Source of the DNA: Desulfitibacter sp. BRH_c19
Lineage (GTDB): Bacteria; Bacillota; DSM-16504; Desulfitibacterales; Desulfitibacteraceae
Reading direction: 5' to 3'
NCBI GenBank assembly: GCA_001515945.1
Contig: LOER01000047.1
Location: 1-64,000 of the forward strand
DNA length: 64,000 nucleotides
Each line of letters opens with the position of its first letter. Position 1 is the stretch's first letter. Positions 1 through 64,000 of this stretch are shown piece by piece. The notes below the pieces were generated by a model. The model had not been told where the DNA came from, did no database searches, and saw only the letters and a list, made by a program, of their open reading frames with translations. Made by a program: the position numbers and the translations under genes.

Positions 1-391
1 ATGGTAGGTCTGTTACTAGGAATGCATCTGAGAAACCAGCTAGTGGTGCTGTTGAAACTACAGCCATATCAATTGTTCCCATCTGAACGCCTTCAATGAT
101 TTCTCTTTCAGAACCTAATTGTGCACTAGGAAATATTTCTAAACTATATTTGCCATCAGTTCTTTCTTCAATCATCTTGCCATATTCAACAAGACCTAGA
201 TGATATGGGTGTGTCATATCAACACTATTTGCTGCTTTTAATACTATAGTTTCAACTTCCTCATTATTAGTACCATTTTCATTGTTACCATTTTCATTGT
301 TACCATCAGTACCTCCACAACCAGCTACTAGTGCCATTGCAAATAAAGCTACAATTATTAGTATTAAAACCTTTGAATTTCTCTTCTTCAC
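1..391 (-). CDS. dctP: TRAP transporter substrate-binding lipoprotein, DctP family (partial, 3' end outside window)
   Basis: The reverse strand encodes a lipoprotein that would capture a small carboxylate for a TRAP transporter on the outer face of the membrane. The start is GTG at 391, with AGGAGG a few bases upstream. It opens with a KKR n-region, a hydrophobic stretch and the lipobox LVAGCG. A low-complexity Asn/Gly/Glu linker from a short tandem repeat (about 265-306) follows. Next come DctP family signatures: a KAANSVDMTHPYH-like strand, then ERTDGKYSLEIFPSAQLG and REIIEGVQMGTIDM. About 130 residues of an expected 330-350 are present. The membrane subunits are not visible and would lie left of the window. 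It is the second DctP in the region (the other is at 10384-11457), so two uptake systems may sit side by side. Confidence 0.88.
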   Translation of the reverse strand, partial: MKKRNSKVLILIIVALFAMALVAGCGGTDGNNENGNNENGTNNEEVETIVLKAANSVDMTHPYHLGLVEYGKMIEERTDGKYSLEIFPSAQLGSEREIIEGVQMGTIDMAVVSTAPLAGFSDAFLVTDLP

Positions 392-422
392 AAATACTCC
401 TCCTTGTTTTTATAATCTGTAG

Positions 423-434
423 TTTTGAGCAAAC
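423..434. promoter_or_regulatory. TTTTGAGCAAAC motif upstream of the dctP start
   Basis: This 12-mer lies about 30-45 bases upstream of the dctP start at 391. The same 12-mer occurs upstream of the second dctP (inverted, 11538-11549) and inside the terminator after the XRE gene (13950-13961). It contains the near-palindrome TTTG-N2-CAAA. An operator role is inference only. Confidence 0.25.
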
Positions 435-479
435 TTTCAAATACATTAGCTTACCCTACTTTTGCTTACTATCACCCCC

Positions 480-761
480 TTAATTGCTTAAATCCCCTCT
501 GCCTCTTTGGCTTAAAACATGTACATGCTCTCCTAAGGAAATGTTATTTGTGGTTAGTCCTATTTCCTCTCCATACTTATATACTGCACTACCACTTTGA
601 ATATCCATTATTGCAACCTTATGACCGAAACCAATGTCGCATTTTAATCTAATAAGTACAGAAGCATTACCAGCTTCAACTTTAATTTCTTGTCCTTTTT
701 GTAAATCTGTTGTAGCAGTAGCTACATTGTCTTTTGGATTAATCACAATTAACTGTTGCAT
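480..761 (-). CDS. UxaA-type SAF domain protein (altronate dehydratase N-terminal-like)
   Basis: A 94-residue protein that matches the small SAF domain found at the N-terminus of altronate/galactarate dehydratases and in stand-alone UxaA-type hydrolase subunits. Visible features are the INPKDNVATA opening, a beta-rich middle with GHKVAI, and the end YGEEIGLTTNNISLGEHVHV, where SAF proteins keep the G-(E)-x-IG pattern and the VHVHN-like tail. The ATG at 761 follows a GGGGGATAG ribosome site; the reading frame extends upstream through repeat element A without a better site. It lies 89 bases upstream of the TRAP receptor gene and is probably co-transcribed with it. Together with the IlvD/Edd gene this suggests sugar-acid or hydroxy-acid breakdown. 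The large catalytic partner is not in view. Confidence 0.72.
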   Translation of the reverse strand: MQQLIVINPKDNVATATTDLQKGQEIKVEAGNASVLIRLKCDIGFGHKVAIMDIQSGSAVYKYGEEIGLTTNNISLGEHVHVLSQRGRGDLSN

Positions 762-967
762 CTTTCTATCCCCCACTTTTATCCGATGACTATCACCGCT
801 AAGACTCCCATCTTCTAGCCTTGTACTGGTATTTCTACGCATTGCAAAAATCACAATGCTAGAACTATGGCGTAAGTGGGAGATAAGCGGTGCTATGTCC
901 CTGGATAACGGTTTCTAACCTTCAGACGGAGTAAAAACTCCACCTGAAGTCAAGAATCCTGTTTATA
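762..967 (-). repeat. Structured dispersed element A (candidate structured RNA)
   Basis: This stretch of about 206 bases fills the gap between the IclR stop codon and the SAF-gene ribosome site. Read on the minus strand, it starts with the hairpin CTTCAGGTGGAGT/ACTCCGTCTGAAG. Next is CACCGCTTATCTCCC, which can pair with GGGAGTCTTAGCGGTG about 95 bases later, enclosing an inner hairpin GCATTG...CAATGC. The inner core (818-876) recurs in inverted orientation at 55227-55287. The outer 31 bases (937-967) recur at 55860-55890. The pairing and recurrence are seen directly. That it is a folded RNA, or a mobile repeat, is inference; I could not assign a known RNA family. Confidence 0.55.
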
Positions 968-1748
968 TTAACCCTTTTTCTTTCAACAGTAACGTTTCTT
1001 TATAGCCTAGTTCTCTGGAAATAGTCATGGCAGTACCTGTTATTTCCTCAACTATCTCAGAATACTTTTCCCCCTTTATTTTACCCGATGGTCCTGAAAC
1101 ACTAATGGCTCCAATGACTTTACCATTATTATCATATATAGGTGCCGCTACGCAACTAACCCCACTTATTAATTCTTCATTATCTATAGCATATCCCTGT
1201 AATTTAATTACCTCTAAGTCTTCCATCAATCTATTTAGATCAGTTACTGTGTTCTTTGTAAAATGAGGCATACCTCTTTTTTCCACTATACCTTTAACTT
1301 CACTAGCTGGCATATATGCTAATAAAACTTTACCCACACCCGTACAATGAGCAGGCAATCTCATGCCAACCTGAGTTACTACCCGTAAAGATATATGATG
1401 CCATTCTCTTTTATCGACGTAAAGTACTTCATCATTATCCATCACAACAAGGTGTACAGTTTCACCTAGAAGCTCAAGTAATCTCTGAATGTGAGGAGAA
1501 GCTACAGTACGTATATCCCAATTATTAGATACGATTGTCCCAAGTTCAAAAAGACGTATCCCAAGCCTATATTTTCCGTTAAATCCAGACTGTTCTACAA
1601 GATTAAGTTTTCTTAACGTTGATAGCAAACCATGTACAGTACTCTTTGCCAATCCCAAGTGATTAGTTATTTCTACCAGAGCCATTTCCCTATTTGCAGT
1701 TGCTAATATATCCAGTATTTTTGCAGCTCTAGCTACTGATTGAATCAT
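963..1748 (-). CDS. IclR family transcriptional regulator
   Basis: A 261-residue IclR-type repressor or activator of catabolic genes. The N-terminal winged helix-turn-helix (about 1-65) reads SVARAAKILDILA, then EITNHLGLAKSTVHGLLSTL, typical of the family. The effector-binding domain follows, with HLVVMDNDEVLYVDK, LPAHCTGVGKVLLAYMP and the C-terminal DNEELISGVSCVAAPIYD and GAISVSGPSGK motifs. The ATG start has GAGAGG about 15 bases upstream. It sits upstream of the SAF/TRAP genes in the same direction, separated by repeat element A, so it probably controls them. It is one of three IclR genes within 12 kb, all related but not near-identical. The ligand cannot be told from sequence. Confidence 0.93.
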   Translation of the reverse strand: MIQSVARAAKILDILATANREMALVEITNHLGLAKSTVHGLLSTLRKLNLVEQSGFNGKYRLGIRLFELGTIVSNNWDIRTVASPHIQRLLELLGETVHLVVMDNDEVLYVDKREWHHISLRVVTQVGMRLPAHCTGVGKVLLAYMPASEVKGIVEKRGMPHFTKNTVTDLNRLMEDLEVIKLQGYAIDNEELISGVSCVAAPIYDNNGKVIGAISVSGPSGKIKGEKYSEIVEEITGTAMTISRELGYKETLLLKEKGLI

Positions 1749-1961
1749 GAATTTAAACCAGTCCTCTCTTCTAATTAAATTGAGGAAATAACTCTTTTTA
1801 TATATTCTAACTATTTTAACTCTTTATCATAGCAACTTTTTCATTCTGTCTTTTTTCCTACTTATAGACATATTTCGACAAATTATTACCTTTTCCTGCA
1901 GGATAAATTCGGCAATGTAGAATTCTGTTCGGTTATCCTGACAGAGATTTAGCTAGTTTCT

Positions 1962-2747
1962 TCATCTATCTGCAATCCATCCTAAACTTGAAGATATTCC
2001 ATTGCCAGTTTCCTGAACGTTTTTAACTAGTTCCTGAATGTTTTCTACCGGGAACTGAGATGCAGATCCAGAAGCACTAACTGCAGCTATAATATTTCCA
2101 AAGTGATTATAGATAGGAACCGCAATACAATTAAGCCCTAACTCTAATTCTTCGAGATCAAGTGCATAACCAACCTCTTTAGCATTTTGCACTTGTTTTA
2201 ATAATTCATATAAATTATCTATCGTGTTCGGTGTTAATTTCATGAATTCAATTTTTGATAGTGCTTTGATAATATCTTCCTCGGGTAACCCCCCTAAAAG
2301 TACTTTGCCTACGGCCGTGCAATATAAGGGAACTCTCTTACCAATACGTGAATATCTTATCATGCTTTTTGTAGGTTCTACTTTGTCAATATAAATTGCC
2401 TCCCAGCCATCTCTAATGACAAGGTGAACAGCTATCCCACAATTATCTGCAAGTTTTTCTAGGTATGTTCTAGCCCTATGTCTAATATCCATATTCGCCG
2501 CAACCATATTTCCTAATTCAAATAGCTTTAACCCTAATCTATATTTACCATTGGTTTCATTTCTCTCTATAAAACCTTCCTTTTCCAAAGTAAAAACTGA
2601 TCTGTGTACAGTAGTCCTATGAATGCTTGTAATTTTACTGATTTCTTGTACTGATAACTCTTTCTTACCATAATCAAAAGCTGATAATACTTTTACACCC
2701 TTCGCAAGTGAGTGCACAAGGTAACCATCTGTATTTTTTGTGTTCAA
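1962..2747 (-). CDS. IclR family transcriptional regulator
   Basis: A second IclR regulator, about 261 residues from a TTG start at 2747 that follows GGGGAGG with about ten bases of spacing; the frame is open further upstream but lacks a site. The HTH region shows LAKGVKVLSAFDYG and EISKITSIHRTTVHRSVFTLEKEG. The ligand domain has AVHLVIRDGWEAIYIDKVEP, VPLYCTAVGKVLLGGLPEE, LDLEELELGLNCIAVPIYNH and AAVSASGSASQF, all standard family blocks. It lies between the IlvD/Edd terminator and the first IclR gene, so it is probably a separate transcription unit that controls the neighbouring dehydratase-deacylase operon. Confidence 0.93.
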   Translation of the reverse strand: MNTKNTDGYLVHSLAKGVKVLSAFDYGKKELSVQEISKITSIHRTTVHRSVFTLEKEGFIERNETNGKYRLGLKLFELGNMVAANMDIRHRARTYLEKLADNCGIAVHLVIRDGWEAIYIDKVEPTKSMIRYSRIGKRVPLYCTAVGKVLLGGLPEEDIIKALSKIEFMKLTPNTIDNLYELLKQVQNAKEVGYALDLEELELGLNCIAVPIYNHFGNIIAAVSASGSASQFPVENIQELVKNVQETGNGISSSLGWIADR

Positions 2748-3130
2748 TGTAAAAAAACCTCCCCTGGTGCCAAGTTTCAAACTTTTTCATACATTTGCGA
2801 ACATTAGGTTTAAAGTATCTTTACTATTCTATTTATTTCTCTAATCTCCTTTTTTTTGCCTCGAAAATAACAAATCTAGAAGCATATTAATATTGAATAT
2901 CCAGGGGTATGTTTGGCTTAAACTTACTATTCTGATTATTTCTAAACAATTTATTGTAGTTACAAAAAAGTATAACATGTAACATGTTGCCAAGCAACCA
3001 ATAAATATAAAAGATTCAGCAGGCATTTGTACCTGCTGAATCTATATGAGGAGGGAAGTTACTCTCTTAGTGAGTTTGCTAAGATTTCAATTGGGTGCAT
3101 AAGTCTTGGTCTCTCTTAGTTGATATCTTC
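2748..3130. other. Non-coding stretch with the dehydratase terminator
   Basis: Apart from the promoter side of the IclR gene and the terminator hairpin at 3013-3042, I see no gene here. A 61-codon open frame on the minus strand starts inside the hairpin, has no ribosome site and is treated as spurious. Confidence 0.5.
3005..3042 (-). terminator. Intrinsic terminator after the IlvD/Edd gene
   Basis: The arms GATTCAGCAGG and CCTGCTGAATC form a perfect 11-base stem with an 8-base loop, followed on the minus strand by TTTTATATTT. It lies about 90 bases past the dehydratase stop codon. Confidence 0.8.
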
Positions 3131-4846
3131 CTAATACATGGATGCACCTTTTGCAGTGGCACCAGCATTTTTAACGTATAATCCCAAAACCCCATTTTTC
3201 TTACGTTCGGGTTTGAACCATTTTTCGAAGCGTTCCTTAAGCATTATATCAACTTCTTCAGGAGATTTTTGCCCGTCAATGCATCCAATAATATCCAAAG
3301 ACCTCTTTGGTATATCTATTCTGATAATGTCACCTTCTTTTATCAAAGCAATAGGTCCTCCATCAATGGCCTCTGGAGAAACATGTCCTATAGCTGGGCC
3401 CCTTGTAGCCCCAGAAAATCTACCATCAGTAATTAATGCAGTAGATGCTAAAAGCTCTGGACGATTGTAGATTGCCTCCGTAGTTTTTAACATTTCAGGC
3501 ATCCCTGCACCTTTTGGCCCTTCATATCTAATTACAAGAATATCACCAGGCTTTATATCTTCATTATCTATTGCTTTGATTGCTTCTTCTTCGCAATCAA
3601 AGACGCGTGCAGGTCCAGTATGTTGATGCATGTCTAGATCGATAGCTGCTTGTTTTACTACTGCTCCATCTGGTGCTAGATTCCCTTTTAAAACAGCTAT
3701 TCCTCCTACTGGCTTGTAAGGTGAACTTAAAGGTCTAATAACATCTTTTGGCTTTATACCAAAGCTTTCTAAATATAAATGATTATTATGAAAAAATCCC
3801 TCTTCACGCAAGTTTTCTAGATTTTCCCCAACTGTTTTGCCTGTTATGGTTAACGCGTCCAAATGAAGATGGTCCTTTAGCGCCATCATTATGCCTGGGA
3901 CACCCCCAGCATACCAAAGTATTTGAGTCGGCCACGGTCCAGATGTTTTTAAGCCTGCTAGGACAGGAATATGCTTGTTAATGTAGTCAAAATCTTCAAG
4001 TTTAATTGATAGATTAGCTTCTTTAGCTATTGCTGGTAAATGGAGCAATATATTAGTTGAACCAGAAACTGCTGAATGAACCATCATTGCATTTTCAAAT
4101 GCCTTTTGTGTTAGTATATATGAAGGAGTTAAATCACTTTTTACTAATTCCATTACTTGTTGCCCAGCTTTATTTGCTAAATGTTTAATTAGATTAGACC
4201 ACGCAGGCATTAAAGCATTTCCTGGTAAAGACAGGCCTAAAGCTTCAGCCATAACTTGCATTGTACTAGCAGTTCCCATATATTGGCATGCGCCACAAGT
4301 AGGACAAGCATTTACTTGGAAATAAAGTTGCTTCTTTAATGTCATTTCACCTTTCTTTACTAATTCATTTGTCTCATAACACTTTTCAGCCGAAATAAAA
4401 TTAGGGCCTGGCATCATAGATCCACCACAAAAATGTAAGCCAGGTATGTTGAGTCGTGTTAATGCCATTAAGTGAGCTGGAGTAGATTTATCACACGATG
4501 AAAAAGTTAATAAAGCATCAAAAGGCATCGCTTTAGCGTGTATTTCGACCATGGCTGCAATAATATCTCTAGACACCAAAGAATAATTCATGCCATCATG
4601 CCCAGTAGCTATTCCATCACATATATCAGTTACTGTATATACAGCAGGTTTTCCATTTGCTTTGTAAACTCCTATCTTAGCCTCTTCCACCAACTGATTG
4701 AGGTGTTTACTACCAGGATGACTATCTCCATATGTGCTTTCTAGTAATATTTGAGGTTTGTTTAAATCCTCAGGAAGCCATCCGCTTCCTAACAAAAGAG
4801 GGTCAACTTCTGGACCTATCTTCCTCAATTCTTGACTTCTAAGCAT
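3131..4846 (-). CDS. IlvD/Edd family dehydratase
   Basis: A 571-residue dehydratase of the dihydroxy-acid dehydratase / phosphogluconate dehydratase family, which removes water from hydroxy or sugar acids using an Fe-S cluster. The cluster cysteines are visible in SSCDKSTPAH (about 120) and in NACPTCGACQYMGTAST (about 185-200). Other family blocks are TDICDGIATGHDGMNYSL, SGSTNILLHLPAIA, TDGRFSGATRGPAIGHVSPEA and the C-terminal GATAKGA. The ATG at 4846 has GGAGG upstream. The context (SAF protein, M20 deacylase, TRAP transporter, IclR regulators) favours a catabolic sugar- or hydroxy-acid substrate over branched-chain amino acid synthesis, so I give no ilvD symbol. The exact substrate is unknown. 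Confidence 0.9.
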   Translation of the reverse strand: MLRSQELRKIGPEVDPLLLGSGWLPEDLNKPQILLESTYGDSHPGSKHLNQLVEEAKIGVYKANGKPAVYTVTDICDGIATGHDGMNYSLVSRDIIAAMVEIHAKAMPFDALLTFSSCDKSTPAHLMALTRLNIPGLHFCGGSMMPGPNFISAEKCYETNELVKKGEMTLKKQLYFQVNACPTCGACQYMGTASTMQVMAEALGLSLPGNALMPAWSNLIKHLANKAGQQVMELVKSDLTPSYILTQKAFENAMMVHSAVSGSTNILLHLPAIAKEANLSIKLEDFDYINKHIPVLAGLKTSGPWPTQILWYAGGVPGIMMALKDHLHLDALTITGKTVGENLENLREEGFFHNNHLYLESFGIKPKDVIRPLSSPYKPVGGIAVLKGNLAPDGAVVKQAAIDLDMHQHTGPARVFDCEEEAIKAIDNEDIKPGDILVIRYEGPKGAGMPEMLKTTEAIYNRPELLASTALITDGRFSGATRGPAIGHVSPEAIDGGPIALIKEGDIIRIDIPKRSLDIIGCIDGQKSPEEVDIMLKERFEKWFKPERKKNGVLGLYVKNAGATAKGASMY

Positions 4847-4872
4847 TGTCTCACCTCCATGTATATGGTTTT

Positions 4873-6183
4873 TTACTTTATTTCAAACTGCGAAGGTCTA
4901 ACTAGTAGAGTACCTTCATTAGAAAATTCCATTGGTAAAGGATTCCCCCTAACCTCAATATTATTGTTTTCTACCAAATCTTTAGCCAAAGATTCGGTTA
5001 CAAGTATGTGGTCCAATTCCGCAGTATTTTTAATAAACACTATTTTTGGTGCATTTAGATCAACTCTTTGAGATGTGATGATCGCTGCCATTATTGCGTG
5101 TTTTTCCATCTCCATGACTATGGGTATTTTAGCTGATTCAAGAATTGATGCTGTTAAAGAATTGGTATATAAATAATTAAAATTAATTTTATTAACTAAC
5201 AATCTTGTAGTTATATCAGCTAATCCTATTCCACACGCATTCCCCTCGGTAGTATCTGTTAAATCAAAAACAACCAATCTTTGATAATTTAGATCTTCAA
5301 AACCAGGGAAATTTGATGCTGAACGACTTATAACATTTGTATCCATACCCGTACCACTTATATCTTTACCTATTTCCTCTACAAGCAATATATCAAACTC
5401 CTTAGGAATAATTCTTCCCATAATGGATTTTGCCCAACTTAACAACTGAGGTTCCCTTTGAAAAAAATTATCGGCTATAACTGTTTCTACATGAGCAATC
5501 TCTTTGTAAGCATTTTCTAAAATAGCTAGACCGAATAATATCTTAGTCTTCTTGATAATTTCCATACCAATTGTGGGAATTAAATCAACAAATTGGTCAA
5601 CACCCCTAGCATGTGCCCAAGCTGCACCCTTATGTTTACCTAAACCTATTACAAGCATTTTCATTAATCCACTTTCAAATGGTCCTTTAAAGTCTGTATG
5701 TGCTTTTACTCTATTTATAAGTATAACACCATCGGCATTATACGCGTGTTTATCAAAATTTATACTTTCTCCAAACTTAGATTTTGGCAATTCAACGGTT
5801 TCCATGGAAGAAACAACGGGGGCTCCTACTAAACTCTCAGTAATACCATAGGATTTCAAAACTTTAGCCTGTCCTTTACTCGTTGCACCGCCGTGACTAC
5901 CCATTGCAGGTACTATAAAGGGTCTTCCACCTAATTTCTTTATGTTTGCAATGGTAAGTGCTACTATCTCTTGCAAATGCACAATACCTCTGCTACCCAC
6001 AGCTACAGCAATCCTCTGACCTGGTTTAATAGCATTCTTAATTTCTTCTTTTGCAAACTCTTGGCAAATTATTTGTTTTAAATCTTTTACCCTTTGCTCA
6101 TCAAACTTTTGTTTTATGGGCACTAAATTAGGGAAACCCCATTTAAACCACTTTTCAAGCTCCATTTTATTGGTTTCAAACAT
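4873..6183 (-). CDS. Lactate racemase (LarA) N-terminal domain-like protein
   Basis: A 436-residue protein with the fold signatures of the LarA/DUF2088 group: PGQRIAVAVGSRGI, then GGRPFIVPAMGSHGGAT (about 85-110), a run of DGVILINRVKAHTDF and GLMKMLVIGLGKHKGA. The start is ATG 6183, which has GGAGGGAG upstream; an open frame extends 16 codons further into the previous gene. LarA itself racemises lactate with a nickel-pincer cofactor, but this protein lacks the full LarA pattern, so I infer only a related function. It sits between the dehydratase and the M20 deacylase with short gaps, consistent with one operon. How it contributes to the pathway is not known. Confidence 0.62.
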   Translation of the reverse strand: MFETNKMELEKWFKWGFPNLVPIKQKFDEQRVKDLKQIICQEFAKEEIKNAIKPGQRIAVAVGSRGIVHLQEIVALTIANIKKLGGRPFIVPAMGSHGGATSKGQAKVLKSYGITESLVGAPVVSSMETVELPKSKFGESINFDKHAYNADGVILINRVKAHTDFKGPFESGLMKMLVIGLGKHKGAAWAHARGVDQFVDLIPTIGMEIIKKTKILFGLAILENAYKEIAHVETVIADNFFQREPQLLSWAKSIMGRIIPKEFDILLVEEIGKDISGTGMDTNVISRSASNFPGFEDLNYQRLVVFDLTDTTEGNACGIGLADITTRLLVNKINFNYLYTNSLTASILESAKIPIVMEMEKHAIMAAIITSQRVDLNAPKIVFIKNTAELDHILVTESLAKDLVENNNIEVRGNPLPMEFSNEGTLLVRPSQFEIK

Positions 6184-6211
6184 TTTTCTCCCTCCACGAG
6201 CCCTAATAAAA

Positions 6212-7477
6212 CTAGTGCTTTTCATATTCATTCCAATCTAAGATAATCTCTGCTAAGACTTTTGTATAATCCATAAGCACATCTATCTCTAGATACTCAT
6301 CTGGACAATGTGCAACAGAACCAGGACCAAAAACAATTGTAGGCGTATTAGAAAACTCAGTTAATGACCTAGCATCTGTGCCAAATGGCGTACCTCCAAG
6401 TTCAGCATCTTTATTGAAATGTCTTTTATATGCTTTTTGGGCTGTTTTTACTATTTCATGATCATTTTCAATACAAGCAGAACCTAAAAAATTTTTTAAC
6501 CACTGAACTTCTGGCCTATTATTTTTCAACCAAGAATCTTTATCTGCTGCTTCTGAAATCCAATTTTCAAGCATTTTTTTGCCGTTATCTAGTTTTTCTC
6601 CGGGAGCAACACCCATTCTCCCCTCAATAGCAACTAAATCAGGAACAGTTGACGGCCAAACTCCTCCATTTATAGTACCCACGTTTATTGTGAACGGAAT
6701 TGGAACATCTTTATACAAAGGACTAGCGTATATTTCGCATCTATGCTTCTCCAAACTCTCAATTGCTAATAAAACTTTATAGGCTTTCTCAATGGCACTT
6801 ACTCCCAAATATCTTTTACCACCATGAAATGATTGTCCGGGTATATTAATCTTAAAGTATAGGACACCCTGTTGAGCTGGGCATATTTTAAAACCAACAG
6901 GTTCAGGTATTATTGCAGCATCTGCTTTATATCCTCTAAGTGCACAAGCTAAGCTTCCAGCCCCGCCAGTTTCCTCTTCTATTACAGATTGAAATATCAA
7001 GTCACCCTTTAATTTTACACCTAATTTTTTGAATGCTTTTAATACACCAAATATTGCTGAATTAACTCCCTTCATATCAGAAACACCGCGGCCAATAATT
7101 TTATTATTAACAACGGTCCCTTCAAATGGAGAATATGACCATTCATTTAAATCACCTTCAGAGACTATATCAATATGACTATTTAGAATTAAAGATTTTC
7201 CATTTCCCGTACCCTTGAGAACCCCTACAACATTAGGGCTATTTATAAAACTATCACGAGAAGATACAAAGGCCTCATGTTTCTTCAATTCATTTATATC
7301 AGGTTCCCACATATCAATATAATCAAAATCTAAATCCTCCAAAACCTCTTTAACATATCGCTGTGCAAGAATTTCATTACCAGACTTCGTAGGAAATTTT
7401 ATTAATTTTTTCGCATAGTCAATAATTTCTGTTTGTAAGGCATCTATTTCCTTTTTTACATCTTCATATATAGACAC
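6212..7477 (-). CDS. M20 family deacylase/peptidase (ArgE/DapE type)
   Basis: A zinc-dependent amidohydrolase of about 421 residues that would cleave an N-acyl amino acid or small peptide in the cytoplasm. Metal-site motifs are in order: LILNSHIDIVSEG (His and Asp), GRGVSDMKG (bridging Asp), IEEETGGAGS (catalytic Glu pair), AIIPEP and, near the end, GGTPFGTDARSL with FGPGSVAHCPDE. The start is GTG 7477, preceded by GGAGGCGATACT; an earlier in-frame ATG overlaps that site. The gene lies between the URO-D family gene and the LarA-like gene on the same strand with small spacers, so it belongs to the same catabolic unit. The substrate is not determinable. Confidence 0.9.
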   Translation of the reverse strand: MSIYEDVKKEIDALQTEIIDYAKKLIKFPTKSGNEILAQRYVKEVLEDLDFDYIDMWEPDINELKKHEAFVSSRDSFINSPNVVGVLKGTGNGKSLILNSHIDIVSEGDLNEWSYSPFEGTVVNNKIIGRGVSDMKGVNSAIFGVLKAFKKLGVKLKGDLIFQSVIEEETGGAGSLACALRGYKADAAIIPEPVGFKICPAQQGVLYFKINIPGQSFHGGKRYLGVSAIEKAYKVLLAIESLEKHRCEIYASPLYKDVPIPFTINVGTINGGVWPSTVPDLVAIEGRMGVAPGEKLDNGKKMLENWISEAADKDSWLKNNRPEVQWLKNFLGSACIENDHEIVKTAQKAYKRHFNKDAELGGTPFGTDARSLTEFSNTPTIVFGPGSVAHCPDEYLEIDVLMDYTKVLAEIILDWNEYEKH

Positions 7478-7521
7478 AGTATCGCCTCCAGTTTTAATCA
7501 ATACTTACTAGCTCTTACTAA

Positions 7522-8517
7522 CTATTGATCAATGTCCAATGGATATTTGCCATACTTCTTTACTGCTTCCGCCATTGCTAAAAGATTTTCTACTTTTACA
7601 TAATTGGGAATACTATTGGCGCTAGATAAAATGTATCCGCCTCCAGTCCCAGCCTGATTAATTCGTAGTTTTACTTCCTCATCTACTTCATCAGGGGTAC
7701 CCTGGGTCAACGTATAATGCAAATCTATGTTTCCCATTAGACAAATCTTATTGCCATAGGTTTTTTTTACTTGTTCGATATCCATTGCTCCTGGTTCAAT
7801 TGGATGGAGGCAGCTCATTTTTAGCGATAGTAGGTCTTCAATTAATGGCATTAAATTACCATCACTATGAAAAATCCATGGTAGTTTTATGGCATCAGCT
7901 GCTCTTTTCATATAGGGCAAAAACACATCTCTAAATACCTGCGGTGAAAACATTGGTCCAGTTTTATATGCTAGATCATCACAGGACCAATAGAAGTCAA
8001 TCCCAATTTCATTAAGATTTTCAATCACCCTTTTGCTCCAATTACTATATTTATCTAAAATTTCATGAACTAAATCAGGATTATCATATAGAGCATATGA
8101 AAAACCATCCAAGCCCATACTTAATAATGTAGGACTGGCACCTAACCTTATACGAGCATATATAGCGTATCCACTTTTCCCGTATTTATCTATAAAGCTT
8201 TCTGCTTCCGAATATAACTCTTTATTATCTGGATCAGGCAACTTCATCAAATGTAAATCCTCAGCCTTTTTAATTAATCCATCGACAACATGGTCAATTC
8301 CATCTATCTCTTTTCTCACACAAAACAGCGGTGGGAAAAAATCAAATCCAATCGCATCCATCCCTAACTTTTGAGCAAGATCAACACAAGTAAAATCCTT
8401 TTTACCCATAACTTGCATTTGTATGCTTTTATCAATAGCATCAAAAAAAGGTACCCGATCCGGTTGTCCCAGTCTCATTGCAGTTAATAATCTTTCTCGT
8501 GAATTCATTATAGTCAT
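7522..8517 (-). CDS. Uroporphyrinogen decarboxylase (URO-D) family protein
   Basis: A 331-residue TIM-barrel protein of the URO-D superfamily, which includes HemE and the corrinoid-dependent methyltransferases MtaA/MtbA. It has the opening NSRERLLTAMRLGQPDRVPFFD, the central YARIRLGASPTLLSMGLDGF, DDLAYKTGPMFSP, PWIFHSDGNLMPLIEDLL and LMGNIDLHYTL, typical of the family. No HemE cluster is nearby, and the neighbours are TRAP transporter and hydrolase genes. A role in methyl transfer or another lyase step on the imported compound is therefore more likely than heme synthesis; this is inference. The ATG at 8517 follows GGAGAGG. It lies 24 bases beyond the dctM stop codon, consistent with one long operon. 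Confidence 0.82.
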   Translation of the reverse strand: MTIMNSRERLLTAMRLGQPDRVPFFDAIDKSIQMQVMGKKDFTCVDLAQKLGMDAIGFDFFPPLFCVRKEIDGIDHVVDGLIKKAEDLHLMKLPDPDNKELYSEAESFIDKYGKSGYAIYARIRLGASPTLLSMGLDGFSYALYDNPDLVHEILDKYSNWSKRVIENLNEIGIDFYWSCDDLAYKTGPMFSPQVFRDVFLPYMKRAADAIKLPWIFHSDGNLMPLIEDLLSLKMSCLHPIEPGAMDIEQVKKTYGNKICLMGNIDLHYTLTQGTPDEVDEEVKLRINQAGTGGGYILSSANSIPNYVKVENLLAMAEAVKKYGKYPLDIDQ

Positions 8518-8541
8518 TTACTTTCCTCTCCTTGTTAGAAA

Positions 8542-9819
8542 TTAATTTAGTAATAGATTTGGCAAAAATAGTGAAATTTGAGGTATAAACGTTATTAGTA
8601 ATAGTGCTACAAGTAAGGCTATTAAAAATGGCCACAAATCCTTCATAAGTTCAACTATAGAGATTTTTGCAATGCTTGAAATGATATAACTAACTACACC
8701 CAATGGTGGTGTTAATGTACCAATCATTAAGTTTAACACAACCATAACACCAAAATGAACCAAATTTATATCCAAATTCATAGCCAGAGGTTTTAATATT
8801 GGAATCATAATAGTCAATACAGCAATACCTTCTAAAAACATACCTACAATTAATAAGGCTCCGTTTAATACTAATAAGATAACCCACTTAGCATCAGAAA
8901 TAGAGGTAAGCCAGTGTGCCAAGGACTGAGGCACACCTTCCATTGTTAGTACATATCCGAGAGAAGATGCCGCACCAATGATTAACATTATACCCGCGTT
9001 GGATACAACAAGCTGACTAAAAATTAATGGAATATCCTTGAACTTTAATTCCTTATAAATAAAAGTTGAGACTATAAAGGAATATACTGCACAGATAGCC
9101 CCTGCTTCCGTAGGTGTAAAGTTTCCACTAAAAATTCCTCCAACTAGGATAACTGGAGCCAACAAAGCCCAAATTGCATCCTTAAAACTAGCTGTTAATT
9201 CCTTTAAAGATGCCCTTTTACCTACGGGATAATTACGTTTTTTGCTAATCATATAAACTACCATCATCATTAATGCTCCCATTAATAGACCTGGAATTAT
9301 ACCTGCCAAGAGTAAAGCCCCTATAGATACACCACCCATAGAACCATACACTACCATAGATATGCTAGGAGGAATAATAGGACCTATGGTTGATGATGCT
9401 GCTGTAACGGCTGCACTAAAACCAACATCATACCCTTCTTCTTTCATTCCTTCAATTTCAATTTGACCTAACCCTGCTGCATCTGCTTGGGCTGCACCTG
9501 ACATACCAGAAAATATAATGCTGGCAACAATATTTACATGTCCTAATCCACCCCTAATATGACCTACCAATGCTTTCGCAAAACGAAATATTCTATGAGT
9601 AATACCTCCAGTATTCATAAGCAAACCTGTTAACAAAAAGAATGGAACTGTCAATAGAACGAAACTATTTGTTCCAGCAATTACTCTTTGAGACAAAATA
9701 CTGGGATCATAACCACCGCCAAACAATATTGCACAGACAGCTGTAAACAATATTGCAAAAGCAACAGGGATATTAAAGGCGAATAAAATCATCATAAAGA
9801 TTAAAAGTGTTATAACCAT
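8542..9819 (-). CDS. dctM: TRAP transporter large permease subunit DctM
   Basis: A 425-residue integral membrane protein that forms the ion-coupled translocation path of a tripartite TRAP transporter. It shows about 11-12 hydrophobic helices and the family motifs VPFFLLTGLLMNTGGI, VASIIFSGMSGAAQADAAGLG, AASSTIGPIIPPSISMVVYG, GNFTPTEAGAICAVYSF and LTPPLGVVSYI. Its ATG overlaps the end of dctQ by 10 bases, so the two are translationally coupled, and GGAGGGCG precedes it. With dctQ and dctP it makes a complete uptake system, probably for a C4 or aromatic-type carboxylate; the substrate cannot be read from sequence. Confidence 0.95.
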   Translation of the reverse strand: MVITLLIFMMILFAFNIPVAFAILFTAVCAILFGGGYDPSILSQRVIAGTNSFVLLTVPFFLLTGLLMNTGGITHRIFRFAKALVGHIRGGLGHVNIVASIIFSGMSGAAQADAAGLGQIEIEGMKEEGYDVGFSAAVTAASSTIGPIIPPSISMVVYGSMGGVSIGALLLAGIIPGLLMGALMMMVVYMISKKRNYPVGKRASLKELTASFKDAIWALLAPVILVGGIFSGNFTPTEAGAICAVYSFIVSTFIYKELKFKDIPLIFSQLVVSNAGIMLIIGAASSLGYVLTMEGVPQSLAHWLTSISDAKWVILLVLNGALLIVGMFLEGIAVLTIMIPILKPLAMNLDINLVHFGVMVVLNLMIGTLTPPLGVVSYIISSIAKISIVELMKDLWPFLIALLVALLLITFIPQISLFLPNLLLN

Positions 9820-10340
9820 TTATTCGCCCTCCATATTAATTTGTAATTTCTTTTAAAAAATACTGGATAATATTTCTGAATTAACCTTAATATCATTACC
9901 ACACAACCCACTGGTACACTGGCATAGAGATAGCCACGAGGAAGTCCACTCATTGCCATTAAATCACTCATATATTTCAACATTAAATTGTACCCAGTAT
10001 ATCCTAGTACAAACAGACCAATTGAAATACTTATAAATATAATAATGTCTAAAACTATTTTAAACCGATCTGGAATTTTTTGATATACAACATCAATACT
10101 GACTAACTGATTAGTTTTAATACCAGCACCTGCGCCTATCAAAATTGCCCATACAAATAAAACTCTAGAAACTTCTTCAACCCAAATGATAGATCTACCT
10201 AATAAGCTTCTTGATAGTATTTCACTACAAACCATAGTTAGAACCAAAATTAGCAAGATGCCTCCAATTATTTCCTCAAAGTTGTCAAAAAAGAATTTTA
10301 ATTTTTTAGAGTACATTTTAAATTGGAGTGCTGAATACAT
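9810..10340 (-). CDS. dctQ: TRAP transporter small permease subunit DctQ
   Basis: A four-helix membrane protein of about 176 residues that pairs with DctM. Hydrophobic segments lie at roughly 22-45, 57-75, 92-113 and 137-155. The conserved DctQ features RSLLGRSIIWVEEVSRVLFVWAILIGA and YASVPVG are visible. The annotated ATG at 10340 lies in the loop of a perfect 14-base hairpin whose 5' side includes the GGGAGGAG ribosome site. An in-frame ATG at 10316, past the hairpin, is the alternative start but lacks a ribosome site. This arrangement should make translation of dctQM lower than that of dctP. Confidence 0.92.
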   Translation of the reverse strand: MYSALQFKMYSKKLKFFFDNFEEIIGGILLILVLTMVCSEILSRSLLGRSIIWVEEVSRVLFVWAILIGAGAGIKTNQLVSIDVVYQKIPDRFKIVLDIIIFISISIGLFVLGYTGYNLMLKYMSDLMAMSGLPRGYLYASVPVGCVVMILRLIQKYYPVFFKRNYKLIWRANKWL

Positions 10341-10356
10341 AAGTATTCAGCACTCC
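10325..10356 (-). promoter_or_regulatory. Perfect hairpin between dctP and dctQ covering the dctQ start
   Basis: The arms GGAGTGCTGAATAC and GTATTCAGCACTCC pair over 14 bases with a 4-base loop that contains part of the dctQ ATG. There is no U tract, so it is not a classical terminator. Stem-loops after binding-protein genes commonly protect the upstream message and lower downstream permease expression; that role here is inference. Confidence 0.7.
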
Positions 10357-10383
10357 TCCCTCCCTTTTACGAAAGTATCTTGC

Positions 10384-11457
10384 TTAGTAGTTTCTCCATT
10401 CCTCAGGGGTAAGAACATTGTAGTCCCTATCAATTACTCGCTGATGTGCTCCTTCTCCCCACTGACTTTCCCATTTACTCCACATGCTCTCTGTAGCCTC
10501 TCTGAATGCATCTAAATCCACATCTTCAATGATAACCATTCCATTAGCCTCTAGAACAGCTTTAGCAGCCTCATTTGCTTCAATGTACATATTTGTTACA
10601 TCATCCGCTAAAATACTAACTTCTTCTAGTAAAATTTCCTTAATATCTTCAGGTAATGATTGGTAAAATTCCTCATTTATAATTACCATTTCATTTTGAA
10701 TGAAATGATTAGTAAGCATAACATATTTCTGAACTTCCCAATACTTGTTATCCATCTGCCAGGATAGTGGACTTTCTTGCCCGTCAGCCAACCCAGTCTG
10801 CATTGAAAGATACATTTCAGCAGTCGGAGTAACTACAGGTGAAGCCCCCCAAGCCTCAATCATGTCAACCCTAGTTTGAGCTTCATGGACACGAATTTTT
10901 AAACCCTTCAAGTCTGCAGGCGTTTTTACAGGAGTATTCTTGGTACTTAAATGTCTAGGACCAAAAATCGGGGATGGATCTAGTATCCTAACACCTTTTT
11001 CATCAAGAAATTCTTTAGCCATTTCTTGAACCATATCAGAACGTGCAAATTCTCTTGCATGATCGATATCATCGAATACAAATGGAGCATCAACTACTGA
11101 CCATTCCGGTTGGAAAGCAGCAAACGGAGAAGGAGTACTATACATCATTTGCAAACTACCACCCATCACTTGTTCTAGCTGTTCAGGAATAGAACCTAAC
11201 TGACTAGCCGGAAAAGTATCTATTTGCACTCTTCCATCAGTACGGTCAGAAATTCTTTTAACCATTTTTTGTAAAGCTAATTCAAGTGGCTGATCAGGTG
11301 GTGCAAAGTGTCCCCATTTTATAACTATTTTTTCTTTTGAATCATCCTTCTCAACATTACCACTAGAGTCTGAATCATTACTAGAACCACAACCAGAAAT
11401 AAGAACCACAGCAAACAGTAAAATCATAAATACTATTAACTTTTTATTAATTTTCAC
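10384..11457 (-). CDS. dctP: TRAP transporter substrate-binding lipoprotein DctP
   Basis: A 357-residue receptor for a TRAP transporter. It has a KKL n-region, a hydrophobic core and the lipobox LISGCG (Cys about 23), then a Ser/Asp/Glu-rich linker. DctP motifs follow: KWGHFAPPDQPLELAL, RTDGRVQIDTFPASQLG, FGPRHLSTKNTPVKTPADLKGLKIRVHEA and, around 205, GLADGQESPLSW with the conserved Gln-Glu that accompany the substrate-carboxylate arginine (in LKIRV). An AGGAGG-like site sits just upstream. The gene order dctP-dctQ-dctM, followed by URO-D, M20, LarA-like and IlvD/Edd genes, links uptake to catabolism. IclR at 11754 is divergent in function though on the same strand, and is the likely regulator. 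Confidence 0.95.
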   Translation of the reverse strand: MKINKKLIVFMILLFAVVLISGCGSSNDSDSSGNVEKDDSKEKIVIKWGHFAPPDQPLELALQKMVKRISDRTDGRVQIDTFPASQLGSIPEQLEQVMGGSLQMMYSTPSPFAAFQPEWSVVDAPFVFDDIDHAREFARSDMVQEMAKEFLDEKGVRILDPSPIFGPRHLSTKNTPVKTPADLKGLKIRVHEAQTRVDMIEAWGASPVVTPTAEMYLSMQTGLADGQESPLSWQMDNKYWEVQKYVMLTNHFIQNEMVIINEEFYQSLPEDIKEILLEEVSILADDVTNMYIEANEAAKAVLEANGMVIIEDVDLDAFREATESMWSKWESQWGEGAHQRVIDRDYNVLTPEEWRNY

Positions 11458-11753
11458 ATTTAATTCCTCCTTTTTTAGTATTCAAAAATAATTTCTTTTC
11501 TTTAACCTTTTACTGTTTATCACCCCTTTCAATTAACGTTTGCTCAAAAGCCTAAATCTCATCTTAGATAATTCTATACTCTCTCTTTCTTGAGTTAAGT
11601 CATTTTTTCAAACACTTTGCCATGCATCTTGTCTCAACTGACGTATATATTCCCACTACTATTGGCAAACATTTCGGGATTGATGAGCTTTTTTGGACAC
11701 TCCAAATTCGTAAAACTCTATGAAAATATTACAATTGCATAGTTGAAACGAAT
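11458..11753. promoter_or_regulatory. Promoter region of the dctPQM operon
   Basis: These 296 bases lie between the IclR stop and dctP. I see no gene. They contain the inverted TTTTGAGCAAAC motif (11538-11549) and the 15-base palindrome TTTGGACACTCCAAA (11692-11706), both possible operator sites. No clear -35/-10 pair can be defended by eye. Confidence 0.4.
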
Positions 11754-12548
11754 TCAACTGCGAGACTCTGCACCCATATAATCAGACAGCTCTCTGCTCA
11801 CCTGCTGCAGTTTGATTTTTATATTTGTTAGTTTATTAAAATTCATCCTGAAAGATGGCCCACTTACACTTAACGCTGCAACAATTTTGTTATCGTAGTC
11901 TCTTATCGGCATAGCAATGCATACTAAACCCTGAAATAACTCCTCATTGTCAATTGCAAAGCCTTGTACCCGTACTTTTTCTATTTCAACTTTAAGATCA
12001 TCTAAGGTTGTTATTGTTCCTGGAGTAAAAGCTTCAAGCGGAGTAGAACCTAATAGCTTATTTAGTTCTTCATCAGGTAACTCAGAAATCAAAACCTTCC
12101 CTATTGAAGTTGCGTGTAATGGCTCACGAGTACCTATTTGCCTGTTAACTTTTAGCCTTGTTTCAGGATCAACTTTAGAAACTATAACCACATCTTTCTC
12201 ATCCCGAACACCAAAATTCACCGCTTCAGAAAACTCATCACAAAGGTCTTGTAAAATCTCATAGTCAAAACTATACAGGTCGTGTTGAAGAGGTACCTTG
12301 TTGCCAATTTCGAACAATCTCCAACCAAGCCGATAACCATGAGTGCGAGGGCACCTTTCAATATACTTAGCAGCAACCAAGGTATCTAGAATTCGGTGTA
12401 CTGTACTTTTTCCTAATCCTAGTTTGCGACTAATATCGCTGATGCCTAATGAATTCCTTGCACCAGTCTTGGATAGAAGATCGATGATGTCTAATGCTTT
12501 TTCAAGTGTTTGAACCGGATACTTTGGGATATGAGTTGGATTATTCAA
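11754..12548 (-). CDS. IclR family transcriptional regulator
   Basis: A third IclR regulator, 264 residues, starting at a TTG that follows AGGAGG by eight bases. The HTH segment contains VQTLEKALDIIDLLSK and DISRKLGLGKSTVHRILDTL. The effector domain shows AVNFGVRDEKDVVIVSKVDP, EPLHATSIGKVLISELPDEEL, DNEELFQGLVCIAMPIRDYD and AALSVSGPSFRM. It lies immediately upstream of the dctPQM operon on the same strand and just after the TIM-barrel gene. It probably senses the transported substrate or its breakdown product and controls dctP; that pairing is inferred from position only. Confidence 0.93.
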   Translation of the reverse strand: MNNPTHIPKYPVQTLEKALDIIDLLSKTGARNSLGISDISRKLGLGKSTVHRILDTLVAAKYIERCPRTHGYRLGWRLFEIGNKVPLQHDLYSFDYEILQDLCDEFSEAVNFGVRDEKDVVIVSKVDPETRLKVNRQIGTREPLHATSIGKVLISELPDEELNKLLGSTPLEAFTPGTITTLDDLKVEIEKVRVQGFAIDNEELFQGLVCIAMPIRDYDNKIVAALSVSGPSFRMNFNKLTNIKIKLQQVSRELSDYMGAESRS

Positions 12549-12689
12549 TTTAATAGCCTCCTAATCTAAAACCAATAATTTTTTCTAGTACAATAGTTCA
12601 AAGATAGACTAAACTTGCAAGATTCAGAATATTTATTATTCTTAGTTGGCGCAGGTAGCTTTTACCATGAACCAGCTAAGAATTGCTAT

Positions 12690-13628
12690 TTATGGTCTTG
12701 GAATAGATAAGTCATCTTTATAGTCGTTGAATACGAGGTTATAATTGCTTCTATCGCACCATTCTTTTGCAATTACCGCATATTGCATTTTTAATTTAAC
12801 TAATTCATTGAGATGAGCTGGTGAAGACCATGGATTATAAATATCAGCTTCATTTTTTCCAGGTTCAAATTTAAAGTAAACTGGTGCACATATTCTTGCT
12901 ATTTCGTCAGCCTCCAGGTTTCTCTGGAAACCTCCCATGGAGTCTACCACGCTCATATACACATCCATAGGTATTCTTGTTACACTTCTTACAGAAGCAA
13001 GCATCGCCCAAGTTAAATCTCCTAGTGGGTTAAAGCTGTCTGCACCTAAGTCTTGAAGTAGCTTACCTCCTACTGCATTACCATGCCCTGCAAATACAGA
13101 AACTTTGAACTTAACATCTTTAGGAATAACTCCTTCTTTTTTCATATCATTAAGTAAACTCAGTAAGCCTTCATCACAAATTAAAAACCCTCTTATTCCT
13201 GCTTCTAAACATCTGTCAAATTCTTTGAGCCACAAATATAGATTGTCTTGTCCTCTTATCCTCATTCCCGATACATATCCTTCAGAAGTTGTATATTGTC
13301 TACCATGATCCCAAGATCTACTAGGAACAGGGTTTACAAGCACTTCAATTTTATTATCTGCTGCAATTTGAGCATAATATTTTAACTCTTGAAAATCTAA
13401 TTTAGCTGAACCTCCGACCGTACCAATTACCCTATGAATAGGAATTTTACGCTTATCAATTTCTTTGCTCAAATATTCAAAGTTTTCAGCGCACTCTATG
13501 CCCGTTATCTCCATTCTGTAATGTGCCCCGCCTTCAAAGGTTAATGGGGATGACGGTAAATCATGTCTATCCTTTAGTGGAAAATCTGTTTTTTCTTCAA
13601 TAAATTTAGCAATGTCTGCAAATGCCAT
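12690..13628 (-). CDS. TIM-barrel protein, possibly U32-peptidase-like
   Basis: A 312-residue protein starting at ATG 13628, with GGAGG just upstream (an earlier ATG overlaps that site). The sequence alternates predicted strands and helices as in a TIM barrel: KLDFQELKYYAQIAADNKIEVLVNP, LEAGIRGFLICDEGLLSLLNDM, GADSFNPLGDLTWAMLASVRSVTRIPMDVYMSV and IARICAPVYFKFEPG. The pattern resembles the barrel of U32-type proteins found in catabolic clusters, but I see no diagnostic U32 signature, so the family is tentative. It follows two copies of an operator-like palindrome and sits in the TRAP/IclR region, suggesting substrate-induced expression. The function is unknown. Confidence 0.5.
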   Translation of the reverse strand: MAFADIAKFIEEKTDFPLKDRHDLPSSPLTFEGGAHYRMEITGIECAENFEYLSKEIDKRKIPIHRVIGTVGGSAKLDFQELKYYAQIAADNKIEVLVNPVPSRSWDHGRQYTTSEGYVSGMRIRGQDNLYLWLKEFDRCLEAGIRGFLICDEGLLSLLNDMKKEGVIPKDVKFKVSVFAGHGNAVGGKLLQDLGADSFNPLGDLTWAMLASVRSVTRIPMDVYMSVVDSMGGFQRNLEADEIARICAPVYFKFEPGKNEADIYNPWSSPAHLNELVKLKMQYAVIAKEWCDRSNYNLVFNDYKDDLSIPRP

Positions 13629-13755
13629 TTTAAAAACCTCCATTCAATTTTGTTTAATCAGAATATTTTATCTTAATAAAGCAACTTTAAATTTAATCAT
13701 TGACTTATTAAGCATCTACCTCCTTACAATCTATACAAACAAACCCTTGCGTTTT

Positions 13756-13772
13756 GTTCTGTTATACAGAAC
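13756..13772. promoter_or_regulatory. Operator-like palindrome, copy 1
   Basis: GTTCTGTTATACAGAAC is a perfect inverted repeat of two 7-base arms around TAT. A second related copy lies 110 bases away at 13866-13882. Both are upstream of the TIM-barrel gene that starts at 13628. The form suits an IclR-type or other dimeric regulator. Confidence 0.55.
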
Positions 13773-13865
13773 ATCATTCTCATTATGCTTGTTTTTGAAG
13801 TATTCGTCATTAAGATCTTATTTCCTGCTAAAAATATATATTTTTTTCTACAGCCAGTATATGCC

Positions 13866-13882
13866 GTTCTACTATGCAGAAT
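13866..13882. promoter_or_regulatory. Operator-like palindrome, copy 2
   Basis: GTTCTACTATGCAGAAT matches copy 1 (13756-13772) at 13 of 17 positions and keeps the GTTCT-N7-AGAA half-site spacing. The 110-base spacing is close to a whole-and-half number of helical turns, so looping is conceivable but not shown. Confidence 0.5.
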
Positions 13883-13920
13883 AGTATGGGCATCCCAGCG
13901 GACTTCATTGTACATTTATG

Positions 13921-13967
13921 CAAAAAAATAAGAAGTCTGCCCAAAATAGTTTTGAGCAAACTTCTTC
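13921..13967 (-). terminator. Intrinsic terminator after the XRE-cupin gene
   Basis: On the minus strand AAGAAGTTTGC pairs with GCAGACTTCTT (one mismatch) across a 15-base loop, and the stem is followed by ATTTTTTT. It begins about 14 bases after the stop codon of the gene at 13981. Confidence 0.75.
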
Positions 13968-13980
13968 AGAGAGATATATA

Positions 13981-14517
13981 TTAAAACATAGCTGGTGTCA
14001 TTGCCGACAAGAATACCAATTCATTCTCCCCTATGCTTTTTAAAATGTGGGGAACTGCACTATGGTAGTAAATGGAGTCCCCTTCTTCAAGTATATATGT
14101 GCTGCTACCGACAGTTATCTCCATTTTTCCTTCAAGGACAACTAGACATTCTTCACCGGAATGGGATAATGGTATCTCGCAGCTTTCTGCACCTGGCTTT
14201 AACCTGGCTATCATGATTTCCATACTTTTTTCGAAGTCTGGAGATAGGAGTTCATAAATTAGATTTGACTGTGGAAGTTGTAATACCTTCCTCTGATTTT
14301 TTCTAATTACAGGATTAGTTTCATCATCTTCCACCAGAAAGAAAAATATTGGTACATCCAACGCAGCAGAAATTTTTCTCAAAGAAGTTATTGATGGCTC
14401 TGTTAAATCTCTCTCCATTTGACTTAAGAAGCTTGGTGTTAAACCAGTTCCTTCTGCTAAGTCTCTCAAACTCATGTTTTTTTCAGAACGAATTTTTCTA
14501 ATTTTCTCACCCAACAT
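13981..14517 (-). CDS. XRE family regulator with C-terminal cupin domain
   Basis: A 178-residue regulator. Residues 1-65 form a Cro/CI-type helix-turn-helix (KIRKIRSEKNMSLRDLAEGTGLTPSFLSQMERDLTEPSITSLRKIS). Residues about 100-178 form a small cupin barrel, with the first motif PLSHSGEECLVVLEGKMEI and the second EEGDSIYYHSAVPHIL. This MerR/PuuR-like arrangement usually responds to a small metabolite bound in the cupin. The ATG follows GGGGGAA. It has its own terminator and stands between the TRAP/catabolic island and the molybdenum-hydroxylase maturation genes, so it could serve either. The ligand is unknown. Confidence 0.92.
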   Translation of the reverse strand: MLGEKIRKIRSEKNMSLRDLAEGTGLTPSFLSQMERDLTEPSITSLRKISAALDVPIFFFLVEDDETNPVIRKNQRKVLQLPQSNLIYELLSPDFEKSMEIMIARLKPGAESCEIPLSHSGEECLVVLEGKMEITVGSSTYILEEGDSIYYHSAVPHILKSIGENELVFLSAMTPAMF

Positions 14518-14636
14518 ATAAAGTTCCCCCTGTAGCTATAGACATAGAATATCCAAATACAGGAGCCAGTAGCCAGCATAAGACCACAAATCTAAATTCG
14601 AGAAAAGCTCTTCTTCTGAATTCTGTATTCTGTATT

Positions 14637-15446
14637 CTAAAATTGCTCTAATTGTAGTGTCTTTTCATCACAAAATGATAGTATTGCCTCTAACACACCG
14701 CCAGCTATTGCTCTTGCCTTATCAGATATGGTAAAACAGTATTCTTTAGTAGCCCTTGGGTCCACATCCCCAATTTTCATGCCTTTATAAACTGTTATCC
14801 CAGATTTGATTAAACCTCTAAGAATACCCGCGATTTCTGTTTGCACCTGAGTATTACCAACTCTTCCAATCACAGTTCCTTCTTGTACATGATCACCAAT
14901 TTCATGACTGGCAATGAAGATACCTTCAGCAGGAGCTTTAAGCAATCTCTTTATACTATGACCACCTATTTCTCCCGGAACTCCAGTATTTGGTTGAGCA
15001 AAGCCCTTACAAATCACTCTTCCAAGGTTATGACCTCTCATCGTTTCAATGACAAGATCCACGTCAGCGCCTGCATTAAAACCTGGACCAAGTCCAATGG
15101 TTAAGGGTGCTTGATCCTTATAAGTTCCTGTATTCTTCTTGGCAATAATCCCGTCCACTATCACATGAGGATGAAGGATATCAATACAGGATGCATCGGG
15201 ATCCACTAGAACAGGAATCTCCTTTTTTGCCCACATCAATTCAAAATCACAACCTAAATCAACACTTTTTGCAGTTATTCCATCTATGGACATACTCCCT
15301 TGATATATAGCTTCTCCATAGGAAACAGTTCTGCGAACCATTGTAGGATCAGATATTTCCGTCATAACCACTTTAAAACCACTTTTTACCAATCGATGGG
15401 CAACTCCTGAAGCAAGGTCACCTGCTCCTTTTATGAGGACAATCAT
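14637..15446 (-). CDS. yqeB: Selenium-dependent molybdenum hydroxylase system protein, YqeB/EF2563 family
   Basis: A protein of about 269 residues of the family found only with selenium-dependent molybdenum hydroxylases. The start is ATG 15446 with GGGGGAGG upstream. Visible blocks are VLIKGAGDLASGVAHRLVKSGF (a Rossmann-like GAGDLASG loop), DPDASCIDILHPHVIVDGIIAKKN, LTIGLGPGFNAGADVDLVIETMRGH and HEIGDHVQEGTVIGRVG. It follows yqeC with a 57-base gap. The two probably help install or activate the Se-Mo cofactor of a xanthine-dehydrogenase-type enzyme; a candidate client subunit lies at 52836-55091. The precise reaction is not known for the family. Confidence 0.88.
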   Translation of the reverse strand: MIVLIKGAGDLASGVAHRLVKSGFKVVMTEISDPTMVRRTVSYGEAIYQGSMSIDGITAKSVDLGCDFELMWAKKEIPVLVDPDASCIDILHPHVIVDGIIAKKNTGTYKDQAPLTIGLGPGFNAGADVDLVIETMRGHNLGRVICKGFAQPNTGVPGEIGGHSIKRLLKAPAEGIFIASHEIGDHVQEGTVIGRVGNTQVQTEIAGILRGLIKSGITVYKGMKIGDVDPRATKEYCFTISDKARAIAGGVLEAILSFCDEKTLQLEQF

Positions 15447-15503
15447 TAAACCTCCCCCATTCATATATGAATTTCATATTAGCCAAATTTTACTAGTTAT
15501 TTG

Positions 15504-16262
15504 TTATCTGTCGACAATTTTTATCATATACGGTCTTTTTATAAACGATGTAATCATAATTTTCTTAATAGGCAAAATAGCAAAAATCTGTTCAGCAATT
15601 GTAAGTCCATCATTAATATTCTTTAGATCATCAGCTTGGTTTAATACTGGAACGTATTTATACTCTTTTTTATAATAGCCCTCTGAACTACACAGTACCT
15701 TAGTAATAGCTTCTTGGGTAATGATTTGTCCAACACGTAAACCAGTTATTGATGATACTCTTTCTGGCCTGTGAACAAATTCTCCTGTTAGTGGTTTTCC
15801 AATAACCTTTAGGCCAACAACAGGACAGAGAAGATCTGTCTCTGTAGGAATTATAGGTTCATGCTCTCCGGGTGCTTTAAAGCTTTTTCTTAAAGATCCA
15901 TCCCCTTCTACTAAAATAAATGGGAAAAGACCCTTTAATAGATCCACCTGATACGATTCGAGGCCAATCATCTTTCCTTCTTTATTTATTTCCTTTCCAA
16001 GATATATAAATCCATTTTGGACTGGTTTTTCTAATAATCTTTCCTTAAAATATTCTCTAGAAAATTTCTGACTAATTAGAAGTATCTCTTCATGTTTTTC
16101 GGGAGAGAACATTTTAGTTGTAGTTGTTAAGATAACTGGTGCTGTTTGTCCAATTAACTCTTTTGCTAGCACCTTTAAAAAAGTTGTTTTGCCCCCTGCT
16201 CCAACAGCAGTTATCATATTTCCTAATTTGATATCCAAAGCGTCTCTGATTGTTTTTGACAT
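15504..16262 (-). CDS. yqeC: Selenium cofactor biosynthesis protein YqeC
   Basis: A 252-residue putative nucleotide-binding protein. The N-terminal P-loop is ITAVGAGGKTTFLKVLAKEL (about 16-35). VILTTTTKMFSPE and FPFILVEGDGSLRKSFKAPGEHEPIIP follow, the latter a hallmark of the YqeC family, and then LCPVVGLKVIGKPL. The start is ATG 16262, since an AAGGAA site lies eight bases before it; the ATG three codons earlier is too close. It is known to co-occur with YqeB and selenium-dependent molybdenum hydroxylases. Here it is sandwiched between yqeB and a sigma-54 activator in one direction, which suggests controlled expression of the maturation system. Confidence 0.88.
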   Translation of the reverse strand: MSKTIRDALDIKLGNMITAVGAGGKTTFLKVLAKELIGQTAPVILTTTTKMFSPEKHEEILLISQKFSREYFKERLLEKPVQNGFIYLGKEINKEGKMIGLESYQVDLLKGLFPFILVEGDGSLRKSFKAPGEHEPIIPTETDLLCPVVGLKVIGKPLTGEFVHRPERVSSITGLRVGQIITQEAITKVLCSSEGYYKKEYKYVPVLNQADDLKNINDGLTIAEQIFAILPIKKIMITSFIKRPYMIKIVDR

Positions 16263-16319
16263 ATCTAACATTCCTTAATAAAAATATAATAACACTTTTA
16301 AGATCATCTAAGTGTATAG

Positions 16320-18059
16320 TTACGGCTGGATGTTTAAAACTTTTATTTTATAATAGAGAGTACTTCTAGGAATACCTAATGTTTTTGCCGTTTTAGATTT
16401 GTTTCCTTCACAATCCTCTAAGGTTTTAAGTATCATTTGTCTTTCAGTTCGTTCCGTCTCTTCAATTAGATTTGAGCCAAGTTCACTTTGCTGTACCATT
16501 CTATATCCTTTAATTTCTTCAGGTAAATGCTCCTTTTTAACAACTCCATCTTCAGCTAGTATTACCAGCCTTTCCACAACATTTCGTACTTCCCTTACAT
16601 TTCCAGGCCACGAGTAATTCAATAAAATCGTCATAATATCTGGAGATATCTTTAATAATTCCTTTGAATATAGGGAGCAAAACTCTTTAACAAAAATAAA
16701 TATGGTGTCAGAAATATCCTCTCTTCTTTCCCGTAAATGTGGAATATCTAGCGAGACAACATTTAATCGATAATACAAATCCTTACGAAAAAGACCCTGT
16801 AAAATCATATCTTCTAAATTTCTATTGGTAGCAGCTACTACTCTTACATCGGCATGTACAGGCTCCCTACCGCCTACCCGATAAAACACTTTGTTTTGTA
16901 AAACCCTTAAAAGCTTAACTTGCATATCAAGCTGCATTTCACCAATTTCATCAAGAAAAATTGTTCCACTATGTGCTATCTCAAATTTACCTGGTTTACC
17001 TTTTTTATCTGCACCAGTAAAAGCTCCACCACTATAACCAAAAAGTTCACTTTCAAATAGCGTAGCTGGAATAGCACCACAGTTTATAACAACAAATGGT
17101 TTATCCTTCCGATTACTTTCCTGATGAATAGCTTCGGCAAAAAGTTCTTTTCCCGTTCCACTTTCCCCTCTAATTAATACGGAAGCATTTGTTACAGCGA
17201 CCCTTTTTGCCATTTTTATTGCATCCTGCAATTTTTTACTCTTGCCAATTATTTTTGTAAATGGATCCTTCTGTTCCCCAATTTTGCTAATTGCCTTTTC
17301 TAGTTTTCTAACTTGTGAACTAGCTTTTGTCAACTCCCTATGCAGGTATACAGTTTCAGTAATATCTCTTTCGCTAGAGACACTTCCAACTACCTCTTCG
17401 CCAACTTTGATAGGTGTAGCATTAATTAGTACATGAGTGTCATGGCACGGTTTATGATATGTGTCTTTATATTCTTTCATTGATTTTCTAGCCTCAGTAA
17501 CCACTAGGTTTGTAAAAAACGAACTAATTGTTTTGCCGAGTATTTCCTCACTTTTGATATTGTATAATGATTGGGCTTTATAATTCCAGCCCACAACTTT
17601 GTCATTGTTATCTATAATTGTTATTGCTTCACTAACAGAATCCAATACGGATTTAAGCCTTCCTTCTGTCACTTTTACTTTATCCCATAGTAAAGACATC
17701 AAATCTTTTAGTATAATAATTCCTTCTGGGCCTTTATCCTCTTCCACCATCACTATACCTTCTTCGCCTAAAACGTTTATAAGGGAAATTATATCTTCCA
17801 ATGCTGCAGTTGACTGAACAGGTAATATGTTTTTTGTCATTATCTCAGTTATAGGAACTTCCTGATGCTTTTCTGACAGCTCAATGACACGTTCACGCAG
17901 AACCAAACCCATTTCTTCACCTTTTATCAATACTGCAACTGCCAAGCTTTTCTGAAGCTTTTGTTGCAATTCTTGTAATGATATATTTGTATCTTGGGTA
18001 ATTACTGGCCCTCTCATAATGTCACTTGCCGATAGATCTTGGACACCAACTAGTGCCAT
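16320..18059 (-). CDS. Sigma-54-dependent activator with CBS-like, PAS, AAA+ and Fis HTH domains
   Basis: A 579-residue bacterial enhancer-binding protein. The N-terminal part (about 1-125) looks like a CBS pair, with two DIM/EIMT repeats ([13 protein letters not shown] and [12 protein letters not shown]). A PAS domain follows (about 140-250, [23 protein letters not shown]). The AAA+ domain runs from about 265 to 500, with Walker A GESGTGKE, the sigma-54 contact loop GAFTGA and IFLDEIGEM. The C-terminal Fis-type helix-turn-helix ends with [18 protein letters not shown]. The ATG at 18059 has AGGTGG upstream. The CBS pair suggests sensing of a nucleotide-like or cofactor ligand. It precedes yqeC-yqeB and may control selenium-molybdenum enzymes, but no sigma-54 promoter was found next to it. 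Confidence 0.93.
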
Positions 18060-18092
18060 TAGACACACCACCTGTCAATAATAGTTTCTATA

Positions 18093-18110
18093 GTGTCTAA
18101 TATTCGACAC
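18093..18110. promoter_or_regulatory. GTGTC-N8-GACAC palindrome upstream of the CBS-PAS activator
   Basis: GTGTCTAATATTCGACAC lies about 35 bases upstream of the activator start. It has 5-base inverted arms separated by eight bases, a typical dimer site, and could be an autoregulatory or enhancer site. Related TGTC half-sites occur at about 18073 and 18150. Confidence 0.4.
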
Positions 18111-18138
18111 ATTTTAAAAAATATCCTTTAAATATCTA

Positions 18139-18167
18139 TTGCCATATCTGTCACACTACCCTAAAAT
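18139..18167 (+). promoter_or_regulatory. Sigma-A-type promoter for the 49-residue gene
   Basis: TTGCCA and TAAAAT are separated by exactly 17 bases, and the start codon follows about 40 bases later. The match is good for the -35 and -10 boxes of low-GC Gram-positives. Confidence 0.45.
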
Positions 18168-18205
18168 TAAGATAATTAATACTCCTACGAAGGGAGGAAG
18201 GATTA

Positions 18206-18355
18206 ATGGCAACGAAAGAAGTAAATGACATTTCATTGCAAGATTACTATCTCCCTGAAAATAATCAAGATGCGAATTCAGCCACTTGTAGTGCTTTTAT
18301 TATGTTTTCTGTATTTGCCTTAATATGTATAACACTTGTATCCTATTTCATGTGA
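18206..18355 (+). CDS. Small membrane-anchored protein of unknown function (49 aa)
   Basis: ATG at 18206 follows GGGAGGAAG, a strong ribosome site, and the frame ends at TGA 18353-18355, just before an intrinsic terminator. The first 28 residues are polar (MATKEVNDISLQDYYLPEN...). The last 20 or so form one hydrophobic helix (SAFIMFSVFALICITLVSYFM). The unit has its own promoter-like -35/-10 pair and terminator, so it is likely a real, separately expressed small gene. It matches no family that I recognise. A C-terminal tail anchor is the simplest reading. Confidence 0.62.
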   Translation: MATKEVNDISLQDYYLPENNQDANSATCSAFIMFSVFALICITLVSYFM

Positions 18356-18387
18356 AAGGAGTACCCACGGGCACTCCTTTCTTATTT
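18355..18387 (+). terminator. Intrinsic terminator after the 49-residue gene
   Basis: AAAGGAGT pairs with ACTCCTTT across a 10-base loop, followed by CTTATTT on the plus strand. It overlaps the end of the convergent yigZ gene. Confidence 0.7.
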
Positions 18388-19017
18388 CCTCACGAAATCA
18401 AGATATTTGTTCTCTTTTTCAGTCACACAAGCCTGCCCACTAGTAAGGTTAATGAACATTCTTTTTATGTTTTCAATTTCGATGGCTTTTGCAAACACAT
18501 TAATCGTCACTACATCTGTATAGTCTATACCCTCCAAAGGTAATTCTAACTCTTCAATCTTTCGTTGTAATACACCAAAATGGGGGTAATCAACAGTTAT
18601 TGACAGTTTTTTATGAAGAATTTTTTCCACCTCTATGGCTGCTTCAATACCTTGAACTGCAGACTGACTATATGCCCTTATTAACCCACCAGCCCCAAGA
18701 AGCTTACCTCCAAAATATCTTGTAACAACAACTACCACATTCTGAAGTTTCTTATTCTTTATTACTTCTAAAACGGGCTTTCCCGCTGTACCGCTGGGCT
18801 CACCATCATCACTTGCTTTTTGAATAAGCCCCTGATGTCCTATAAGATAAGCATAGACATTGTGTGTAGCCTCTCTATGTTTTTCTTTAATCGAAAGAAT
18901 AAAGTCTTCAGCTTGGTCTGCTGCACCCACAGGAGCAACATGGGAAATAAACCGAGACTTTTTTATACTCAGTTCGCTCTCAACCTTGTTTTTAACAGTA
19001 TAATAATTGAGCAACAT
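18382..19017 (-). CDS. yigZ: YigZ/IMPACT family protein
   Basis: A 211-residue protein of the UPF0029/IMPACT family. The N-terminal domain has SRFISHVAPV, EATHNVYAYLIG, SDDGEPSGTAGKPVLEVI and VVVVVTRYFGGKLLGAGGLIRAYSQS, all diagnostic. The C-terminal ferredoxin-like DUF1949 part (about 135-205) follows. Members are soluble proteins thought to act in translation or stress response, though the bacterial role is not settled. The ATG follows AAGGAA at 9 bases. It is transcribed convergently with the 49-residue gene, sharing the terminator region, and appears to be monocistronic. Confidence 0.95.
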   Translation of the reverse strand: MLLNYYTVKNKVESELSIKKSRFISHVAPVGAADQAEDFILSIKEKHREATHNVYAYLIGHQGLIQKASDDGEPSGTAGKPVLEVIKNKKLQNVVVVVTRYFGGKLLGAGGLIRAYSQSAVQGIEAAIEVEKILHKKLSITVDYPHFGVLQRKIEELELPLEGIDYTDVVTINVFAKAIEIENIKRMFINLTSGQACVTEKENKYLDFVRK

Positions 19018-19243
19018 ATTACCATTCCTTATGTATTCTTCTATTCTAACAACTATGCCTAATATAGCTTCTAAGGTAGTCCCATGTCAAGGACAATGGA
19101 TACTATATTACTTCCTCCTGATAATCTATTAATTGTACAATAATTTCCTAAAATTACACTATTTAATTAAAAATTTAATAACTTAAATTTCATTTAAAAG
19201 CCAAACTAAATATAGACAGTTAAAATATCAAGGAGGAAAAATT

Positions 19244-19429
19244 ATGGCTAAAAATAAAAGTACAACCACTAGTTGGGTAGTGACAGGTTTAGGTGCTGCC
19301 GTTACTGGTGTGGGGGCAACTGTTCTTGGCGGTACAGCATTAGGCGCTGGAGTAATTGGCTTCGGTTTAGCTCATGTAACTCTTGGGGTACTAGATATGT
19401 ATAGACCAACCATTAGAAAAAACAGTTAA
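19244..19429 (+). CDS. Small Gly/Ala/Val-rich hydrophobic protein (61 aa)
   Basis: ATG at 19244 has AAGGAGG seven bases upstream. After the polar start MAKNKSTTTS comes a Gly-Val-Thr-Ala-rich segment of about 40 residues (VVTGLGAAVTGVGATVLGG, ALGAGVIGFGLAHVTLGVL) that could form two membrane helices with a glycine turn. It ends with the basic tail YRPTIRKNS. Such glycine-rich pairs are seen in small stress or toxin-like membrane proteins, but I cannot place this one in a family. It lies alone, upstream of the ferredoxin gene on the same strand with a 126-base gap. Confidence 0.62.
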   Translation: MAKNKSTTTSWVVTGLGAAVTGVGATVLGGTALGAGVIGFGLAHVTLGVLDMYRPTIRKNS

Positions 19430-19555
19430 GTTTTAGTTGCTTATTTTACTGTTGTGAACAGAATTATTTTATGTTAAGTTTTTCATATATAAGGGTATTA
19501 ATTCCATCTTTTAGGCGAAAGCTATAGTGGCTATAGTAGGAGGTGACATTGAATT

Positions 19556-19747
19556 ATGAAAGTAAAAGTCGATGATGATCTTTGTATTGCTTGTGGAGAA
19601 TGCATTGATATCTGTCCTGAAGTTTTTGATTGGAATGAAGATGGTAGCTTGGCAGTTTCCAAAGTTGATGAAGTCCCCGCTGACGAAGAAGAAAGTGCTA
19701 AAGAGGCTGTCGAATCTTGTCCTACTGATGCAATAAAAGAACTCTAA
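19556..19747 (+). CDS. Ferredoxin, single [4Fe-4S]
   Basis: A 63-residue acidic ferredoxin. One cluster is coordinated by C-x2-C-x2-C near the N-terminus (LCIACGECIDICPEVF) and a distant Cys-Pro in VESCPTDAI. The pattern fits single-cluster ferredoxins of thermophilic and clostridial type; the fourth Cys of the first run may be non-ligating or form a disulfide. The calculated charge is strongly negative from many Asp and Glu residues, as expected for an electron carrier. The ATG has AGGAGG about 14 bases upstream. The gene ends 37 bases before a long perfect inverted repeat shared with the converging rubredoxin-like gene. It could donate electrons to several ferredoxin-linked enzymes in this window. 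Confidence 0.92.
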   Translation: MKVKVDDDLCIACGECIDICPEVFDWNEDGSLAVSKVDEVPADEEESAKEAVESCPTDAIKEL

Positions 19748-19783
19748 TATAAGCCATTCTTCTACTTCAGGTTAGTTAGCTCT

Positions 19784-19828
19784 AGAATCAAACCCGGCAC
19801 ACCATTATAATGTGCCGGGTTTGATTCT
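19784..19828. terminator. Perfect 18-base inverted repeat between convergent genes
   Basis: The arms AGAATCAAACCCGGCACA and TGTGCCGGGTTTGATTCT are perfectly complementary with a 9-base loop. It lies between the converging ferredoxin and rubredoxin-like genes. No U tract follows on either strand, so it may act as a bidirectional stop without one, or be another kind of element. Confidence 0.55.
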
Positions 19829-20156
19829 AACTCCATTTATCCTTCTTAACGTGAGTTTCTATTTCTGCTAAAGAATTCTGTTTGAGTGATTTAGCTTGCT
19901 CTTTAAGTTTTGTGAAATATCTTTGACAACCAGGATCAAGATTAATTTCTACGCCACGTTCACCTATAGCTTCCAATTCCTCTAATAGCTCTATAGAAAC
20001 CATTAAAAGCTGATTTGTCTCTCTAGATCCGGAAATTTTTTGTTCTGCGGCATCTTCTAACTTAATATATTTCTCCTTTGGAGATCCACACTTGGGACAT
20101 CTTTCAGGAGCATCTCCACCTTCGTAGATATAATTACAAACCGAACATTTCCACAT
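19827..20156 (-). CDS. Rubredoxin-like domain protein
   Basis: A 109-residue protein. The N-terminal domain (1-35) carries two CxxC knuckles, CSVCNYIYEGGDAPERCPKCG, the rubredoxin/rubrerythrin-type iron or zinc site. The remaining 70 residues are predicted helical (SIELLEELEAIGERG...CQRYFTKLKEQAKSLKQ). The start is the ATG at 20156 with GAGGGG upstream; the longer open frame has no good site. This shape matches small rubredoxin-like or NADH-rubredoxin-associated proteins in anaerobes, probably for oxygen or peroxide detoxification, but the exact partner is not known. It is next to a zinc-ribbon peptide and near a rubrerythrin-like gene, which favours a redox-stress role. Confidence 0.8.
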   Translation of the reverse strand: MWKCSVCNYIYEGGDAPERCPKCGSPKEKYIKLEDAAEQKISGSRETNQLLMVSIELLEELEAIGERGVEINLDPGCQRYFTKLKEQAKSLKQNSLAEIETHVKKDKWS

Positions 20157-20216
20157 AAGTTTCCCCTCACCTTCTACTAATTGGCACATCCCCTAAATTC
20201 TCTGTTGAATTCATCC

Positions 20217-20327
20217 TTAAGTACCACAACTCGGACAGACAGTAAAAGGTTCTCCTTCAAAACCACAACTTTCACATTTTGTTCTTTTTTCTTTCTGTTC
20301 TTGTTGGCAATTACAATTTTCGCACAT
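20217..20327 (-). CDS. Zinc-ribbon small protein (36 aa)
   Basis: ATG at 20327 has AAGGAGG upstream. The 36-residue product contains CENCNCQQ, then KCESCGFEGEPFTVCPSCGT, that is, two CxxC pairs that could bind one zinc or iron ion, plus an extra N-terminal Cys-rich motif. It precedes the rubredoxin-like gene by 61 bases on the same strand, so the two are likely co-transcribed. No family was recognised beyond a generic zinc-ribbon. Confidence 0.6.
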   Translation of the reverse strand: MCENCNCQQEQKEKRTKCESCGFEGEPFTVCPSCGT

Positions 20328-20350
20328 TTGAATTCCTCCTTTCAACTAGA

Positions 20351-20412
20351 TTTATCCGATGGCTAACTACCACTAGCCTTGCATGGGTTAAGACCCCCAC
20401 TTCTCTTGTTCA
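20351..20412. repeat. Dispersed repeat R2, partial copy c
   Basis: The stretch ATGGGTTAAGACCCCCAC plus flanking TTTATCC and GTTCAC matches the repeats at 22063-22133 and 43523-43602, but it lacks their internal hairpin. It lies upstream of the zinc-ribbon gene. Confidence 0.5.
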
Positions 20413-20497
20413 CTCTTGCTTACCAAGTATTCATATAGTATTATGCTTAAATTTAAAAACTCCTACCAATCAAGTAAAATCTTCACATAAAATTAAC

Positions 20498-20540
20498 ATA
20501 AAAAGAAATGCTACTTGCTTCATGGAGGAAGTAGCATTTC
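20498..20540 (-). terminator. Intrinsic terminator after the 43-residue gene
   Basis: GAAATGCTACTT and AAGTAGCATTTC form a perfect 12-base stem with a 12-base loop; on the minus strand it is followed by TTTTTATG. It lies just downstream of the stop codon at 20569. Confidence 0.75.
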
Positions 20541-20568
20541 ACTAAAGATGGTTGATGCGTGATTATAC

Positions 20569-20700
20569 TTATCTTCCACCAAGTCTAAATCTATTTAAGA
20601 ACCGACCAATGAGAATACCTTTAAAAAATATTATAGGATATGCCAGAATTGCTAGCCACCTCATGTTTGATTTATTATTTGACTTTGATTTAAATAACAT
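20569..20700 (-). CDS. Small basic membrane-associated protein (43 aa)
   Basis: ATG at 20700 has AAGGAGG upstream. The 43-residue product is strongly basic, with a hydrophobic centre: LFKSKSNNKSNMRWLAILAYPIIFFKGILIGRFLNRFRLGGR is split here by a central segment WLAILAYPIIFFKGIL that could span or lie in the membrane. It has a clean ribosome site and a terminator immediately after the stop. It is not a known family to me. It lies downstream of ilvN on the same strand with a 118-base gap and could be its own unit. Confidence 0.55.
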   Translation of the reverse strand: MLFKSKSNNKSNMRWLAILAYPIIFFKGILIGRFLNRFRLGGR

Positions 20701-20818
20701 AAAATAAATACCTCCTTTTTAATTTATTTTTTCGTAAAAGGTATCTATTTATGATGTCTAATAGTGGTATTTTTATCAAAAATTAACTAAATTAACTGTA
20801 TCGTTGAAAATACTCTGA

Positions 20819-21316
20819 TTATACTTGAGCCTTAACAGATTTTGGTCCCCTTGTTACTGATATATTTCCTGTTCTAACCACTTCAATAATTCCATGGTCT
20901 TTCAGTACTTCGCATAATGCATCAATTTTATCACTTTCTCCTGTTAATTCCACCACCATAGCTTCTCTGGTTACATCCACTATGTGAGCTCTAAATATAT
21001 TAACTATATCAACAATATCACTTCTTTTTTCTGGTAGAGCATTGACTTTGACTAGTGCAAGTTCCCTTGCTAATGATGGTGCTGCAGTAAGGTCTTGTAC
21101 TTTTATTACATCTACTAATTTTTCCATTTGTGTTATTACCTGTTCAATTTCATTTTCCTCACATTCAACTACTAATGTTATTCGGGTGACTTTTTCCTTT
21201 TCAGTTGGCCCTGCAGCAATACTTACAATATTAAATGCCCTACGACTCACCAAGCCAGAAATATGTGATAAAACTGTAGGTCTGTCAACTACTAAAAGTG
21301 CAAGAATATGTCTCAT
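20819..21316 (-). CDS. ilvN: Acetolactate synthase small (regulatory) subunit
   Basis: A 165-residue protein with the two-part IlvN/IlvH structure: an N-terminal ACT domain (LALLVVDRPTVLSHISGLVSRRAFNIVSIAAGPTE) and a C-terminal domain with LARELALVKVNALPEKRSDIVDIVNIFRAHIVDVTREAMVVELTGESDKIDALCEVL. It binds valine and controls the large subunit in branched-chain amino acid synthesis. The ATG has AAGGGG upstream. No ilvB lies next to it, so the large subunit must be elsewhere. Upstream on the same strand are a strong terminator and a cobalamin riboswitch with its own terminator; these probably do not serve ilvN, but read-through control is possible. Confidence 0.95.
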   Translation of the reverse strand: MRHILALLVVDRPTVLSHISGLVSRRAFNIVSIAAGPTEKEKVTRITLVVECEENEIEQVITQMEKLVDVIKVQDLTAAPSLARELALVKVNALPEKRSDIVDIVNIFRAHIVDVTREAMVVELTGESDKIDALCEVLKDHGIIEVVRTGNISVTRGPKSVKAQV

Positions 21317-21372
21317 AGCTAATCCCCTTCTTTTTTCTGATAAGTATAAAGGTAGTATAGCTTTTTTGCAAT

Positions 21373-21410
21373 AAAAAAATGCCGGTTACTGTAAAGAATA
21401 CAGAACCGGC
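21373..21410 (-). terminator. Intrinsic terminator upstream of ilvN
   Basis: GCCGGTT-CTGT pairs with ACAG-AACCGGC, followed on the minus strand by ATTTTTTTATT. It lies about 60 bases before the ilvN start and either ends a preceding transcript or acts as an attenuator. Confidence 0.8.
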
Positions 21411-21454
21411 CAAACTTTGAAGAGCTATCTAGTCATAGACTAGAGATTTAGAAA

Positions 21455-21485
21455 TAAAAAACTCCTTAACCATAAGCCAAGGAGA
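21455..21485 (-). terminator. Terminator of the cobalamin riboswitch expression platform
   Basis: CTCCTT pairs with AAGGAG around an 11-base loop, followed by TTTTTTATTT on the minus strand, directly downstream of the aptamer. It is the likely off-state hairpin. Confidence 0.7.
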
Positions 21486-21499
21486 ATTATTAACTATCA

Positions 21500-21680
21500 C
21501 AAGAAACTCCTATCAACCGTAGGTTTCATAACCATTAACTGGCAGGTATCCTGACTTAGGTTCTTCATTTTCTTACACCACCCAATCTACTAGTGGCCTA
21601 ATCTAAGAAAACTCCCCAATACAGTGGCGGGACCGCACCGGACTCACACCGGTTTCCCCTTTTAAACTTCTTGTACCAGA
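21500..21680 (-). promoter_or_regulatory. Cobalamin riboswitch
   Basis: Read on the minus strand, the aptamer shows the conserved core: GGGGAAACCGGTGTGAGTCC, then GGTGCGGTCCCGCCACTGT, and near the 3' end the B12 box AGTCAGGATACCTGCC (plus-strand 21541-21556). These blocks are diagnostic for the adenosyl- or aquo-cobalamin riboswitch class. A terminator (21455-21485) follows immediately. The next gene in the direction of transcription is ilvN, which is not a B12 gene, and a second terminator lies in between. It therefore appears to be an orphan riboswitch, either a remnant or a small regulatory RNA. Confidence 0.93.
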
Positions 21681-21874
21681 TATCACAATATTAAATTTTA
21701 TCTTCTTGATATTATTATTCTACATTTTTTCCTATAATCCTCTTTTTAATAAATAATTTTTTCTAGTAACTTTACCATATATATATCCCAAATGGCTTTA
21801 TTTTTGGATACAGGTTTATTTTTTACAGTTACAGGTAATTACTAAGATATATACTTTAATGGCAGGTGATTTTT

Positions 21875-22027
21875 TTGAGCTTAACAAGAAATAAGTTGGA
21901 GCAATTCGTAAAGCAAGGAAAAGCTTTTGAGAAGCTATTGCAATCTACTGGTAATAATAATAAAAATCCAATTATGTCAAAACAGCTAAAGCAAACAAAA
22001 AAACTTCTAAGTAAAATTAATACTTAA
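21875..22027 (+). CDS. Small basic protein of unknown function (50 aa)
   Basis: The frame starts at TTG 21875, with AGGTGA seven bases upstream (an in-frame GTG at 21866 is the alternative), and ends at TAA 22025-22027, five bases before an intrinsic terminator. The product, SLTRNKLEQFVKQGKAFEKLL, then a polar Asn-rich turn and KQLKQTKKLLSKINT, is lysine-rich with two short amphipathic helices. It is not recognised. The placement between the riboswitch promoter side and the terminator suggests a genuine small gene. Confidence 0.5.
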   Translation: MSLTRNKLEQFVKQGKAFEKLLQSTGNNNKNPIMSKQLKQTKKLLSKINT

Positions 22028-22032
22028 AATAA

Positions 22033-22066
22033 GGTTGGGGATAATCACATTCCCAACCCTATTTTT
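22033..22066 (+). terminator. Intrinsic terminator after the 50-residue gene
   Basis: GGTTGGGG pairs with CCCAACC across a loop of about 10 bases, followed by CTATTTTT on the plus strand. Confidence 0.8.
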
Positions 22067-22133
22067 ATCCAAAGTATTCTATATGGGTTAAGACCCCCAC
22101 CCGATGTTCAGCTTTAGCTGAACTAGTTCACTT
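22063..22133. repeat. Dispersed repeat R2, copy a
   Basis: It begins TTTATCCAAAGTATTCTATA, continues GGGTTAAGACCCCCAC and contains the perfect hairpin GTTCAGCTTTAGCTGAAC (22106-22123), ending TAGTTCACT. A copy of the same layout lies at 43523-43602, a shorter one at 20351-20412. Here it abuts the end of the rubrerythrin-like gene. Confidence 0.7.
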
Positions 22134-22198
22134 AGCAACAAACACAACTATATGTTTTTTTAAGATCTAATAACCTTAAAATATGTTTTTTCTCTTCT

Positions 22199-22618
22199 TT
22201 AATAAAGGTTATTAATTACCCCCATATTACCTGGTGAAACAAGCTCTTTTAATTCATGAAAGAACAGTATTGACTCTTGCTCAAACTTTATAGCCATATT
22301 TATTCCATCAATAGGCTCCTTAATAGATCCTATAGCCTCATCAATCCCCTTTGTAAACACGTGATTTTCAGCAAGGCCTTTCACATATTCCTGATACTCA
22401 CCAGGAAAACTTTCATTTAATGGAGCATCCTTTAAACTACCAAGAAGCTTTTGGAAATCAACTATATGTTTACTCTCTTGATCAGCCAAGTCAGCAAAAA
22501 CTAAACTTAACTCTTTATTTTCCAATTTTTCTGCAAGGGTTTGGTAAAACAATTGGCCATTCTTCTCAATTTCTACTGCGAAATCAATAACCTCTTCAGC
22601 TTTAAATACTTTCCACAT
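22199..22618 (-). CDS. Rubrerythrin-like ferritin-family protein, C-terminus frameshifted
   Basis: A four-helix-bundle diiron protein of the rubrerythrin group. Ligands are visible in FAVEIEKNGQLFYQ, LADQESKHIVDF (Glu and His) and MAIKFEQESILFFHEL. The open frame ends early at 22199. In the frame opened by removing one base from the AAA run at 22204-22206, the protein would go on as NNLIKEEKKHILRLLDLKKTYSCVCC and stop at 22132. That tail carries the last EE-x2-H diiron motif. So the gene as read lacks part of its metal site: either a sequencing error or a real inactivation. It overlaps the rubredoxin-like operon at its start by a 3-base spacer and probably served in peroxide defence. Confidence 0.82.
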   Translation of the reverse strand: MWKVFKAEEVIDFAVEIEKNGQLFYQTLAEKLENKELSLVFADLADQESKHIVDFQKLLGSLKDAPLNESFPGEYQEYVKGLAENHVFTKGIDEAIGSIKEPIDGINMAIKFEQESILFFHELKELVSPGNMGVINNLY

Positions 22619-22621
22619 AGC

Positions 22622-22768
22622 TTAGTCCTCCTTTTCAGTCAAACCACAGTCGGGAGTATAACAATTGTCATCTATAAAGGTACACTTTTGTTGACAACTT
22701 GGACATTGCTCCGGTGGTTCTTGAGCTTCAAACCTATAACCACAGTTACTGCATTTCCATTTATTCAT
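22622..22768 (-). CDS. Rubredoxin-like zinc-ribbon protein (48 aa)
   Basis: ATG at 22768 is preceded by GGGAGGG. The product [32 protein letters not shown] has two CxxC knuckles with rubredoxin-like spacing, then a short acidic tail containing two more cysteines (DNCYTPDCG). The stop lies 4 bases before the rubrerythrin-like start, so they form one operon. This pairing of a rubredoxin-like iron site with a diiron protein mirrors rubrerythrin, where the two are usually fused. It may be a split version. Confidence 0.75.
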
Positions 22769-22892
22769 TTACACCCTCCCCTGTAATAAAGCATTTACTT
22801 CTTTAGCTTATATATTTTTTAATTCTCCTAAAGTAAATCTATTCCTTCAAAACAAATATTAATTTTTTAAGAAGATCTTCTGAACATTAAAA

Positions 22893-23279
22893 TTATATAC
22901 TAATAATCTTATTTTTTTTGGCTCTTTCTTTAATACTTCTAACTCTTTCATTGCTATCTATATCCTTTAGCCTAATATATGCCTCTTCATATCCTTGTAA
23001 TATCTCTAAATCAACATTTAAAAATTCTAAAAACCTATCCCATAATACTACTATGTTTTCTTGATTTAACGAATAAAAGGTGAAATATCCTTCCTTATTC
23101 TCTACAACTAAATCAGCTTCCTTTAGAATTCTCAAGTGTTGGGAGACTCTCGGCTGGAGCATATCAAGAACTTCACTTAATTCACAAACGCACATGCTTT
23201 GTACAGACAATATCTTTAAAATTTTTAGTCTTGTTGGTTCCCCTAATGCCTTAAAACCCTTAGAAAGAGCTTTGTCCAC
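22893..23279 (-). CDS. arsR: ArsR family regulator
   Basis: A 128-residue winged helix-turn-helix repressor. The start is GTG 23279 with AAGGGG upstream; an earlier GTG overlaps this site. Family blocks are FKALGEPTRLKILKIL, MCVCELSEVLDMLQPRVSQHLRILKEADLV and NKEGYFTFYSL. The CVCEL pair of cysteines lies in the recognition helix position that binds arsenite or related metalloids in ArsR. It is followed (upstream in transcription) by a DUF318/ArsP-type permease and a thioredoxin-like protein, an arrangement common in clostridial metal or metalloid resistance loci. The C-terminal 30 residues are charged and helical. Confidence 0.9.
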   Translation of the reverse strand: MDKALSKGFKALGEPTRLKILKILSVQSMCVCELSEVLDMLQPRVSQHLRILKEADLVVENKEGYFTFYSLNQENIVVLWDRFLEFLNVDLEILQGYEEAYIRLKDIDSNERVRSIKERAKKNKIISI

Positions 23280-23313
23280 AAATATCACCCCTTAAAACTT
23301 TATATTTAATATT

Positions 23314-24477
23314 CTATCCCAAAAACGAGCCATAAATCATACCAGATAAGGTTGCCATAACCACTACAAGAATAATGTAGACAGCTGTTTTTTTTGTTCC
23401 CATAATACTTCTAATCACTAACATGTTGGGGAGACTAAGTGCAGGGCCAGCTAGCAACAATGCCAAGGCAGGCCCTTTACCCATGCCAGCACCCAGTAGG
23501 CCTTGCAAAATAGGCACTTCAGTCAAAGTAGCAAAATACATTAAAGCTCCTAAAATGGAAGCTACAAAGTTAGCACTTAAAGAATTTCCTCCTACAAATC
23601 CAGATATCCATTCTGATGGAATAATGCCGCCATTTGTCCCAGGCCTTCCCATTAAAAACCCAGCAGCAAGAACACCAATTAAAAGCAACGGTAAAATCTT
23701 CTGAGCAAAATCCCAAGAGGAATCAACCCACTCTTTTATTTCCTCCAAATTAAACCATTTCACCAGCATAAATGCCAATGTCCCCAGTAAAACTATAGTT
23801 ATAGGCCATTTGACTTGAAAAACGGCAAACCAAAAACCTGAGGTTTCTTCGGGTCTTGCCCAGGCAGCGAAAATCAGTATGAAGATAAGCACAGCAAAAT
23901 ATAAAATATTTTGTAGTCCACTTCTAGCCTCTTCAATTTCTCCCTCACCAAAGTCTGCCCTTTCCTCATCCTCTTTTCCAAAGATTAATGACATTATCAG
24001 TCCTATGGCAATAGCAAATATTATTGCTCCAACTGCCCGAGCTAGACCGAACTCCCATCCAAGCACCCTGCCAGTTAATATTATTGCTAGAACATTAATG
24101 GCAGGTGCTGAGTATAGAAAAGCAACTGCAGGTCCTATTCCGGCTCCTCTTGTGTATAATCCTGCGAAGAGAGGAAGAACTGTGCAGGAGCATACTGCCA
24201 GTACAGTTCCTGAAACTGCAGCTACAGAATAGGAAATCCACTTCTTAGCCCTGCACCCAAAATACTTTAAGACTGCATTTTGTGATATAAATATTGCAAT
24301 AGCTCCCGCTATGAAAAAAGCAGGGATTAAACAGAATAGAACGTGTTCCCTAGCATATTCGCCTACCATTTTAAATGACTCTAGAATTGCACCTTCCACA
24401 TTTGGACTGCTAAAAGGTATTAGATATAATGCTAAAAACACACTTATATATATGGAAAGCTTTTGCCATTGTTTCAT
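23314..24477 (-). CDS. Permease of the ArsP/DUF318 family
   Basis: A 387-residue integral membrane protein with about ten helices. The signature TVLAVCSCTVLPLFAGLYTRGAGIGPAVAFLYSAPAINVLAI (about 92-132) and the mirrored C-terminal TEVPILQGLLGAGMGKGPALALLLAGPALSLPNML are diagnostic for the DUF318 permeases, some of which export trivalent organoarsenicals. The conserved Cys pair (CSC) sits at the end of a helix as expected. The gene lies 26 bases upstream of arsR, and a thioredoxin-like gene precedes it after a terminator. The exported substrate is inferred to be a metalloid or thiol compound and cannot be named. The ATG follows GGGGGAG. Confidence 0.88.
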   Translation of the reverse strand: MKQWQKLSIYISVFLALYLIPFSSPNVEGAILESFKMVGEYAREHVLFCLIPAFFIAGAIAIFISQNAVLKYFGCRAKKWISYSVAAVSGTVLAVCSCTVLPLFAGLYTRGAGIGPAVAFLYSAPAINVLAIILTGRVLGWEFGLARAVGAIIFAIAIGLIMSLIFGKEDEERADFGEGEIEEARSGLQNILYFAVLIFILIFAAWARPEETSGFWFAVFQVKWPITIVLLGTLAFMLVKWFNLEEIKEWVDSSWDFAQKILPLLLIGVLAAGFLMGRPGTNGGIIPSEWISGFVGGNSLSANFVASILGALMYFATLTEVPILQGLLGAGMGKGPALALLLAGPALSLPNMLVIRSIMGTKKTAVYIILVVVMATLSGMIYGSFLG

Positions 24478-24516
24478 AATAACTCCCCCAAAATCTATTT
24501 ACTAAATTCTTAAATT

Positions 24517-24541
24517 AAAAACACCCTGCCAGGGTGTTTTG
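24517..24541 (-). terminator. Intrinsic terminator after the thioredoxin-like gene
   Basis: AAAACACCCTG and CAGGGTGTTTT pair with a 2-base loop, followed on the minus strand by TTTAATTT. It separates the thioredoxin-like gene from the permease gene. Confidence 0.75.
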
Positions 24542-24549
24542 GAATTTAA

Positions 24550-24795
24550 TTACTTAGCCAAGACACTTGTAATCATCTGAGTAACTTCTGCTTTTGAAGG
24601 AAGTTTCCCACTAGCTTTAACTTCATTATCAATTACAAGACCGGGTGTCATTAGTATCCCTGTTTTAGCAATTTCTTTAATATCTGTTATTTTCTCGATT
24701 TTTGCATCTACTCCCATTTCCCCAACAACCTCTTTAACAAGCTCCTCAAGCTTATTACATTTCATACACCCCGAACCCAATACTTTTATATTCAA
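24550..24795 (-). CDS. Thioredoxin-like redox-active disulfide protein
   Basis: An 81-residue thioredoxin-fold protein starting at TTG 24795, preceded by AGGAGGGG; the frame is open 11 codons further without a site. The redox motif is CMKC in LGSGCMKCNKLEELVKEVV. The cis-proline loop ILMTPGLVIDNEV and GKLPSKAEVTQMI match the small arsenic- or mercury-associated redox-active disulfide family (TIGR00412 type). It occurs next to ArsR and DUF318 permeases in many anaerobes, probably reducing the metalloid or a thiol during resistance. A REP-like inverted repeat lies just upstream. Confidence 0.88.
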   Translation of the reverse strand: MNIKVLGSGCMKCNKLEELVKEVVGEMGVDAKIEKITDIKEIAKTGILMTPGLVIDNEVKASGKLPSKAEVTQMITSVLAK

Positions 24796-24818
24796 ATTGA
24801 ACCCCTCCTTTAATTTAC

Positions 24819-24867
24819 GGGGACACACCTCTATTGTAGTCTAGCTTTAGAGCCGAGGAATGTCCCC
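24819..24867. repeat. REP-like inverted repeat
   Basis: GGGGACACACCTC and GAGGAATGTCCCC face each other (11 of 13 pairing), flanked by TTTAC and GTAAA. Such elements with GGGGACA/TGTCCCC ends resemble REP-type palindromes mobilised by Y1 (RAYT) transposases in clostridia. No transposase was seen nearby. Confidence 0.45.
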
Positions 24868-24980
24868 AACTGGTAAATCCATATTCTTTTTTGCTTATAT
24901 GCTTATATTATAACATGAGTGAATTAATTTCAAGGATAATTTAGGATTTTTTATTACAAAATGCTATTTGGCCATACAAT

Positions 24981-25012
24981 AAGCGTCCATAGCCTTTTTT
25001 GAATGGACGCTT
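24981..25012 (-). terminator. Hairpin after the ArAE-type gene
   Basis: AAGCGTCCAT and ATGGACGCTT pair perfectly over 10 bases with a 12-base T-rich loop, right after the stop codon of the gene at 25020. The U tract is weak. Confidence 0.55.
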
Positions 25013-25019
25013 ACAAATT

Positions 25020-26162
25020 TCACTTGGAAAACTTCCTGATTAACCTTTGAACAAACCCATTTTCAGTATTAGCAGCTTCGCCTTTTATCAATTGTTGTAA
25101 AGCTTCATTGATTCTGATTAGGTGCTGGTTTATTTGCTCCATTTCATAGCAAATATTTGAAATTTCCATAAGAGATAGTGATTTATTCTTGTTTTCATCT
25201 TTAAGATGCCACTCATTTATCTGCTTTCTTAAGTCTCTAACTAGGCTAGAGCTTTGCATTCCACAGTTATTCAGATATAGACATAAGTCTACATTCTTAC
25301 TAGTTAAGTAACATATTATATTTTCCTGCATGCTGACTGTAGTAGTTAAAAGCTTTTGAAGGGTTTCTAAAATATCCATGTATTCTTTAGAGAAACTTTC
25401 AACATCTATATTTCTTTGAGATCTATTTAATTCTGTATAATATATACCTAAAATTCTTTCAAATATCAGATTAAAGCTTGTTACTACTGTTTCATATTTT
25501 TTAACCTGTTGGCTTTTCATAAGTTTCCTATAGCCGATTTCATCCTTAAACTCAAACATTCTTCTCCTGATATCTTCTAATTTACCTCTAATATGTTCGA
25601 TTTCTGTTTCAAGTTTTCTCTGATCATATCCTTTATTCGTTATGAAGCCATTTAATACAGCCACATATAGATTTTTTAAACTATGATTGACATTCATCAA
25701 TTCTTGAATAAGGTATTTTTCTGTATTAGGAGGTGAAAATGCCAAGTTTACACCTACCCCCACCCCAATTCCTATCAAGGTTTCTAGGAGACGATACAAT
25801 GCAAAGTATTTTGCATCTCCAGTAACATCAACCATAACAGCAGCTACAGTAATCGCAGTTATCACAATTCCATCCTGTAAGTTAAGTCTAATTGAAATAG
25901 CAATGGCAAGGATAACGGCTAGGCCTACTGTAATAGGATGGGATCCAAAGAAACTTACAATAACAAATCCTATACTTCCCCCTATTATAGTAGCAACCAC
26001 CCTATTACCACCTTGAACAATGGATTTGGTGATGGATGGTTGAATAGTAATAATAGCAGCTACTACAGCCAAAAGTGGCGAGGTCAAGTTAAAGGATTTT
26101 ACTAAAAAAATACATAATGCTACTGCTATCCCCGTTTTCCAGATTCTTGGCCCGATTACCAT
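25020..26162 (-). CDS. Aromatic-acid exporter-like membrane protein (ArAE/DUF939 family)
   Basis: A 380-residue protein with an N-terminal membrane half and a C-terminal cytoplasmic helical half. Residues 1-150 hold about six short helices (GIAVALCIFLVKSF, AAIITIQPSITKSIVQGGNRVVATIIGGSIGFVI, IAISIRLNLQDGIVITAITVAAVMVD, LLETLIGIGVGVGVNLAF). The rest is charged and coiled-coil-like. This is the layout of the FUSC/ArAE family, in Gram-positives often called YgaE-like. Export of an organic anion is inferred from family only. It starts 9 bases after the MoeA-like stop codon, suggesting co-transcription, although a functional link is unclear. Confidence 0.82.
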   Translation of the reverse strand: MVIGPRIWKTGIAVALCIFLVKSFNLTSPLLAVVAAIITIQPSITKSIVQGGNRVVATIIGGSIGFVIVSFFGSHPITVGLAVILAIAISIRLNLQDGIVITAITVAAVMVDVTGDAKYFALYRLLETLIGIGVGVGVNLAFSPPNTEKYLIQELMNVNHSLKNLYVAVLNGFITNKGYDQRKLETEIEHIRGKLEDIRRRMFEFKDEIGYRKLMKSQQVKKYETVVTSFNLIFERILGIYYTELNRSQRNIDVESFSKEYMDILETLQKLLTTTVSMQENIICYLTSKNVDLCLYLNNCGMQSSSLVRDLRKQINEWHLKDENKNKSLSLMEISNICYEMEQINQHLIRINEALQQLIKGEAANTENGFVQRLIRKFSK

Positions 26163-26170
26163 TTATCATC

Positions 26171-27193
26171 TTACCCCTTTCCAAAAGCACATGCAGGAAA
26201 GGTGCATGTTGGGCAAGTGGTACACAAACCTCCATGCCCCAAACTAGATAAATCACTTTTGCTTAAGATTTCACCAGCTAATACTCTGGGGAGGATAAGA
26301 TCAAATACTGTTGTTTTGGCGTACATAACACAGCCTGGCAATCCCATAATAGGAGTTTTCCCGTCAAGATATGCTAATAAAAACATTGCCCCCGGAAGAA
26401 CTGGCGCACCGTAGGAGACAATATGGGCACCTGTACTACGAATTGCAAAAGGCGTGAGGTCATCAGGGTCAACTGACATACCTCCTGTTATTACTACCAT
26501 ATCTGCTTCGGCTTTAAGAAAATCTTTTATTGCCCCTAAGATCATTTCAACCTTGTCATCCACTATGGTCTGACCTAGCACCTGGCAATTGAATCTTTCA
26601 AGTTTATTCTTAACAACTGGACCAAACTTATCTTTAATTCTTCCATGATATATCTCACTACCTGTTGATACTATACCCACCTTTTGTGGCTTAATGGGTC
26701 TAATGTTTATAATAGGGTTTGAATTACATATGGCTTCAACAAACCGTATCCGTTCCTCTTCTACCACCAAGGGTATTACCCTTGTTCCGGCAATTAATTG
26801 ATCTTCACTTACAACCTGGTTTTCATGAATTGTTGCACACATTACCTGTTCAATTGAATTAATTCTATTGAGTCTCTCCACATCAATTTTTAATAAACCC
26901 TTTTCTTGAGCGAAAAGATTTATTTTGCCTTCCGAGGGCTCTGACAAATGCATACCATTACCTGCTACAGCTCTGGCTATTCTCAGAGCTGCTTCATCCT
27001 CGTGGAGCATTCCTTCTTTTTTTTCCCAGACAAAGATGTTATCTTTCCCGATCTTTAATAGCTCTGGTATGTCACCTTCTGTAATAACGTGACCCTTCTT
27101 AAATGCACAGCCTTTAAATTCTCCTGGAATAATTTTTGTCATATCATGACACAAAACCATACCCACAGCATCTTGGACTCTAACCTTTTTCAA
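26171..27193 (-). CDS. Molybdopterin-binding protein, MoeA-like, with a C-terminal Cys tail
   Basis: A 340-residue protein. The central domain (about 165-300) is the MoCF-biosynth/MogA fold: QKVGIVSTGSEIYHGRIKD, VDDKVEMILGAIKDFLKAEADMVVITGGMSVDPDDLTP and PIMGLPGCVMYAKTTVFDLILPRVLAGE. The C-terminus, HGGLCTTCPTCTFPACAFGKG, has four cysteines that could hold an Fe-S or zinc site, a form seen in anaerobes rather than in E. coli MoeA. It may act in inserting molybdate or tungstate into pterin for the window's AOR and XDH-type enzymes, by inference. The TTG start follows GGGGATGG. Confidence 0.85.
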   Translation of the reverse strand: MKKVRVQDAVGMVLCHDMTKIIPGEFKGCAFKKGHVITEGDIPELLKIGKDNIFVWEKKEGMLHEDEAALRIARAVAGNGMHLSEPSEGKINLFAQEKGLLKIDVERLNRINSIEQVMCATIHENQVVSEDQLIAGTRVIPLVVEEERIRFVEAICNSNPIINIRPIKPQKVGIVSTGSEIYHGRIKDKFGPVVKNKLERFNCQVLGQTIVDDKVEMILGAIKDFLKAEADMVVITGGMSVDPDDLTPFAIRSTGAHIVSYGAPVLPGAMFLLAYLDGKTPIMGLPGCVMYAKTTVFDLILPRVLAGEILSKSDLSSLGHGGLCTTCPTCTFPACAFGKG

Positions 27194-27204
27194 AAAACCA
27201 TCCC

Positions 27205-28359
27205 CTATTCTCTATGGTATACCTGTAGCCTTTTGTCCTCAAGAACTTCTGGGCTTAGTATATCATTCATATCTGATGGTACCGTTATCTTTTCTGGATC
27301 ACCATCACTAACATATCGCAAATGAGGATTCTCTATGAAATAATCAAGCCATTTTGTAAAGTTCTCCTCATCTCCTCTAATTCTTGGAATCTTCAATGGG
27401 TTGTATTTTTCAGCAATAGGTGATAGTGCTGGATTAGCACCCACCAATAATACGCCTTTATTTTCATATTTTACACCATCATATTCCCCCGACAAGGTCT
27501 CAGGAGATGACGGAGCTACACCAAAGGGTAATGCTAAAGAGTCTATTTGATAATTAGGAAGAACTTCTTGAAAATCTTTTACAAGGCCCCCTAACTCCTC
27601 AATAACCTTATTAGGCCCATGCTCATTCATATTTATGTGGGTTCTGGTATGATTGCCAATATCCATTCCCAACTCACCTACCAAGTACTCCGCAGCAATC
27701 CTCCAATTGCCACCATTAAAGGGCTGTGAATTCACATAGAATATACCTTCGAGCCCAAAGTCAGGATGCTCCTGATAAAACTCAAACATAATCCCAGCTG
27801 CCGTCTGGGGCTTCAAAACCCATTCATCTTCAATTTTTTCAACACTAAATTGGTTGGAATAGCCATCATCAAAGGTTAAGATAACAGGAGAATACCCTGC
27901 CGGTATGTCTATTGTATTATTCAAATAATCTTTAATACTGATTAGCCTATACCCTTCCTCATATAGCCTTTCAATGTCAACCCGGAAATTGCCCCATGTT
28001 CTCTGCCAGGTGCTTTCTGTATCACCAAAACGATGATACATGAGAACCATCACCTGACCAGCTTCATTTGCAGGTAGTGGACCTTCTTGCAATTCCTCTA
28101 TATTATTGCCTGAATTTTCTTGGGATTTCTCCTCATTTTCTTTCTCATCTTGATTAATTATTTCTTCACTTGTGTTATCTTGTACCTTCTGGTCAGCATC
28201 ACTTACACCGCATCCAAAAGTAAATAAAAATAGTAAAGTTACAATAACTATCATGCTGTACCTTGCTGTCAAAATTCTAACCCCCAATAATCTTTTTCTA
28301 ACAAGAAATTCACCTATTAATCTATAATTCCTTCTCTTGCCCCCTGGAAAATTATTCAT
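27205..28359 (-). CDS. Polysaccharide deacetylase family lipoprotein
   Basis: A 384-residue exported protein. After a hydrophobic segment (about 36-50), a lipobox-like FTFGCG occurs, then a Glu/Asn/Asp-rich linker (70-95) and a NodB-type deacetylase domain. The first metal motif is LTFDDGY (about 185), and the His pair is in GNHTRTHINM (about 245). The catalytic strand YRLISIKDYL and the late ALPFGV fit the carbohydrate esterase 4 fold. It likely removes acetyl groups from cell-wall peptidoglycan or another surface glycan. The start at 28359 has a weak site; ATG 28254 (just before the hydrophobic segment) is an alternative. It is divergent from the TadG-like gene. Confidence 0.85.
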   Translation of the reverse strand: MNNFPGGKRRNYRLIGEFLVRKRLLGVRILTARYSMIVIVTLLFLFTFGCGVSDADQKVQDNTSEEIINQDEKENEEKSQENSGNNIEELQEGPLPANEAGQVMVLMYHRFGDTESTWQRTWGNFRVDIERLYEEGYRLISIKDYLNNTIDIPAGYSPVILTFDDGYSNQFSVEKIEDEWVLKPQTAAGIMFEFYQEHPDFGLEGIFYVNSQPFNGGNWRIAAEYLVGELGMDIGNHTRTHINMNEHGPNKVIEELGGLVKDFQEVLPNYQIDSLALPFGVAPSSPETLSGEYDGVKYENKGVLLVGANPALSPIAEKYNPLKIPRIRGDEENFTKWLDYFIENPHLRYVSDGDPEKITVPSDMNDILSPEVLEDKRLQVYHRE

Positions 28360-28552
28360 TTACTCTTTATCTTTATAAATACAGGCAAATAGTCCCATTA
28401 ATATAACACTCCTGCCCCATGGTGGATAATAACAGACTAGTTTAATGTTAGTGTTAGAATAATATCTTTAGAACTATCCATCTAAATTATATCATCTCAT
28501 GGTACATATTCTCAATTTCTTTTGTGATAAAGTGAAACTTAGGGGGGATTTC

Positions 28553-29473
28553 ATGTTTAGAACACTACTTAAATCAGAAAGAGGTGCAGTTATTCTATTA
28601 ACTGCCCTAGCCATGGTGGTTCTCTGTGGACTTGTTGGATTAGCAGTAGATGGAGGGTCTCTATACATAACTAAGGCAAAGTTGCAAAATGCAGTAGATG
28701 CTGCAGCTTTAGCTGGTTCACAGGCATTGTATGAAAATGCTGGGCTAGCAAAAAATATTGCAGAAGAGTATATAGAAAAAAACGGTTTTAGTAAGGATAG
28801 CCTTACTATAGATATATCTGAGATGGCTAAATCAATTCGAGTAGAAGGTGAAGTGGATATTACATATACCTTTATGAAAATTCTTGGTTTTACTCAGGGA
28901 GTGGTTAAAGCATCCGCTACTGCTATATCAGGGCCATTAACTTCTATTGATAATGGATTAAGACCTTTAGCTATCTATGATGAAAATTTAGAATATGGCA
29001 AACATTATATATTAAAATATGGTGCAGATGATGGGGAAACAGGCAATTATGGGTTTATCAGACTGGGAGACTCTGGTGCTACGCAAGTTGCGGAAAACTT
29101 AAAGAACGGCTATAATGGAAAAATTAAGAAGGGTGATAGCATTCAGTCAGAGACAGGAAATTTATCATCAAATGCTATCAGAAAGGCTATAAACGATTTA
29201 ATAGATGATTGCACACATGGATGCACCTATGATAATTACCAGGAGGGATGTTCCAGGCTCATAGCTGTTCCAATATTTGACCCACCAGCACCTGCTGGAG
29301 CAGGGTATAAGGAAGTTAAAGGATTTGCTATGTTCATGTTAGATCCTATTAACATCACATCCCCTTACGGTCATGCAGAGATAACAGGTTATTTTATTGA
29401 ATATACCACTAGTGGAGATATTGATAGTTCACAAACAGATAGTGGCCTTAGGGGTGTAAAATTAACTGAATGA
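28553..29473 (+). CDS. TadE/TadG-like pilus or surface assembly protein
   Basis: A 306-residue protein from ATG 28553, preceded by GGGGGG. The N-terminus has the Tad/Flp pilin-like signal: FRTLLKSERGAVILLTALAMVVLCGLVGLAVDGGSLYITKAKLQNAVDAAALAGSQAL. That is a short basic part, a hydrophobic helix, then the conserved VDxxxLYxxKxxLQNAVDAAALAG segment of TadG/DUF2134 proteins. The rest is soluble, with several Gly-rich and Cys-containing stretches (CTHGCTYDN). It stands alone without other tad genes, so its role in pilus assembly is uncertain. A long inverted repeat follows it. Confidence 0.82.
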   Translation: MFRTLLKSERGAVILLTALAMVVLCGLVGLAVDGGSLYITKAKLQNAVDAAALAGSQALYENAGLAKNIAEEYIEKNGFSKDSLTIDISEMAKSIRVEGEVDITYTFMKILGFTQGVVKASATAISGPLTSIDNGLRPLAIYDENLEYGKHYILKYGADDGETGNYGFIRLGDSGATQVAENLKNGYNGKIKKGDSIQSETGNLSSNAIRKAINDLIDDCTHGCTYDNYQEGCSRLIAVPIFDPPAPAGAGYKEVKGFAMFMLDPINITSPYGHAEITGYFIEYTTSGDIDSSQTDSGLRGVKLTE

Positions 29474-29544
29474 AAAGTAATAACCTATCATTTAGATTGA
29501 CTTAGCTTTTAAAAATGTATTAAAATAAATTGGGTTGTTAACTT

Positions 29545-29577
29545 GGCTTACGTAAAGGTGTCCTGCTTACGTAAGCC
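29545..29577. promoter_or_regulatory. Perfect inverted repeat between tadG-like and tetR genes
   Basis: GGCTTACGTAA and TTACGTAAGCC pair perfectly over 11 bases with an 11-base loop. It could terminate the upstream gene (it is followed by TTAGTTTTAG) or serve as a TetR-type operator 28 bases before the regulator start. Both readings are open. Confidence 0.5.
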
Positions 29578-29604
29578 TTAGTTTTAGTAAATCGGGGTGT
29601 TAAA

Positions 29605-30213
29605 GTGAAAGCTTTTGGTCAGAAAAATCAAAAAGGTAAATTAAAGGATAAAGAAAGAGCTATTATAAAAGCTGCTAAGGAAGTATTTGCAGAAAAAGGC
29701 TTCCAAAAAGCGTCCATAAAGGATATTGCTAAGGCTGCGGGGATTGCTACTGGTACCTTTTATTTGTATTTTAAGAATAAAGAAGGTTTTTTTGAAGCAC
29801 TTGTGGAGGAAATGTATCAAGAACTATTAGCCCATATTAAAGGGGAAAGAACAAAGGTGCCTGATACATTAGGAAAGCTGCAAGCATCGATGAATGCTTG
29901 CGTGCGGCTATTCATCAAAGAAAGAAGTCTTGCAAGGCTCATGCTTATCCAAGCACCACATGCTAGTCCTCTTATCAACACGCATCTATCAGTTTTACAG
30001 GATGGACTAGTACAGCTTGCTCTTGATGATTTGAACGAGGCCTTAGAGTTAGGTTTAATCCCAAAACAGAATACCCAGGTTGCTGCTTTAGCACTAGTAG
30101 GGGGTTTTTATGCACTCTTATTAAGCTGGTTAAAAAACGATAGCCCATTTGACCTAAATGCTGCAACCATGGACCTTTTTCATTACAATATGTATGGGTT
30201 GAAATCAAAATAA
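29605..30213 (+). CDS. TetR/AcrR family regulator
   Basis: A 202-residue regulator from GTG 29605. The N-terminal HTH is classic: IIKAAKEVFAEKGFQKASIKDIAKAAGIATGTFYLYFKNKEGFFEALVEEM (about 20-70). The C-terminal ligand domain has helices with LGKLQASMNACVRLFIKERSLARLMLIQAP. The target is unknown; the palindrome at 29545-29577 just upstream is a candidate self-operator. Its 3' end overlaps the convergent asparaginase gene by 9 bases. No efflux pump lies next to it. Confidence 0.93.
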   Translation: MKAFGQKNQKGKLKDKERAIIKAAKEVFAEKGFQKASIKDIAKAAGIATGTFYLYFKNKEGFFEALVEEMYQELLAHIKGERTKVPDTLGKLQASMNACVRLFIKERSLARLMLIQAPHASPLINTHLSVLQDGLVQLALDDLNEALELGLIPKQNTQVAALALVGGFYALLLSWLKNDSPFDLNAATMDLFHYNMYGLKSK

Positions 30214-31191
30214 GTTTTTTATTTCTGTAATACTCATCTGGTTATTAAGTGCAAGCATAAGTTTAATCCTTGCCTTTTGCCCAGGCAAATCATTGCCTAA
30301 AATTACACCAAGTCTCTCAAGCTGGGCTGCCGAACCTTTATAGTCATAAACCCCTCTTACAGTTCCTTCATAACACCGAGATGTTAAAACAACTGGTATG
30401 CCATGATTAACAGCTTCTTTTACCTGCCCTACTGCTTCTGGAGGTATCTGTCCCCTGCCAAAGCCTTCTAAAACCAAACCATCTGCTCCCGACTTTAATG
30501 CCATATCAATAAGACACCCATCCATCCCGAGTGCAAACTTTATTATATAAACCTTACTTTCCTTGTCCATGTTTCCTAATGCAAGCTTCACATGGTTATT
30601 TACTACTCTTTTATAGACTACCTCTTTTTCATCCAAATACCCTATTGGCCCCCAACCAGGAGCTCCAAAAGCATCTAAATTACTTGTATGTATCTTAATT
30701 ACTTCAGCCGCTGCATATATCTTGCCGTTAAATACAACCACAACCCCTTTATCTTTACTTTCCTCACTAATGGCAACCTGCAGAGAATCCTGTAAATTTC
30801 TAAGGGCATCGGATGCTATTTCTTCAGGCGGCAGCTGAGAACCAGTTAACACCACAGGTCCATTGTTCTGTAAGATTAGATCTAGAAAATAAGCTGTTTC
30901 TTCAAGGGTATCTGTGCCATGGGTTAATACAACGCCAGTACATTTTTCCTCTTTAAAAGCCTGGTCAATAATCTGGCTAACCTTTCTTAAATTAGACATG
31001 GTCAGGTGACCACTTGGTAATTGAAATAGATCATGTACTTCACAAGAAAAATCCTTCCAGCTTGGTATCAAGCTGGCCAGGCTAAAACCACTAATAACTC
31101 CTGAATGAATCTGACCCGTTTGCCTGTCTTTTTTGCTAGCAATCGTACCCCCTGTAGTAATTAAAAGTATCTTCTTTTGTATGTTTTTCAA
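30205..31191 (-). CDS. ansA: L-asparaginase
   Basis: A cytosolic type I-like asparaginase, about 328 residues from a TTG start at 31191 that follows AGGTGG (the frame is open 25 codons further without a good site). It hydrolyses asparagine to aspartate and ammonia. Catalytic blocks are ILLITTGGTIAS (first Thr), VVLTHGTDTLEETAYFLD (second Thr-Asp pair, TDT) and GPVVLTGSQLPPEEIASDALRNLQDSL. The later GADGLVLEGFGRGQIPPE and the conserved Ser/Tyr region also fit. Transcription is convergent with tetR. It would supply aspartate and nitrogen in an amino-acid-using anaerobe. Confidence 0.93.
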   Translation of the reverse strand: MKNIQKKILLITTGGTIASKKDRQTGQIHSGVISGFSLASLIPSWKDFSCEVHDLFQLPSGHLTMSNLRKVSQIIDQAFKEEKCTGVVLTHGTDTLEETAYFLDLILQNNGPVVLTGSQLPPEEIASDALRNLQDSLQVAISEESKDKGVVVVFNGKIYAAAEVIKIHTSNLDAFGAPGWGPIGYLDEKEVVYKRVVNNHVKLALGNMDKESKVYIIKFALGMDGCLIDMALKSGADGLVLEGFGRGQIPPEAVGQVKEAVNHGIPVVLTSRCYEGTVRGVYDYKGSAAQLERLGVILGNDLPGQKARIKLMLALNNQMSITEIKNLF

Positions 31192-31357
31192 TGTAACACC
31201 ACCTATTCTATTTAAAGTCTCCATTACCAGATTATCTCTCTTAGAAGTCAATATTACTAATATCATATAGATTAATCTAAAGAACTATCCAAAAGGAAAA
31301 AGGGCAAGTAATTGTATGTTCCAACCAGCCTGCCCCTTTAAATCCTTATGTTTTTAA

Positions 31358-31555
31358 TTATCCTCCAGCCACCATATGGATCACCTTAACATCGTCTCCG
31401 TCATTGATGACTGTGGTAGAGTATTTGTCCTTATGAATTACCGTACCATTTACACTTACCACAATTGACGGGTAGGTGTAATTGCATTTCTCTAAAACAG
31501 TCTCTATTGTCATTCCTTCATTCCAGTCCACATTTTTTCCATTAACCTTTATCAT
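31358..31555 (-). CDS. MoaD/ThiS-like sulfur carrier protein
   Basis: A 65-residue ubiquitin-like protein ending in the Gly-Gly motif (KVIHMVAGG) that is adenylated and thiocarboxylated in sulfur-carrier cycles. The start MIKVNGKNVDWNEGMTIETVLEK and the SIVVSVNGTVIHKDKY middle fit the ThiS/MoaD fold. It lies 72 bases downstream of the AOR gene on the same strand, and AOR operons in anaerobes often carry such a carrier for pterin dithiolene synthesis. I therefore favour a MoaD-like role in the tungsten or molybdenum cofactor over thiamine synthesis. The ATG follows AGGAGTGGAG. Confidence 0.85.
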   Translation of the reverse strand: MIKVNGKNVDWNEGMTIETVLEKCNYTYPSIVVSVNGTVIHKDKYSTTVINDGDDVKVIHMVAGG

Positions 31556-31584
31556 AAAACTCCACTCCTATTTCCCGGTGTACG

Positions 31585-31624
31585 TCTCACGTCTCACTTC
31601 TCACTTCTCACTTCTCACTTCTCA
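31585..31624. repeat. Short tandem repeat (ACTTCTC)n
   Basis: Five to six copies of a 7-base unit, CACTTCT-like, lie between the AOR stop codon and the MoaD-like gene. They may be slippage-prone. Similar short degenerate TTCTGAATTCTG runs occur at about 14614 and 58605. Confidence 0.7.
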
Positions 31625-31627
31625 AAG

Positions 31628-33787
31628 CTACAGGTGTTTTTTAACAACATCCACAACCTCTGTGAAATCAATGCCCCACTGCTTTAGAGTTTCTAACGTA
31701 GGAACTGCATTTTTCGTCCAGCCTCTCCTAGCGTATACACTATCACACAGCTGATTGTATTGATCTCTTCTAAACTTTCTCATTGCCTGAAACTTATCCT
31801 CAGCCTTCATTTCTGTTGGATCAATTCCAACAATTTCTTTTAACTGTTTATCATACCTTTCTTCTCGTGATAGATACTCTTCAAGTGTAGCAGGCCCTAT
31901 GGAACGTGTTGGAGCACTATCATTTTCTCTGCTTCCATAACCCATCCTAAAGTTAAATACTCTCTGGAAGTGATATACAGGAGCTGACTGATTAATTAAA
32001 TCAGCGTTTTCCATTTTTCGTCCTGTAATTGCTGTAAACATCTGCACATAATTTTCCTGATGCTCAGGAACATTTTGTGCATTTTCCCTTGTATGGTTAT
32101 CTGCAGGAACTACATCATTCCAAGGAAGCTTACAAAGTCCCACTAAACCAAACCATGTCCTGAAAATCGGGAAATAGAAGAGAGCTTCCGCTTTATCTTC
32201 AAAGGTTGGGATTTGGTTGTTGACCATGTCCATGAAAATTAACCATGCTTCATCATGCTGTGGTCCCTTATTTGTTAATGCATATCCACCCTGCTGTGCC
32301 AAGGATTCCTTGGGCATATACATTGAATACTCTAGACCTTTGTTCTCCATTCCAATGTCATCTAAGAATTCTGCATCAGCACCATATTCCTTAACAAACA
32401 ATGCTTTAAGCTTACGTACCCCTAACCCTGCAATTTTACCAAAGCCTTCTCCTCTAGCCATTTGATGCAAAAGCTCTAAGGCAGCATCTTTATTGCCAAA
32501 GGTAAGCTCCAGACCACCAGTTTTTTCTTTATCAAGTATTCCCTCTTCATAGCAATCCATACAAAAACCAGTAATATTGCCCACCGAGATAGTATCTACT
32601 CCATAGGTATCGCAATAGAAGTTTGATTCTAGAACGTACTGACTATCGAAGATGCCACAATTTGAACCTACTGCAGCAACAGTTTCGTATTCAGGACCAT
32701 CCACAACTACCTTTTGTCCCTTGTATGGGCCAGTAAGCACTTCAAAATCTGGAACAACCTTACAGCAAGCTAATGTACATCCGAACCAGCAACCGTCACT
32801 CCCACTTAACTGAAACCACTTACTAAACTCCTTGGAAGAAATCTTATGGGCATCTGGATGGGAACCAAATTTAAAGTTATTAGTTGGCAACAAATCATAG
32901 TCATTCATAATCTCTGTTAAATAAGCTGTACCAGTCTTTCTCATTCTATTTTGCTTATCATCTAGATCGTGGATTTCTTTATGGAGCTTAATACCTAATT
33001 CAACTACTTTGTTCCTATCAGCAGGTTTATTAGAATCTCCCTTAGTATTGGAGTATTTAACAACTATTGCCTTAACCTTCTTATCTCTAAAAACTGTTCC
33101 TATACCCCCGCGCCCAGCCTGCTTAATTCTAAGTGCTTTTCTCTTAAGATCCCAAAACGAAAAGTTTAAGAGACCGACATGAGAATTTTCAGCCCCTTTA
33201 CCAGCTGAAACTACAGATATATTTCTCTTTCCATAGTCACTATCTGAATACATTTCTGTAAGATGCTCTGCAATAAGATGAGAATCTGTCTCTTCTAATG
33301 GCGCTTCTTCAATGGAAATACGACCATTGTCACCATCAATATAGATTATCACATCTTTTTCAGCTTTTCCTTGAAGCTCTAGTGCATCCCACCCTGAAAA
33401 CTTTAAATATGGACCAAAGTAACCACCAACATTACTGTCAATTGGTACTCCTGTTAAGGGCGATAAACTTACAACTAGTGATTTGCCAGTACCTGGGTAT
33501 TGGGTGATTCCCCCGATAGGCCCAGATGATATGATTACTTCATTTTCAGGATCATTCCATTTAGTATTCTCGTTAACTGCATTCCATAGATAATATAATC
33601 CGAAGCCTCTGCCGCCTATAAATTTCTCCTTAACTTCCTCTGTAACTGGTTTGCTTTCAATTTTATTTTCAGATAGGTTTATATATAGGGTACGATTAGT
33701 ATAACCCTTATCTACAGAACCAACATCATACTTCATTTCAGTTAAAAGCTTATGGGCATTTTTCATTTCTTCTATATTATAAGCCAT
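31628..33787 (-). CDS. aor: Aldehyde:ferredoxin oxidoreductase family, tungsten-pterin type
   Basis: A 719-residue cytosolic enzyme of the AOR family, which oxidises aldehydes to acids with ferredoxin, or runs in reverse. The N-terminal pterin domain shows GGRGFGLYYLWNAV, SSGPIGGITQYPGTGKSLVVSLSPLTG and IDSNVGGYFGPYLKFSGWDALELQG. The [4Fe-4S] ligands are in DGCWFGCTLACCKVVPDF, and a later Cys is in GLCKLPW. The bis-tungstopterin region contains YGVDTISVGNITGFCMDCYEEG and GLEYSMYMPKESLAQQGGYALTNKGPQHDE. It is a little longer than classic AOR (about 600-620) because of extra loops at the start and end. The ferredoxin upstream and the MoaD-like gene downstream form one operon. Confidence 0.92.
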   Translation of the reverse strand: MAYNIEEMKNAHKLLTEMKYDVGSVDKGYTNRTLYINLSENKIESKPVTEEVKEKFIGGRGFGLYYLWNAVNENTKWNDPENEVIISSGPIGGITQYPGTGKSLVVSLSPLTGVPIDSNVGGYFGPYLKFSGWDALELQGKAEKDVIIYIDGDNGRISIEEAPLEETDSHLIAEHLTEMYSDSDYGKRNISVVSAGKGAENSHVGLLNFSFWDLKRKALRIKQAGRGGIGTVFRDKKVKAIVVKYSNTKGDSNKPADRNKVVELGIKLHKEIHDLDDKQNRMRKTGTAYLTEIMNDYDLLPTNNFKFGSHPDAHKISSKEFSKWFQLSGSDGCWFGCTLACCKVVPDFEVLTGPYKGQKVVVDGPEYETVAAVGSNCGIFDSQYVLESNFYCDTYGVDTISVGNITGFCMDCYEEGILDKEKTGGLELTFGNKDAALELLHQMARGEGFGKIAGLGVRKLKALFVKEYGADAEFLDDIGMENKGLEYSMYMPKESLAQQGGYALTNKGPQHDEAWLIFMDMVNNQIPTFEDKAEALFYFPIFRTWFGLVGLCKLPWNDVVPADNHTRENAQNVPEHQENYVQMFTAITGRKMENADLINQSAPVYHFQRVFNFRMGYGSRENDSAPTRSIGPATLEEYLSREERYDKQLKEIVGIDPTEMKAEDKFQAMRKFRRDQYNQLCDSVYARRGWTKNAVPTLETLKQWGIDFTEVVDVVKKHL

Positions 33788-33809
33788 GTTTATCCATCTC
33801 TCCTTTCCT

Positions 33810-34193
33810 TTATAATTTTTCTATATAAAGTGCTTCAGTAGGGCACTCCTTGGCACATTTACCGCATGCAATACACTTAAATGGCTCTAAATAATCCTTA
33901 TGCATTCTCATTGATAATGTTGGGCAAAATCCTATACATGCAAAGCAACCCACACATTTATCTTTATCTATCATAATTACACCCAACTTACTTTTATGCA
34001 GTGCCATTGTAGGGCACACTTCCACGCACTCACCACATTGATTACATACATTTATGTCGTAACCTTCTGTTTTTTCACTTATCCTAATAGCAGACTTCTC
34101 CCTATCTTCCTTCTTAAAATTAACCTTGGAACATACTAACTCACAAATACCACAACCATCACACAATTCAGCCTTTACTCTTAAAGTTTTCAA
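33810..34193 (-). CDS. Polyferredoxin with four [4Fe-4S] motifs, AOR-associated
   Basis: A 127-residue protein made of four CxxCxxC(x3)C motifs: LCDGCGICELVCSK, VCNQCGECVEVCPT, KCVGCFACIGFCPT and KCIACGKCAKECPTEAL. The last three end in CP, as in bacterial ferredoxins; the first has CS and may be modified. It starts at TTG 34193, preceded by GGGGGGAG, and ends 22 bases before the AOR start. It is probably the electron-transfer subunit or partner that shuttles electrons between AOR and the ferredoxin pool. Cys spacing suggests up to four clusters. Confidence 0.92.
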   Translation of the reverse strand: MKTLRVKAELCDGCGICELVCSKVNFKKEDREKSAIRISEKTEGYDINVCNQCGECVEVCPTMALHKSKLGVIMIDKDKCVGCFACIGFCPTLSMRMHKDYLEPFKCIACGKCAKECPTEALYIEKL

Positions 34194-34283
34194 GTAGACT
34201 CCCCCCTATCTATTATTTAAAGATTATTGCTTTTCATTTTAGTAAAAAGAAAAAAATTATTATTTGCCGTATTATTACTTCCA

Positions 34284-34322
34284 CAAAAAAAAGCTGTTTC
34301 CTTTAGAAAACAGCTTTTTTTC
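34284..34322 (-). terminator. Intrinsic terminator after the cytochrome fusion gene
   Basis: AAAAAAAGCTGTTT and AAACAGCTTTTTTT form a stem of about 10-14 bases with a short loop and T runs on both sides, so it can act in both directions. It lies between the cytochrome gene and the polyferredoxin gene. Confidence 0.8.
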
Positions 34323-34375
34323 CCTTACCATAATGTACAAATTATGGACACTAAAATAATAGATAATCAAGGGGC

Positions 34376-36799
34376 TCATTTCTTTTCATCATTATACTCA
34401 ATATCTGCATCTGGGTGGTGATGTTTACACCATTCCTCAGAAACCTTTCCATCTACTAAAACTCTCCATGTTCCAGGATTTGCAGCACTACCCAGATACG
34501 CATGGACGATAACTGCAGATATAAGAAGAATAGAACTTAGTCCATGGATTGTGGCCGCAAAAATAAGCCAACTTCCACGAAGATTACCTCTTAATATTAG
34601 CGTTACCCCAGTCACAGCAAGTAGCACACTCAAGATACCTGAGATCCAGTAAAAAATCTTTTGTCCCGCATTAAAATGTCCAGCTGGAACATGACATTCT
34701 TGCTTTGTAAAGTACCCACCAAATTTCTTAAACCATTCAATGTCATAGGACTTAATTAGAGCATTCTTATACCAGACAGCACTCGCTGATAAAGAACTGA
34801 TTATAAAGAGAACACCAAGCAAAATGTGAATAGTTCTAGCGGAATAGTAGCCTCCTCCTAGATTTAAAATGCCCATTGCGTTTAAAGCAAAACCAATACC
34901 CGTAATAATTAGTAAGGTGGTACTGCCCATTCTGATGAAATGGGAAACTCTTTCAAGAGGAGAATAGCGCGTCATATTTCTTGGTAACTTAGCTAGATGC
35001 TTTCCTTTGGGGCCTATCACAAGATAGTGTACTACTGTAAATATAAAAGCACCCAAAATTCCAAGGAAAAGTATTGTTCTAAAGAAGTTTTGATATATGT
35101 AATAGTAGCTCATTATTGTCCTATTTAAACCTAATACATTGCCCTGAGTAGTATAAACCGGGACTCCATCTGGTCCCCAAGGATCCTTCAGGACTTGCCC
35201 CGCTATCCAATGAGAATTAGGGTTATGACAATCGGAACACCCTCCTGCCCCGTAAGCTTCTTCTGCAGAAAGGACATTGTGAGCTATCAGAAATGTTTCT
35301 TGCTCAATTCCATTACTTTCGAGTACTAAGAGATCTTCGCTTTCATCAATTTCGTATGTTTGACCACCTTTGACATAGACAGGCTGAATTATATCTAATC
35401 TTTCATTTTCAGCAAGAACATTAGAAAGTGAGTTAAGCATTGCAATAATTTCTTCCTGAGAATTTACTTCTCGATGTCCATTTTTTGTATCATTACTAAT
35501 CTTATTTATTATTGCATTAAAAGCTGCCTCTATCTCTGTTAGATATAATGGAACTATCGTACCATCTGTATTTCTATTACCCCACCATACCCCATTGACC
35601 AAATTTACGGGATATATGTAATCATCTAGCCTTTGTAAATGAGGTGGCAAACTGCCCTCTGTACTCTGCACATTCTCCATATCCCTGGTAAAATCAATAA
35701 TTTCACCTGTGGTTACATCTACAACACTAGTGGCTTCCATGGTTTGATTTGGTACATGACATCCTTGACAGGATATGTACTCTAGGTGGGAAATCTTAAT
35801 TGTATTATGTCTTGGCCTAGGTGCGCCCAATTCTCCTCTGTCATGGCACTCGCCACAGCTTAACATGGTTCCAGCAAACTCTGCAGCTGCACCTACTTCA
35901 GCCTTGCCTGTAGCTATCTGATGATTAATAGCAGGAGTATCATCTGTGTCTATAATAAAATGGCAGTCTAAACAATTCATTTCACCCTGGTTATGAATAT
36001 CAGGGTTGTTTTCCTTATTCCAAACAAATCCTGCTTGTCTTAAACCCATAGAACCGTGGCAAGAAAGACAATTTTCATCACTAGCGGATACAATCTCTAA
36101 ATCCACCGTGCCCCTTGTAGTAAAACTATCCAAATCATAAGTTACTTGTGGTTCCTCTCCTTCTAAAACACTTCCATCTACAGATCCTAGTCCAGCTCCC
36201 GCAGTTGCAGCCCATCTGAGGTTACCTTTTTCCATTTGTTCTACCCTAGCCTGATAATCATATCCAGGCAGATGACATAAAAGACAGTCAATTTCCACAA
36301 CCCCACTCTCAACCCACTGGCTATTATAATAGTCTCCATCGAAGCTTTCAGCTAAAGACGAATTCTCCCGCAAGGCATCATCATACCTTCTTAGCTGTCT
36401 ATCAAATTCCAGCATCCCTCCGCCTGGATGAAATGCTCCAAAAGCTAAGTTATCTTCATTAAGTCTAATCTTAGTAGCAAAATCAAAAGCAGTCATATCT
36501 ATTTCATCTGGACATTCATTTTCCTTTTCCGCTAACTGTCTATAACTTAAAACAGACCATCTTTCCCATTCACTAGTAAAGTGATAGCCATTGAGAATTG
36601 AATTATAATCATGGCAGGTACCACAAGTTTCTTTTGGACTATAGGGTTGGTCTAAGTTTTCCTCTTTTCTTGAATTTATGGCCTCTCCATCTTCTGTATA
36701 TAAAGTAACAGGCAAGTGGGCCAAAACTACATTAGAACCATTTATAATAAAAAACAGAAGCATACTAATTATTACTGCTTTCAAAATTCGTAAATACAT
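34376..36799 (-). CDS. Heptaheme cytochrome c fused to a formate-dehydrogenase gamma-like cytochrome b
   Basis: A protein of about 807 residues. ATG 36799 follows GGGAGGAAG; a longer GTG-initiated frame overlaps the site. A signal peptide/anchor (about 4-28) is followed by seven CxxCH heme motifs at about 59 (CGTCH), 172 (CLLCH), 244 (CLSCH), 276 (CLDCH), 315 (CGECH), 344 (CQGCH) and 521 (CSDCH). After that come four membrane helices (about 575-597 onwards) with histidines in VHYLVIGP, TIHILLGV and TIHGLSSILLISAVIVHAYLG, and the end NPGTWRVLVDGKVSEEWCKHHHP. That tail is characteristic of the formate dehydrogenase gamma cytochrome b. The two modules usually are separate, so this is an unusual fusion. 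It likely passes electrons between the quinone pool and an outside acceptor. Confidence 0.88.
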   Translation of the reverse strand: MYLRILKAVIISMLLFFIINGSNVVLAHLPVTLYTEDGEAINSRKEENLDQPYSPKETCGTCHDYNSILNGYHFTSEWERWSVLSYRQLAEKENECPDEIDMTAFDFATKIRLNEDNLAFGAFHPGGGMLEFDRQLRRYDDALRENSSLAESFDGDYYNSQWVESGVVEIDCLLCHLPGYDYQARVEQMEKGNLRWAATAGAGLGSVDGSVLEGEEPQVTYDLDSFTTRGTVDLEIVSASDENCLSCHGSMGLRQAGFVWNKENNPDIHNQGEMNCLDCHFIIDTDDTPAINHQIATGKAEVGAAAEFAGTMLSCGECHDRGELGAPRPRHNTIKISHLEYISCQGCHVPNQTMEATSVVDVTTGEIIDFTRDMENVQSTEGSLPPHLQRLDDYIYPVNLVNGVWWGNRNTDGTIVPLYLTEIEAAFNAIINKISNDTKNGHREVNSQEEIIAMLNSLSNVLAENERLDIIQPVYVKGGQTYEIDESEDLLVLESNGIEQETFLIAHNVLSAEEAYGAGGCSDCHNPNSHWIAGQVLKDPWGPDGVPVYTTQGNVLGLNRTIMSYYYIYQNFFRTILFLGILGAFIFTVVHYLVIGPKGKHLAKLPRNMTRYSPLERVSHFIRMGSTTLLIITGIGFALNAMGILNLGGGYYSARTIHILLGVLFIISSLSASAVWYKNALIKSYDIEWFKKFGGYFTKQECHVPAGHFNAGQKIFYWISGILSVLLAVTGVTLILRGNLRGSWLIFAATIHGLSSILLISAVIVHAYLGSAANPGTWRVLVDGKVSEEWCKHHHPDADIEYNDEKK

Positions 36800-36919
36800 C
36801 AAAAAACTTCCTCCCACCCAACTTACTAAGATTATTACTATTTTTTAAATATAAGCTTTACTGATTATCTATTTTCTTATTCTGATATATCAATGGACTT
36901 TTTATTCTATTAACAGGAA

Positions 36920-36944
36920 TAAAAAAAGAACTCCTAAGAGCTCC
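36920..36944 (-). terminator. Possible terminator after the Crp/Fnr gene
   Basis: GAGCTC pairs with GAGTTC (one G-U pair) around TTAG, followed by a seven-T run on the minus strand. It is a short hairpin and moderately convincing. Confidence 0.55.
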
Positions 36945-36956
36945 TCTTGAAACAAA

Positions 36957-37643
36957 CTATATATAATACCCCTCTAGCGCATCAACATCCTTAATAACAA
37001 TTGTTCTTCCATTTATATCTATAAGACCTTCCTTACTAAATTTTGAAAGTATTCGACTCATTGTTTCCCTTGTGGTACCCACTAAGCTTGCCATATCCTG
37101 ACGGGTAATATTTTTACAAAGTGCTATTCCATCCTGCGTTCTGCTACCATGATTCTTTGACAAGGTAATTAAGATACGAATAGTCTTTTCAATGGCATCA
37201 TTACTTCCAAGCTCTCTAACTCTTTGCTGTACTTCCCTAAGCTTATTTGTCATTGCTCGTAAAAGTTCCATGGCCAACTGAGGATTATCAGAAATCAATC
37301 TTTCCAAATCCCTATTTCTAATAAAACCTATTTCTCCATCTTCTATTACCTCAACTGAGGCAGGGTAATTTACATTTCTTTGAAAAAGGGTTACTTCAGC
37401 AAAAATATCACCAGAGCTCAGTATATTTATAATCAGCTCCTTGCCAGCCTCTGAAGTTTTAAAAATCTTTACCTTCCCAGACTTTACAAAGTGGATAGCC
37501 TCCCCAGGGTCACCTTCAAAAAAAACCATTTCATTTTTTGAATATTTTTTTATAAAAGTTAACTCTGCAATATTATCAATTAGATCATCATCCAATTCAG
37601 AGAAAACAGGAATTTTTCTTAGTAAATTAATATCCGGTTTCAA
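36957..37643 (-). CDS. Crp/Fnr family transcriptional regulator
   Basis: A 228-residue regulator from TTG 37643, preceded by GGGGGG. The cAMP-type beta barrel (about 10-120) has FFEGDPGEAIHFVKSGKVKIFKTSEAGKEL and FAEVTLFQRNVNYPASVEVIEDGE. The C-terminal HTH_Crp (about 150-225) includes TRQDMASLVGTTRETMSRILSKFSKEGLI. No N-terminal Cys set for an Fe-S cluster is visible, so it is probably not an FNR proper. It lies downstream of hcp on the same strand, with a bidirectional terminator between. A TGTGA-N6-TCAC site sits in the hcp promoter, making this a likely HcpR-like nitrosative or redox stress regulator. Confidence 0.92.
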   Translation of the reverse strand: MKPDINLLRKIPVFSELDDDLIDNIAELTFIKKYSKNEMVFFEGDPGEAIHFVKSGKVKIFKTSEAGKELIINILSSGDIFAEVTLFQRNVNYPASVEVIEDGEIGFIRNRDLERLISDNPQLAMELLRAMTNKLREVQQRVRELGSNDAIEKTIRILITLSKNHGSRTQDGIALCKNITRQDMASLVGTTRETMSRILSKFSKEGLIDINGRTIVIKDVDALEGYYI

Positions 37644-37761
37644 TTTATTACCCCCCAAAAATAATCATTACTTGATATTATATCATCTAATTGAGGTAGC
37701 TAGCAATTTTGAAAACAAATCGCTTAAACGCCGTGCATCATTTGCAATATGAATAAATAAA

Positions 37762-37798
37762 TATCCCCCATTTCCACATGATATCGAAATGGGGGATA
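37762..37798. terminator. Bidirectional hairpin between hcp and the Crp/Fnr gene
   Basis: TATCCCCCATTTC and GAAATGGGGGATA pair perfectly over 13 bases with an 11-base loop, 36 bases after the hcp stop. T-rich flanks follow. Confidence 0.75.
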
Positions 37799-37833
37799 AT
37801 CTTCTTTTCTATATATCGAAGGCAAAATGCTTT

Positions 37834-39177
37834 TTATCCAAGCATAGCTGCTAGATCTTCTTTTGCGTTTCCTGTTAATTTAATATCGAAGTTATCCTGA
37901 AGTACTTTTACAACATTTTCAGTTAAGAATTCTGGTGGATTTGGTCCTAGATAAATATTCTTCACACCGAGGCTTAGTAAACCTAACAAGATTGCAACGG
38001 CTTTTTGCTCAAACCATGACAATGCTATAGTTAGTGGTAAATCATTTACAGAGCAATCAAAGGCTTCAGCTAACGCAACAGCGATTTTAACTGCTGATCC
38101 AGAGTTATTGCACTGGCCAAGGTCAATGTATCTTGGAATTCCATCAATTGTTCCAAAATCATGATCATTGAAACGGAATTTACCACAAGAGGTTGTTATG
38201 ATTACACAGTCCTCTGGTACCGATAATGCAAGCTCTCTATAGTAATCTCCACCTTTACCTGGCTTATCACAACCAGCTATTACAAAGAAGCGTTTTATCT
38301 TTCCTGCTTTTACTGCATCAATAATTTGTGGTGCAATTGAAAGTACTGTTGCATGGTGGAAACCTGTTGATAGCACCTTATCTGACTGCATATTTGCTTC
38401 TGGCAATGAAAGTGCCTTTTCAATTACTGCAGTAAAATCATCATTATTAATCTTTTGAACTCCTTCAAGCCCTGTAACACCATAAGAGAAGAAACGGTCT
38501 GCATAGCTACCTTTAATTGGCATTACACAGTTTGTGGTTGCAAGAATAGCTCCAGGAAATTGTTCAAAAAGCTTTCTTTGATCAAACCAGGCCTTGCCAA
38601 TGTTGCCTTTTAAATGCTTATATTTTTTTAACTGTGGATAACCATGTGCTGGTAACATTTCAGAGTGAGTATAAATATTTACTCCTTTACCTTCTGATTG
38701 CTTAAGAAGATTTTCTAAGGCAAATAAGTTATGTCCAGTTACGATGATTGCTTTACCCTCTACCTTGTCATTTGTTACTGTTGCCGGTTCTGGAACTCCT
38801 AGTTTTTCTACATGAGCTCTATCAAGTAAGTCCATAACTTTTACTGTTGCAGTCCCTACTTTTAAGACCATTTCTATATGTTCTTGAAGATTAAAGTTAG
38901 AATTTGTAAGAGTAGTATATAAAGCCTCTTGGGTAATTGCATCTACTTCTGGGTCAGTATAACCCATCTCTCTGGCATGTGTTGCATAGGCTGCTACTCC
39001 TTTTAAACCAAAAATAATTGTATCCTGTAGGCTAGCAATATCCTTATCCTTGCCACAAACACCAATTTTTGTACAACCACCCTTTGGAGTTTGTGAACAT
39101 TGATAACAAAACATATTAAGATTTTCCTTCTTTACTTCCTGAGTATCTTCCTTTTCATTTTTAAATAAACCAAACAT
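37834..39177 (-). CDS. hcp: Hybrid cluster protein (short, class III-like)
   Basis: A 447-residue hybrid cluster protein, shorter than class I/II members of about 540-550. The N-terminal cluster motif is MFCYQCSQTPKGGCTKIGVCGK (C-x2-C-x8-C-x5-C). The hybrid Fe-S-O cluster residues are in VTGHNLFALENLL, TNCVMPIKGSYADRFF, FFVIAGCDKPGKGGDYYRELAL and IDLGQCNNSGSAVKIAVALAEAF. About a hundred residues of the middle region are missing relative to long forms, as in class III. Hcp reduces NO or hydroxylamine in the cytoplasm. A Crp-type operator lies about 70 bases upstream. Confidence 0.93.
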   Translation of the reverse strand: MFGLFKNEKEDTQEVKKENLNMFCYQCSQTPKGGCTKIGVCGKDKDIASLQDTIIFGLKGVAAYATHAREMGYTDPEVDAITQEALYTTLTNSNFNLQEHIEMVLKVGTATVKVMDLLDRAHVEKLGVPEPATVTNDKVEGKAIIVTGHNLFALENLLKQSEGKGVNIYTHSEMLPAHGYPQLKKYKHLKGNIGKAWFDQRKLFEQFPGAILATTNCVMPIKGSYADRFFSYGVTGLEGVQKINNDDFTAVIEKALSLPEANMQSDKVLSTGFHHATVLSIAPQIIDAVKAGKIKRFFVIAGCDKPGKGGDYYRELALSVPEDCVIITTSCGKFRFNDHDFGTIDGIPRYIDLGQCNNSGSAVKIAVALAEAFDCSVNDLPLTIALSWFEQKAVAILLGLLSLGVKNIYLGPNPPEFLTENVVKVLQDNFDIKLTGNAKEDLAAMLG

Positions 39178-39244
39178 TTAATGTGCCCCCTTAAAATTTT
39201 GTTCTAGCTTTAAACACATTGTATCCTTAATAATCCTATGCATC

Positions 39245-39260
39245 TGTGATATATGTCACC
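39245..39260. promoter_or_regulatory. Crp/Fnr-type operator upstream of hcp
   Basis: TGTGATATATGTCACC contains TGTGA-N6-TCAC, close to the classic Crp consensus, centred about 75 bases upstream of the hcp start. The regulator of this family encoded at 36957-37643 is the obvious candidate to bind here. Confidence 0.6.
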
Positions 39261-39264
39261 TAAT

Positions 39265-39297
39265 AAAAAAAACACCCATCTTTTTGATAAGTGTTTA
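39265..39297 (-). terminator. Intrinsic terminator after the radical SAM gene
   Basis: On the minus strand ACAC-TT-ATC pairs with GAT-GG-GTGT, followed by an eight-T run. It overlaps the stop codon at 39295. Confidence 0.7.
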
Positions 39298-40239
39298 GAA
39301 TTTCCTTAGTGCCTTTCCGTTTAAATAGTCACATTTCTTACCTTGATAGGTATCAAGCTCTTCTAGTCTAGTCTCGATCAGCTCTTTTATCTTCCACCAA
39401 CTGGTATCCCAATTACTAAAAAGAAGTTTTCCTTTTGGCCCCTTACCTACTAACCGCTGGACTACAGCTGCTGGATACAAATACTCTAAAAAAGTCACTA
39501 CCCTAGCTACATATTCATCTAAGGAGACAACGGTAAACTCTTTATTTAGGTATTGCTTCCCTAATAATGTGTTTTCTACTATATATAAAGAGTGTAACTT
39601 TACATAGTCTATTCCTAAAGAAGATATTATTTTAGCATTTTCTATAATATCTAGATCTGTATCCCCTGGTAAATTTAAAATTACATGTGAACAAATTTTC
39701 AAATCTCGTTTCTTTATCCTAATTACTGCATCTAAAAACTCTGCCAAAGTATGTCCCCTATTTATTCTTGTCAGGGTATGATAATTAACAGTCTGTAAGC
39801 CAAGCTCAATATCAACCTCAAGACTATTTTTTACTTTTAATTCATATAGAAAATCGAGATACTTGTCATTAATACAGTCTGGTCTCGTAGACAAAGAGAT
39901 ACCTATGACATCTTCTTCCTTAACTGCTACCTCTATCTCCTCTACAAATTGCTGATATGGTTTATAGGTATTTGTAAATGCTTGAAAGTACACTATGAAC
40001 TTACTGGCACCAAATCTCTTTCTAAAAAACTCTTGATTTTTACAAATTTGTTCTTGAATAGATAAAGTGTTTGAAAGGCATTCAAAGCCTGAACCTTGTT
40101 CATCACAAAAAGTACAGCCACCGAGGCTTATGGTGCCATCTCTATTAGGACAGGTCCCGGGTAAATTTACAGGTACCTTATATACTTTTTCTCCAAATAT
40201 TTCCATCAAGTACTTAGAATAAATCTGATAACGGTCCAC
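39295..40239 (-). CDS. Radical SAM protein, TIGR01212/YhcC family
   Basis: A 314-residue radical SAM protein. The cluster Cys set is in CPNRDGTISLGGCTFCDEQGSG (C-x11-C-x2-C type, which is characteristic for this family). GISLSTRPDCI, ELGLQTVNYHTLTRINRGHTLAEF, SHVILNLPGDTD and IVENTLL follow. The GTG at 40239 has AGGGGA upstream. Members are of unknown reaction; they are broadly conserved, possibly in RNA or protein modification. It lies between panC and hcp with its own terminator, and is probably monocistronic or coupled to panC. Confidence 0.92.
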   Translation of the reverse strand: MDRYQIYSKYLMEIFGEKVYKVPVNLPGTCPNRDGTISLGGCTFCDEQGSGFECLSNTLSIQEQICKNQEFFRKRFGASKFIVYFQAFTNTYKPYQQFVEEIEVAVKEEDVIGISLSTRPDCINDKYLDFLYELKVKNSLEVDIELGLQTVNYHTLTRINRGHTLAEFLDAVIRIKKRDLKICSHVILNLPGDTDLDIIENAKIISSLGIDYVKLHSLYIVENTLLGKQYLNKEFTVVSLDEYVARVVTFLEYLYPAAVVQRLVGKGPKGKLLFSNWDTSWWKIKELIETRLEELDTYQGKKCDYLNGKALRKF

Positions 40240-40290
40240 TATTAGTCCCCTTTTTTGATATGTAAGTTGACTTGTTATTATTCAAATTAT

Positions 40291-41136
40291 TTATACCCTT
40301 AATACTATATTGTCAATAAGGCGAGCAGGCCCTACTTTGACAGCCATGGCTATCATAAATTCGCCTCTAAGCTCTTCCATAAGGGAAAGGTCATCAGTAC
40401 TTCTAATGTCTATATATTGTAGCTCAGCTAAAGGTTCTTTTGAAAGATTATCCTTTCCTTCCTTTAAAAGAACTGAAGTTTTTCTTTCTCCATTGAGAAT
40501 CTTTTCCTCAAGGATTTTTAATGTTCTATATAGTAAAGGTGCCACTTCTCTCTCTTTTGGACTCAAGTATGCATTTCTCGAACTCATAGCAAGGCCATCC
40601 TTTTCCCTTACAGTTGGTATTACATCAATCTGAATATCAAGATTTAAATCTCTTAACATTTTCTTTATCACAATTACTTGTTGCCCATCCTTTTGCCCAA
40701 AGAAAGCTTGATTGGGTTGCACTATATTAAATAGCTTTAAAACGACTGTAGTAACACCTCTAAAGTGTCCTGGCCTGTTTTCCCCACATAGTACATTAGA
40801 TAGACCCTCAACCTCTACATATGTCTTATAGCCATCCGGGTACATTTCCTTAGTAGTTGGCAAAAAAATTGCTTTCACACCTATGTCTTTTGCCAAATCG
40901 AAATCTCTTTGTAAATCTGTTGGATAACTATCAAAATCTTCTGTTGGTCCGAATTGAGTAGGGTTTACAAATAGACTTACTATAGTGTCGTGTCCCTTTA
41001 GTATTGATTGTCTCATCAGCTCAAGATGACCCTGGTGAAAATATCCCATGGTAGGAACAAACCCAATGCTACTACCTTTCTTTTTTAATTCATTGATATA
41101 ATCCTTAGTTTCTCTTATATTTTTTAATATTTCCAT
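40291..41136 (-). CDS. panC: Pantothenate synthetase
   Basis: A 281-residue enzyme that joins pantoate and beta-alanine with ATP to make pantothenate. Family motifs are IGFVPTMGYFHQGHLELMRQS (HxGH), TIVSLFVNPTQFGPTEDFDSYP, CGENRPGHFRGVTTVVLKLFNIVQPNQAFFGQKDGQQ and LAMSSRNAYLSP (KMSKS-like). The usual partners panB and panD are not in the window. It has an unusually long 5' leader with a Rho-independent terminator directly before its ribosome site, implying attenuation or riboswitch control. The ATG follows GAGGTGAT. Confidence 0.97.
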   Translation of the reverse strand: MEILKNIRETKDYINELKKKGSSIGFVPTMGYFHQGHLELMRQSILKGHDTIVSLFVNPTQFGPTEDFDSYPTDLQRDFDLAKDIGVKAIFLPTTKEMYPDGYKTYVEVEGLSNVLCGENRPGHFRGVTTVVLKLFNIVQPNQAFFGQKDGQQVIVIKKMLRDLNLDIQIDVIPTVREKDGLAMSSRNAYLSPKEREVAPLLYRTLKILEEKILNGERKTSVLLKEGKDNLSKEPLAELQYIDIRSTDDLSLMEELRGEFMIAMAVKVGPARLIDNIVLRV

Positions 41137-41156
41137 TGTATTTATATCACCTCTAA

Positions 41157-41300
41157 TTAAAAATACTTCAGGAAAAACCTGAAGCTACCTTCATGGGAAT
41201 TTCCGTCTCTTGCCATTAGGCTTAAAGCGGCTTTTTGTTTATCTTCTTTACGGTAATTTAAGATCTTAAGCTTAGTATGCTAAGTTACGAAACTATTTAG
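41157..41300 (-). promoter_or_regulatory. Structured leader of panC (candidate riboswitch or attenuator)
   Basis: On the minus strand, the stretch upstream of panC reads GCATACTAAGCTTAAGATC, then AAAAGCCGCTTTAAGCC, AATGGCAAGAGACGG and CCCATGAAGG, ending in an intrinsic terminator (41159-41184) only 25 bases before the start codon. No other gene could use that terminator. No known riboswitch class matched by eye. Confidence 0.5.
41159..41184 (-). terminator. Intrinsic terminator in the panC leader
   Basis: CTTCAGG and CCTGAAG pair perfectly around a five-T loop, followed by TATTTTTAATT, immediately before the panC ribosome site. Confidence 0.8.
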
Positions 41301-41477
41301 TATGGTTCATGTAGATACCATCTAAAGGTATTTTATCATAAATGCCACATCTAACCAATAACCTCAGTTATTTATAAGGTAAATATTAAGAAAAAGTGAT
41401 TTTTTATGAATATAAGGTGTAATTACTTTAAAAACATGGTAGGATAATAATCAGGGTTATAAAAGGGGTGAATAAAC

Positions 41478-42179
41478 ATGGATATGATCACACACTCCCT
41501 GGCAGGATTGGCTTTAGGGACATTATCTGGTGATCCTTTATCGTTAACTAATCCAATTTATCTAAGTTCAATGTTAGGCTCAATAGCCCCGGATTTTGAT
41601 GTGCTCTGGGGATATAAAAAAATGAAACGGAGAAGGGACTTGCCCAGCTGGTTACAGCATCGTGCAATTACCCATTCTCTAGTTGGAATGCCCATTATTG
41701 CAGCTACCATTGCCTTTGGTCTGCATTTAATATTTGCTCAAACAAATTTCTGGCTTCTTTTTTTATTTTCGCTCATTGGAATATCGTCGCATAGTCTATT
41801 AGACTTAATGAATTGCTATGGAGTAAACATATTGTGGCCCTTAAAGAAAAAAGCCTACTCACTAAATATAGTGCCACTAATTGATCCTATATTGATATCA
41901 TTTTTCTTAATAATGATAGGCTCTGTCAATTATATTAAAACTCTTCCACCTGCACTTTTCTTAACAATGGTATCTTATCTAATGTTAAGATGGATATTTT
42001 TTTCACGTACAAGAAATGCTATGTCTTTATATTACGCAGTAACACCAAATGCTATCCAAATGATACCACCACCTGTTAGCTTACGAAAATGGGATTTCTC
42101 TATAAATGAGGTTGATGATATATCAGGTCAAGTTGTATGTTTTCCAAGGTTTAGTGTTATGGAAGAAGAAAATAAATAG
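41478..42179 (+). CDS. YdjM/DUF457-type membrane-bound metal-dependent hydrolase
   Basis: A 233-residue membrane protein. MDMITHSLAGLALGTL, IAPDFDVLWGY, HRAITHSLVGMPI and SSHSLLDLMNCYGV contain the conserved His and Asp residues of the LexA-binding inner-membrane hydrolase family (YdjM/YfhO type). Four to five hydrophobic helices follow. The ATG is preceded by GGGGTGA. It is divergent from panC and ends in a strong terminator (42205-42236). The substrate is not known; members are often called inner-membrane metal-dependent hydrolases. Confidence 0.9.
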   Translation: MDMITHSLAGLALGTLSGDPLSLTNPIYLSSMLGSIAPDFDVLWGYKKMKRRRDLPSWLQHRAITHSLVGMPIIAATIAFGLHLIFAQTNFWLLFLFSLIGISSHSLLDLMNCYGVNILWPLKKKAYSLNIVPLIDPILISFFLIMIGSVNYIKTLPPALFLTMVSYLMLRWIFFSRTRNAMSLYYAVTPNAIQMIPPPVSLRKWDFSINEVDDISGQVVCFPRFSVMEEENK

Positions 42180-42204
42180 AAACGAAATAACCAATTGAAA
42201 CGTA

Positions 42205-42236
42205 AAGAGTCAGCCTCCCAAGCTGACTCTTTTTTA
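42205..42236 (+). terminator. Intrinsic terminator after the YdjM-like gene
   Basis: AGAGTCAGC and GCTGACTCT pair perfectly with a 7-base loop and a six-T run. It can also act for the converging ParM-like gene. Confidence 0.85.
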
Positions 42237-42284
42237 CACTATTATTTAAACTATCAAAAAGTATGTTAAGCCAAGTTTTCTTTA

Positions 42285-43388
42285 CTAGCTTCTAAATATA
42301 TTGTTTGCTAGCTTTTGATAACCTCTTACATTGGCGTGTTGCGACCCTTCAACCAGCTTCATATTTGGAAAATTCTTTAGGATAAAGCTACTCAAAGCTT
42401 GGCCTCCACCACCTGTCATGAATATAACATCAAAATCACGGTAATTCCATAATGAATTTATATCAAGGACAATCTTGTTAGCTATTTTTTCATATACCTC
42501 ATTTTTAATATAAGTGATATCCTGATTTTTACCTGCTAATTTTAACCAACCACTTTCAAGGATTTCATCTAATTCAAAAACCTCTTTGTCGATTCCATAT
42601 TCCTTTCTAAAGTAATTGGCAATCATTCTATACGCACTTGATAATGCAGTAGTATTAGAGAAACTCAAATGTTCAACAAGTTCCACCTGGTTAATAGCTG
42701 CAAATCCAGTAGTTTTGTAGCCTACATCTATAACACCTATCATCATATCTGCTAAATCCTTATTGATGACTCCACCTGAGTTATTGAGCATCTGATCATA
42801 TAAAGTTCCAAAGGGTTGGGGTATTATATGTACCTTTTTAATACTAAAGTTTTTTACCTTTTCAGTCCTATCGCCTACAAAAGTCACTTCATGGTGTCCG
42901 ACAAGCTTATCAGCCCAATCTCGTTGTTCAGAAAACTGATTAATAGGCAGTCCAGTAACAATATTGAATGATTCATTGTCCCATTTGTTCAACATACCGA
43001 CACTAGTGAGCATTAAAATCTTTGAATTATTATCATTAACTTTTTGCAAATTCAGGGAACGAGATGCTATATCACTTTGTCTAAGGGCCAGTTCCCCTAC
43101 AAAGTAAGACTCTTTATCTACTTTAACAGCTATGTTCTTTGTTTCCACATTTTCTTTGGCAAATTTAAGTGAAGAACTATACTGAAGCTCTCTACCTATA
43201 CCTACAATACTAGGAAATTTGATTTCACCAACGGAATCGATTAGTTTGACATAACCATACCCCAAATCAATCCCTATATTCTTTTGAGATGCTTCAAAGT
43301 TTTTCTCCGACCTCTGGGCGTGCTGCATTTCATTAGAATTTTCAACAATATCTTCTGTTATTTCCGATTTATTTGCAAAATTAAACAT
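42285..43388 (-). CDS. ParM/StbA-like actin-family ATPase
   Basis: A 367-residue actin-like protein from ATG 43388, which has GGGGGGAT upstream. The phosphate-1 loop is NIGIDLGYGYVKLID (about 37), the adenosine region is in GVIDVGYKTTGFAAI (about 215) and MTGGGGQALSSF (about 335), with conserved GLP between. These are the ParM/archaeal-actin (Ta0583) signatures. Plasmid ParM pairs with a small ParR and a centromere, but neither is visible here. It could be a chromosomal cell-shape or DNA-segregation filament, or a plasmid relic. A perfect 18-base palindrome lies about 55 bases upstream. Confidence 0.9.
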   Translation of the reverse strand: MFNFANKSEITEDIVENSNEMQHAQRSEKNFEASQKNIGIDLGYGYVKLIDSVGEIKFPSIVGIGRELQYSSSLKFAKENVETKNIAVKVDKESYFVGELALRQSDIASRSLNLQKVNDNNSKILMLTSVGMLNKWDNESFNIVTGLPINQFSEQRDWADKLVGHHEVTFVGDRTEKVKNFSIKKVHIIPQPFGTLYDQMLNNSGGVINKDLADMMIGVIDVGYKTTGFAAINQVELVEHLSFSNTTALSSAYRMIANYFRKEYGIDKEVFELDEILESGWLKLAGKNQDITYIKNEVYEKIANKIVLDINSLWNYRDFDVIFMTGGGGQALSSFILKNFPNMKLVEGSQHANVRGYQKLANNIFRS

Positions 43389-43442
43389 TATATCCCCCCA
43401 AACCTTTTGGGTAAAACGTATCATATTATTATAAATTTATAC

Positions 43443-43460
43443 ATAGGACTATAGTCCTAT
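43443..43460. promoter_or_regulatory. Perfect 18-base palindrome upstream of the ParM-like gene
   Basis: ATAGGACTATAGTCCTAT has no central spacer. It lies about 55-72 bases upstream of the start and suits a dimeric repressor site. Confidence 0.55.
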
Positions 43461-43477
43461 TTGTCCCAAATTTTAGA

Positions 43478-43507
43478 AAAAATTAAAGGAACCCGTGTGG
43501 TTCCTTT
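43478..43507 (-). terminator. Intrinsic terminator after the pssA region
   Basis: AAAGGAACC and GGTTCCTTT pair around a short loop; on the minus strand AATTTTTTC follows. The dispersed repeat R2b separates it from the pssA stop codon. Confidence 0.65.
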
Positions 43508-43522
43508 AATCATTGTCCAATA

Positions 43523-43602
43523 TTTATCCAAAGTATTCTATATGGTTAAGACCCCTACTTCTCAATTCCTCGTTGTTCAGCTTTTAGCTGAACGAGTTCA
43601 CT
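43523..43602. repeat. Dispersed repeat R2, copy b
   Basis: The layout is as in copy a at 22063-22133: ATTTATCCAAAGTATTCTATA, then GGTTAAGACCCCTACTTCTC, then the hairpin GTTCAGCTTTTAGCTGAAC (43575-43593) and GAGTTCACTA. As with copy a, an intrinsic terminator lies next to it. Confidence 0.7.
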
Positions 43603-43628
43603 AAATTTAGTAATCGACAATCTGATAA

Positions 43629-44321
43629 TTAAGAAGTATAAAACAACCTTGCTAACTTTGGAATAGGTGAAACATGTAAGCCTAGCCCCAAACATACATA
43701 GCCAACCAGCATATTCATTAGCATTGAACTTGGATTATTTAATGCAATAACAAGGCATGCCCCAATAAACGCAATTATAAATTTTGCTTGAAATGGGGTA
43801 GCTTTTTTAAAATTAGGATATTTTATTGTACTAATCATAAGGTATCCTACCAACAGTACTATAGGAATAAAAACCACACTAGGAAGACTTGCTCCAGCCA
43901 GAACAAAGGATATCAAAATCCCTCCGCCTGCAGTAATTGGAAGCCCTTTAAAATAATTAGAAGAGTCAGTACTATCTACTGCATTAAAACGGGCTAGTCG
44001 TACTGCCCCACATACTGGGAATATGACTGCTACAACCACACCTAGAATACTATATTCTGTCAAGTACATCTGATAAATCAGCAATGAAGGTGTCACTCCA
44101 AAGGAAATTAAATCAGCAAGAGAATCTAATTCTTTACCTATTGGATTATCTACTGCAATTTTCCTGGCTAGCCTTCCATCAATACCATCTAATATCATTC
44201 CTACAAATATTAAAAATGCTGCAATTACAAATTGCTCCCTAATAATCAAAATGATTGCATAAAAACCTAAAATAAGATTCAATAGTGTTACCGAATTTGG
44301 TAACCATGCTCTATTTTTCAT
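43629..44321 (-). CDS. pssA: CDP-diacylglycerol-serine O-phosphatidyltransferase
   Basis: A 230-residue integral membrane enzyme. It transfers serine to CDP-diacylglycerol to make phosphatidylserine. The start is ATG 44321, preceded by GGGGAGG; the ORF is open much further but only as a shadow of psd. The CDP-alcohol motif is GMILDGIDGRLARKIAVDNPIGKELDSLADLISFGVTPS (D-G-x2-A-R-x8-G-x3-D-x3-D). Six hydrophobic stretches follow. It overlaps psd by 11 bases, giving a pssA-psd pair for phosphatidylethanolamine synthesis. Confidence 0.95.
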   Translation of the reverse strand: MKNRAWLPNSVTLLNLILGFYAIILIIREQFVIAAFLIFVGMILDGIDGRLARKIAVDNPIGKELDSLADLISFGVTPSLLIYQMYLTEYSILGVVVAVIFPVCGAVRLARFNAVDSTDSSNYFKGLPITAGGGILISFVLAGASLPSVVFIPIVLLVGYLMISTIKYPNFKKATPFQAKFIIAFIGACLVIALNNPSSMLMNMLVGYVCLGLGLHVSPIPKLARLFYTS

Positions 44322-44952
44322 CTTTCCACCTCCCCATGATGGTTTCTCCACCCTTAACCCTATCTCCCTTTTTGACCAAAAGTTCTGCTCCAAGTGGTAT
44401 ATATAATTCTGTACATGAACCAAATCTAATTAAGCCTAACTTTTGCCCTTTTTCTAAATTCATGCCTGGTTGTACCCTGCATACAATTCTGCGAGCCACA
44501 AAACCAGCTATCTGCACAACTATGGCATTAAATTTTTCACCTTTAATAAATATCTTATTTTTTTCGTTTAGTGTACCTGCTTCTGCTTTGTAAGCTGGTA
44601 AAAATTTTCCAGCTGAATAGTGAACTTCACTAACCTCACCTGCAATAGGTGATCTATTAATGTGCACATCGAAAACAGATAGGAATATAGTGATCTTTTT
44701 AACCTTGGAGTTAAAAAACTCCCTTTCTTCTACTATATCCACTCCCATTACTTTCCCATCTGCAGGAGAAACTATAGTACTTTTATCCACCAATATGTCC
44801 CTATGGGGATCTCTGAAAAACAACACGACTCCCGCAGTCAAAATTCCTAGGAGAATTGCCAAAACAGGTTCCCAAAAAAATACTATAATTGTTGCTACAA
44901 AAAAAAATAAAGTAGGGACTATAAACTCTTTATCAAAAGCTATTCTTTTCAT
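44311..44952 (-). CDS. psd: Phosphatidylserine decarboxylase proenzyme (archaeal-type, short)
   Basis: A 213-residue membrane-anchored enzyme that converts phosphatidylserine to phosphatidylethanolamine. Two N-terminal helices (about 10-45) are followed by RDPHRDILVDKSTIVSPADGKVMGVD and FLSVFDVHINRSPIAGEVSEVHYSAGKFLPAY. The self-cleavage site forming the pyruvoyl group is in RFGSCTELYIPLGAELLVKKGDRVKGGETIMGRW (Gly-Ser). The residue after the serine is Cys rather than the usual Arg or Thr. The second of two adjacent ATGs (44952) has the better spacing from AAGGGG. It overlaps pssA and is co-transcribed with it. Confidence 0.93.
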   Translation of the reverse strand: MKRIAFDKEFIVPTLFFFVATIIVFFWEPVLAILLGILTAGVVLFFRDPHRDILVDKSTIVSPADGKVMGVDIVEEREFFNSKVKKITIFLSVFDVHINRSPIAGEVSEVHYSAGKFLPAYKAEAGTLNEKNKIFIKGEKFNAIVVQIAGFVARRIVCRVQPGMNLEKGQKLGLIRFGSCTELYIPLGAELLVKKGDRVKGGETIMGRWKDEK

Positions 44953-45119
44953 CATTTTTCCCCTTGGGTTGATTATTAAAGTTCAAATATATTTGTGATC
45001 AATATCTATTATAGAAGAAATATGCTTATAAAGCCAGTAATACTGCCTAAATAATTTCTCTAGATTTTATCCTTAAAAAGTGTAACAATAAGATGTAAGT
45101 ACTTTTTTAGGAGAAAACC

Positions 45120-46484
45120 ATGAAAAAGCTCAGTATTATAATCTTGTTTTTAGTCATACTTTCCTTAGGCTTTTCTTATTTAATACCCTTGCCCCAAAAG
45201 GGTAATGATGGTACTTTTAGCTTTGAAGCCATTTCAAAAAATGACATGGCCTCAAGGCCTACACGTAGTTCTTTCCCAATATATTATATGGAAATTGAAG
45301 ATGCCAATACACATTTAGCGGCTGAACTAGATATCTTCTTTATAAACTCATGGGGTGAGCCTCTTGATGATATTCAAATTAATCTGCCTGCTAACATGGT
45401 AGGCGTAAATAATATAGAGGTATTCTCTTTAAAAATTAATAACAAAAGTGTTAACTTTAAAAGTTATACAGATAAAATTATCATTTATCTACCACATACT
45501 ATGATGCCAGAAGACACAGTTATTATATCTCTCAGTTTTGAGACTCACTTTAAAAGCAATTTTACTAGGTTTGGCAAATATGATGAGATTTATCTCTTAT
45601 CTTTATGGTATCCAGTCATAGCACCTAGAATAAAAGACAACTGGGTTAGCTTCCAATGGATTCCACATGCTGATCCCTATTTTTTTGAGACTGCCATATT
45701 TGAAATTAACTTATATACTGATAAAGATATTATGTCTCCACATCCATATACCCATACAGGCAACCACTACCGCTTTAAGACTTTACCCATAAGAGATTTT
45801 TCTCTGGTAATGGGAACCCTAGCAGGAATAAATCGCAAGATCTATAATGGACCAGAAATTTCCTATTATTCTAGGGACCATAGGATTGATTTAGTTACAA
45901 ATACACAAGACGTTTTTAACTTCTATAGTGAAAAATTTGGACCATACCCATATTCTTCTCTGGTATTTGTAGATGTTCCAATGGATTATTTTAAGGGTAT
46001 GGAGTTTTCTGGAATGATATTTCTAAATGAAGATCAGATCATAGATCTATTCACAGTAGCCCATGAAATTGCTCATCAGTGGTGGTATTCTTTAGTTGGT
46101 AATGATCAACTAAATGAAAGCTGGATTGATGAAGGTTTGGCAAACTATGCAGCTTACAAATACTGTCAAGAAAAAGGATTGCCGGTAGCAGATATTTTTA
46201 AAATCTACTTTTCTTTAGCAGAAAATACTTATAGAGGCTTTCCCATTGTTAGAAAGCTTCAGGATTTTCCTTCTGCCGCCAATTATAGACAAGCAGTCTA
46301 TTTAAAAGGTGCAAACTTCTGGATACAAGTTGAAGAAATGATAGGTGAAGAGGAAACCTTCAATTATTTAAGAAAAATACAAAATCAATATCAGTATGAA
46401 ATTATTGATACTGAGATCTTAATACAGGGTTTAGTAGAAGATTATGATCTTAGAGCATCGGATTTGCACAAATTATTAAAGTAG
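45120..46484 (+). CDS. M1-like zinc metallopeptidase, exported
   Basis: A 454-residue protein with an N-terminal signal/anchor (KKLSIIILFLVILSLGFSYL). The zinc site is HEIAHQW (about 313-319) with the third ligand Glu in NESWIDEGLANYAAY 18 residues later, the gluzincin HExxH-x18-E pattern. Just before, the substrate-binding motif GMEFSGM replaces the GAMEN of M1 aminopeptidases. The N-terminal half is beta-rich, as in M1 enzymes. It probably degrades peptides on the outer membrane face. The ATG follows TAGGAGAAAACC. It is transcribed alone, divergent from the pssA-psd pair. Confidence 0.9.
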   Translation: MKKLSIIILFLVILSLGFSYLIPLPQKGNDGTFSFEAISKNDMASRPTRSSFPIYYMEIEDANTHLAAELDIFFINSWGEPLDDIQINLPANMVGVNNIEVFSLKINNKSVNFKSYTDKIIIYLPHTMMPEDTVIISLSFETHFKSNFTRFGKYDEIYLLSLWYPVIAPRIKDNWVSFQWIPHADPYFFETAIFEINLYTDKDIMSPHPYTHTGNHYRFKTLPIRDFSLVMGTLAGINRKIYNGPEISYYSRDHRIDLVTNTQDVFNFYSEKFGPYPYSSLVFVDVPMDYFKGMEFSGMIFLNEDQIIDLFTVAHEIAHQWWYSLVGNDQLNESWIDEGLANYAAYKYCQEKGLPVADIFKIYFSLAENTYRGFPIVRKLQDFPSAANYRQAVYLKGANFWIQVEEMIGEEETFNYLRKIQNQYQYEIIDTEILIQGLVEDYDLRASDLHKLLK

Positions 46485-46920
46485 TGAACAATCAACTAAC
46501 TATTTACTACTTTTCTTGTGAAAAAACTTTCCAAGGATCCAGCTAAAGCTAACTGCCCAGCATATTCCAGAGAGACACCCTTACAATCCACATGGTGCAT
46601 TGATATATTGCCATGGCTGCTAGCCCAGCTCCTGAAGCCCTAAATACCCTTCTTAGCACTATAATAACTGCCATGAAAGAAAAGGGATTACAACATCCTT
46701 GGATCGTCAGAGGATTAACGAGAATTTCAACTATTGTAAATATTTTCAAACAGATTATTTCTGCCTTTTTTAAAATTACCATTGACAAAAGAAGTATCTG
46801 TCTCTAAAATAGGTGTAATTAGAATTGATGTCCTCCAGTGGAGGACAATAGCATTTCTTGAGAGAACAGTCTTCTTCTTGTTAGTCAAAATAATTACTAC
46901 CGAAGGTGGTGTCACATAAA
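46485..46920. other. Gene-poor stretch with a small perfect palindrome
   Basis: Overlapping frames of 60-80 codons on both strands lack ribosome sites and resemble nothing known, so I call no gene here. The palindrome GTCCTCCAGTGGAGGAC (46830-46846, 7-base arms) lies about 75 bases upstream of the aminotransferase start and may be an operator or the end of a leader. Confidence 0.4.
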
Positions 46921-48108
46921 ATGAAAAGATTTTTAGCCGATAGAATATCTGGATTAGGCACTGAATCTGCCTTTGAAGTGTTGGCAAGAGCTAGAAAAAT
47001 AGAAAGCCAAGGAGTAAAGGTTATACATATGGAAATAGGTGAACCAGACTTTTCATCTCCAGCACGTGTGATTGGCTCTGCCGCTAAAGCATTGCATCAG
47101 GGCCAAACAAAGTACTGTGCTGCCGGAGGTCTAGCTGCAGTACAGGAAGTAATAGCAGACTATAGTGGAAAGCTTAGAAATATAAAGTTTGAGCCTAGCG
47201 AAGTAGTTATAGTTCCAGGTGCAAAACCTATTTTATCCTATACTATGATGGCTTGTGTCAATCCAGGTGATGAGGTTATTTATCCTAATCCTGGGTTCCC
47301 AATATATGAATCTCTTATACGTTTTTGCGGTGGAATTCCTGTTCCACTTCCCATAGAGGAAATCGGCGATAATTTTAGTATAGATGTTGATAAACTTGCT
47401 AAATTAATCACTCCTAAAACTAAAATGTTAATACTTAACTCTCCCCATAATCCTACAGGGGGCATTTTGACTAATAAGGAGTTATCGGAAATAGCTAAGC
47501 TATGTATTAAAAATGACTTGCTGGTATTATCTGATGAAGTCTATAGTAAAATATATTATGATGAGGCACCAACTTCTATAGGATCTTTTCCCGGAATGAA
47601 GGAAAGGACCGTCATTGTTGATGGTTTTTCAAAAACATTTTCTATGACAGGTTGGAGGCTTGGTTATGGTCTAATGCCTCAAGAATTAGCACAACATATT
47701 AGTCGTTTAATTATTAATTCAAACAGCTGTACAGCTCCCTTTGTGCAAATAGCTGGTGCAGAAGCTATCCTAAACTGCCAGGACGAAACAACTAAAATGG
47801 TACAAGAATTTGCAAAAAGACGTGAAATCCTTATAAATGGACTTAACACAATACCAGGCTTATACTGCCATAAACCTAAAGGAGCTTTTTATGCTTTCCC
47901 CAATATTACCGGAACAGGAAATACAAGCACAAAATTGGCTCATGATTTGTTAGAAAAAGCTGGAGTGGCAGTTTTGGATGGAGCATCCTTTGGAGAGTAT
48001 GGGAAAAATTACTTGCGTCTTTCATATGCAACTTCTGTAGACAATATATATGCAGCTCTTAATAGAATTGACTTATTTCTAAATAATAGAAAATTATCTA
48101 TGATGTAA
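46921..48108 (+). CDS. PLP-dependent aminotransferase (aspartate aminotransferase family, class I/II)
   Basis: A 395-residue fold-type I aminotransferase. ATG 46921 is taken as the start; an in-frame GTG 15 bases before overlaps the AAGGTGG site. Signatures are MEIGEPDFSSPARV, YCAAGGLAAVQE, NPGFPIYESL, LILNSPHNPTGGILT, LLVLSDEVYSKIYYDE and the Schiff-base lysine region FSKTFSMTGWRLGYG (K about 235). It transfers amino groups between amino acids and 2-oxo acids, and could feed the 2-oxoacid oxidoreductase, but the specificity is not readable. It converges with YkvI. Confidence 0.93.
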   Translation: MKRFLADRISGLGTESAFEVLARARKIESQGVKVIHMEIGEPDFSSPARVIGSAAKALHQGQTKYCAAGGLAAVQEVIADYSGKLRNIKFEPSEVVIVPGAKPILSYTMMACVNPGDEVIYPNPGFPIYESLIRFCGGIPVPLPIEEIGDNFSIDVDKLAKLITPKTKMLILNSPHNPTGGILTNKELSEIAKLCIKNDLLVLSDEVYSKIYYDEAPTSIGSFPGMKERTVIVDGFSKTFSMTGWRLGYGLMPQELAQHISRLIINSNSCTAPFVQIAGAEAILNCQDETTKMVQEFAKRREILINGLNTIPGLYCHKPKGAFYAFPNITGTGNTSTKLAHDLLEKAGVAVLDGASFGEYGKNYLRLSYATSVDNIYAALNRIDLFLNNRKLSMM

Positions 48109-48128
48109 AACAAAACTTGGCTATCTGA

Positions 48129-49286
48129 TTATTTTTTATGATCTTGCTTGTATACTGATTTTTTGGGTTCTTCTAGCTTATTTGTTTTTTTCTTATATGC
48201 TGGTTGTGAAGCAACTCTCTTGAAGAGCATATAAATACTCATTTCCTTGAGATAAACCCAGGATAACCCTCCAAGCATAAGAATTCCCATAGCTCCAACA
48301 GCGGGAAATAGATACCTTACAAGGTTAGTAAAACCTAATTGACTGAATCCATAAGCCACAATACTCGTACCAACTATGTATTTCCAGCTAGCTGGGTGAT
48401 TAGGTGGAATTATCCTGGCTGCAAAGCCATATAAGCTACCTACAGCTGTGGTATAGACCTCCGCAAAGATCACCACAGCAAAAGCCAACTGTATTAATGG
48501 AGATATCTGAGAAACAACAAATATCATAGGTATTGAAAACTCTCCCGCTTGGGGCATATTAACTAAAACCGCTAGATAAATTGCGCCTGCTCCTATAGCA
48601 AGACCAAACCCACCAATCACAGCTCCCTTTTTCAAAGTTTTTTGGTCATCTGTCTCTTTTCCAAGGGGTGCTAAAATAGCTACAGCCATAACCAGATTAT
48701 AGGAGACATACAAGATTGCTGCTATTGACCAAAATGGGACTGGGGGGATACCCAAATTGGTAGTAGTTAGGTTATTAAAATCAAAGCCTGTGCTATAAAT
48801 CGTTAAAAAAGCTATAACAAATACTGCAATAAGCAAAAAAGGAGTAACAATACTAATAGCATTAATAACACCAGATATGCCAAGCAATACTGTTAACAAA
48901 GCAACAATCATCAAAAAGCCACTTCCCAATAATTCTGGTAATCCAAGTTGCTCTTGAAGCAGAGCCCCTGCGCCTGCGGCCATTACTGTAACCGCACCAA
49001 AAAGAAAAAAGGTTATTACATAATCAATAATGGTCCCCAGAAACTTGCCCCCTATGTACCTAATCACAGGTAAATGAGATTCTGCTCTCAGCTTTCTGCC
49101 CAACTTCAATATTAAATACCCATAAAATGAAAATAACAATCCTGAAACAATTATACCTATAATTCCAAAGGCTCCAAAAAAGCCAAAGAACTGTAATATC
49201 TCTTGGCCTGAAGCAAAACCTGCCCCAACTACAGTTCCAATGTAAGCTGCTGCAACTTTTAATGTACTGATCTTTGGTTTAGACAT
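48129..49286 (-). CDS. YkvI family membrane protein
   Basis: A 385-residue membrane protein with about ten helices. The N-terminal VAAAYIGTVVGAGFASGQEILQFFGFFG is the LeuT-like unwound helix typical of the YkvI/amino-acid transporter group. VMAAGAGALLQEQLGL, SIAAILYVSYNLVMAVAILAPLGKETDD and YTTAVGSLYGFAARI complete the pattern. A charged tail (KKKTNKLEEPKKS) ends it. It may transport an amino acid or amine with Na+, by family inference. The ATG follows GAGGAG. The function is not established. Confidence 0.88.
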   Translation of the reverse strand: MSKPKISTLKVAAAYIGTVVGAGFASGQEILQFFGFFGAFGIIGIIVSGLLFSFYGYLILKLGRKLRAESHLPVIRYIGGKFLGTIIDYVITFFLFGAVTVMAAGAGALLQEQLGLPELLGSGFLMIVALLTVLLGISGVINAISIVTPFLLIAVFVIAFLTIYSTGFDFNNLTTTNLGIPPVPFWSIAAILYVSYNLVMAVAILAPLGKETDDQKTLKKGAVIGGFGLAIGAGAIYLAVLVNMPQAGEFSIPMIFVVSQISPLIQLAFAVVIFAEVYTTAVGSLYGFAARIIPPNHPASWKYIVGTSIVAYGFSQLGFTNLVRYLFPAVGAMGILMLGGLSWVYLKEMSIYMLFKRVASQPAYKKKTNKLEEPKKSVYKQDHKK

Positions 49287-49400
49287 ACTTCACTCCTCAA
49301 TACATAGCTGTCTAAACCTATCTTTTTCTTTAATAAAATATTATATAACAAGATTTCTTTTCCAATTGATTTTTCCTTAGGAAGTACTTATCAAGCACTA

Positions 49401-49433
49401 AAAAAGAAACAGATCAACGTCTGTTTCTTTTTT
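49401..49433 (-). terminator. Intrinsic terminator after ylbF
   Basis: AAAAAGAAACAGA and TCTGTTTCTTTTTT form a perfect stem with a 6-base loop; T runs lie on both strands. Confidence 0.85.
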
Positions 49434-49435
49434 AT

Positions 49436-49762
49436 CTACTTATATAATTCTTGGCTAATTTTTTCACTTACAGATTGCATCAAATTATTAAATGTCTCTT
49501 GACTTTTAAAAAGCCTACTAAGGGTTTCATTTTGACCTGCAGCCACATGGAGTGCTTTCATTTCTTCCACCTTGGCATTATCAACAGGCTGCCCCTCCGC
49601 CTGCGCTTTCTGAATACCGTCCTGAAGTTCCTGAACCTTTGTTATGAGATCTTGTGCAGCCACATCGAGCTTTAACCTAGCATGGGCTGAGTTAAGGTCC
49701 TTATACTCATCTGTTTCTTTTACTGCTTCAGCTAATTCTTTAGATTTTACATCGATACTCAT
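49436..49762 (-). CDS. YlbF/YmcA family protein
   Basis: A 108-residue, largely helical protein: SKELAEAVKETDEYKDLNSAHARLKLDVAAQDLITKVQELQDGIQKAQ and SRLFKSQETFNNLMQSVSEKISQELY. These are the two-helix pattern of YlbF/YmcA (Com_YlbF) proteins, which in Bacillus form a complex affecting RNase Y, competence and sporulation. Here it stands alone between ykvI and the alcohol dehydrogenase, with a strong terminator. The ATG follows CAGGAGG. Confidence 0.92.
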   Translation of the reverse strand: MSIDVKSKELAEAVKETDEYKDLNSAHARLKLDVAAQDLITKVQELQDGIQKAQAEGQPVDNAKVEEMKALHVAAGQNETLSRLFKSQETFNNLMQSVSEKISQELYK

Positions 49763-49858
49763 GCTTATTCACCTCCTGGTCTAATACTAATACTTCCTTC
49801 TATATAGTGTCATGAATTCCTTTAAATAATTTAAACTTATTAGCCCTTTAGCATACTC

Positions 49859-50953
49859 TTAAGATGTACTATTCCTTAGAATACTATACAAATCAGCAAG
49901 CGACGGCTTTCTTAAAGTGTTCAAAGTCGCCTTTGTGTTTTCTGCTTTTTTGACATAGAGAAGTATTTCATCATTTGATAATTCTACTTTTTTAATAAGC
50001 TGATTGATTACTGTAGAAAACTTATAGAGTGTATCAAAACCCATTGCATTTAATGCCAATTTAACCATGTCTGGATATGAAGAATTGAGATATTCCAAGT
50101 ATTGAACCATCAACAGACCATTTGCTCTTCCATGATGAATACCCTTATAATATGTAAGAGAGTAGCCAAGCGAATGAACTAAAGTCGTTCCAGTCTGGGC
50201 TATAGCAATGCCCGCAATCATAGATGCATATAGAAGTTTCTCTCTGATTTCCAAATTAAAATTTCCTTTTATTAAGGCATCCCAGCACTTTGCAAAAGCC
50301 TCTAAACCCTGTACTACCATAAATTGACTCATAGGGCTAGCTTTTATAGTAAAAAACGACTCTAGTAAGTGGGATAAAGCATCAATAGCCGTATTAATAG
50401 TTAAATCATTAGACATGGTTTCTGTATACTTAGGATCAAGAAGCGCAACTTTTGGAAACAAATCATCTGAAGCGAAACTCATTTTTGTTTCTTGATCTGT
50501 AACTGTTAGAACGGAATATGGTGTAACTTCGCTTCCTGTACCAGCAGTTGTAGGAATAGCAATTATTGGAAGGGGCTTTTTGGTGTAAGTTTTAGGGTCA
50601 TAAAGCTCTTTTGGAGTAATCCTATTCACACCTAAAACTGCAACTGCTTTTGCAGCGTCTAAAGGTGATCCACCACCTATTGCAATTACATAATCCACGT
50701 TGCCGTCCCTAGCCATCTTTCCACCCTGTTCAACATTTTTAAGGGTGGGATTCTCTTCAACCTCATCCCAAATTATTGGGTTTTTATTTTGTAAGGCGCT
50801 TATAACATCCCTTTGTGAACCATTAGCTTTAGCTGAATTGTTCCCAGTAACCAAAATTGGATTTGAACCAAATTCTTTAAATAAATCCTTATTATTACTA
50901 ACAACATCCTTGCCAAATATTATTTTGGTTGGCATTCTATACTCAAAGTTCAT
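49859..50953 (-). CDS. Iron-containing alcohol dehydrogenase
   Basis: A 364-residue Fe-dependent (group III) dehydrogenase. The nucleotide site is in YVIAIGGGSPLDAAKAVAVL, the family signature in PLPIIAIPTTAGTGSEVTPYSVLT and, around 190-260, DALSHLLESFFT and HSLGYSLTYYKGIHHGRANGLL carry the metal ligands (Asp, His, His, His). It reduces an aldehyde to an alcohol with NAD(P)H, or the reverse. The ATG follows AGGGAGG. With AOR in the same window, it could recycle aldehyde intermediates, but the substrate is unknown. Confidence 0.94.
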   Translation of the reverse strand: MNFEYRMPTKIIFGKDVVSNNKDLFKEFGSNPILVTGNNSAKANGSQRDVISALQNKNPIIWDEVEENPTLKNVEQGGKMARDGNVDYVIAIGGGSPLDAAKAVAVLGVNRITPKELYDPKTYTKKPLPIIAIPTTAGTGSEVTPYSVLTVTDQETKMSFASDDLFPKVALLDPKYTETMSNDLTINTAIDALSHLLESFFTIKASPMSQFMVVQGLEAFAKCWDALIKGNFNLEIREKLLYASMIAGIAIAQTGTTLVHSLGYSLTYYKGIHHGRANGLLMVQYLEYLNSSYPDMVKLALNAMGFDTLYKFSTVINQLIKKVELSNDEILLYVKKAENTKATLNTLRKPSLADLYSILRNSTS

Positions 50954-51074
50954 AGTGAGACCTCCCTGTTTTAGAATTCAAACTACACTCTCTTCCTTTC
51001 AGATTATCAAATATTGGCCACGATAAAAATTATACTGTAACTAGCAGGAGGTTGCAACTTGGGAGGACCCAACA

Positions 51075-51106
51075 TTAAAAGCCCTCCTACAACCGAAGGG
51101 CTTTTA
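51075..51106 (-). terminator. Intrinsic terminator after the YeiH gene
   Basis: AAAAGCCCT and AGGGCTTTT pair around a 12-base loop between the alcohol dehydrogenase and YeiH genes. Confidence 0.75.
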
Positions 51107-51133
51107 GATAGAACCATTAATTATATTTTAACC

Positions 51134-52450
51134 TTAGAATGGTAGTGCAAAGAAGTTGCCACTAAAGAAGACATAAGCTGCAATCAATGTTAGAACAAGG
51201 TTAAATGTTTGACCAACAATGTATAGGTTTAATGGCTTACCACCCTTAACAAGCTTAGCCATATCACCAAAGTTAGATTCAAGTCCAATACTCACAAAGG
51301 CTAATGTAAAGAAAAACTTTCTATATCCATTAACCACACCTAGAGTATCCTTTACAAGTGCGTCTGGTAAGAAGAAGGAGAAAATTATTGAAGCACCAAT
51401 GAAACCAAGTATGAACTTAGGCATACGGAACCAGATTTCAGATGCCCCAACATTAGCTTCAGATACCGATTTTCCTTCATATCTAACTACCCAGAATACT
51501 GCTATAACGAAAGCAGAAAGTCCAATCATTATGTTCTGAATCATTTTAATAACAGAGGCAATTTCCATTGCTTCTTCACCTAGCATAGTTCCAGCTGCAA
51601 CAACCGCACCAGTTGCGTCAATTGTACCACCCATCCAAGCTGCTCCTACATATGGATCCATACCAATTGCCACTACTAAAGCAGGCATAGCAACCATCAT
51701 AATAACTGTGAATATCAAGGAAATACCAATTGCTAATGATATTTCTTCTTTTTTAGCTTTTGCTGCAGTACCAGCAGCAATTGCCGCGGATACACCACAG
51801 ACGGAAGTTGCGGCTGCAATAGTAATCGCTAAACCTCTATTCTCCTGCATTTTAAGATAGCTTTGAGAATACCAATACATGAAAATAATTACAACAGGAG
51901 TTACCAGCCAAGCAACACCTAAACCGAGAACACCTAATGTCAACATACGATCAAACAGAATAGAAGCTCCTAATAAAACTAAACCAGTTTTAATATACAA
52001 TTCTGTTTTAACCCCAGGCTTCAATAGATCGGGGGTTTTAATGGTATTACTAATTAATAAACCTAAAACTAATGCCCAAACAACACTATTCAATCCATAA
52101 TGGCTCAATGGTGCAAATTTTCCCATGATTTCTGCAAGAATCGCAATTATAAAAATTATAGGAAATGCTACTGCAAATTTTCCAACCATTGCTTTGTTAG
52201 TAAAGAACATAGAAAATGCAAAAAGTATTAAACATAATATGCCAGTTACAATAATTCCTGTCAGAGAAGCGCCTGGAATAGAAGCAAAAAATCCAAGTCC
52301 ATCTACTCCCCATTTTGCTGGCATGACAACTTTTGGCCATGCACCTGCAGCTGCTAAAACTATAACAATAACGCCTAACCAAACCGTAAACCAATCTTCT
52401 TTAGAAAATATTCCCTCAAAAATTGGCTTCTTTTGAGTGTTCTGACTCAT
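51134..52450 (-). CDS. YeiH/UPF0324 family putative sulfate exporter
   Basis: A 438-residue membrane protein with about ten to twelve helices. Family blocks are FAPLSHYGLNSVVWALVLGLLISNTI, TELYIKTGLVLLGASILFDRML, AAATSVCGVSAAIAAGTAAKAKKEEISLAIG, AAWMGGTIDATGAVVAAG and KFILGFIGASIIF, typical of the YeiH group. The ATG at 52450 has AGGAGG upstream; an earlier TTG overlaps it. Export of sulfur compounds such as sulfonates or sulfate is suggested from homologues, but the substrate is not proven. It diverges from the XDH gene. Confidence 0.9.
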   Translation of the reverse strand: MSQNTQKKPIFEGIFSKEDWFTVWLGVIVIVLAAAGAWPKVVMPAKWGVDGLGFFASIPGASLTGIIVTGILCLILFAFSMFFTNKAMVGKFAVAFPIIFIIAILAEIMGKFAPLSHYGLNSVVWALVLGLLISNTIKTPDLLKPGVKTELYIKTGLVLLGASILFDRMLTLGVLGLGVAWLVTPVVIIFMYWYSQSYLKMQENRGLAITIAAATSVCGVSAAIAAGTAAKAKKEEISLAIGISLIFTVIMMVAMPALVVAIGMDPYVGAAWMGGTIDATGAVVAAGTMLGEEAMEIASVIKMIQNIMIGLSAFVIAVFWVVRYEGKSVSEANVGASEIWFRMPKFILGFIGASIIFSFFLPDALVKDTLGVVNGYRKFFFTLAFVSIGLESNFGDMAKLVKGGKPLNLYIVGQTFNLVLTLIAAYVFFSGNFFALPF

Positions 52451-52459
52451 AGGTCTCAA

Positions 52460-52835
52460 CCTCCTAAATTAATTTATTTCTCTCTAAGTCCACCTTTATA
52501 AATCTAAATCTTTTCGAAAACTTTCACAAACTCAGATATTCGCCTCCTTTCAATCCTTTTTCGCTATAAATGCTAGGAATCCGGCGTCAAAGCATGCTAC
52601 GATTTTGCACGTATGAAGTGCTTCATAAAAAAATATTATAGCTATATTAAATATCGTTATTAACTTCTACTTAGTTATCTAAAGTCCTCCTTGTTTTTTT
52701 ATATTTTTTTGACTTTTTTTAAAAATTAATCGAATTAAATCGAAACGCTATTCAAACTATACAGCAGTAATATTAAAGAATATATTGAAGGATACCTATC
52801 AAATAAGTTAATATAAGAACAGGAGGCGAAATAAT
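52460..52835. other. Divergent promoter region between yeiH and the XDH-type gene
   Basis: These 376 bases hold no gene that I can support. An imperfect but symmetrical site ATGAAGTGCTTCAT (52613-52626, 6-base arms) and an AT-rich tract are the only structure seen. Confidence 0.4.
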
Positions 52836-55091
52836 ATGGCAAAAGACTTGAAATATGTAGGCAAGCCCTTTCCATTAAAGGAAGCATCTCAAAAAGTTAC
52901 AGGTCAGCTTCTATATAATAGTGATAAAAAAGCATACAACCTTTTACACGCAAAGATGCTACTCAGTCCTATACCTCACGGTATTATTAAGAAAATTAAT
53001 ACAGCTCAAGCAGAAAAACTTCCTGGAGTAAAAGGTATTTTTAGTTATTTAAACAGTCCCAAAACTTTGTACAATAGCTCCGTTATCGAGTATGATGATG
53101 ACTATTCACCTAAAAATGAGCTCATTTTTTCAAAGATTGTCAGACATGTGGGAGATCGAGTTGCAGTTGTTGTTGCAATGGACTTAGAAACAGCTCAAGC
53201 AGCAGTAGATTTGATAGAAGTAGAATATGAGGAACTACCAGTTATACTCGATTTAGAAGATGCGTTGCATAATACGAACGTCCAAATTCAGCCTCCTATT
53301 CCTGAATACAATTATGTTATAGGCAACCCTGCAAGTGGCTTTGAAGATGCAGATTATATTTTTTCACATGCCTTTGCTTCTCCTAAAGGACACCACTGCA
53401 CTATGGAAACAAGCTGTGTAATTGCAAGTTGCGACTCCTTAGGCAAAGTCACAATCCAAACAAATACACAAAACTGCTGGATGGTTCGTTATACTGTAGC
53501 TAGTGCACTAGACATTCCACTTAATGATATAAGAGTCATAAAGGTAGACGGAGGAGGCTCCTTTGGACTTCATTTAGAAGCCACTCTTGAGCCTTTAGTA
53601 GCCTTTCTCGCAAAACAGACTAAGGGTACTGTTAAACTTCACTTAAATAGAAATGAAACCATGTTAAGTACTAGATGTAGAACAAGTGTAAAAACCAAAA
53701 TAAAGACTGGAGTAAAAAAGGATGGTACCATTACTGCTATGGATATTCAGGTAATAGCTGATGCAGGTGCTTATACAAGCATTTCTGCCTGGATGCCCAA
53801 GTCAATAGGAAATAAAGTTAAGAGGCTTTATAAAATACCAAATCTTAGCTATAAAGGCAACCTGGTTCATACTAATACTGCAGTTTCTGGAAGTTTCAGA
53901 GGTTTTGGAACTGCAGAAATATTTGCAGCATTAGATACCCATATGGGGAATCTTGCAAGAGAGTTAAATCTTGATCAGGTTGAATTTAGGCTTAAGCATG
54001 TAATGAATCCTTATGACAATGACCCCCTTACAGGCCATACATTTGGCAATAGCGGGATTAAAGAATGTTTAACTGAAGGTGCGAAGGCCTTTGGTTGGGA
54101 TGGAAAGAAGAATATCACAAGCAAAAATAACTCACGTTATAAATATGGCATTGGAGTTGGCTGTTGTGCTCATACAAATGGATGTTTTGGATATCATCAG
54201 GATTTTGCAGCAATGACTTTACGCATTAATGAAGAAGGAGCAGCCCTTTTAAATACAGGACTACATGACCTTGGCGGCGTAGGAACCAAGACTATGCTTG
54301 CTCAAATAGTATCGGAAGTGTTAGATATTGAAATGTCCAAGGTTACACCTTTAGAATGCGATACTGAAAGAAGTTCTTATGATGTAGGGACACAAGCAAC
54401 TCGTACCGCTTATGTTGGTGGGAATGCTGCCAAAGCTGTATCAGAAAAAGTAATGCTGATGCTCTTAGAAGAGGCCGCTAAGATGTTGTCTGTACCAAGA
54501 ACTGAATTAATAGTAGAAAAAGGTCATATAAAAGCTATTAACAATCCAGAAAAAGCAGCCAGCTATGGTGAAATAGTAATGTATTCGCTTAAAAACAATA
54601 AAGAGATTTTCGCATACGATAGCTACGCAGCACAGGCAAACCCAACCTCTTATGCTGTCAACTTTGCAGAAGTTAGGGTAGATACGAAAACCGGCCATGT
54701 GGACGTACTAAAAATAGTCTCAGCTCATGACATAGGCAAGGCTATAAATCCTATGTTGGTAGAAGGGCAGATCCAAGGAGGAATTGCTATGGGACTAGGT
54801 TTTGCTCTAAGTGAGGAGTTAGAGTATACTCCCGAAGGCAAATGTAAGAACCCTAATTTCAGCAACTATTTTCCATTTAGAGCCTCCGAAATGCCGGAAA
54901 TAACAAAAGTATTAATTGAAAAGGGCGAAGTTCACGGGCCCTGGGGAGCTAAGGGGATAGCAGAAATTACTGCTGGAGCAGTAGCTCCAGCTATTGTAAA
55001 TGCCGTTAATAACGCACTAAATACAAATATGACCATTCTTCCATTAAATACTGAAAGGTTACTGAAAGAAATATCCACTAAGGTTAACTAA
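52836..55091 (+). CDS. Xanthine dehydrogenase-type molybdenum-binding subunit
   Basis: A 751-residue large subunit of the xanthine dehydrogenase/aldehyde oxidase family, binding molybdopterin cytosine dinucleotide. Domain markers: KYVGKPFPLKEASQKVTGQLLYNSDK at the start; GDRVAVVVA; the molybdenum-binding loops VDGGGSFGLHLEATLEPLVAFLAK, AYTSISAW, SGSFRGFGTAEIFAALD and, near the end, GPWGAKGIAEITAGAVAPAIVNAV with the catalytic-Glu region. The FAD and 2Fe-2S subunits are absent nearby. The selenium-dependent maturation genes yqeB/yqeC at 14.6-16.3 kb suggest a Se-Mo hydroxylase. Purine or nicotinate-like heterocycles are plausible substrates. Confidence 0.92.
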   Translation: MAKDLKYVGKPFPLKEASQKVTGQLLYNSDKKAYNLLHAKMLLSPIPHGIIKKINTAQAEKLPGVKGIFSYLNSPKTLYNSSVIEYDDDYSPKNELIFSKIVRHVGDRVAVVVAMDLETAQAAVDLIEVEYEELPVILDLEDALHNTNVQIQPPIPEYNYVIGNPASGFEDADYIFSHAFASPKGHHCTMETSCVIASCDSLGKVTIQTNTQNCWMVRYTVASALDIPLNDIRVIKVDGGGSFGLHLEATLEPLVAFLAKQTKGTVKLHLNRNETMLSTRCRTSVKTKIKTGVKKDGTITAMDIQVIADAGAYTSISAWMPKSIGNKVKRLYKIPNLSYKGNLVHTNTAVSGSFRGFGTAEIFAALDTHMGNLARELNLDQVEFRLKHVMNPYDNDPLTGHTFGNSGIKECLTEGAKAFGWDGKKNITSKNNSRYKYGIGVGCCAHTNGCFGYHQDFAAMTLRINEEGAALLNTGLHDLGGVGTKTMLAQIVSEVLDIEMSKVTPLECDTERSSYDVGTQATRTAYVGGNAAKAVSEKVMLMLLEEAAKMLSVPRTELIVEKGHIKAINNPEKAASYGEIVMYSLKNNKEIFAYDSYAAQANPTSYAVNFAEVRVDTKTGHVDVLKIVSAHDIGKAINPMLVEGQIQGGIAMGLGFALSEELEYTPEGKCKNPNFSNYFPFRASEMPEITKVLIEKGEVHGPWGAKGIAEITAGAVAPAIVNAVNNALNTNMTILPLNTERLLKEISTKVN

Positions 55092-55120
55092 TTGCATTTA
55101 AAGAACTTACTATAGTATTG

Positions 55121-55168
55121 AAAAGGAGCCAACTCAGGGCAAACGCCCTTTAATTGGACTCCTTTTTC
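55121..55168 (+). terminator. Intrinsic terminator after the XDH-type gene
   Basis: AAAAGGAG pairs with CTCCTTTTT, enclosing an inner GGGC/GCCC hairpin, followed by T-rich sequence on the plus strand. Confidence 0.7.
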
Positions 55169-55226
55169 TTATACTATCAAAAAGTATAAGTTCAAACAAG
55201 GTAGATAGTATTCACAAAGACTAAGG

Positions 55227-55328
55227 CTTCCGCCAGTAGTTCTAGCATTGCGTATTTTGCAATGCGTAGAAATACCAGTGCAAAGCCACCCGCGTCTAAG
55301 GACTTGGCGAAAGCCAAGTTTTGTTTTA
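55227..55328 (+). ncRNA. Structured element B: core of the dispersed repeat with its own terminator
   Basis: The core CTTCCGCCAGTAGTTCTAGC, GCATTGC-GTATTTT-GCAATGC and AATACCAGTGCAAAGCC matches the inner part of element A (818-876) in inverted orientation. It is followed by ACTTGGC-GAAA-GCCAAGT plus TTTTGTTTT (55302-55328), an intrinsic terminator with a GNRA loop. The unit therefore looks like a short transcript with a defined 3' end, positioned after the XDH-type gene. It matches no RNA family that I recognise. Confidence 0.55.
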
Positions 55329-55709
55329 TATTGCAATATTCTTTCTATGATTAGTAAGCTTTTTTATTACCTCTAACACTTCCAGTAGTTCAAAAGGTTT
55401 AGTAATATAGGCATTATATGCATCCTTTGGGGGGAAATCTTTTGAATTAGAAAATGAGCCTGAAATTATAACTATAGGAATTCTTTTCAATCTCTCATTT
55501 GCTTTAATAGTTTCTGCTACAACTCTGCCTTTCATTCCTGGCATTTTGAGATCTAGTAAAATAACATCTGGCAAAAGCTGAGTCTGCAAAAGACTTAGTC
55601 CTTTTGTGCCATTTTCTGCTACGACTACCTCATAGCCTTCCTCATTCAAGAAGGTTTTTAGAACAAAAGAAATATTAATCTCATCTTCAATTACCAAGAT
55701 CTTTGTCAC
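55326..55709 (-). CDS. Single-domain response regulator (CheY-like)
   Basis: A 127-residue receiver domain with no output domain. GTG 55709 is preceded by AAGGGGG; an earlier GTG overlaps it. The acidic pair is in ILVIEDEINISFVL, the phospho-Asp in VILLDLKMPGMKG (D about 53), the Thr/Ser in VIISGSFSN and the Lys in YITKPFELLEVLEVI. No kinase gene is adjacent, so its partner must be elsewhere. It lies convergently to element B and close to the oxidoreductase operon. Confidence 0.93.
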   Translation of the reverse strand: MTKILVIEDEINISFVLKTFLNEEGYEVVVAENGTKGLSLLQTQLLPDVILLDLKMPGMKGRVVAETIKANERLKRIPIVIISGSFSNSKDFPPKDAYNAYITKPFELLEVLEVIKKLTNHRKNIAI

Positions 55710-55858
55710 CTTCACACCCCCTTAGAAGTAACATGTTAGCTCCCAAATAGATTATAATATATTTGATTTAAAATAATTGTCGTTTTTAGTCAAAAGAACA
55801 ACATTTTTTTCTTTTTATGATTCAACTGTGTGCAGATTAGGGAATGAGGTAGAAATAG

Positions 55859-55890
55859 CACTCCACCTGAAGTCAAGAATCCTGTTTATA
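55859..55890 (-). repeat. Tail of the dispersed repeat (copy C), directly after a stop codon
   Basis: A 31-base stretch ending CAAGAATCCTGTTTATA is identical to the outer end of element A (937-967). Both copies follow immediately after the stop codon of a minus-strand gene (2-oxoacid gamma subunit here, IclR at 963). Confidence 0.75.
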
Positions 55891-56427
55891 CTATTTTAGT
55901 TCAGAAGCTCCTAATTCTAAGGCTTGGCGGTTTAGTGGAATTAGATTATGACGTCTCTGAGGCAAAACTTTTTTTAAAGATTCAATTACAGAATCTACCG
56001 AAACAACATTAGTTGCCTTCAGATAGGCCCCAAGCATTACCATATTGGCTACTTTGGTGTTGCCTAGCCTATCTGCAATTTCTACAGCTGGAATTTCATA
56101 TCCACTTACATCTTTTCTTGTATATTTTTGACCTGCTACCAGCGTATTTAACAGCAACAACCCACCTGGCACAAGGGTAGGTTCAAATTTTATTAGTGAA
56201 GGTAGATTTAACACAATAACTGAGTTTGGTTCACTTACAATGGGAGAACCAATTTCCATATCTGAAATAGTAACAGCACAGTTTGCTGTTCCGCCTCGCA
56301 TTTCAGGACCATATGAAGGTATCCAGGATACATGCTTTCCCTCCAACATTCCTGCATAAGCAAGTAGCTGCCCCATGGACATAACACCTTGACCGCCGAA
56401 ACCGGCAATAATTATTTCCTGAAGCAT
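55891..56427 (-). CDS. 2-oxoacid:ferredoxin oxidoreductase, gamma subunit
   Basis: A 178-residue subunit with the gamma-domain signature [55 protein letters not shown] and the later [10 protein letters not shown]. It completes the four-gene set delta-alpha-beta-gamma (58526 to 55891), which overlap or abut each other. In such enzymes the gamma domain helps bind CoA and oxidise the 2-oxo acid. It ends exactly where repeat copy C begins. The start is ATG 56427, abutting the beta-subunit stop. Confidence 0.95.
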
Positions 56428-57174
56428 TTAAATCACCTCCGCAGGGGTCTTAAACTCTCCCAATGGATAATAAGGAATCATATTGTCATTTACCCATTTC
56501 AATGAATCTACAGGTGTCATTCCCCAATTAGTTGGACATGTTGAAAGTATTTCTACTAATGAAAAGCCTTCTCCTCGCATTTGGGTTTCAAATGCTTTTT
56601 TTATGGCCTTCTTTGCTTTGTTTACATGAGCAGGAGTGTGGACAGATACTCTAGAAATATAAGCTGCACCTTCAATAGTGCTTAATAGTTCGGACATTTT
56701 TACTGGGTATCCGTAATCTTTGACTTCTCTGCCACTTGGAGCTGTAGTAGCCTTTTGACCGATTAATGTAGTAGGAGCCATTTGCCCACCTGTCATTCCA
56801 TATGTGGTATTATTTACAAATATAGTAGTCAGTTTTTCACCCCTAATAGCTGCATGCACTATCTCTGACATACCAATTGCAGCCAAATCACCATCACCTT
56901 GGTAGGTAAATACCACATTATTTGGATGCACCCTTTTTACACCTGTTCCTACTGCTGGAGCCCTTCCGTGGGCAGCTTGAACCACATCAACATTAAAATA
57001 ATCATAGGCTGTAACAGAGCATCCAACTGAAGCTATTCCTACAGTCCTATCTATAACATCTAGTTCCTCTATTACCTCAGCTACCAATCGATGGATAACT
57101 CCATGGCTGCACCCTGGACAATAATGAAACTTTTTATCAGTTAATGCTTTAGATTTTTTAAACTCATTAGCCAT
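56428..57174 (-). CDS. 2-oxoacid:ferredoxin oxidoreductase, beta subunit (thiamine diphosphate)
   Basis: A 248-residue subunit. The TPP-binding motif is GDGDLAAIGMSEIVHAAIRGEKLTTIFVNNTTYGMTGGQMAPT, with the GDG...NN pattern; Cys residues in FHYCPGCSHGVIHRL and GCSVTA may bind an Fe-S cluster or the substrate. It decarboxylates the 2-oxo acid (pairing with the alpha subunit). Its start overlaps the alpha subunit by 8 bases. Together with butyrate kinase upstream, branched-chain 2-oxo acids from valine, leucine or isoleucine are the likely substrates. Confidence 0.95.
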   Translation of the reverse strand: MANEFKKSKALTDKKFHYCPGCSHGVIHRLVAEVIEELDVIDRTVGIASVGCSVTAYDYFNVDVVQAAHGRAPAVGTGVKRVHPNNVVFTYQGDGDLAAIGMSEIVHAAIRGEKLTTIFVNNTTYGMTGGQMAPTTLIGQKATTAPSGREVKDYGYPVKMSELLSTIEGAAYISRVSVHTPAHVNKAKKAIKKAFETQMRGEGFSLVEILSTCPTNWGMTPVDSLKWVNDNMIPYYPLGEFKTPAEVI

Positions 57175-58297
57175 TTATACGAATGCCTCCTTCAAAAAAG
57201 TACCTTATTCCCTTTTCAATTTTATCCGGCACTTCACTTGACTGACCAGTAATACGACAGATTTCATGATAGACAGCTTTGACACTAGGAACAACACCGC
57301 CTACTCGCCCATAAAAATGAACTGGTACCTTTCCATCTACTGCTAATCGTACATCCTCTATCAATTGTCCCGTGCTCATTTCAACTGTTAGTACAGCCTT
57401 TGTCCTTGTTGTAACAGCATCCCTCATATAGTTATCTGGAAAGGGCCATAATGTGACTGGTCTTACCATGCCAGCTTTTATGCCCTTTTCTCTAGCTAGA
57501 TGAACTGCTGCTTTTACTATCCTAGCAGTAGTTCCATAAGCTACAAGAACTATCTCGGCATCTGAAGTCATATAGCTTTCTGCTGCTTTTTCACATTGGG
57601 AAATAGCCTCATATTTATCTAGAAGGTCAAAATTATGTTGCTCTAAAACTTCCGCATCTAAATAAAGTGAGTTTACAATATTTTGGGGTCTATATTTTTT
57701 CCTTCCCGTACATGCCCATGGTTTTATAGGCAAATTCTTTAAAGCTGTTTCTTTAAACTCCACAGGCTCCATCATTTGACCTAATACTCCATCACCTAAT
57801 ATCATTACAGGATTTCTGTATTTATCTGCAACATCAAAGGCATCCATAGTAATATCAACTAATTCTTGTATGGATGCAGGGGCATATACTATCAGTCTGT
57901 AGTCTCCATTACCTCCACCTTTTGTCGCTTGAAAGTAATCAGACTGTGCAGCTTGAATTCCCCCTAAACCAGGTCCTCCACGCATTATATTTACAATTAC
58001 ACAAGGTAATTCTGCTGCTGCAATATATGATATTCCTTCTTGCTTTAAACTAATGCCAGGACTAGAGGAGGAAGTCATAACCCTAGCACCTGCAGCACTT
58101 GCTCCATAAACCATGTTTATAGCTGCAACTTCACTTTCTGCCTGAAGAAAAACTCCATCAACTTCAGGCATTCTCTTAGCTAGGTACTCTGGCACTTCAT
58201 TTTGAGGAGTAATAGGGTACCCAAAGAAATAACGACATCCCGCTTTAATGGCTGCCTCACCTAGAGCTTCATTCCCTTTCATTAAAGCTTTATGCAT
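57167..58297 (-). CDS. vorB: 2-oxoacid:ferredoxin oxidoreductase, alpha subunit (VorB-like)
   Basis: A 376-residue alpha subunit of the ketoisovalerate/ketoglutarate type. Blocks are LMKGNEALGEAAIKAGCRYFFGYPITPQNEVPEYLA, GVFLQAESEVAAINMVYGASAAGARVMTSSSSPGISLKQEG, GGLGGIQAAQSDYFQATKGGGNGDYRLIVYAPAS and AYGTTARIVKAAVHLAREKGIKAGMVRPVTLWPFP. The order and spacing of delta-alpha-beta-gamma genes is that of VOR and KOR operons. I use vorB because butyrate kinase and a BkdR-like activator point to branched-chain acyl-CoA, but KOR is possible. The start ATG has GGGGAG upstream. Confidence 0.93.
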   Translation of the reverse strand: MHKALMKGNEALGEAAIKAGCRYFFGYPITPQNEVPEYLAKRMPEVDGVFLQAESEVAAINMVYGASAAGARVMTSSSSPGISLKQEGISYIAAAELPCVIVNIMRGGPGLGGIQAAQSDYFQATKGGGNGDYRLIVYAPASIQELVDITMDAFDVADKYRNPVMILGDGVLGQMMEPVEFKETALKNLPIKPWACTGRKKYRPQNIVNSLYLDAEVLEQHNFDLLDKYEAISQCEKAAESYMTSDAEIVLVAYGTTARIVKAAVHLAREKGIKAGMVRPVTLWPFPDNYMRDAVTTRTKAVLTVEMSTGQLIEDVRLAVDGKVPVHFYGRVGGVVPSVKAVYHEICRITGQSSEVPDKIEKGIRYFFEGGIRING

Positions 58298-58526
58298 TTA
58301 CTGCTGCTCCCCTTTCATATTCTATTTGCTCTATTGCAATTGCCACATCTGGACACATACGAGCACAAATAGCACAACCGCTACATTTACTTGTGTTTTT
58401 AACAGTAGCTGGATGAAATCCTTTATCATTAAATCTATTTGATAAACTGATTAAGTTTTTAGGACAAAATTCAATGCATAGTTCACAGCCCTTGCAGGTA
58501 TCCTCTTCAAAAGTTATTTTCGTCAT
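58290..58526 (-). CDS. 2-oxoacid:ferredoxin oxidoreductase, delta (ferredoxin) subunit
   Basis: A 78-residue ferredoxin with two [4Fe-4S] sets: TCKGCELCIEFCPKNLI and KCSGCAICARMCPDVAI. It is the delta subunit that takes electrons from the 2-oxoacid reaction and hands them to free ferredoxin. It overlaps the alpha subunit start by 8 bases. The gene is first in the four-gene operon, with a 124-base gap from butyrate kinase. Confidence 0.95.
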   Translation of the reverse strand: MTKITFEEDTCKGCELCIEFCPKNLISLSNRFNDKGFHPATVKNTSKCSGCAICARMCPDVAIAIEQIEYERGAAVNA

Positions 58527-58650
58527 TTTTTAACCATTCCTTTCCATTTTTTATTAGGCATTGCTGATTTATTGTTTATTACTTATTTTTTAAATTTTTG
58601 ACTTCTGATTTCTGAATTCTGTCTGCTGAGCCATATATTTATGGCTTTTC

Positions 58651-59721
58651 TCAATACACCAAATGTTTTTCCACCCCATCAACAACTCTCAAAGCCCCTT
58701 CTGCTAGAGCTAACATTTCATCTTCTCCAGGATATATACTCACAGGTGCTAAGAATTCCACCCTTTCCTTTATCCAGGAGGTTAATCTTCTACTATGGGC
58801 TAAGCCTCCTGTAAGAATGATTGCATCAACATCACCTGATAAAACTGTAGCATATGCACCTATTTCTTTTGCTATTTGATAGGCCATTGCTTCATAGACA
58901 AGTTTTGCCTTTTCGTTTTTCTTTTCTATCATGACTTCCACTTTTCGTGCATCATTTGTTTGCAAATAAGCAGCTAAGCCGCCCTGCCCTATTAGCCTTT
59001 TGCGCATGCTTTTAAAGTCACTACTTTCAGCTACAAGGTATTTTAGCAATTCTATTACTGGTACACCACCAACCCTTTCTGGTGAAAATGGACCTTCTCC
59101 ATCTAATGCATTGGTCACATCAACCACTCGGCCTTTCTTGTGAGCGCCTACACTGATTCCGCCACCAAGGTGTACAATCAGCAAATTAACACTTTCATAA
59201 TTTGTATTAGTATCACTACAGTATCTTCTTGCCATAGCTTTTTGGTTTAAAGCATGAAAAATACTGCGCCTTGGAACTTCAGGTGTACCAGAGAGTCTAG
59301 CTAATGGTTCCAATTCATCAACTACAACGGGATCTACAATATATGCATTGATACCCAAAGGCTTTGCAATCTCATCTGCAATAAGGGCTCCAAGGTTGGA
59401 TGCATGTTCTCCATAGGTGCACCCCTTTAAATCAAGAAGCATCTTCTCATTTACAAGATATGTTCCTCCAGAAATTGGCTTTAGCAAACCACCTCTGGCA
59501 ACAATGGCTTTGAAATCTTCTAAGGCATACCCGTCGCTAATCACGGTACTTTCAATTGCCTTTTTTCGAAATCCAAATTGATCTATAATTCTATGAAACT
59601 GCTTCAAATCTTTAGTTGAATGGTTAATAGTCTTCGTCCATAAACACAATGCTTCTCGATACAGTGCTATCTTTGTGGAAGTTGACCCTGGATTTATTAC
59701 AAAAATTTTATCTATGCTCAA
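58651..59721 (-). CDS. buk: Butyrate kinase
   Basis: A 356-residue acetokinase-superfamily enzyme that converts a short-chain acyl phosphate plus ADP to the acid plus ATP. The start is TTG 59721 with TGGAG upstream, matching the family length of about 355. Signatures are FVINPGSTSTKIAL (phosphate-1), LIVHLGGGISVGAHKKGRVVDVTNALDGEGPFSPERVGG and the adenosine region in AIILTGGLAHSRRLTSWI. It lies downstream of a -24/-12 promoter and enhancer sites of a BkdR-like activator. Acyl-phosphates of branched-chain acids are therefore the likely substrates, giving ATP by substrate-level phosphorylation. Confidence 0.96.
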   Translation of the reverse strand: MSIDKIFVINPGSTSTKIALYREALCLWTKTINHSTKDLKQFHRIIDQFGFRKKAIESTVISDGYALEDFKAIVARGGLLKPISGGTYLVNEKMLLDLKGCTYGEHASNLGALIADEIAKPLGINAYIVDPVVVDELEPLARLSGTPEVPRRSIFHALNQKAMARRYCSDTNTNYESVNLLIVHLGGGISVGAHKKGRVVDVTNALDGEGPFSPERVGGVPVIELLKYLVAESSDFKSMRKRLIGQGGLAAYLQTNDARKVEVMIEKKNEKAKLVYEAMAYQIAKEIGAYATVLSGDVDAIILTGGLAHSRRLTSWIKERVEFLAPVSIYPGEDEMLALAEGALRVVDGVEKHLVY

Positions 59722-59770
59722 TATATCAACTCCAGTCAAAATCTGATATACTCCTGCTATGAAATTTATA

Positions 59771-59787
59771 TCGCAAGAAGTATGCCA
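59771..59787 (-). promoter_or_regulatory. Sigma-54 (-24/-12) promoter of buk and the 2-oxoacid operon
   Basis: On the minus strand the site reads TGGCATACTTCTTGCGA. TGGCA and TTGC stand with the exact GG-N10-GC spacing of the sigma-54 consensus. It is about 50-65 bases upstream of the buk start and points towards it. Confidence 0.82.
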
Positions 59788-59881
59788 AAAAAATAAATCA
59801 GACCTTTTAGTTATAAAAGGCCTGATACATAAAGTTTGACGCAGCTATTTTGTTCAAATATAATTATCCAGCAAAAACGTT

Positions 59882-59943
59882 TCTGCAGCAATTTGCAGAT
59901 AATAAACCTGCAAAATCATGCAACTTCTGCAACTTATTGCAGA
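59882..59943. promoter_or_regulatory. Enhancer sites for the BkdR-like activator (three TGCA pairs)
   Basis: Two 18-base inverted repeats, TCTGCAGCAATTTGCAGA (59882-59899) and TCTGCAACTTATTGCAGA (59926-59943), flank a third, imperfect pair at about 59909-59922. Each pair has TGCA spaced by ten bases. They lie roughly 100-170 bases upstream of the sigma-54 promoter, the distance usual for enhancer-binding proteins. The last one overlaps the stop codon of the activator gene. Confidence 0.8.
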
Positions 59944-61676
59944 TTGAGATGGTTTATGCCATGTTTTTCTATCTTATAATATAGATTACGGATGGATATT
60001 CCAAGCATCTTGGCAGCATTATTTCTATTACCGTGTGTTTCCTTTAAAACCCTTTCCAGCAAGTCTCTCTCCCACTGCTTATGAAGCTCTTCATATTTTT
60101 CTCCTGAGTACCCCAAACGGCTCTCTCCATGATTTTTTAAAACACTAGGAGAGCTTTCTTCTGTACCCCTTAACGGAAGGTGATAAACATCTAAAACGGT
60201 TTCTTTATATTTCATATTAATAATACCACGACCGAGTATATTTTCTAACTCCCTGATATTACCTGGCCAATCATTGCTTTGCAGTACATCTAATGCTTCC
60301 TGGGATATCTCCTCAACGTTGCGACCATACTCTTGGTTATATTTAGGAAGCAAATGATAAACCAATAGGGGTATATCTTCTTTACGATGTCTAAGAGGAG
60401 GTATGATAATAGGCAAAACATTTATACGGTAGTATAAATCTTCTCTAAATACGCCCTTTTGAATTAATTCTTCTAGGTTTGCATTTGTAGCAGCAATGAC
60501 TCGCACATCTACCTTTATAGGTTTTGAGGCACCTACGCGTGTTATTTCCTTTTCTTGTAAAACACGTAAAAGCTTTGACTGTAGAGATGCACTTATCTCT
60601 CCTATTTCATCTAAAAATATAGTCCCACCAGAAGCTTCTTCAAAAAGCCCCTTGTGCCCCCCTTTTTTTGCTCCAGTAAAAGCACCTTCTACATAACCAA
60701 ATAACTCGCTTTCTAAAAGAGAATCTGTTAAAGCTGCACAGTTTATCCTTATAAACTGCCCTTCACATCTAGTGCTCGCATTATGAATAGCGTGGGCAAA
60801 CAATTCTTTGCCTGTGCCACTTTCACCACGCAGCAAAACAGTAGCAGGCGTCTCAGCTGCTCGTTTGGCCTGTTCAATAGCTCCAGCTATCTGCTCGCTC
60901 TTTCCTATAATATCCTCAAAAGCATGTTTTGCTTCTAGATGTCTTATTAATCTTTTTGCTAATTCTAATTCATCTGTTAGCTTTCTAATCTCAGAAATAT
61001 CATGAATTACTGCTACGCTTCCTTTTAATATGTCATTTACTACCATTGGTGCAACGTTAACAACCACATCCTTTTTCTGAGGACCAACCTTCATTCTAAT
61101 ACCGCGAACAGGCTCTTTTGTCCTTAGGACTTTAAAATGCATACTCTCGCCCTCAACTATATCTACATCAGCCGGTTTACTAAGAAGCTCTTCCTTTTTC
61201 ATTCCAATAATCCTTGTATAAGCAGGGTTGATTAAAATATGGATGCCTTTTTCATTAACTACAGATATCGCATCCTGGGTTGAATTAATAATAGCTTCCA
61301 ATAAGGTTTGGACATCACGTAGATTGCTTATCTCTTCTGTCATTGCTATCTTTTCAGCAATATCCCTGAAAATAGCTGCAGCTCCTATTATACTACCATC
61401 CTCATCGGTAACAGGGACTCTATTCGTAATGATGGTAACTTCCTTTAATTCTAATTGTTGATTAAAATCAGGCACCCCATTTTCTAGTACCTCAAGAAGA
61501 CGTGTATTGGGGATAATATCAGTTATATGTCTACCAAGGGCATCTTTAATAAGAGTTCTTGTTAACCTTTGAGCCTCTTTGTTAAATAGTGTGATTAAAC
61601 CCTCTCTATTTATAACAATAATTGCATCAAGGGTATAGTTTAAGATGTTCTTTATACTCTCCTGTTGACCTAACAT
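59934..61676 (-). CDS. bkdR: Sigma-54-dependent activator, BkdR-like, with two PAS domains
   Basis: A 580-residue enhancer-binding protein from ATG 61676, which has GAGGAG upstream; a longer frame lacks a site. PAS 1 (about 8-110) starts with [17 protein letters not shown] 2 (about 130-230) has [17 protein letters not shown]. The AAA+ domain has Walker [19 protein letters not shown] and IFLDEIGEI. The Fis-type HTH ends [23 protein letters not shown]. The gene directly precedes the enhancer sites and buk. In Bacillus, BkdR activates branched-chain oxo acid genes through sigma-54; the same logic here is strongly suggested by layout and promoter sequence. Confidence 0.92.
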
Positions 61677-61780
61677 TATAAATTTCTCCTCACTATGATA
61701 CTTTTTCGACAGCCATGTTATTAGCTTTCCTCTAAAAAGCATATTACATTATATAAAACATCAAGTAAACATTAATACTA

Positions 61781-61827
61781 TAAAAGGAGTAAACGCAACT
61801 TGCCTTTTGCAAGTTAAGGTTACTCCT
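61781..61827 (-). terminator. Intrinsic terminator after the 28-residue gene
   Basis: On the minus strand AGGAGTAA...TTACTCCT forms the outer stem and AACTTGC...GCAAGTT the inner stem, followed by TTTATAG. It separates the short gene from the activator gene. Confidence 0.75.
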
Positions 61828-61873
61828 CAAAGTATAGCTTTTACACTCCTATCAACAAAGAATAAGGAATAAT

Positions 61874-61960
61874 TTATAATAACGCAAGTGTTACCATAAC
61901 ACCTGTTAATAAAACCCAGGCTCCAACCATTCCATAGATTATCTTTTTGGAACCATTCAT
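61874..61960 (-). CDS. Very small membrane peptide (28 aa)
   Basis: ATG at 61960 has AAAGGAGGG six bases upstream. The product begins with a short basic NGSKK and then one hydrophobic helix, IIYGMVGAWVLLTGVMVTLALL. It is followed by a perfect terminator. The strong ribosome site and dedicated terminator support it as a real gene despite the size. No family is recognised; short single-helix peptides of this kind may be regulators or toxins. Confidence 0.5.
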   Translation of the reverse strand: MNGSKKIIYGMVGAWVLLTGVMVTLALL

Positions 61961-62070
61961 AATAACCCTCCTTTGATCTCATTTTTAAAAATCAAATATT
62001 CCGGCTTTGATATAATTAATGCTCACATAATAGATACCGTTTGTCAAATATTTCTCAAAAAATATTCTCC

Positions 62071-62782
62071 TCAGTCTTTGATTTTAACTTCAATTCCGCC
62101 CATAAAAGCACGGCAGTATATTTTTATTACTGGTTTTTCTCCTTCTTCATTAATTATTTGTTCTGCTTTTACAGATGCAATAATTTCACCAGAACCCTCT
62201 CCAAGTAATTCTACACCACCTAAAATGGCAGTCCCTTCAGAAATAACAGTAATGTCTTTCGGTACATTATCTCAATTCCTCCCATAATTGCATTACATGA
62301 TATAAAATAATTTTTATCTTCTATAAGTGCCCTTCGTAAATCTAACTCAATGCCCCCATAACAGCCCAGTAATTACCATCTTCTAATGTCCACGCTTCTT
62401 TTTTCCTTTCTAATCCACCCATAAAGGCCAAGTTGCTTTTCCCGACTGTCTTTTTAGGTCCCCTTAATAGGCTCACTCCCAAAAGAATAATAATCAAAGG
62501 CCAAAATGTTTTCCAGATGATTGTTAAATCTAACTCAATTAGTCCATGCTTTTCTCCCAAAATAAAACTCCCAAGGATTATCAACACTAAACCTGTAAAT
62601 AGTTCTCCCCTACCTCTATTTTTCGTTAGGAACTGCAACCCCCAGAGAATAAGAATAGCTGGCCAATAATTAAATACAATATATCCCACACTAAAATCTA
62701 TCAACCTAAAATTGTGCAAAAGCATGATTATTCCTGCGCCTACGATTAAGGCACCTAACAACCAATCCCTATTTGATTTCAC
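62071..62782 (-). pseudogene. LiaF-like membrane protein, broken by two frameshifts
   Basis: The first 146 codons encode four membrane helices (WLLGALIVGAGIIMLLHNFRL, WPAILILWGLQFL, LFTGLVLIILGSFIL, FWPLIIILLGVSLL), then the LiaF/DUF2154 C-terminal beta-helix begins: NYWAVMGA. One base is missing in the G run (plus-strand C run at 62353-62357), which ends the frame at 62342. After restoring it, the next repeat AIMGGIEI is visible, and a second single-base loss near 62270 shifts the frame again. The rest (TVISEGTAILGGVELLG, AFMGGIEVKIKD) follows in a third frame and stops at 62071. The MGGIE repeat recurs as the family demands. LiaF-type proteins sense cell-wall stress with LiaRS, none of which is here. 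Confidence 0.72.
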
Positions 62783-62958
62783 TTTAACGCACTCCTCTTT
62801 ACGAGTTATTTACCGTTGGTGACTCATGCTTCTATTATAAAGTTTTGTACCCACTTTTACCATCTTTAGATAAAGTTCAGTAACGAATCATACAATTTGT
62901 TTTTCCAGCTCTTTATTGATATCATTATATTAAATTCTTGGAATGGAGGCTTTGTGAT

Positions 62959-63660
62959 ATGAATAAACCATCCGTTTCTGTAACATTTTTTCACCATAGT
63001 TGCGTAGCCGTGGAAACCAACTCCGTCTATTTACTATTTGATTATTACCCTAGAGAACCATATACAACAATCCCCTTTCCAACGCACAAGAAAATATACA
63101 TATTCTCATCCCATGGTCATGGTGACCATTATCATCCATCTATTTTCCAAGAAAACTTCGCCCCTGGGCCTATTACTTATGTGCTAAGTGAAGATATTAA
63201 AGAGGCACCCAGAAACAAGTCAATTCTATGGGTCAAACCCCATCAAACCTACAACTTAGATGATCTTACCATTCGAACCTTTGGCAGTACTGACTTAGGG
63301 GTTTCTTTTTTAGTAAGCATGGAGGGTTTTCAAATTTTCCATAGCGGAGATTTAAACTGGTGGCATTGGAAACATTTTAGCAAAGAAGAGCAAGAATTTG
63401 AAAAAGTGAGTTATCAAGATCAAATCAAGAAATTACCAAAAAACTCAATTGATTTGGCTTTTGTTCCAGTAGACCCTAGGCTAGGAGAGGCATCTCATCT
63501 AGCAGCAACTTATTTTATTGAACAAATAAGGCCAGGATATCTTGTTCCTATCCATTTACAAGTAGATTTTGAGGAAATGAAAGCTTTCGCTCAAACAGTC
63601 AATCCTAAAGATAGTAAAGTATTAACCTTTGAAAAGACAGGTGAGAAAAAAGAACTGTAA
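62959..63660 (+). CDS. MBL-fold metallo-hydrolase
   Basis: A 233-residue metallo-beta-lactamase-fold protein from ATG 62959 (an earlier TTG overlaps the GGAGG site). The metal motif SSHGHGDHYHPS (HxHxDH) is at about 52-62; later ligands are in HSGDLNWWHW (about 130) and HLAATYFIEQIRPGYLVPIHLQ (about 190-210). These are the usual seven metal positions of a zinc hydrolase or oxidase-like MBL. The fold is used in many reactions and the substrate cannot be read. It is transcribed alone, with an intrinsic terminator shortly after. Confidence 0.85.
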   Translation: MNKPSVSVTFFHHSCVAVETNSVYLLFDYYPREPYTTIPFPTHKKIYIFSSHGHGDHYHPSIFQENFAPGPITYVLSEDIKEAPRNKSILWVKPHQTYNLDDLTIRTFGSTDLGVSFLVSMEGFQIFHSGDLNWWHWKHFSKEEQEFEKVSYQDQIKKLPKNSIDLAFVPVDPRLGEASHLAATYFIEQIRPGYLVPIHLQVDFEEMKAFAQTVNPKDSKVLTFEKTGEKKEL

Positions 63661-63745
63661 CCCTAAGAGTTGTGCAAAGCTTTTTACTGCCCTGTTATTT
63701 TTTATGAAGTAATGTATACCGCAATATTACCCTTTTAATAAAAAC

Positions 63746-63785
63746 AGGATGGTTTTCTGTAAAAACAAGGACCATCCTATTTTTT
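63746..63785 (+). terminator. Intrinsic terminator after the MBL-fold gene
   Basis: AGGATGGT and ACCATCCT form a perfect 8-base stem with a 17-base loop, followed by ATTTTTT. It overlaps the end of the next gene on the minus strand. Confidence 0.75.
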
Positions 63786-64000
63786 AGAGTTCAAAAGACC
63801 ATCCAACCTCACATCAAAATCATGTGAGTTGATATGGAATTTTGTACTAGGTAGCTTATTCAAATTACAGATCATTGAATTTAAAATATCATTTTGAGTA
63901 GGCCTATCTTCACAAAAAATGCCTATAACTTTGCACATATATTCAATTTCATGGCAATTTTTATTGTTATACCACTGAAGATCTATTTCAAACAGCTCCT
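63777..64000 (-). CDS. Hypothetical protein, C-terminal part only (5' end outside window)
   Basis: An open frame runs off the right edge and ends at TAG 63777-63779. The visible 74 residues, with ELFEIDLQWYNNKNCHEI, then IGIFCEDRPTQNDILNSM and FHINSHDFDVRLDGLLN, look like a soluble mixed alpha/beta domain. I recognise no family from this part. Codon use is ordinary and the frame is uninterrupted, so it is probably real. Confidence 0.6.
   Translation of the reverse strand, partial: ELFEIDLQWYNNKNCHEIEYMCKVIGIFCEDRPTQNDILNSMICNLNKLPSTKFHINSHDFDVRLDGLLNSKK

Follow-up and report, generated by a model that had tools for sequence, protein, structure and literature searches.

In the 64,000-nucleotide stretch of DNA analysed here (hereafter "the window"), a single gene encodes an 807-residue protein that joins an exported heptaheme cytochrome c to an FdnI-type cytochrome b. 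From sequence comparisons, we put the probability at roughly 60% that this protein is a single-chain membrane quinone:cytochrome conduit, descended from an octaheme fusion whose catalytic site has been lost. The window protein would represent a seven-heme derivative, devoid of the catalytic site, of an undescribed family of octaheme, apparently selenocysteine (Sec)-containing c-b fusions. In the proposed mechanism, the exported seven-heme domain would be tethered through an extra helix to an FdnI-type b module that holds two b hemes along with a site for quinone. These two b hemes and the chain of c hemes would carry the electrons exchanged by the pool of membrane quinones and a partner outside the cytoplasm. 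The ancestral octaheme fusion would probably have had an enzymatic head, in which a Sec or Cys stood next to a lysine-ligated catalytic heme; the lineage would then have dropped the Sec/Cys loop, the two thioether Cys of that heme, and the lysine, while the heme chain and the quinone-reactive module were retained. The anatomy of the protein, its conserved residues, the presence of the fusion in relatives, and the pattern of losses are observed directly; the parts of this scheme that we infer are the Sec insertion in the relatives, the catalytic role of the lost site, the direction of flow, and the identity of the partner.

Fusions of cytochromes c and b are known to serve as entry points into extracellular electron transfer, and the described ones carry compact heads of the CbcL type, whereas the window protein has an enzyme-type head minus its apparent catalytic centre and its relatives are apparently Sec multiheme enzymes wired to the quinone pool. 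If this is correct, a comparison of both forms could reveal the residues that decide between catalysis and conduction in a multiheme cytochrome, and the relatives would offer a respiratory selenoenzyme for testing.

Architecture of the cytochrome c-b fusion

The open reading frame (ORF) has an ATG start and a GGGAGGAAG ribosome site, and an alternative GTG start at position 36817, six codons upstream of the ATG, is likewise open (Table 1). The protein has CxxCH motifs at residues 59, 172, 244, 276, 315, 344, and 521, seven in total, and all of them lie in its exported part, which bears out the single 807-residue chain with seven such motifs proposed in the initial annotation. These motifs are not a product of chance, since the six-frame CxxCH count across the whole window is only 11 and this is the sole ORF of at least 60 amino acids to carry the motif. 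The signal anchor proposed at the same time stands as an export signal only, as the N-terminus (VVLA/HLPV) looks like a cleavable signal peptide and not necessarily like an anchor.

Table 1 Features of the fusion gene and its surroundings (window coordinates; residue numbers refer to the 807-residue protein).
Feature	Coordinates	Strand	Basis
Heptaheme cytochrome c / FdnI-type cytochrome b fusion gene, 807 aa	34376..36799	(-)	ORF, domain profiles, congener at 73% identity
Signal peptide, residues 1-27 (SNVVLA/HLPV)	36719..36799	(-)	Hydropathy peak 2.24; cleavage site inferred
Extracytoplasmic multiheme domain, residues 30-556, 7 CxxCH, distantly OTR-like	35132..36712	(-)	TIGR04314/TIGR04315 sub-cut-off scores; 1sp3 family-profile match
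Deletion site of ~20 aa, Sec/Cys loop of relatives gone (ERWSVLSYRQLA; S82 stands in the Sec/Cys column)	36545..36565	(-)	Alignment
Heme motif 2 remnant FGAFH, residues 120-124, His kept; CxxCH in 28/28 relatives	36428..36442	(-)	Alignment
Q-A at residues 255-256; K-R in 28/28 relatives	36032..36037	(-)	Alignment
Extra transmembrane (TM) helix, residues 571-598, between c domain and FdnI core	35006..35089	(-)	Hydropathy, AF2, alignment
FdnI-type four-helix cytochrome b core, residues 609-798	34406..34975	(-)	PF01292, TIGR01583, 1kqf_C alignment
Stem-loop and T-run, likely terminator, 3' of the cytochrome gene, between it and the ferredoxin/AOR genes	34290..34317	(-)	Read directly; not flagged by terminator scanner
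Hairpin resembling a terminator, past the Crp/Fnr gene and upstream of the cytochrome gene	36923..36948	(-)	Terminator scan
Small 4Fe-4S polyferredoxin, order same in G001 and G002	33810..34193	(-)	Neighbour comparison
Aldehyde:ferredoxin oxidoreductase (AOR)-family protein, 91% identical in G001	31628..33787	(-)	Neighbour comparison

The multiheme domain shows a distant kinship to octaheme tetrathionate reductase (OTR, 1SP3, TIGR04315), an enzyme with eight hemes and no fused b module, in contrast to the seven hemes plus b module of the window protein. Membership of TIGR04315 (OTR; 30.9 bits against a cut-off of 375) and of TIGR04314 (methano7heme, MmcA; 45 bits against 250) was rejected, as both scores lie below the curated cut-offs. 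A family profile of the c domain matched the OTR chain 1sp3_A at E 5.8e-7, a weak profile similarity, and heme motifs 4-8 were aligned in the same order between the window family and OTR. Whole-chain AF2 models of the window protein and of a Sec-form relative (mean pLDDT 65 and 72) were of low confidence in their c domains, and Foldseek searches with these low-confidence domain models returned no OTR or other usable match. In a 30-row comparison of the window protein and a congener (L003) with 28 relatives, six histidines outside the heme motifs were invariant in all rows, and these, together with H530, could provide bis-His ligation of all seven hemes.

The C-terminal part had been described as a four-helix cytochrome b ending in a formate dehydrogenase gamma-type tail. 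The FdnI type holds, with scores above cut-off for both PF01292 (54.1 bits, cut-off 30.1) and TIGR01583 (formate dehydrogenase gamma; 123.9 bits, cut-off 115.85), but the helix count does not: hydropathy and AF2 both indicate five TM helices, i.e. the extra helix and the four FdnI helices. The closest solved structure is FdnI (1kqf_C, E 3e-13), and the b folds of the AF2 models match the same chain in Foldseek, for the window protein at E 2e-7 (TMt 0.81) and for the Sec-form relative at E 1e-9 (TMt 0.84). Residues H620, H658, H752, and H766 align with H18, H57, H155, and H169 of Escherichia coli FdnI, the b-heme ligands of that protein, and N710-A-G-Q-K714 aligns with N110-A-G-Q-K114, residues of its quinone site; all four histidines and the N-A-G-Q-K stretch are kept in 19 of 19 fused rows. 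In contrast to FdnI itself, the window b module is fused to a cytochrome c, and there is no FdhA or FdhB gene beside it. The extra helix would permit an exported N-terminal domain to be joined to an FdnI core whose own N-terminus is cytoplasmic. Every one of the 19 fused rows has the histidine H591 (35027-35029; HY..IGP) of this helix, and it also appears in split b subunits; it is a possible additional ligand or quinone contact.

An exported N-terminal multiheme c domain and a C-terminal FdnI/HydC-like b domain in one chain are also the hallmarks of CbcL (Geobacter GSU0274), MtrH, and MtoC, described c-b fusions reported from 15 phyla (PMC6295460) and proposed to be quinone oxidoreductases (PMC6295460, PMC9129911). 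According to the former report, most members have six TM helices, with 4-5 in exceptions. By description, the window protein is set apart from CbcL, in which 9 hemes are packed into ~250 residues (30-279) ahead of six TM helices, by its 7 hemes in ~530 residues and five C-terminal TM helices, and its OTR-like c domain is not peptide-minimised, unlike the CbcL head.

Retention of the FdnI ligands and of the N-A-G-Q-K stretch would suit transfer in the FdnI direction, in which an outside donor (a soluble cytochrome, a reduced sulfur compound, or a partner cell) would feed electrons through the c hemes to quinone and so build proton motive force, and fusions of the CbcL/MtoC type have been implicated in both directions (PMC6295460). 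Yet no donor-side gene lies near the cytochrome gene and the electrogenic direction is not decisive by itself, and we regard this reading as quite improbable. For a conduit, outward flow, i.e. quinol oxidation in a CbcL-like or PhsC-like manner, is more likely than FdnI-like reverse flow, the latter being possible. Electron delivery as far as the cell surface, which the initial annotation proposed, stays hypothetical.

Distribution of the fusion and its octaheme relatives

The fusion is real: a congener (G001) has a protein of identical architecture at 73% identity, and fusions of the window type occur at about 17 further loci, spread over at least five phyla. A third congener holds a fragment with 75-76% identity to the window protein. 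An assembly artefact at the c-b join was rejected on these grounds, and the accompanying idea that homologues would always be a separate cytochrome c and cytochrome b is contradicted by fused homologues in several phyla. The broader claim of the initial annotation, that these parts form separate subunits in other systems, is likewise wrong in general, with CbcL, MtrH, and MtoC also being fused.

Scanning a c-domain alignment against one genome per species for 84,980 species identified 72 loci, and the c and b parts were consecutive in 18 of these, with translated frames that form one chain, mostly of ~850 residues. Hosts of the single-chain fusions comprise Ammonifex, Desulfobacca, Syntrophobacterales, "Deltaproteobacteria", Thermoflexales (Chloroflexota), a Deferribacterota-labelled MAG, Eisenbacteria, and Sumerlaeota; a search of the genome contigs with the single window protein as query gave no matches. 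Two Ammonifex-type genomes (Bacillota), one of which includes a contig of Ammonifex thiophilus (G322), encode full-length fusions at 43-44% identity. Together with the congener, they supply the fusion in other Firmicutes that had been suggested as a check, and this kinship places the host in the Bacillota, in agreement with the Gram-positive host proposed initially.

Split arrangements of a similar b subunit occur as well. At three Bacillota loci (L006, L008, L009), a b gene directly adjoins a gene for a hexaheme cytochrome c; the b proteins are 43-46% identical to the window b domain, extra N-terminal helix included, while the hexaheme partners are separate proteins of another family and not OTR-like. 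Comparable split pairs of a Cbc-like b and a multiheme c are found in Carboxydocella, e.g. CFE_2192-2193 (PMC6085454). In a Desulfobacteraceae-type clade (L029, L034-L038, L063), the same octaheme head, here with neither Sec nor Cys, carries a different short membrane tail that replaces FdnI, and the genes beside these heads encode ABC transporter components (iron/corrinoid type by look) and a radical SAM-like protein.

Nearly all close relatives have eight CxxCH motifs, the first being spaced CxxxxCH in a few, and the octaheme Sec/Cys fusions (Ammonifex, Desulfobacca, Syntrophobacterales, Thermoflexales, and others) share the full-length architecture of the window protein at 34-44% identity. 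In 16 rows from several phyla, the conserved stretch SDGMMGKF-[TGA]-PPSFRQLA contains an in-frame TGA (L018 2244-2246, L019 6217-6219, and 14 more loci); the same column holds Cys in 4 tree rows and neither Sec nor Cys in 8 (seven Desulfobacteraceae-type and one Armatimonadota). Directly 3' of the UGA lies a hairpin, UUUCGCC-AGUU-GGCGAAA, with a distance and size about as expected for a bacterial SECIS; the outer stem is altered in the Ammonifex versions, which keep a shorter five-pair stem. The hairpin codons CGC-CAG-TTG-GCG are identical in all 16 UGA rows. Among 207 invariant positions with degenerate codons, only 12 use a single codon, namely the TGA, the four hairpin codons, and 7 other sense codons, and the four hairpin codons form the sole run of such positions. 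A selB gene is present in both Ammonifex-type genomes, the two genomes checked for it. We take the conserved UGA, the Cys homologues, the SECIS-like hairpin with its frozen codons, and selB together as strong evidence for a predicted selenocysteine at the in-frame UGA of these 16 relatives.

The profile of ExtKL (NF040886), the other known selenocytochrome, did not match the window protein or its relatives. A 2026 review includes "Tetrathionate reductase family octaheme c-type cytochrome" (TIGR04315) among GenBank-annotated selenoprotein families, without discussion (PMC13188914), so that selenium in OTR-like proteins has already been noticed at the annotation level; our literature search found no account of such heads fused with a quinone module. 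No neighbour of the Sec-form genes recurs in more than four loci, and these genes thus provide no operon clue.

Loss of the putative catalytic centre

Whereas the octaheme Sec/Cys fusions combine eight hemes, a Sec or Cys in a conserved loop, and a K-R pair, the window genus is without all of these. The window protein and its congener alone lack the ~20-residue loop, both heme-2 Cys, and the K-R pair, with the CxxCHPGGG of the relatives reading FGAFHPGGG in the window protein. The family-profile alignment pairs the column of the lost lysine (Q255 in both the window protein and its congener) with residue 153 of 1sp3_A, reportedly OTR's Lys153, the ligand on heme 2 (Mowat et al. 2004). The active-site heme of OTR has as its ligand a lysine from outside its CxxCH motif (PMC12285233); the window protein has a glutamine in the aligned column.

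In a c-domain tree computed with the loop and heme-2 columns left out, the window protein and its congener (100/100) nest inside the Sec-containing radiation when the tree is rooted on the Cys group, and their losses are therefore derived. A long-branch row joins the pair and leaves its exact sister uncertain. The catalytic centre appears to have been lost as a unit in these two proteins. With the loop, the heme-2 Cys pair, and the lysine lost, the original chemistry is most likely gone, which points towards a conduit role.

The protein might instead still be a terminal reductase of altered specificity, in which one of the seven hemes with an open or weak distal site would directly reduce a small extracytoplasmic oxyanion or sulfur compound with quinol electrons. 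Its c domain is "peptide replete" at ~76 aa per heme, a value that catalytic cytochromes typically show under the scheme of PMC7096707, and its gene is monocistronic without a conserved partner, like the Sec-form genes, but neither species has kept any of the residues that would make the OTR-type site (heme-2 Cys pair, K255, and Sec/Cys loop), and we consider this alternative unlikely. The conduit reading would extend to a wider evolutionary picture, to which we assign about even odds: a family of single-chain, quinone-linked Sec octaheme oxidoreductases across Bacillota, Desulfobacterota, Chloroflexota, and others, of which the window genus would be a natural "catalytic knock-out", having lost Sec loop, catalytic heme, and lysine together and passed from enzyme to electron wire with the quinone-module fusion kept.

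Genomic context of the cytochrome gene

The neighbours of the cytochrome gene encode AOR, ferredoxin, Crp, Hcp, and asparaginase. The AOR/polyferredoxin, Crp/Fnr, and Hcp setting reported initially is thus accurate as adjacency, but a functional link to these genes is weak, because terminator-like structures flank the cytochrome gene on both sides; the downstream stem-loop and T-run agrees with the separate terminator already assigned to it. In G001, an insertion of three restriction-modification-like genes separates the cytochrome gene from the Crp/Fnr gene (L012 13445-16435), which further weakens the link. The order of the ferredoxin and AOR genes downstream is kept in three species of the genus; outside it, the AOR linkage was not found at the Ammonifex locus. 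E. coli ydhYVWXUT, with AOR, ferredoxin, and cytochrome b under FNR, is a possible parallel and a lead, on which the papers listed for it offered nothing to build.

A Crp/Fnr box shared at the cytochrome promoter was considered and rejected: the short TGATATATCA upstream of the cytochrome gene is not conserved in G001, and the conserved palindrome GTGAYATATATCAC belongs to hcp, lying 82 bases upstream of that gene and kept in both species (window 39246-39259; L012 near 18,900). This palindrome is probably bound by the Crp/Fnr (HcpR-like) protein encoded next to it. Given its conservation upstream of hcp, Crp/Fnr and Hcp look separate from the cytochrome, and would form a nitrosative-stress module of the HcpR type.

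In the window genome (G000, rated 100% complete), no MenB, MenD, or MqnC was found above cut-off and MqnA/D gave no match; a MenA-like UbiA is present in both this genome and the congener, and MenB and MenD in the congener. This result weighs against the conduit reading, in which quinone is a putative partner. A genome without canonical menaquinone genes and a cytochrome without its heme-2 motif would also fit a decaying gene, with the loop and one heme already gone and quinone synthesis perhaps gone too. We regard this as highly improbable, as the frame is open over 807 codons, the congener shares both the architecture and the losses at 73% identity, the third congener retains its closely similar fragment, and the seven motifs, the six distal His, and all b ligands are intact in the window protein. 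Cytochrome c maturation genes are present. A single family search for multiheme proteins gave no clear candidate for an outside redox partner, which counts against the conduit reading. The other multiheme proteins recovered by this search were a short diheme protein and a tetraheme lipoprotein. The gene for the latter (L094; G000:C46 around 192,500) adjoins that of a reductive-dehalogenase-like protein, which suggests possible organohalide respiration by the host.
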